Source of the DNA: Gemmatimonadota bacterium
GTDB lineage: Bacteria; Latescibacterota; UBA2968; UBA8231
Direction of reading: 5' to 3'
NCBI GenBank assembly: GCA_002712305.1
Contig: PATE01000013.1
Span: forward strand, 9,158-21,571
DNA: 12,414 nucleotides
Part shown: one piece after another, positions 1 to 12,414 of the stretch
Numbering within the stretch: the stretch's first letter is position 1
How the letters are laid out: each line of letters starts with the position of its first letter
Notes under the pieces: model-generated
Told to the model about the DNA's origin: nothing
What the model saw: only the letters and a program-made list of their open reading frames with translations
Database searches by the model: none
Translations under genes and position numbers: made by a program

Positions 1-78
1 GGTCTGTCCGACGAAGATGCTGCGGCGCGCTACACGGCGATCAAGAAGCGCAGGGCCGAAGCGGGAAACACGCAATGA
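1..78 (+). CDS. C-terminal end of an upstream gene, probably the RND periplasmic adaptor (partial)
   Basis: Frame 1 is open from the first base to a TGA at 76-78 and encodes 25 residues beginning GLSDEDAAARYTAIKKRR and ending in Gln. The stop lies 10 nt before the ATG of the first RND permease, so the two genes are almost certainly co-transcribed. In RND operons the gene directly before the permease usually encodes the periplasmic adaptor (HlyD/MFP family). Those proteins often have a 'GL-x-D-G/E' turn in the membrane-proximal domain followed by a charged tail, and this fragment would fit that. The fragment is too short to prove the family, so the adaptor identity rests mainly on position. 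Its coding status is supported by the open frame and the tight spacing. Confidence 0.55.
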   Translation, partial: GLSDEDAAARYTAIKKRRAEAGNTQ

Positions 79-88
79 CGGTGGTCAG

Positions 89-3000
89 ATGAAACTCGTC
101 GACTTCTCGACCTCGCGGCGGGTGACGGTGGCGATGATCATGGTTGCCGTCGTCGCCTTCGGGTCTGTCGGTTTCTCCCGGCTATCTCTGAATCTGTTGC
201 CCGACATCACCTATCCGACGATCACGGTGCGAACCGAGTACGCCGGCACGGCGCCGGCGGAGATGGAGCGCTTGATCACCGAACCTGTGGAAGGGGTCGT
301 CGGTGTCGTGAGCAACGTCGTGCGTGTCAGTTCGATCTCGCGACCGGGTCTGTCCGATGTCATCATCGAATTCGGCTGGGGCACGGAGATGGATTTCGCC
401 GCCCTGGACGTCCGTGAGAAGCTCGACCTGCTGAATCTTCCTCAAGATGCCAGCAAGCCCGTGCTGTTGCGCTTCGATCCGTCTCTCGACCCCGTCATGC
501 GCATCGCCCTGTATGGGGGCAACAGCCTCATGGAGCTGCGCCGCGTTGCCGAAGAACGGATCCGCCTGGACCTGGAGAGTCTGGAAGGCGTCGCGGCAGT
601 ACGTGTGGAAGGGGGCCTGGAGGAGGAGATTCACGTCGAAGTCGAGACGAGCCGACTCGCCAGTCTTGGGATATCGATCTCACAGGTGACGCAGCGATTG
701 GCCGCCGAGAACGTGAATCTCACAGGCGGGCTGTTGAAGGATGGGGAGGCTGAGTTTCTCGTCCGGACATTGAACGAGTTCACCGATCCGGCGTCGATGG
801 AAGATCTCGTTGTCGCAGAAGTAGGCGGGGCAGCCCTGCGTCTGGCCGACGTGGGACGCGTTGTACGCGGTCACCGTGAGCGGGATGTGGTGACGCGCAT
901 CAACGGTCGCGAAGGTGTGGAGATAGCCATCTTCAAGGAAGGGGACGCCAACACCGTAGCCGTCTCGGAGACGGTGAAGCAACGACTCGAGAGTTTCTCA
1001 GAGCGTTACGCAGATCTGCTCGGCGACGCCGAGGTCGACCTCGTCGTCGATCAGGCCGTGTTCATCGAGCAATCGGTGAGCGAGGTGCTGTCCACGGCAT
1101 TGACCGGCGGTGTGTTGGCCATCATCGTCCTCTTTCTGTTTCTGCGTGATCTCAAGAGCACGGTCATCATCGGCCTTTCCATCCCGATCTCCGTGGTGGC
1201 CACCTTCTTCCTCATGTACAGTACTGACGTGAGTCTGAACATCATGTCCCTCGGTGGACTGGCTCTCGGCATCGGTATGCTCGTAGACAGCTCCATCGTG
1301 GTGCTTGAGAATGTGCAGCGTTATCGAGACGACGGGGTCGACACCTTGGGCGCGGCACGTCGGGGAACCAGTGAGGTCGCACAGGCGGTAATCGCCGCGA
1401 CGATGACGACAATCTGTGTGTTCGTCCCGATCGTTTTCGTCGAAGGTGTAGCAGGGCAGTTGTTCCGCGACCAGGCGCTCACCGTGACCTATTCTCTCGT
1501 GGCCGCCCTCTTCGTGGCTCTCATGCTGCTGCCCATGCTTTCCTCCATTGCTCTGCGCCCACTGTCCCGTGAAGAAGAAGGAGATCCAGCGGCGCGGCGC
1601 GTCCGTTATCTGGCAGGTGTTCTCGCATGGGTGGCGCGATTGTTTGCCCTCATCGGTCGTTCGCTGCTTGTCGTGCTGACGCCGGCTCTCTGGCTCTTCG
1701 ATCGGTTGTATGGGGTCACCGCCGAGGCCTATCCAAGATTGCTGCGTTGGTCGCTCGGGCACAGGCTGGTGACACTGGCCGTCTTCATCCTCCTTGGCGC
1801 AGGAGTTCTGCTGCAGGCTCGATCTCTTGGTGTCGAGTTGATCCCCGAAATGAGTCAGGGAGAATTCCTCGTCGATCTCGAATGGCCTGCGGGTACGCCT
1901 CTGGAGGCGACGGCGACTCAGGTTGCGCACATCGACGAGCAACTGCGGAATCTCGCCGGTATTCAGACCGCGTTCAGTCTCGTTGGTGCCAGCGGGGAGA
2001 CGGGGGGCTACGCAGACGAGAAGAAGGAGAATCTCGCGCAGGTGTTCATTCGCCTCAGGCAGGAAGAGAGACAGGCCGAAGAATCTGTCATGTCCTCTGT
2101 TCGCCAGGTCCTGGCCCAGATTCCCGATCTCGACTACAAGTTCTCGCGACCCTCCTATTTCTCCTTCCGTACCCCCATTGAGGTGGAGGTCACCGGATAC
2201 AGTCTCCAGACGCTGCAGGATCTGTCGACGCGAGTCGCTGATCAGATGCGCCGGATGCCGGGTCTGGTGGATGTCCGTTCGAGCGCCGAGGGCGGACAGC
2301 CGGAGATTCAGGTCATCTTCGATCGGCAGCGTGTGGCCGAACTGGGCACGACCATTCAGGCGATCGGCGATGTACTGCGAAACAAGCTGCAGGGCGAAGT
2401 GTCGACGGAACTGATCCGTCAGGATCGTCGCATCGATGTGCGTGTGCGCGCCGTGGAGGATGAGCGAGAATCCGTCGCCGACCTGCGCCGCATGATTATC
2501 AGCCCCGTCAGCTATCCGGTCCCCATTCCTCTTGAGGCGGTGGCGGATGTCATCGTCGTCGAAGGGCCGGCAGAGATCCGGCGCCTCGATCAGGAACGGG
2601 CCGTTCTCATCACCGCTAATCTGAGTGGTCGTGACCTGGGCAGCGCTGTGGCTGAGATCGAGGCGTCCACGGCCGGCCTGGCCCTCCCCGATGGCTTTGG
2701 GATTCAGGTGGGCGGTCAGAACGAAGAGATGGTGCGCAGCTTCGCCAGCATGAAGTTCGCACTCACGCTGGCGATCTTCCTCGTCTACCTGGTCATGGCG
2801 TCGCAGTTCGAGTCTCTGCTGCACCCACTAGTCATCATGTTTACCATCCCCCTGGGACTGATTGGCAGTGTGTTGGCCCTGCTGGTGACGGGGCAGACGA
2901 TCAGTGTCGTTGTCCTCATCGGGTTGATCATGCTGGCGGGGATCGTGGTAAACAATGCCATCGTTCTTGTGGACTACATCAATCAGCTCCGGCGACGCGA

Positions 3001-3238
3001 CAATGGACTGCCCAAGATCGAGGCGGTCCTCGAAGCAGGGCGCCTGCGATTCCGTCCCATTCTGATGACGACGGCCACCACGATTCTGGCGTTGCTGCCC
3101 ATGGCCCTCGGGTTGGGTGAGGGTGCCGAGATTCGTGCACCCATGGCGATTACCGTCATCGGTGGTCTGCTCGTGTCTACGATTCTGACCCTCGTCGTCA
3201 TCCCCGTGGTCTATACGTCACTCGATCGCGCCAACTGA
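89..3238 (+). CDS. RND-superfamily efflux permease, first of a tandem pair (AcrB/MdtB-like)
   Basis: This is an inner-membrane proton-driven export permease of 1049 residues, the usual length for AcrB-type RND proteins. TM1 is at about residues 11-29. A large periplasmic porter/docking loop follows, then TM2-TM6 from about 334 to 500, a second periplasmic loop, and a TM8-TM12 bundle ending with the C-terminus. The TM4 relay reads GMLVDSSIVVLENV: Asp400 is kept, Ser401 replaces the second Asp of AcrB, and Glu407 is present. TM10 has the GIVVNNAIVLVDY motif (Asn955-Asn956, Asp962), where AcrB has its Lys. The TM6-TM7 linker contains an unusually hydrophobic stretch at 508-537. I chose ATG 89 because the product then starts with the typical short cytoplasmic segment MKLVDFSTSRR; an in-frame ATG at 17 lies inside the preceding gene. 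The ribosome-binding site is weak (GGTGG, 80-84). Substrate cannot be read from the sequence. Confidence 0.95.
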   Translation: MKLVDFSTSRRVTVAMIMVAVVAFGSVGFSRLSLNLLPDITYPTITVRTEYAGTAPAEMERLITEPVEGVVGVVSNVVRVSSISRPGLSDVIIEFGWGTEMDFAALDVREKLDLLNLPQDASKPVLLRFDPSLDPVMRIALYGGNSLMELRRVAEERIRLDLESLEGVAAVRVEGGLEEEIHVEVETSRLASLGISISQVTQRLAAENVNLTGGLLKDGEAEFLVRTLNEFTDPASMEDLVVAEVGGAALRLADVGRVVRGHRERDVVTRINGREGVEIAIFKEGDANTVAVSETVKQRLESFSERYADLLGDAEVDLVVDQAVFIEQSVSEVLSTALTGGVLAIIVLFLFLRDLKSTVIIGLSIPISVVATFFLMYSTDVSLNIMSLGGLALGIGMLVDSSIVVLENVQRYRDDGVDTLGAARRGTSEVAQAVIAATMTTICVFVPIVFVEGVAGQLFRDQALTVTYSLVAALFVALMLLPMLSSIALRPLSREEEGDPAARRVRYLAGVLAWVARLFALIGRSLLVVLTPALWLFDRLYGVTAEAYPRLLRWSLGHRLVTLAVFILLGAGVLLQARSLGVELIPEMSQGEFLVDLEWPAGTPLEATATQVAHIDEQLRNLAGIQTAFSLVGASGETGGYADEKKENLAQVFIRLRQEERQAEESVMSSVRQVLAQIPDLDYKFSRPSYFSFRTPIEVEVTGYSLQTLQDLSTRVADQMRRMPGLVDVRSSAEGGQPEIQVIFDRQRVAELGTTIQAIGDVLRNKLQGEVSTELIRQDRRIDVRVRAVEDERESVADLRRMIISPVSYPVPIPLEAVADVIVVEGPAEIRRLDQERAVLITANLSGRDLGSAVAEIEASTAGLALPDGFGIQVGGQNEEMVRSFASMKFALTLAIFLVYLVMASQFESLLHPLVIMFTIPLGLIGSVLALLVTGQTISVVVLIGLIMLAGIVVNNAIVLVDYINQLRRRDNGLPKIEAVLEAGRLRFRPILMTTATTILALLPMALGLGEGAEIRAPMAITVIGGLLVSTILTLVVIPVVYTSLDRAN

Positions 3239-3251
3239 TGCGGAGATCGAC

Positions 3252-6200
3252 ATGAATCTCGCACGCTACGCCGTCAGTCGTCCTGTCACGCTGGGGATGC
3301 TCACCATCTCTCTGGTCGTATTGGGCATGATCTCCTTCGGACGCATTCCCCTGGAGCAGTATCCGTCCTTTTCGTCCTCGGGGATCACTGTCAGTGTGAC
3401 CTACCCTTCAGCTTCTCCAGAGGAAATCGAACGAGACGTCACCCTGCCACTGGAGCAGTCCCTGGCACTGTTGGGAAATCTCGAACGGGTCAGTTCCTCC
3501 TCACGGGCGAACTCGAGTTCCGTGCGTGTCGAGTTTGCCGCTGGGACGGACATGGATCTGGCGGTCATGGACGTGCGCGATCGCGTCGATCAAGTCCGAG
3601 GCATGCTCCCAGAGGGAGTCGAACGAGTAAGGATCCGCCGTTTCCAGAGCGACGATCGTCCCATTCTCGATGCGGATCTGGCCTGGCGCGGCGACGGGGA
3701 GCGGTTCTTCGACATCGTGCGCAAGGTCGTCGAGCCTCGTCTGCTGCGCCTCGATGGGGTCGCCAATGTCACCATTGACGGGATCGAGGAGAAACAACTC
3801 ACGGTGGCCCTCGATCAGCAGCGACTCTCGGCACACGACGTGTCCATGCAGCAACTGGCCAGTCAACTGCGCGGCAACAACGTCAACGTCTCCCTCGGTC
3901 GGGTGATGGACGGAGAACTTCGGTATCAGGTTCGCGCACGCGGCGAGTTCGACCAGGTCGATCAGATCGGTACTCTGCCGATCCCGCAGCGTGATCTGAC
4001 CTTGGCGGATCTTGGTGAGGTTCGCTACGAGTATCCGGAGCGCACGCGGTTCGAACGTCTCAATGGGTCGGATGCAGTCGAAGTGGAGCTCTTCAAGGCG
4101 TCGACGGCGAATGTGATCGAGGTCGCGGAAAAGGCTCGAACAGTCCTGGCTGAGATCGACAAACAATATGGCGAGGAGCTCGACATCGTCATTACCCGCG
4201 ATCGTGCCGCGGAGGTGCTCCGAGAGCTCAACAACCTGCTGGATTCGGCATTGCTGGGTGGTGTGCTGGCCATCGCCATCATCTTCCTCTTCTTACGCAG
4301 CGTTCGCAGCACCATCGTCATCGGCGTTGCCATTCCAGTTTCTGTCTGCTGTGTGTTCACCGGCCTCTACGTTGCTCGCGAGGTGTTCGGATCTCCTGTC
4401 ACGCTGAACATGGTGTCCATGGTGGGGCTGATGCTCGCCGTGGGGATGCTCGTGGACCCTGCTGTCGTGACGTTGGAGAGCATCTTCCGCCGCCGCCAGG
4501 AGGAGGGCGCTGGCCCGGTGGAGGCCGCCGTCGAGGGAAGTCGGGAGATCGGTCTGGCCGTCGTCGCTTCTGCGCTGACCACGATGTGTGTCTTCATCCC
4601 TTTTTTCTTCGTCAACGCCGGTCGCATGAGTCGTTTCATGGGCGACGCGGGCATGACGATCTGTCTGGCGATTGGCGTATCCGCCGCTGTTTCGCTGGCC
4701 GTGATTCCCCTGGCCAGTTCACGTCTGTTTCGTGACGGCTACGAGCGCTACGATGGACTGTTGAAGTTCGCCGTACTCGGCCTCGTTTTCGCGCTGGCGG
4801 GCTGGAAATTCAACAGTGTCGGCACCGATGCGTTCATCGCCTGGGGAAGCACGACCGGCAGCCGCATTCTGGCGCAGACGCTGGGCATGAGTGCAACCAC
4901 AGCTGGTGTGCTCGTCACGATTGCCCTACTGCTGATCGGCGCGGCGTGGTATTTCCGCCGACACGGGATGCGCTCTTCCTACGTACGACTTGTGAACTGG
5001 ACACTCGAGCATCGGGCCGTGACCCTCGGTGTCACTCTCGGTTTCTTCGGACTTGGCATCTGGTTGATCACGCAACTTGAGCAGCAAGGCATGTCCTGGA
5101 CGCCGGAGCGCAGCGTGAGCGTCACCGTTGAGGTGGAGCGTAGCTACTCTCTGGCCGAAACAGATTCGTTGTTCGCCCGCATCGAGCAACTGCTTCTGAC
5201 GAACAAGAAGGATCTGGATATCGAGTCCTTGTCGACTCGTTTTGGCCAACGTGGGGGAAGTGTGACGGCGCGCCTCGTCGATGCAGATGAAGGGAATCTG
5301 TCCACGATGGAGGCAGGCATGGCCGTTCAGCGCATGTTGCCGAAGAAAGTCGGCGTCAACTACCGGATGGGGCGATCCCGTAGCTGGTCGGGCCCGCAGC
5401 TCGGCGTCGAGGTTCAGCTCAAGGGCGTCGACATGGCCGTCCTTGAGGTCCTCGCACAAGACGTGCAGCAGCGGCTGCGCAAGATCGAGGGTGTCCTCAC
5501 CGTTGACACGAGTCTTGAAGATGGGGAAGAGGAGATTCAGGTCAGCGTCGATCGCGAGCAGGCCCTCGCCTATGGCCTGTCAGCGAGGCAAGTTGCCTCA
5601 ACCATTTCCAATGCGTTAGGCACACGACGAACTACCGACTTCAAGGCGCCGGAGCGCGAGATCGGCGTTGTGTTGCAGTTGGAGGAGGAGGATCGTGTCA
5701 GTTTGGAGCAGATCAAGAACATGTTTTTCGAAGGACGCAATGATACGCGAATTCAGCTGGGGGCTCTGGCGGATTTCGAGTTCGCCCACGGACCGCTCAC
5801 GCTGCAGCGCGAGGATCGCAAGCAGACACTGACGGTCTTCGCCAATACCAAGGATCGACGGGCCGCGATGCGTTTGACGCCGACGGTTTCGCAGATGATG
5901 GAGCAAGTGAGTCTGCCACCTGGCTATTCGTGGCAGATGGGGCGGGCAACACGCTGGATGCAGCAGGACACACAGGACAATTCCTTCGTCTTGATCTTCG
6001 CCCTGTTGCTCATCTATCTGATCATGGCGTCGCTCTTCGAGTCTCTGATCCATCCATTCACGATCATGTTTGCCATCCCGTTCTCACTGATCGGCGTGTC
6101 CATCGGTTTCTTCGCGCTGGATATCGCCCTCGACATGAATGGGATTCTTGGACTGCTGATCCTGTTCGGAATCGTCGTGAACAATGGCATCGTACTCGTT

Positions 6201-6512
6201 GATCACATCAATCAGTATCGCCGCGAAGGGCTCGATCGTCGCGCCGCGATCCTGCGAGGCGGTCAGAATCGAATGCGACCGATCCTGATGACGGCGGCCA
6301 CAACGATCCTGAATCTCATGCCTCTCGTTTTACCCATGGTCTACGGCACTTCGGAGGGATTCGCCAAGCGCTGGGGGCCCGTCGGCCTCGTCGTCGTCAG
6401 TGGTCTGACGACTTCGACGATTCTCACCCTCGTGCTCGCGCCCACCCTCTACTCACTGCTCGACGATCTGTCGCTGTGGATGCGCCGTGTCGTGCGAGCC
6501 GTACGTGTCTAA
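3252..6512 (+). CDS. RND-superfamily efflux permease, second of a tandem pair, with extra membrane segments
   Basis: This is a second proton-driven RND permease, 1086 residues, starting MNLARYAVSRPVTLGM with TM1 at about 10-28. ATG 3252 follows the first permease by 13 nt and has a GGAG ribosome-binding site (3242-3245) 6 nt upstream, so the two are translated from one message. The TM4 motif reads GMLVDPAVVTLESI: Asp402 is present, Pro403 stands where AcrB has its second Asp, and Glu409 is kept. TM10 carries GIVVNNGIVLVDH (Asn977-Asn978, Asp984). Two additional hydrophobic segments, about 503-520 and 549-568, lie between TM6 and the segment matching TM7 (about 589-607). The usual linker there is soluble or amphipathic. 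The protein is clearly divergent from its neighbour rather than a recent duplicate. By analogy with MdtB/MdtC, it may form mixed trimers with the first permease, or be a separate pump sharing the adaptor and channel. Confidence 0.95.
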   Translation: MNLARYAVSRPVTLGMLTISLVVLGMISFGRIPLEQYPSFSSSGITVSVTYPSASPEEIERDVTLPLEQSLALLGNLERVSSSSRANSSSVRVEFAAGTDMDLAVMDVRDRVDQVRGMLPEGVERVRIRRFQSDDRPILDADLAWRGDGERFFDIVRKVVEPRLLRLDGVANVTIDGIEEKQLTVALDQQRLSAHDVSMQQLASQLRGNNVNVSLGRVMDGELRYQVRARGEFDQVDQIGTLPIPQRDLTLADLGEVRYEYPERTRFERLNGSDAVEVELFKASTANVIEVAEKARTVLAEIDKQYGEELDIVITRDRAAEVLRELNNLLDSALLGGVLAIAIIFLFLRSVRSTIVIGVAIPVSVCCVFTGLYVAREVFGSPVTLNMVSMVGLMLAVGMLVDPAVVTLESIFRRRQEEGAGPVEAAVEGSREIGLAVVASALTTMCVFIPFFFVNAGRMSRFMGDAGMTICLAIGVSAAVSLAVIPLASSRLFRDGYERYDGLLKFAVLGLVFALAGWKFNSVGTDAFIAWGSTTGSRILAQTLGMSATTAGVLVTIALLLIGAAWYFRRHGMRSSYVRLVNWTLEHRAVTLGVTLGFFGLGIWLITQLEQQGMSWTPERSVSVTVEVERSYSLAETDSLFARIEQLLLTNKKDLDIESLSTRFGQRGGSVTARLVDADEGNLSTMEAGMAVQRMLPKKVGVNYRMGRSRSWSGPQLGVEVQLKGVDMAVLEVLAQDVQQRLRKIEGVLTVDTSLEDGEEEIQVSVDREQALAYGLSARQVASTISNALGTRRTTDFKAPEREIGVVLQLEEEDRVSLEQIKNMFFEGRNDTRIQLGALADFEFAHGPLTLQREDRKQTLTVFANTKDRRAAMRLTPTVSQMMEQVSLPPGYSWQMGRATRWMQQDTQDNSFVLIFALLLIYLIMASLFESLIHPFTIMFAIPFSLIGVSIGFFALDIALDMNGILGLLILFGIVVNNGIVLVDHINQYRREGLDRRAAILRGGQNRMRPILMTAATTILNLMPLVLPMVYGTSEGFAKRWGPVGLVVVSGLTTSTILTLVLAPTLYSLLDDLSLWMRRVVRAVRV

Positions 6513-6568
6513 AGTTTCCACCCGTCAACTCTGCTGATCTGATCGCGAACCAAGGACATCTGTCAATC

Positions 6569-7936
6569 ATGCGCATCGTCGTCATCTGCTTAATCCTGGC
6601 CTCGTTGACCCACGCCGCCATCGCTGATGACACTCCGCTTACCCTGGGGCAGTGCATCGAGATCGCTCTGGCGCAGAATACAGATGTGCGTCTCGCGGAG
6701 GAGGGGCTGACACGATCCCATGCAGACGCCAAGTCCGCCTACGCCCGCCGATTGCCCAGTATCAGTGCTGGTCTGCTGAGCTACTCACGTTCGCGCACGG
6801 GGCCGTCGGTGCGCATCCAGGACAACCCCGCGGGTATCGACCCCGTCACCGGTGAGCGCATCTTCGTCGAAGAGGAGACGCGGATTCCCGCTGTGGACCG
6901 GGACAACTATTCACTCAGCGCGAATCTGAACCACACGATCTTCGACGCCGGTGAGGGCCGACATTCACACAACGCAGCTCGTGCCTCGGTGGATGGTGCA
7001 TCCTTCGATTTCGAAGCGCGCCGGGCACAGGTCGTGTTCTCTGTCAAACAGGCCTACTTCTCACTTTTGAAGGCGTCGGAGTTGACCCAGGTCCAGCAGG
7101 AGAGTCTCGAGCTGAGCCAGCGGCGGCTCGAGGAAGCAAAAGCACGTCTCGAAGTAGGGGCGGGTACACGGGTCGACATGCTCCGTCTACAGGTGGCGGC
7201 GGAGAATACGCGCGCTGATCTGATCAATCTGCAGCAACAGGAGCGCCTGGCTATCGCCCAGCTCAACTACCTCATGGGCCGCGATGTGCTCGTGCCGCTC
7301 ACGGTTGTGCCCTTGTCGGAAGGTGAGCTGCGTGTCCCGCCTCCACCTGCACTCGGCCCACTGGTAGAGCAGGTCCAGGCACGCAATCCAGACCTGCAAC
7401 GTCTGCAGGCTTCTGTGCGTGCTGCCCAATCCTCGGTCAAGTCATCGCAGTCCGCCTACGCACCCCGAGTCTCGGGCAACCTCTCGTACAGCCGAAGCAA
7501 CGAGGTCTTCGATCGAGTGTATGGCAATCTCTCTCAGGAGTATCGCCTCAACGCCGGTCTCTCTCTCAGTTACAATGTGTTCGACGGCGGAATCCGCTCG
7601 GCCGGTGTGCGGCGCTCCAAATCATCGCTTAACACGGCGAGACTCACATTGGAGGCCAGAGAGCGTGATATCGCCCTCAATGTAGAAACCACATGGCTCG
7701 AGTTGGATCGTCTGCGACGGATTCTCGATCTGGCTGAGGGTACCGTCGAACTGGCCACCGAAGACCTGCATCTAGCTGAGGAGCGCTATCGGGTCGGGAA
7801 GGGAACTGTGCTTGAAGCCCTGGACGCGCAGGTGGGTTTCACCGAAGCCCGCAGCAGCATGGTGCGGGCTCGGTATGATCTGGCCGTGGCCGACGCGGAT
7901 CTGCAGCGCCTGCAGGGCGAGGCGGGTGCTGAGTAG
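6569..7936 (+). CDS. TolC-family outer-membrane efflux channel
   Basis: This is the outer-membrane exit duct for the RND pump: 455 residues with two outer-membrane-efflux-protein repeats. A Sec signal peptide is visible (MRIVVICLILASL, likely cut after Ala19 in AIA-DD). No lipobox Cys follows, so it is not a lipoprotein of the OprM type. Repeat 1 starts at TLGQCIEIALAQN (about 25-37) and has long coiled helices at 149-237 containing RLEVGAGTRVDML. Repeat 2 starts at about 262 (LVEQVQARNPDLQRLQ) and has helices at about 365-455 containing RYRVGKGTVLEALDAQ. Beta-strand segments with Tyr-Ser-Arg-Ser lie between the helix pairs in both repeats. I chose ATG 6569, with AAGGA at 6552-6556, over an in-frame ATG at 6476 because the longer form would overlap the permease gene and bury the signal peptide. 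The gene lies 56 nt after the second permease and ends at a hairpin terminator. Confidence 0.93.
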   Translation: MRIVVICLILASLTHAAIADDTPLTLGQCIEIALAQNTDVRLAEEGLTRSHADAKSAYARRLPSISAGLLSYSRSRTGPSVRIQDNPAGIDPVTGERIFVEEETRIPAVDRDNYSLSANLNHTIFDAGEGRHSHNAARASVDGASFDFEARRAQVVFSVKQAYFSLLKASELTQVQQESLELSQRRLEEAKARLEVGAGTRVDMLRLQVAAENTRADLINLQQQERLAIAQLNYLMGRDVLVPLTVVPLSEGELRVPPPPALGPLVEQVQARNPDLQRLQASVRAAQSSVKSSQSAYAPRVSGNLSYSRSNEVFDRVYGNLSQEYRLNAGLSLSYNVFDGGIRSAGVRRSKSSLNTARLTLEARERDIALNVETTWLELDRLRRILDLAEGTVELATEDLHLAEERYRVGKGTVLEALDAQVGFTEARSSMVRARYDLAVADADLQRLQGEAGAE

Positions 7937-7975
7937 TAGGGGTCGACAGGCAAACTGAGACAGCACGTCAGCATG

Positions 7976-8018
7976 AAAAAAGGCCGGTTCACCTTCGCGG
8001 TGAGCCGGCCTTTCTCTG
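7976..8018. terminator. Bidirectional rho-independent terminator between convergent genes
   Basis: A 15-bp inverted repeat (left arm 7979-7993, right arm 7999-8013, one G-T wobble, loop TTCGC) contains the GC core GGCCGG/CCGGCC. It is preceded by a run of six A (7976-7981) and followed by a T-rich stretch, so it reads as an intrinsic terminator on both strands. It lies 40 nt after the TolC stop and about 30 nt after the stop of the minus-strand gene, which is the expected place for a shared terminator of convergent units. Confidence 0.88.
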
Positions 8019-8045
8019 TTGCGATTCTGAACTGTCAGATCGAGA

Positions 8046-8837
8046 TCAGTCCAGCGGTACGTCGGTGAAACGGATGGTCACGCCACCATCGGGCGAGCCA
8101 TCGACCGATCTCACTTCAAAAACGCCAGGTCCCTCTAAGTGCAGACCCATGTAGGCCTCTTTGCCCATGTTCGTGTTGAACAGGACCGTACCATCTTCGG
8201 CAACGATCTCAAAGGCGATCTCGCCACGAAGGGCCTCGAGACCGAAGCAGCCTGCGCCGCGACCGTCCGGAAGGCTGATGGCTTGTGATTCGAAACCAGG
8301 CATGTTGCAGATCGTGCGGAAGATGAGGTTGCCCTCACGGTCGCCGCACGGAACGTTCTCGGCCTGTGGGTCCTGCTCGCTGTCGCGCAACTCATTGGAG
8401 CACTCCGGCGCCAATGGCAGGTCGGCAAGATCACCCTCGCCCTCGATCAGCAAGCCACCCTCCATACCCTCTGGACCAGGTCCCATGCCATCCGGCGGAG
8501 GGCCCATGCCGTCCGGGGGTGGTTCCATCCCGTGCATGCCCTCGCCATCCATCGGCGGCGGCATATGGGAGGCCCGGACCCAAGGCATGAACTCGTCGAA
8601 GTCGACGGCGCCATCCCCATTGGCATCCATGAACTGGAAGAACTTCTCCACCATCATGGACTCTCCATCTCCTCCCATCGGCGGCGGCTCTTCACCCTCG
8701 GGTGGTTCGAAACCTTCAGGCGGTCCGAGAACGATCTCGGGGTGCATCGGCGGTTCGCCTTCCATGTGATGTTTGGCAAGCACTGGAGCCGTCAGGACGG
8801 CCAGCAGTGTCAGAACCAGCGTAAGCTTGCGCATCAT
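8046..8837 (-). CDS. Exported EF-hand protein with Met/Pro/Gly-rich repeats, function unknown
   Basis: This is a 263-residue protein with a clear Sec signal peptide (MMRKLTLVLTLLAVLTAPVLA, likely cleaved after Ala21). The mature N-terminus would then be Lys-His-His-Met. Acidic Pro-Glu-Gly-rich sequence follows (29-60), then one EF-hand at 63-89. Its 12-residue loop DANGDGAVDFDE (Asp71, Asn73, Asp75, Asp79, Glu82) is canonical for calcium. Residues 91-128 are His/Met/Pro/Gly-rich, including the repeated heptad PPPDGMG. The C-terminal part (about 145-263) has four cysteines (146, 164, 177, 197), suitable for two disulfides outside the cytoplasm, and alternating hydrophobic patterns suggesting a beta-sandwich. 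The start is supported by GGAG 7 nt upstream of the first of two consecutive Met codons. I do not recognise a named family. Calcium binding is a strong inference; binding of other metals by the Met/His tract is speculative. It is transcribed towards the pump operon and need not be functionally linked to it. Confidence 0.88.
   Translation of the reverse strand: MMRKLTLVLTLLAVLTAPVLAKHHMEGEPPMHPEIVLGPPEGFEPPEGEEPPPMGGDGESMMVEKFFQFMDANGDGAVDFDEFMPWVRASHMPPPMDGEGMHGMEPPPDGMGPPPDGMGPGPEGMEGGLLIEGEGDLADLPLAPECSNELRDSEQDPQAENVPCGDREGNLIFRTICNMPGFESQAISLPDGRGAGCFGLEALRGEIAFEIVAEDGTVLFNTNMGKEAYMGLHLEGPGVFEVRSVDGSPDGGVTIRFTDVPLD
8460..8522 (-). repeat. Three 21-bp tandem repeats encoding PPPDGMG-like heptads
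   Basis: Three consecutive 21-bp units (8460-8480, 8481-8501, 8502-8522) inside the EF-hand gene encode PGPEGME, PPPDGMG and PPPDGMG. The last two units match at 17 of 21 bases and the first is more diverged. The repeats are in frame, so a change in copy number would lengthen or shorten the linker by 7 residues without breaking the gene. Confidence 0.8.
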
Positions 8838-8844
8838 ACATACT

Positions 8845-8848
8845 CTCC
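8845..8848 (-). promoter_or_regulatory. Ribosome-binding site that fixes the EF-hand gene start
   Basis: On the minus strand GGAG lies 7 nt before the ATG at 8837-8835 and 10 nt before the second in-frame ATG. The first Met codon is therefore the better start. Confidence 0.7.
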
Positions 8849-9094
8849 AAGTAGGTGGTGCGTGGTGTATCCATTACCTATCGGACGCATCTGTCTGCTA
8901 CGAAAGATCGGCGGAAAATCTGCAAAAGCTGTGATCATCCTCACAATGATGGACGCCAGCCTTCGAAGAGCAGATCTCATATATACGCATCTTGGCGAGG
9001 TCACCAAAGGAAAAGTCGCGCCATTCCGAAAGTTCGAGGCCGAAATCGTATCGGCATTAACTATTTGTCAAATAATCACTTAGCATCGGTTTCT

Positions 9095-9123
9095 TTGCCA
9101 TTTCTCTCGTCGGCTCTTACATT
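9095..9123 (+). promoter_or_regulatory. Candidate sigma-70-type promoter for aroC
   Basis: TTGCCA (9095-9100, 5 of 6 to TTGACA) is followed after 17 nt by TACATT (9118-9123, 4 of 6 to TATAAT), about 75 nt before the aroC start. Position and spacing are right, but such matches also arise by chance in A+T-rich DNA, so this is only a candidate. Confidence 0.35.
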
Positions 9124-9197
9124 GTTCACCCGCAGAATCGAGATGAGACCGAATTCTGCAGCATGACGGTATCGTCTCTCTTTCATGGAAAGCAGAA

Positions 9198-10475
9198 ATG
9201 TCCTTGGAATTGTTAGGGGGCCCCTTCTTCTCGGTGGCTGGCGCTGGCGAGTCACATGGCCCGGGGATCACGAGCATCGTATTCGGCTGCCCCGCCGGGC
9301 TCCGACTCACTCGTGCGGATCTGCAGGCTCAACTGGATCGCCGCAAGCCAGGCAGCAACAAACTCGGCACACCGAGACGGGAAGGGGACAAGGTGGTCAT
9401 CCTCTCCGGACTGTACGATGCAGATCACGATGCCCTGCTCGGCGGGGCGGGGGTGTCCACGCGTGTGGGCGATGACGAGTGCGCTACGGCGACGTATGAA
9501 GCTGGGTTCACGACGGGTGAGCCCCTTGCTGCACTGGTGCTGTCGGCCGCAAAACGCTCGGCTGATTATGCTCAGTTTCTCGGAGCCAGTGGTGATGTGC
9601 GGCCGGGGCACGCCGATCTGGTGAAATACCACAAGTCCCGAGGCTACACCGACCCGCGCGGCGGTGGTCGAACGTCCTATCGGTCGACGATCAGCGACGT
9701 CATCGGCGGCACCGTAGCTCGACATTTCCTCGTCGAGCACTTTGGCACGGTCTTCGTCTCGGCCATCTGCCAGGTGGGTGAGTTGAAGGCAAGCCAACAT
9801 CTCGCCGATTTGGTCGGTTCAGGCGAGATGGAGGAAGCCGCCCTGTCCGAACTGCAGTCCCGGCTCACCGACGCCGATGCCGTCCCCGAAGGTGAGGACT
9901 TCCTCCCCGCAGTGGATGGGGACTTCGCGCTCGAAGCGGCCCAACTGATCAAGGAGGCTCGTAAGCAGGGTGACTCTGTGGGGGCCCAGGTCGAGGTCGT
10001 GGGGATCCGCGTACCTGCCCTGGCCGGTGAACCGCTCTACGACAGTCTGAAAAAACGACTCATGGGAAGTCTCGGTGGTCTGCACGCAGTTCAATCCTGT
10101 GAGATGGGATCCGGACAGGCATCGGTGTCGCGCCATGGCAGCGAGCACAACGATCCGATCCGCCGGCAAGGGTATCAGACCAATCATCATGGAGGGCTGC
10201 TGGGGGGCATCACCACAGGATCACCCCTCGTCTTCCGCGTCGGCTTCAAGCCCACATCGACGATCACCAAGATGCAGTCTTCCATTCAGAAGGATTTCGA
10301 GGAGATCGACTACAAACTCGGCAAGGGCCGACATGATCCGTGTCTCGGCATTCGGGCAGGGGTGACGGTCGAATCTCGGATGGCGATCGAGGTGATGGAC
10401 GCCGTGCTCGCTCATCAAGCGAGTCGTATCGGTCCGGACGCCTTCAACCTGTTCAACAACAAGGAGCCCTCGTGA
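9198..10475 (+). CDS. aroC: Chorismate synthase (AroC), divergent long form
   Basis: Chorismate synthase converts 5-enolpyruvylshikimate-3-phosphate to chorismate with reduced FMN, the last step of the cytosolic shikimate pathway. Family landmarks appear in order: AGAGESHGPGITSIVFGCPAG with the catalytic-type His20; LDRRKPGSN (Arg49); RPGHADL with His138; RGGGRTSYRST (Arg158, Ser160); QTNHHGGLLGGITTG; and GRHDPC (Arg378, Asp380). At 425 residues it is longer than the usual 350-400. About 28 extra residues lie between LSG (69-71) and TTGEP (105-109), a junction normally only a few residues long. After RHDPC the sequence reads LGIRAGVTVESRM, where E. coli AroC has GIRAVPIAEAM. ATG 9198 is preceded by a modest GGAAAG. 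The gene overlaps the next one by 4 nt. The His and Arg residues argue that it is active, but a specialised paralogue cannot be excluded. Confidence 0.93.
   Translation: MSLELLGGPFFSVAGAGESHGPGITSIVFGCPAGLRLTRADLQAQLDRRKPGSNKLGTPRREGDKVVILSGLYDADHDALLGGAGVSTRVGDDECATATYEAGFTTGEPLAALVLSAAKRSADYAQFLGASGDVRPGHADLVKYHKSRGYTDPRGGGRTSYRSTISDVIGGTVARHFLVEHFGTVFVSAICQVGELKASQHLADLVGSGEMEEAALSELQSRLTDADAVPEGEDFLPAVDGDFALEAAQLIKEARKQGDSVGAQVEVVGIRVPALAGEPLYDSLKKRLMGSLGGLHAVQSCEMGSGQASVSRHGSEHNDPIRRQGYQTNHHGGLLGGITTGSPLVFRVGFKPTSTITKMQSSIQKDFEEIDYKLGKGRHDPCLGIRAGVTVESRMAIEVMDAVLAHQASRIGPDAFNLFNNKEPS
10461..10466 (+). promoter_or_regulatory. Ribosome-binding site fixing a GTG start inside the end of aroC
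   Basis: AAGGAG lies in the last codons of aroC, 5 nt before the GTG at 10472 whose last two bases begin the aroC TGA stop. A second in-frame GTG at 10478 would be 11 nt away. The strong site and the GTGA overlap indicate translational coupling of aroC and the downstream gene. Confidence 0.8.
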
Positions 10476-12414
10476 CGGTGCTGGCCTTCGAAGACGCCGG
10501 TCGCCTGCCGGCGCCAGGCGACAACGTAGCGATTGCCGTACGTCGACTCGACGCGGGAACGCGCGTCCGGCTCGGGGCGGGTCAGGTAACCCTGTCCCAC
10601 ACAATTCTCGAGGGACACCGGTTCGCCGTTGAACCGATCGCGGTCGGAGATGTTCTGCTGTCCTGGGGACTGCCCTTTGGTGTGGCCCGCAGCGCCATCT
10701 CGCCGGGTGAATACGTCACCAATCCCGGTATGCTGGAGGCCCTCGGTGGCCGCTCCATCGACTTTGAGCTCCCCGCCGAGCCAAACTTCGAGGACCGCGT
10801 CGTTCCGTATCAGCTGGACGAGAACACTTTCTCCCCCGCCGCCCCCATGCCTCGCCGCAAGGAGATCCCCACGTTCCGTGGATTTGATCGAGGATCTCGG
10901 GGAGTAGGCACCCGCAATCACATCGTCGTACTGGGTACGACGTCGCGGACAGCGGCCTTTGCTCGCCAACTGGCGCAACGCTGCAGCGATCTGCCCACGA
11001 GTGATCACTTCGATGGGGTTGTGGCCGTGGCGCATACCGAGGGGGGAGGAGAACGGACACCGAACAATCGTGAACTGCTGCTGCGCACCCTGGCCGGCTT
11101 CGTAACCCACCCGAATGTGGGGGCTGCCCTCGCCGTCGACTACGGCAGCGAGGCTGTACCCAACGAGCAACTGCGCGCATATCTACGGGAGCAGGGGCGC
11201 GACACGGCCGATATGCCCCTCGACTTTCTCTCCATAGATGGCCCCTTCGATCACGCCCTGGTGGCTGCGGAACGGCAGATCCGCGAATGGGCGGAGCCGG
11301 TTGCGGCGACGCAGAGAACCACTTGCAGTGCGGGAGAGCTGAAACTGGCCTTGCAGTGCGGTGGATCGGACGCTTTCTCAGGCGTGTCCGGCAATCCGCT
11401 GGCTGCGTGGGTTGCACGCGAGCTCGTTCGCTGCGGTGGCGCGGCGAATCTCGCCGAGACCGACGAACTCATCGGCGCCGAGCCCTATGTGCTGGACAAG
11501 GTCGCAGATGTCGCCACAGCTCGCCGCTTCCTCGAGATGGTCGAGCGCTTCAAAGCACGAGCCGCTGACCACGGAACGTCGGCAGAGGGGAATCCCTCGG
11601 GAGGGAACAAATTCCGAGGGTTGTACAACATCGTCCTGAAGTCGATCGGCGCCGCCATGAAACGTCATCCCGACGTACGTCTAGAGGGTTGCCTCGAGTA
11701 TGCACAGCCCTTCCCGGCATCGGGCTACTATTTCATGGACAGCCCCGGCAATGACCTTGAATCGATTGCGGGACAGGTCGCCTCTGGCTGTAATTTGATC
11801 TACTTCGTCACCGGCAATGGTTCGATTACGAATTTCCCGTTCGTTCCAACCCTCAAACTGCTGACCACGACGGCGCGCTACGAGTTGCTGCAGCAGGACA
11901 TGGATGTTAATGCGGGGGCCTATCAGGATGGCGCTTCCATGGACGATCTGGGCGAGGCCCTGTTCGATCTGAGTCTGCGTGTCTCGTCGGGTGAACGCAG
12001 CAAGGGGGAGGCAGCGGGACATTCGCAGGTATCGATCTGGCGTGATTGGCCTCGCACGTCGGGCGAAGGTCTCGAAGATGCGCTGAATACGGGGGAGCCC
12101 GATGGTCACCCACTTCCCGTGTCGGTGTCGCGAAGCGACGAGGCCCCCGACGTGTCACTGCACGGTTTCGATGGGCCGGCTGGTTTCCATCTGCATCGCA
12201 TCTCCCTCGTTATGCCCACCAGTCTCTGCTCTGGCCAGGTGGCCCGCATGGCGGCGGAGAGATTGCAGCAGGCGGATCCAGAATCAGGTGTGAGGTACTG
12301 TGCACTCGTACACACCGAAGGATGTGGTGCGTCGAGCGGCCCGAACGAGGACATCTACGCACGCTCGCTGATCGGATACCTCACCCATCCATCGGTTGAG
12401 CGGGCGATGTTGCT
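10472..12414 (+). CDS. UxaA/GarD-family sugar-acid dehydratase-like protein with a duplicated subdomain (3' end outside window)
   Basis: The visible 647 residues are open to the window edge. Residues about 13-90 form a SAF domain (GHRFAVEPIAVGD, His49), as in altronate dehydratase UxaA, galactarate dehydratase GarD and sulfolactate lyase SuyA. The catalytic part follows: GVGTRNH (145-150), HTEGGG (188-193), YGSE (224-227), LQCGGSDAFSG (294-304), FMDSPGNDLESIAGQV (from about 421) and DMDVNAG (476-482). A tail resembling the normal UxaA C-terminus ends near Trp526. The protein then continues with a linker and, from about 571, a second copy of the GTRN-to-HTEGCG subdomain (Cys586, His614, Cys618). 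Family members normally carry Cys at the sites occupied in copy 1 by Arg159, Gly192 and Ser226. These enzymes dehydrate sugar acids such as altronate or galactarate using iron or a similar metal; the substrate here is unknown. The GTG start is set by AAGGAG and the GTGA overlap with aroC. Confidence 0.88.
   Translation, partial: MTVLAFEDAGRLPAPGDNVAIAVRRLDAGTRVRLGAGQVTLSHTILEGHRFAVEPIAVGDVLLSWGLPFGVARSAISPGEYVTNPGMLEALGGRSIDFELPAEPNFEDRVVPYQLDENTFSPAAPMPRRKEIPTFRGFDRGSRGVGTRNHIVVLGTTSRTAAFARQLAQRCSDLPTSDHFDGVVAVAHTEGGGERTPNNRELLLRTLAGFVTHPNVGAALAVDYGSEAVPNEQLRAYLREQGRDTADMPLDFLSIDGPFDHALVAAERQIREWAEPVAATQRTTCSAGELKLALQCGGSDAFSGVSGNPLAAWVARELVRCGGAANLAETDELIGAEPYVLDKVADVATARRFLEMVERFKARAADHGTSAEGNPSGGNKFRGLYNIVLKSIGAAMKRHPDVRLEGCLEYAQPFPASGYYFMDSPGNDLESIAGQVASGCNLIYFVTGNGSITNFPFVPTLKLLTTTARYELLQQDMDVNAGAYQDGASMDDLGEALFDLSLRVSSGERSKGEAAGHSQVSIWRDWPRTSGEGLEDALNTGEPDGHPLPVSVSRSDEAPDVSLHGFDGPAGFHLHRISLVMPTSLCSGQVARMAAERLQQADPESGVRYCALVHTEGCGASSGPNEDIYARSLIGYLTHPSVERAML

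Follow-up and report, generated by a model that had tools for sequence, protein, structure and literature searches.

A fused double-copy UxaA/GarD-family protein with its conserved cysteines divided between the copies

We describe here a member of the UxaA/GarD superfamily in which the catalytic region has been duplicated and fused into a single chain, with the four cysteines conserved in the superfamily divided between the two copies. The opposite half-losses of the copies are invariant across 92 fused proteins, and this pattern in the aligned sequences suggests that a single iron site is assembled jointly from the two. From this standpoint the protein would be a pseudo-heterodimer with one composite iron site to which both copies contribute, a reading that we consider probable. 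We found no published description of a fused UxaA in the searchable literature, where the double-copy layout is apparently undescribed.

Reading frame, domain layout and origin of the fusion

The fused gene lies on the + strand at the end of the window, by which we mean the whole 12,414-nucleotide stretch of DNA analysed (G000:C34:9158-21571). It begins with a GTG codon at 10472 and exits the window at 12414, still in frame, at residue 647. The source contig beyond the window (G000:C34) continues the frame to residue 896, where it stops (L002:7317, equivalent to G000:C34:22316), ruling out the early frame end that the initial annotation had allowed for. The assignment of GTG 10472 as the start is based on its overlap with the stop codon of the upstream chorismate synthase gene aroC (9198-10475, + strand) and on alignment with relatives. 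The overlap takes the form GTGA (10472-10475), which suggests coupled translation of aroC and the fused gene.

The domain order of the full 896-residue protein in Pfam is SAF, GD_AH_second, GD_AH_C, GD_AH_second, GD_AH_C, with no second SAF domain, and all three domain types score above their Pfam cut-offs, as expected of a member of the UxaA/GarD superfamily. The SAF domain (residues 17-83, 10520-10720; PF08666, 28.6 bits against a cut-off of 21) is followed by the copy 1 second domain (residues 137-275, 10880-11296; PF04295), in which the first three family cysteines are replaced, and by the copy 1 C-terminal domain (residues 289-526, 11336-12049; PF20629), in which the motifs QCGGSD, ETDE, NPSGGNK and SPGND are intact. 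The copy 2 second domain starts at about residue 571 (12182-12412 within the window), as located by Pfam on copy 2 alone and by BLASTP of copy 1 against copy 2. Its remainder lies beyond the window, together with a degenerate copy 2 C-terminal domain (L002:6571-7317).

BLASTP shows the two copies to be homologous, with E values of 2e-14 over the second domain and 6e-7 over a C-terminal segment, and copy 2 on its own is recognised by Pfam both as GD_AH_second (43.2 bits, cut-off 27.3) and as GD_AH_C (32.5 bits, cut-off 26.8). Taken with the frame open to residue 896, these results bear out the earlier proposal of a pseudo-dimer produced by fusion. The accompanying estimate of about double length was somewhat high: since it has just one SAF domain, the protein at 896 residues is ~1.7 times as long as a single enzyme. 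Among the motifs that the initial annotation thought might recur past 12414, the GCE site is present as Cys652 in EHGCEKTHND and MD-x-PG as MDTPG, while a second QCGGSD is absent.

The fused layout is widely distributed. When copy 2 was used as a protein query against 100 genomes, almost every genome of the same class gave a match, lying in a frame of ~900 residues, and the extracted relatives align end to end with 50-62% identity. A scan of genome contigs yielded 441 stretches encoding a copy 2 relative; both copies are in one open frame at 74 of the 80 loci fetched from these, and the other six are cut by a contig end. The gene occurs in Latescibacterota, Poribacteria, Chloroflexota, Actinomycetota (Rubrobacter), Acidobacteria, Entotheonella, Trueperaceae and Bacillota (Paenibacillus, Alicyclobacillus and Halalkalibacter), and also in the single-contig genomes G018, G024, G027 and G030. 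Two further fused genes, encoding WP_119071223.1 of Rubrobacter indicoceani and WP_145891904.1 of Pantoea soli, are plasmid-borne, and RefSeq names their products only 'UxaA family hydrolase', a label that hides the incompleteness of each catalytic unit. No copy 2 lacking copy 1 was found among the copy 2 profile matches, the short frames that were checked being cut by contig ends, and phages gave no match. Both PF04295 matches in the source genome fall in the fused gene. This is the only UxaA-family gene found there, and so no intact paralogue is seen that could supply its function.

Maximum-likelihood phylogeny resolves three strongly supported groups, made up of the copy 1 sequences, the copy 2 sequences and the single-copy enzymes, and the copy 2 branch is long (2.01 substitutions per column). 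The fusion is old and has a single origin, this grouping being consistent with one duplication and fusion event, after which the gene diverged and spread widely.

Division of the conserved residues between the copies

Four cysteines (here Cys1 to Cys4) are conserved across the superfamily, except in sulfolactate sulfo-lyase, and were proposed as iron ligands by Watanabe and colleagues (PMC6336799); that all four bind one iron is itself a proposal, made from EPR and conservation (PMC6336799). To follow these positions, we aligned both copies of the 92 fused proteins, which come from several bacterial phyla, with single-copy enzymes. In copy 1 of the window protein, numbered from the GTG at 10472, the positions of Cys1, Cys2 and Cys3 (Cys144, Cys179 and Cys215 of GarD) are taken by Arg159 (10946-10948), Gly192 (11045-11047) and Ser226 (11147-11149), as originally read, and none of the 92 proteins has cysteine at any of these three copy 1 positions. 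The equivalent residues of copy 2 are cysteine in 92/92: Cys586 (PTSLC, 12227-12229) and Cys618 (HTEGCG, 12323-12325), both already noted in the initial annotation, and Cys652, the third site that it had placed beyond the window. The restriction of the first three cysteines to copy 2 is thus confirmed across the 92 proteins. Cys4 behaves in the opposite manner, with the cysteine of QCGGSD (Cys296, 11357-11359; Cys288 of GarD) present in all 92 copies 1 and in 0/92 copies 2. The window protein therefore has the full set of subfamily features, namely one frame, a SAF domain with two catalytic copies, Cys4 in copy 1 and Cys1-3 in copy 2, and the same division of cysteines is found in the plasmid-borne proteins of Rubrobacter indicoceani and Pantoea soli. 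Neither copy has four cysteines within one catalytic unit; the set is complete only over the whole fused chain. Residues of the copy 1 type are not common in ordinary single-copy UxaA proteins, which might have explained the pattern, since all four cysteines are present in 30 of the 33 usable single-copy rows (two pairs of which are identical).

The division extends beyond the cysteines. Of the residues that single-copy enzymes conserve in the C-terminal domain, copy 1 alone retains 29, both copies share 5 and copy 2 alone retains 0, and the copy 2 C-terminal domain as a whole is poorly conserved. In the second domain, the conserved residues that survive in copy 2 but not in copy 1 are just the three cysteines and Gln680 (Gln244 of GarD). 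Because copy 1 retains GxGxRN and Asn215 (Asn203 of GarD) of its own second domain, the copies have not cleanly exchanged domains. Given the separation of Cys1-3 from Cys4, copy 1 has more than a structural part, and copy 2 is unable to hold a whole site.

Gene neighbourhoods and related enzymes

Pooled annotation of neighbouring genes gave a weak signal, and clustering and single loci were more informative. On the Pantoea soli plasmid the fused gene lies between a GntR regulator gene and genes for a FAH-family protein and a 2-keto-3-deoxygluconate (KDG) permease. Its neighbours in Paenibacillus thermotolerans encode RraA-like and FAH-family proteins, a YjhG/YagF xylonate dehydratase, sugar-type dehydrogenases and an alpha-ketoglutaric-semialdehyde dehydrogenase (867 bits against a curated cut-off of 770), and those in a Rubrobacteraceae genome encode an aldehyde dehydrogenase, a FAH-family protein, a PfkB kinase and a DHDPS-family protein. 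With their genes for FAH-family proteins, alpha-ketoglutaric-semialdehyde dehydrogenase and ketodeoxygluconate permease, these operons point to the dehydration of sugar acids. The predicted reaction would remove water from an aldonic acid, for instance a pentonate or hexonate, and yield a 2-keto-3-deoxy acid. The neighbouring genes around the window (aroC, Ldh_2 and carA) name no substrate; among the related loci, aroC is the upstream neighbour at seven and a converging Ldh_2-type dehydrogenase gene lies downstream at six. In Rubrobacter indicoceani the fused gene is flanked by Nramp-type divalent metal transporter genes (L220 8533-9957 and 13887-15356), whose position on either side would fit an iron- or manganese-dependent enzyme.

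The rest of the window holds two adjacent RND efflux permease-like genes (2-6512) and a TolC-like gene (6476-7936), identified by reading their translations, and, on the - strand at 8046-8837, a gene whose product looks secreted, is rich in Met, Pro and Gly and contains an EF-hand-like stretch, DANGDGAVDFDEF.

Among the closest known enzymes, the galactarate dehydratase GarD of E. coli (PDB 6u7l) resembles residues 1-525 of the fused protein in domain order and fold (phmmer E 1e-39). AlphaFold2 gave a confident, compact model (pLDDT 89, pTM 0.90) of a homologue that shares 62% identity with the window protein, and copy 1 of this model has the three-domain fold of GarD over the first 525 residues (Z 43.7 to 6u7l_C, 438 residues, 2.7 Å). 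Parts of the model also matched CO dehydrogenase, transketolase-like and periplasmic-binding-like folds in Foldseek and VIA; these matches were weak or reflected common arrangements and were set aside. The cysteine positions of GarD match the four counted over both fused copies; however, GarD carries them all in a single-copy chain, whereas the fused protein has an extra degenerate copy and a one-plus-three split. At 171.2 bits the fused protein is far below the cut-off of the galactarate dehydratase equivalog TIGR03248 (730.85). The altronate dehydratase UxaA of E. coli has ~31% identity to copy 1 and shares its SAF, second and C-terminal domains, but it too is a single copy with four cysteines in one chain. 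The D-arabinonate dehydratase C785_RS13685 belongs to the same superfamily and acts in a non-phosphorylative pathway, genes for FAH-family enzymes lying close to its own (PMC6336799). Nearby FAH-family genes are a feature that it has in common with several fused-gene clusters, although it differs from the fused protein in being a single copy with Cys134, Cys173, Cys208 and Cys276 in one chain (PMC6336799).

Two-subunit members of the superfamily include the sulfolactate sulfo-lyase SuyAB and a predicted heteromeric L-fuconate dehydratase (PMC6336799). In these, as in the fused protein, more than one polypeptide segment makes the enzyme. These two-subunit members split the SAF domain from the catalytic part, and they are not known to duplicate the catalytic part or to divide its cysteines. 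Separate SAF and catalytic genes of this type are not what is found here, the source genome and 74 of the 80 fetched loci having one open frame.

A putative shared iron site and its alternatives

Ordinary members of the superfamily are probably dimers, in which each iron site would comprise the three second-domain cysteines, Cys4 of QCGGSD and other C-terminal-domain residues. A single duplication and fusion would have placed two equivalent sites in one chain, one of which would then have been given up, with copy 1 losing Cys1-3 and copy 2 losing Cys4 and nearly all of the catalytic C-terminal residues. The site that remains would be built from the three cysteines and Gln680 of copy 2 and from Cys296, the SAF domain and the C-terminal motifs of copy 1, such that the four cysteines would meet at one metal between the two copies. 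The fused protein is a clear candidate for a dimeric enzyme made into a one-site pseudo-heterodimer by gene fusion.

This arrangement was approached by modelling. An AlphaFold2 prediction of a fragment reduced to the C-terminal domain of copy 1 and the second domain of copy 2 gave a pTM of 0.82, as expected if these domains pack together and above what we would expect of two domains with no fixed contact, although the copy 2 domain could have docked in the position left vacant by the missing copy 1 second domain. Together with the model of the whole homologue, this result supports such packing.

The geometry has a bearing on ordinary members of the superfamily. If each of their sites were formed by a single chain, neither site of the fused protein would be intact, and yet all of the parts have been kept invariant. 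If their sites were instead formed across chains, with Cys1-3 from one chain and Cys4 from the other, the fused protein would keep one whole site and drop all cysteines of the other, as is seen. We give roughly even odds to the broader proposition that throughout the UxaA/GarD superfamily the iron site spans the dimer interface, with Cys1-3 supplied by one chain and Cys4 and the C-terminal residues by the other. In the GarD structure paper the dimer interface is reportedly formed by the second domain, which would agree with a site of this kind. If the proposition is true, the fused subfamily would be a natural half-of-sites version of the enzyme, in which the one site kept of the two reveals the architecture of the superfamily. 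The invariant complementary loss is in any case natural evidence on iron-site assembly in a poorly understood group of dehydratases. A simple test follows for ordinary UxaA or GarD, namely complementation between mutant chains.

The half-sets could alternatively serve two separate sites, with the copy 1 C-terminal domain binding a divalent metal and the substrate by itself and the copy 2 cysteines forming another centre, of iron or iron-sulphur type, that serves in structure, sensing or electron transfer. Each half-set is indeed invariant on its own, and the copy 2 sequence EHGCEKTHND is nearly invariant over a stretch longer than the cysteine itself. The GarD crystal structure is also said to contain a calcium ion in the C-terminal domain. 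However, the half-sets sum to the standard four cysteines and C-terminal residues with no overlap in cysteines, and such exact complementarity is not expected from independent loss, making separate sites rather unlikely.

It is more doubtful still that the protein is non-catalytic, as would be a sensor or regulator descended from a degenerate dehydratase. The site is incomplete in each copy taken singly, as this idea would have it, but the two together keep the full residue set, the gene lies in catabolic operons with FAH-family, aldehyde dehydrogenase and permease genes, and it is the sole UxaA-family gene found in the source genome. The suggestion in the initial annotation that copy 2 took over the whole active site while copy 1 became structural accounts for the three cysteines found only in copy 2. 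It is difficult to reconcile with the loss of Cys4 and QCGGSD from copy 2, with the 29 C-terminal residues kept only in copy 1 against none only in copy 2, and with the long branch and poorly conserved C-terminal domain of copy 2, and we regard it as very improbable. The approach of the copy 2 cysteines to the copy 1 QCGGSD, which the same annotation had also raised, is the better reading. Finally, although copy 2 is cut by the end of the window and a few single N bases occur in the contig, an assembly, frameshift or window-edge artefact has a negligible chance of explaining a layout that recurs in 74 other fetched loci, in single-contig genomes and on RefSeq plasmids, and the possibility that copy 2 is a separate gene joined by such an error is refuted by the single open frame at 74 of 80 loci, with the other six cut by contig ends.

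Separately from the fused subfamily, unfused UxaA-like proteins in three loci, L069 (G025:C183), L157 (G054) and L181 (G052), lack some of Cys1-3 and keep Cys4, the residues at the four positions being AIYC, LRIC and CLCC, respectively. These proteins may be sulfo-lyase-like, or may be heteromer partners of an intact paralogue and so a possible unfused parallel.
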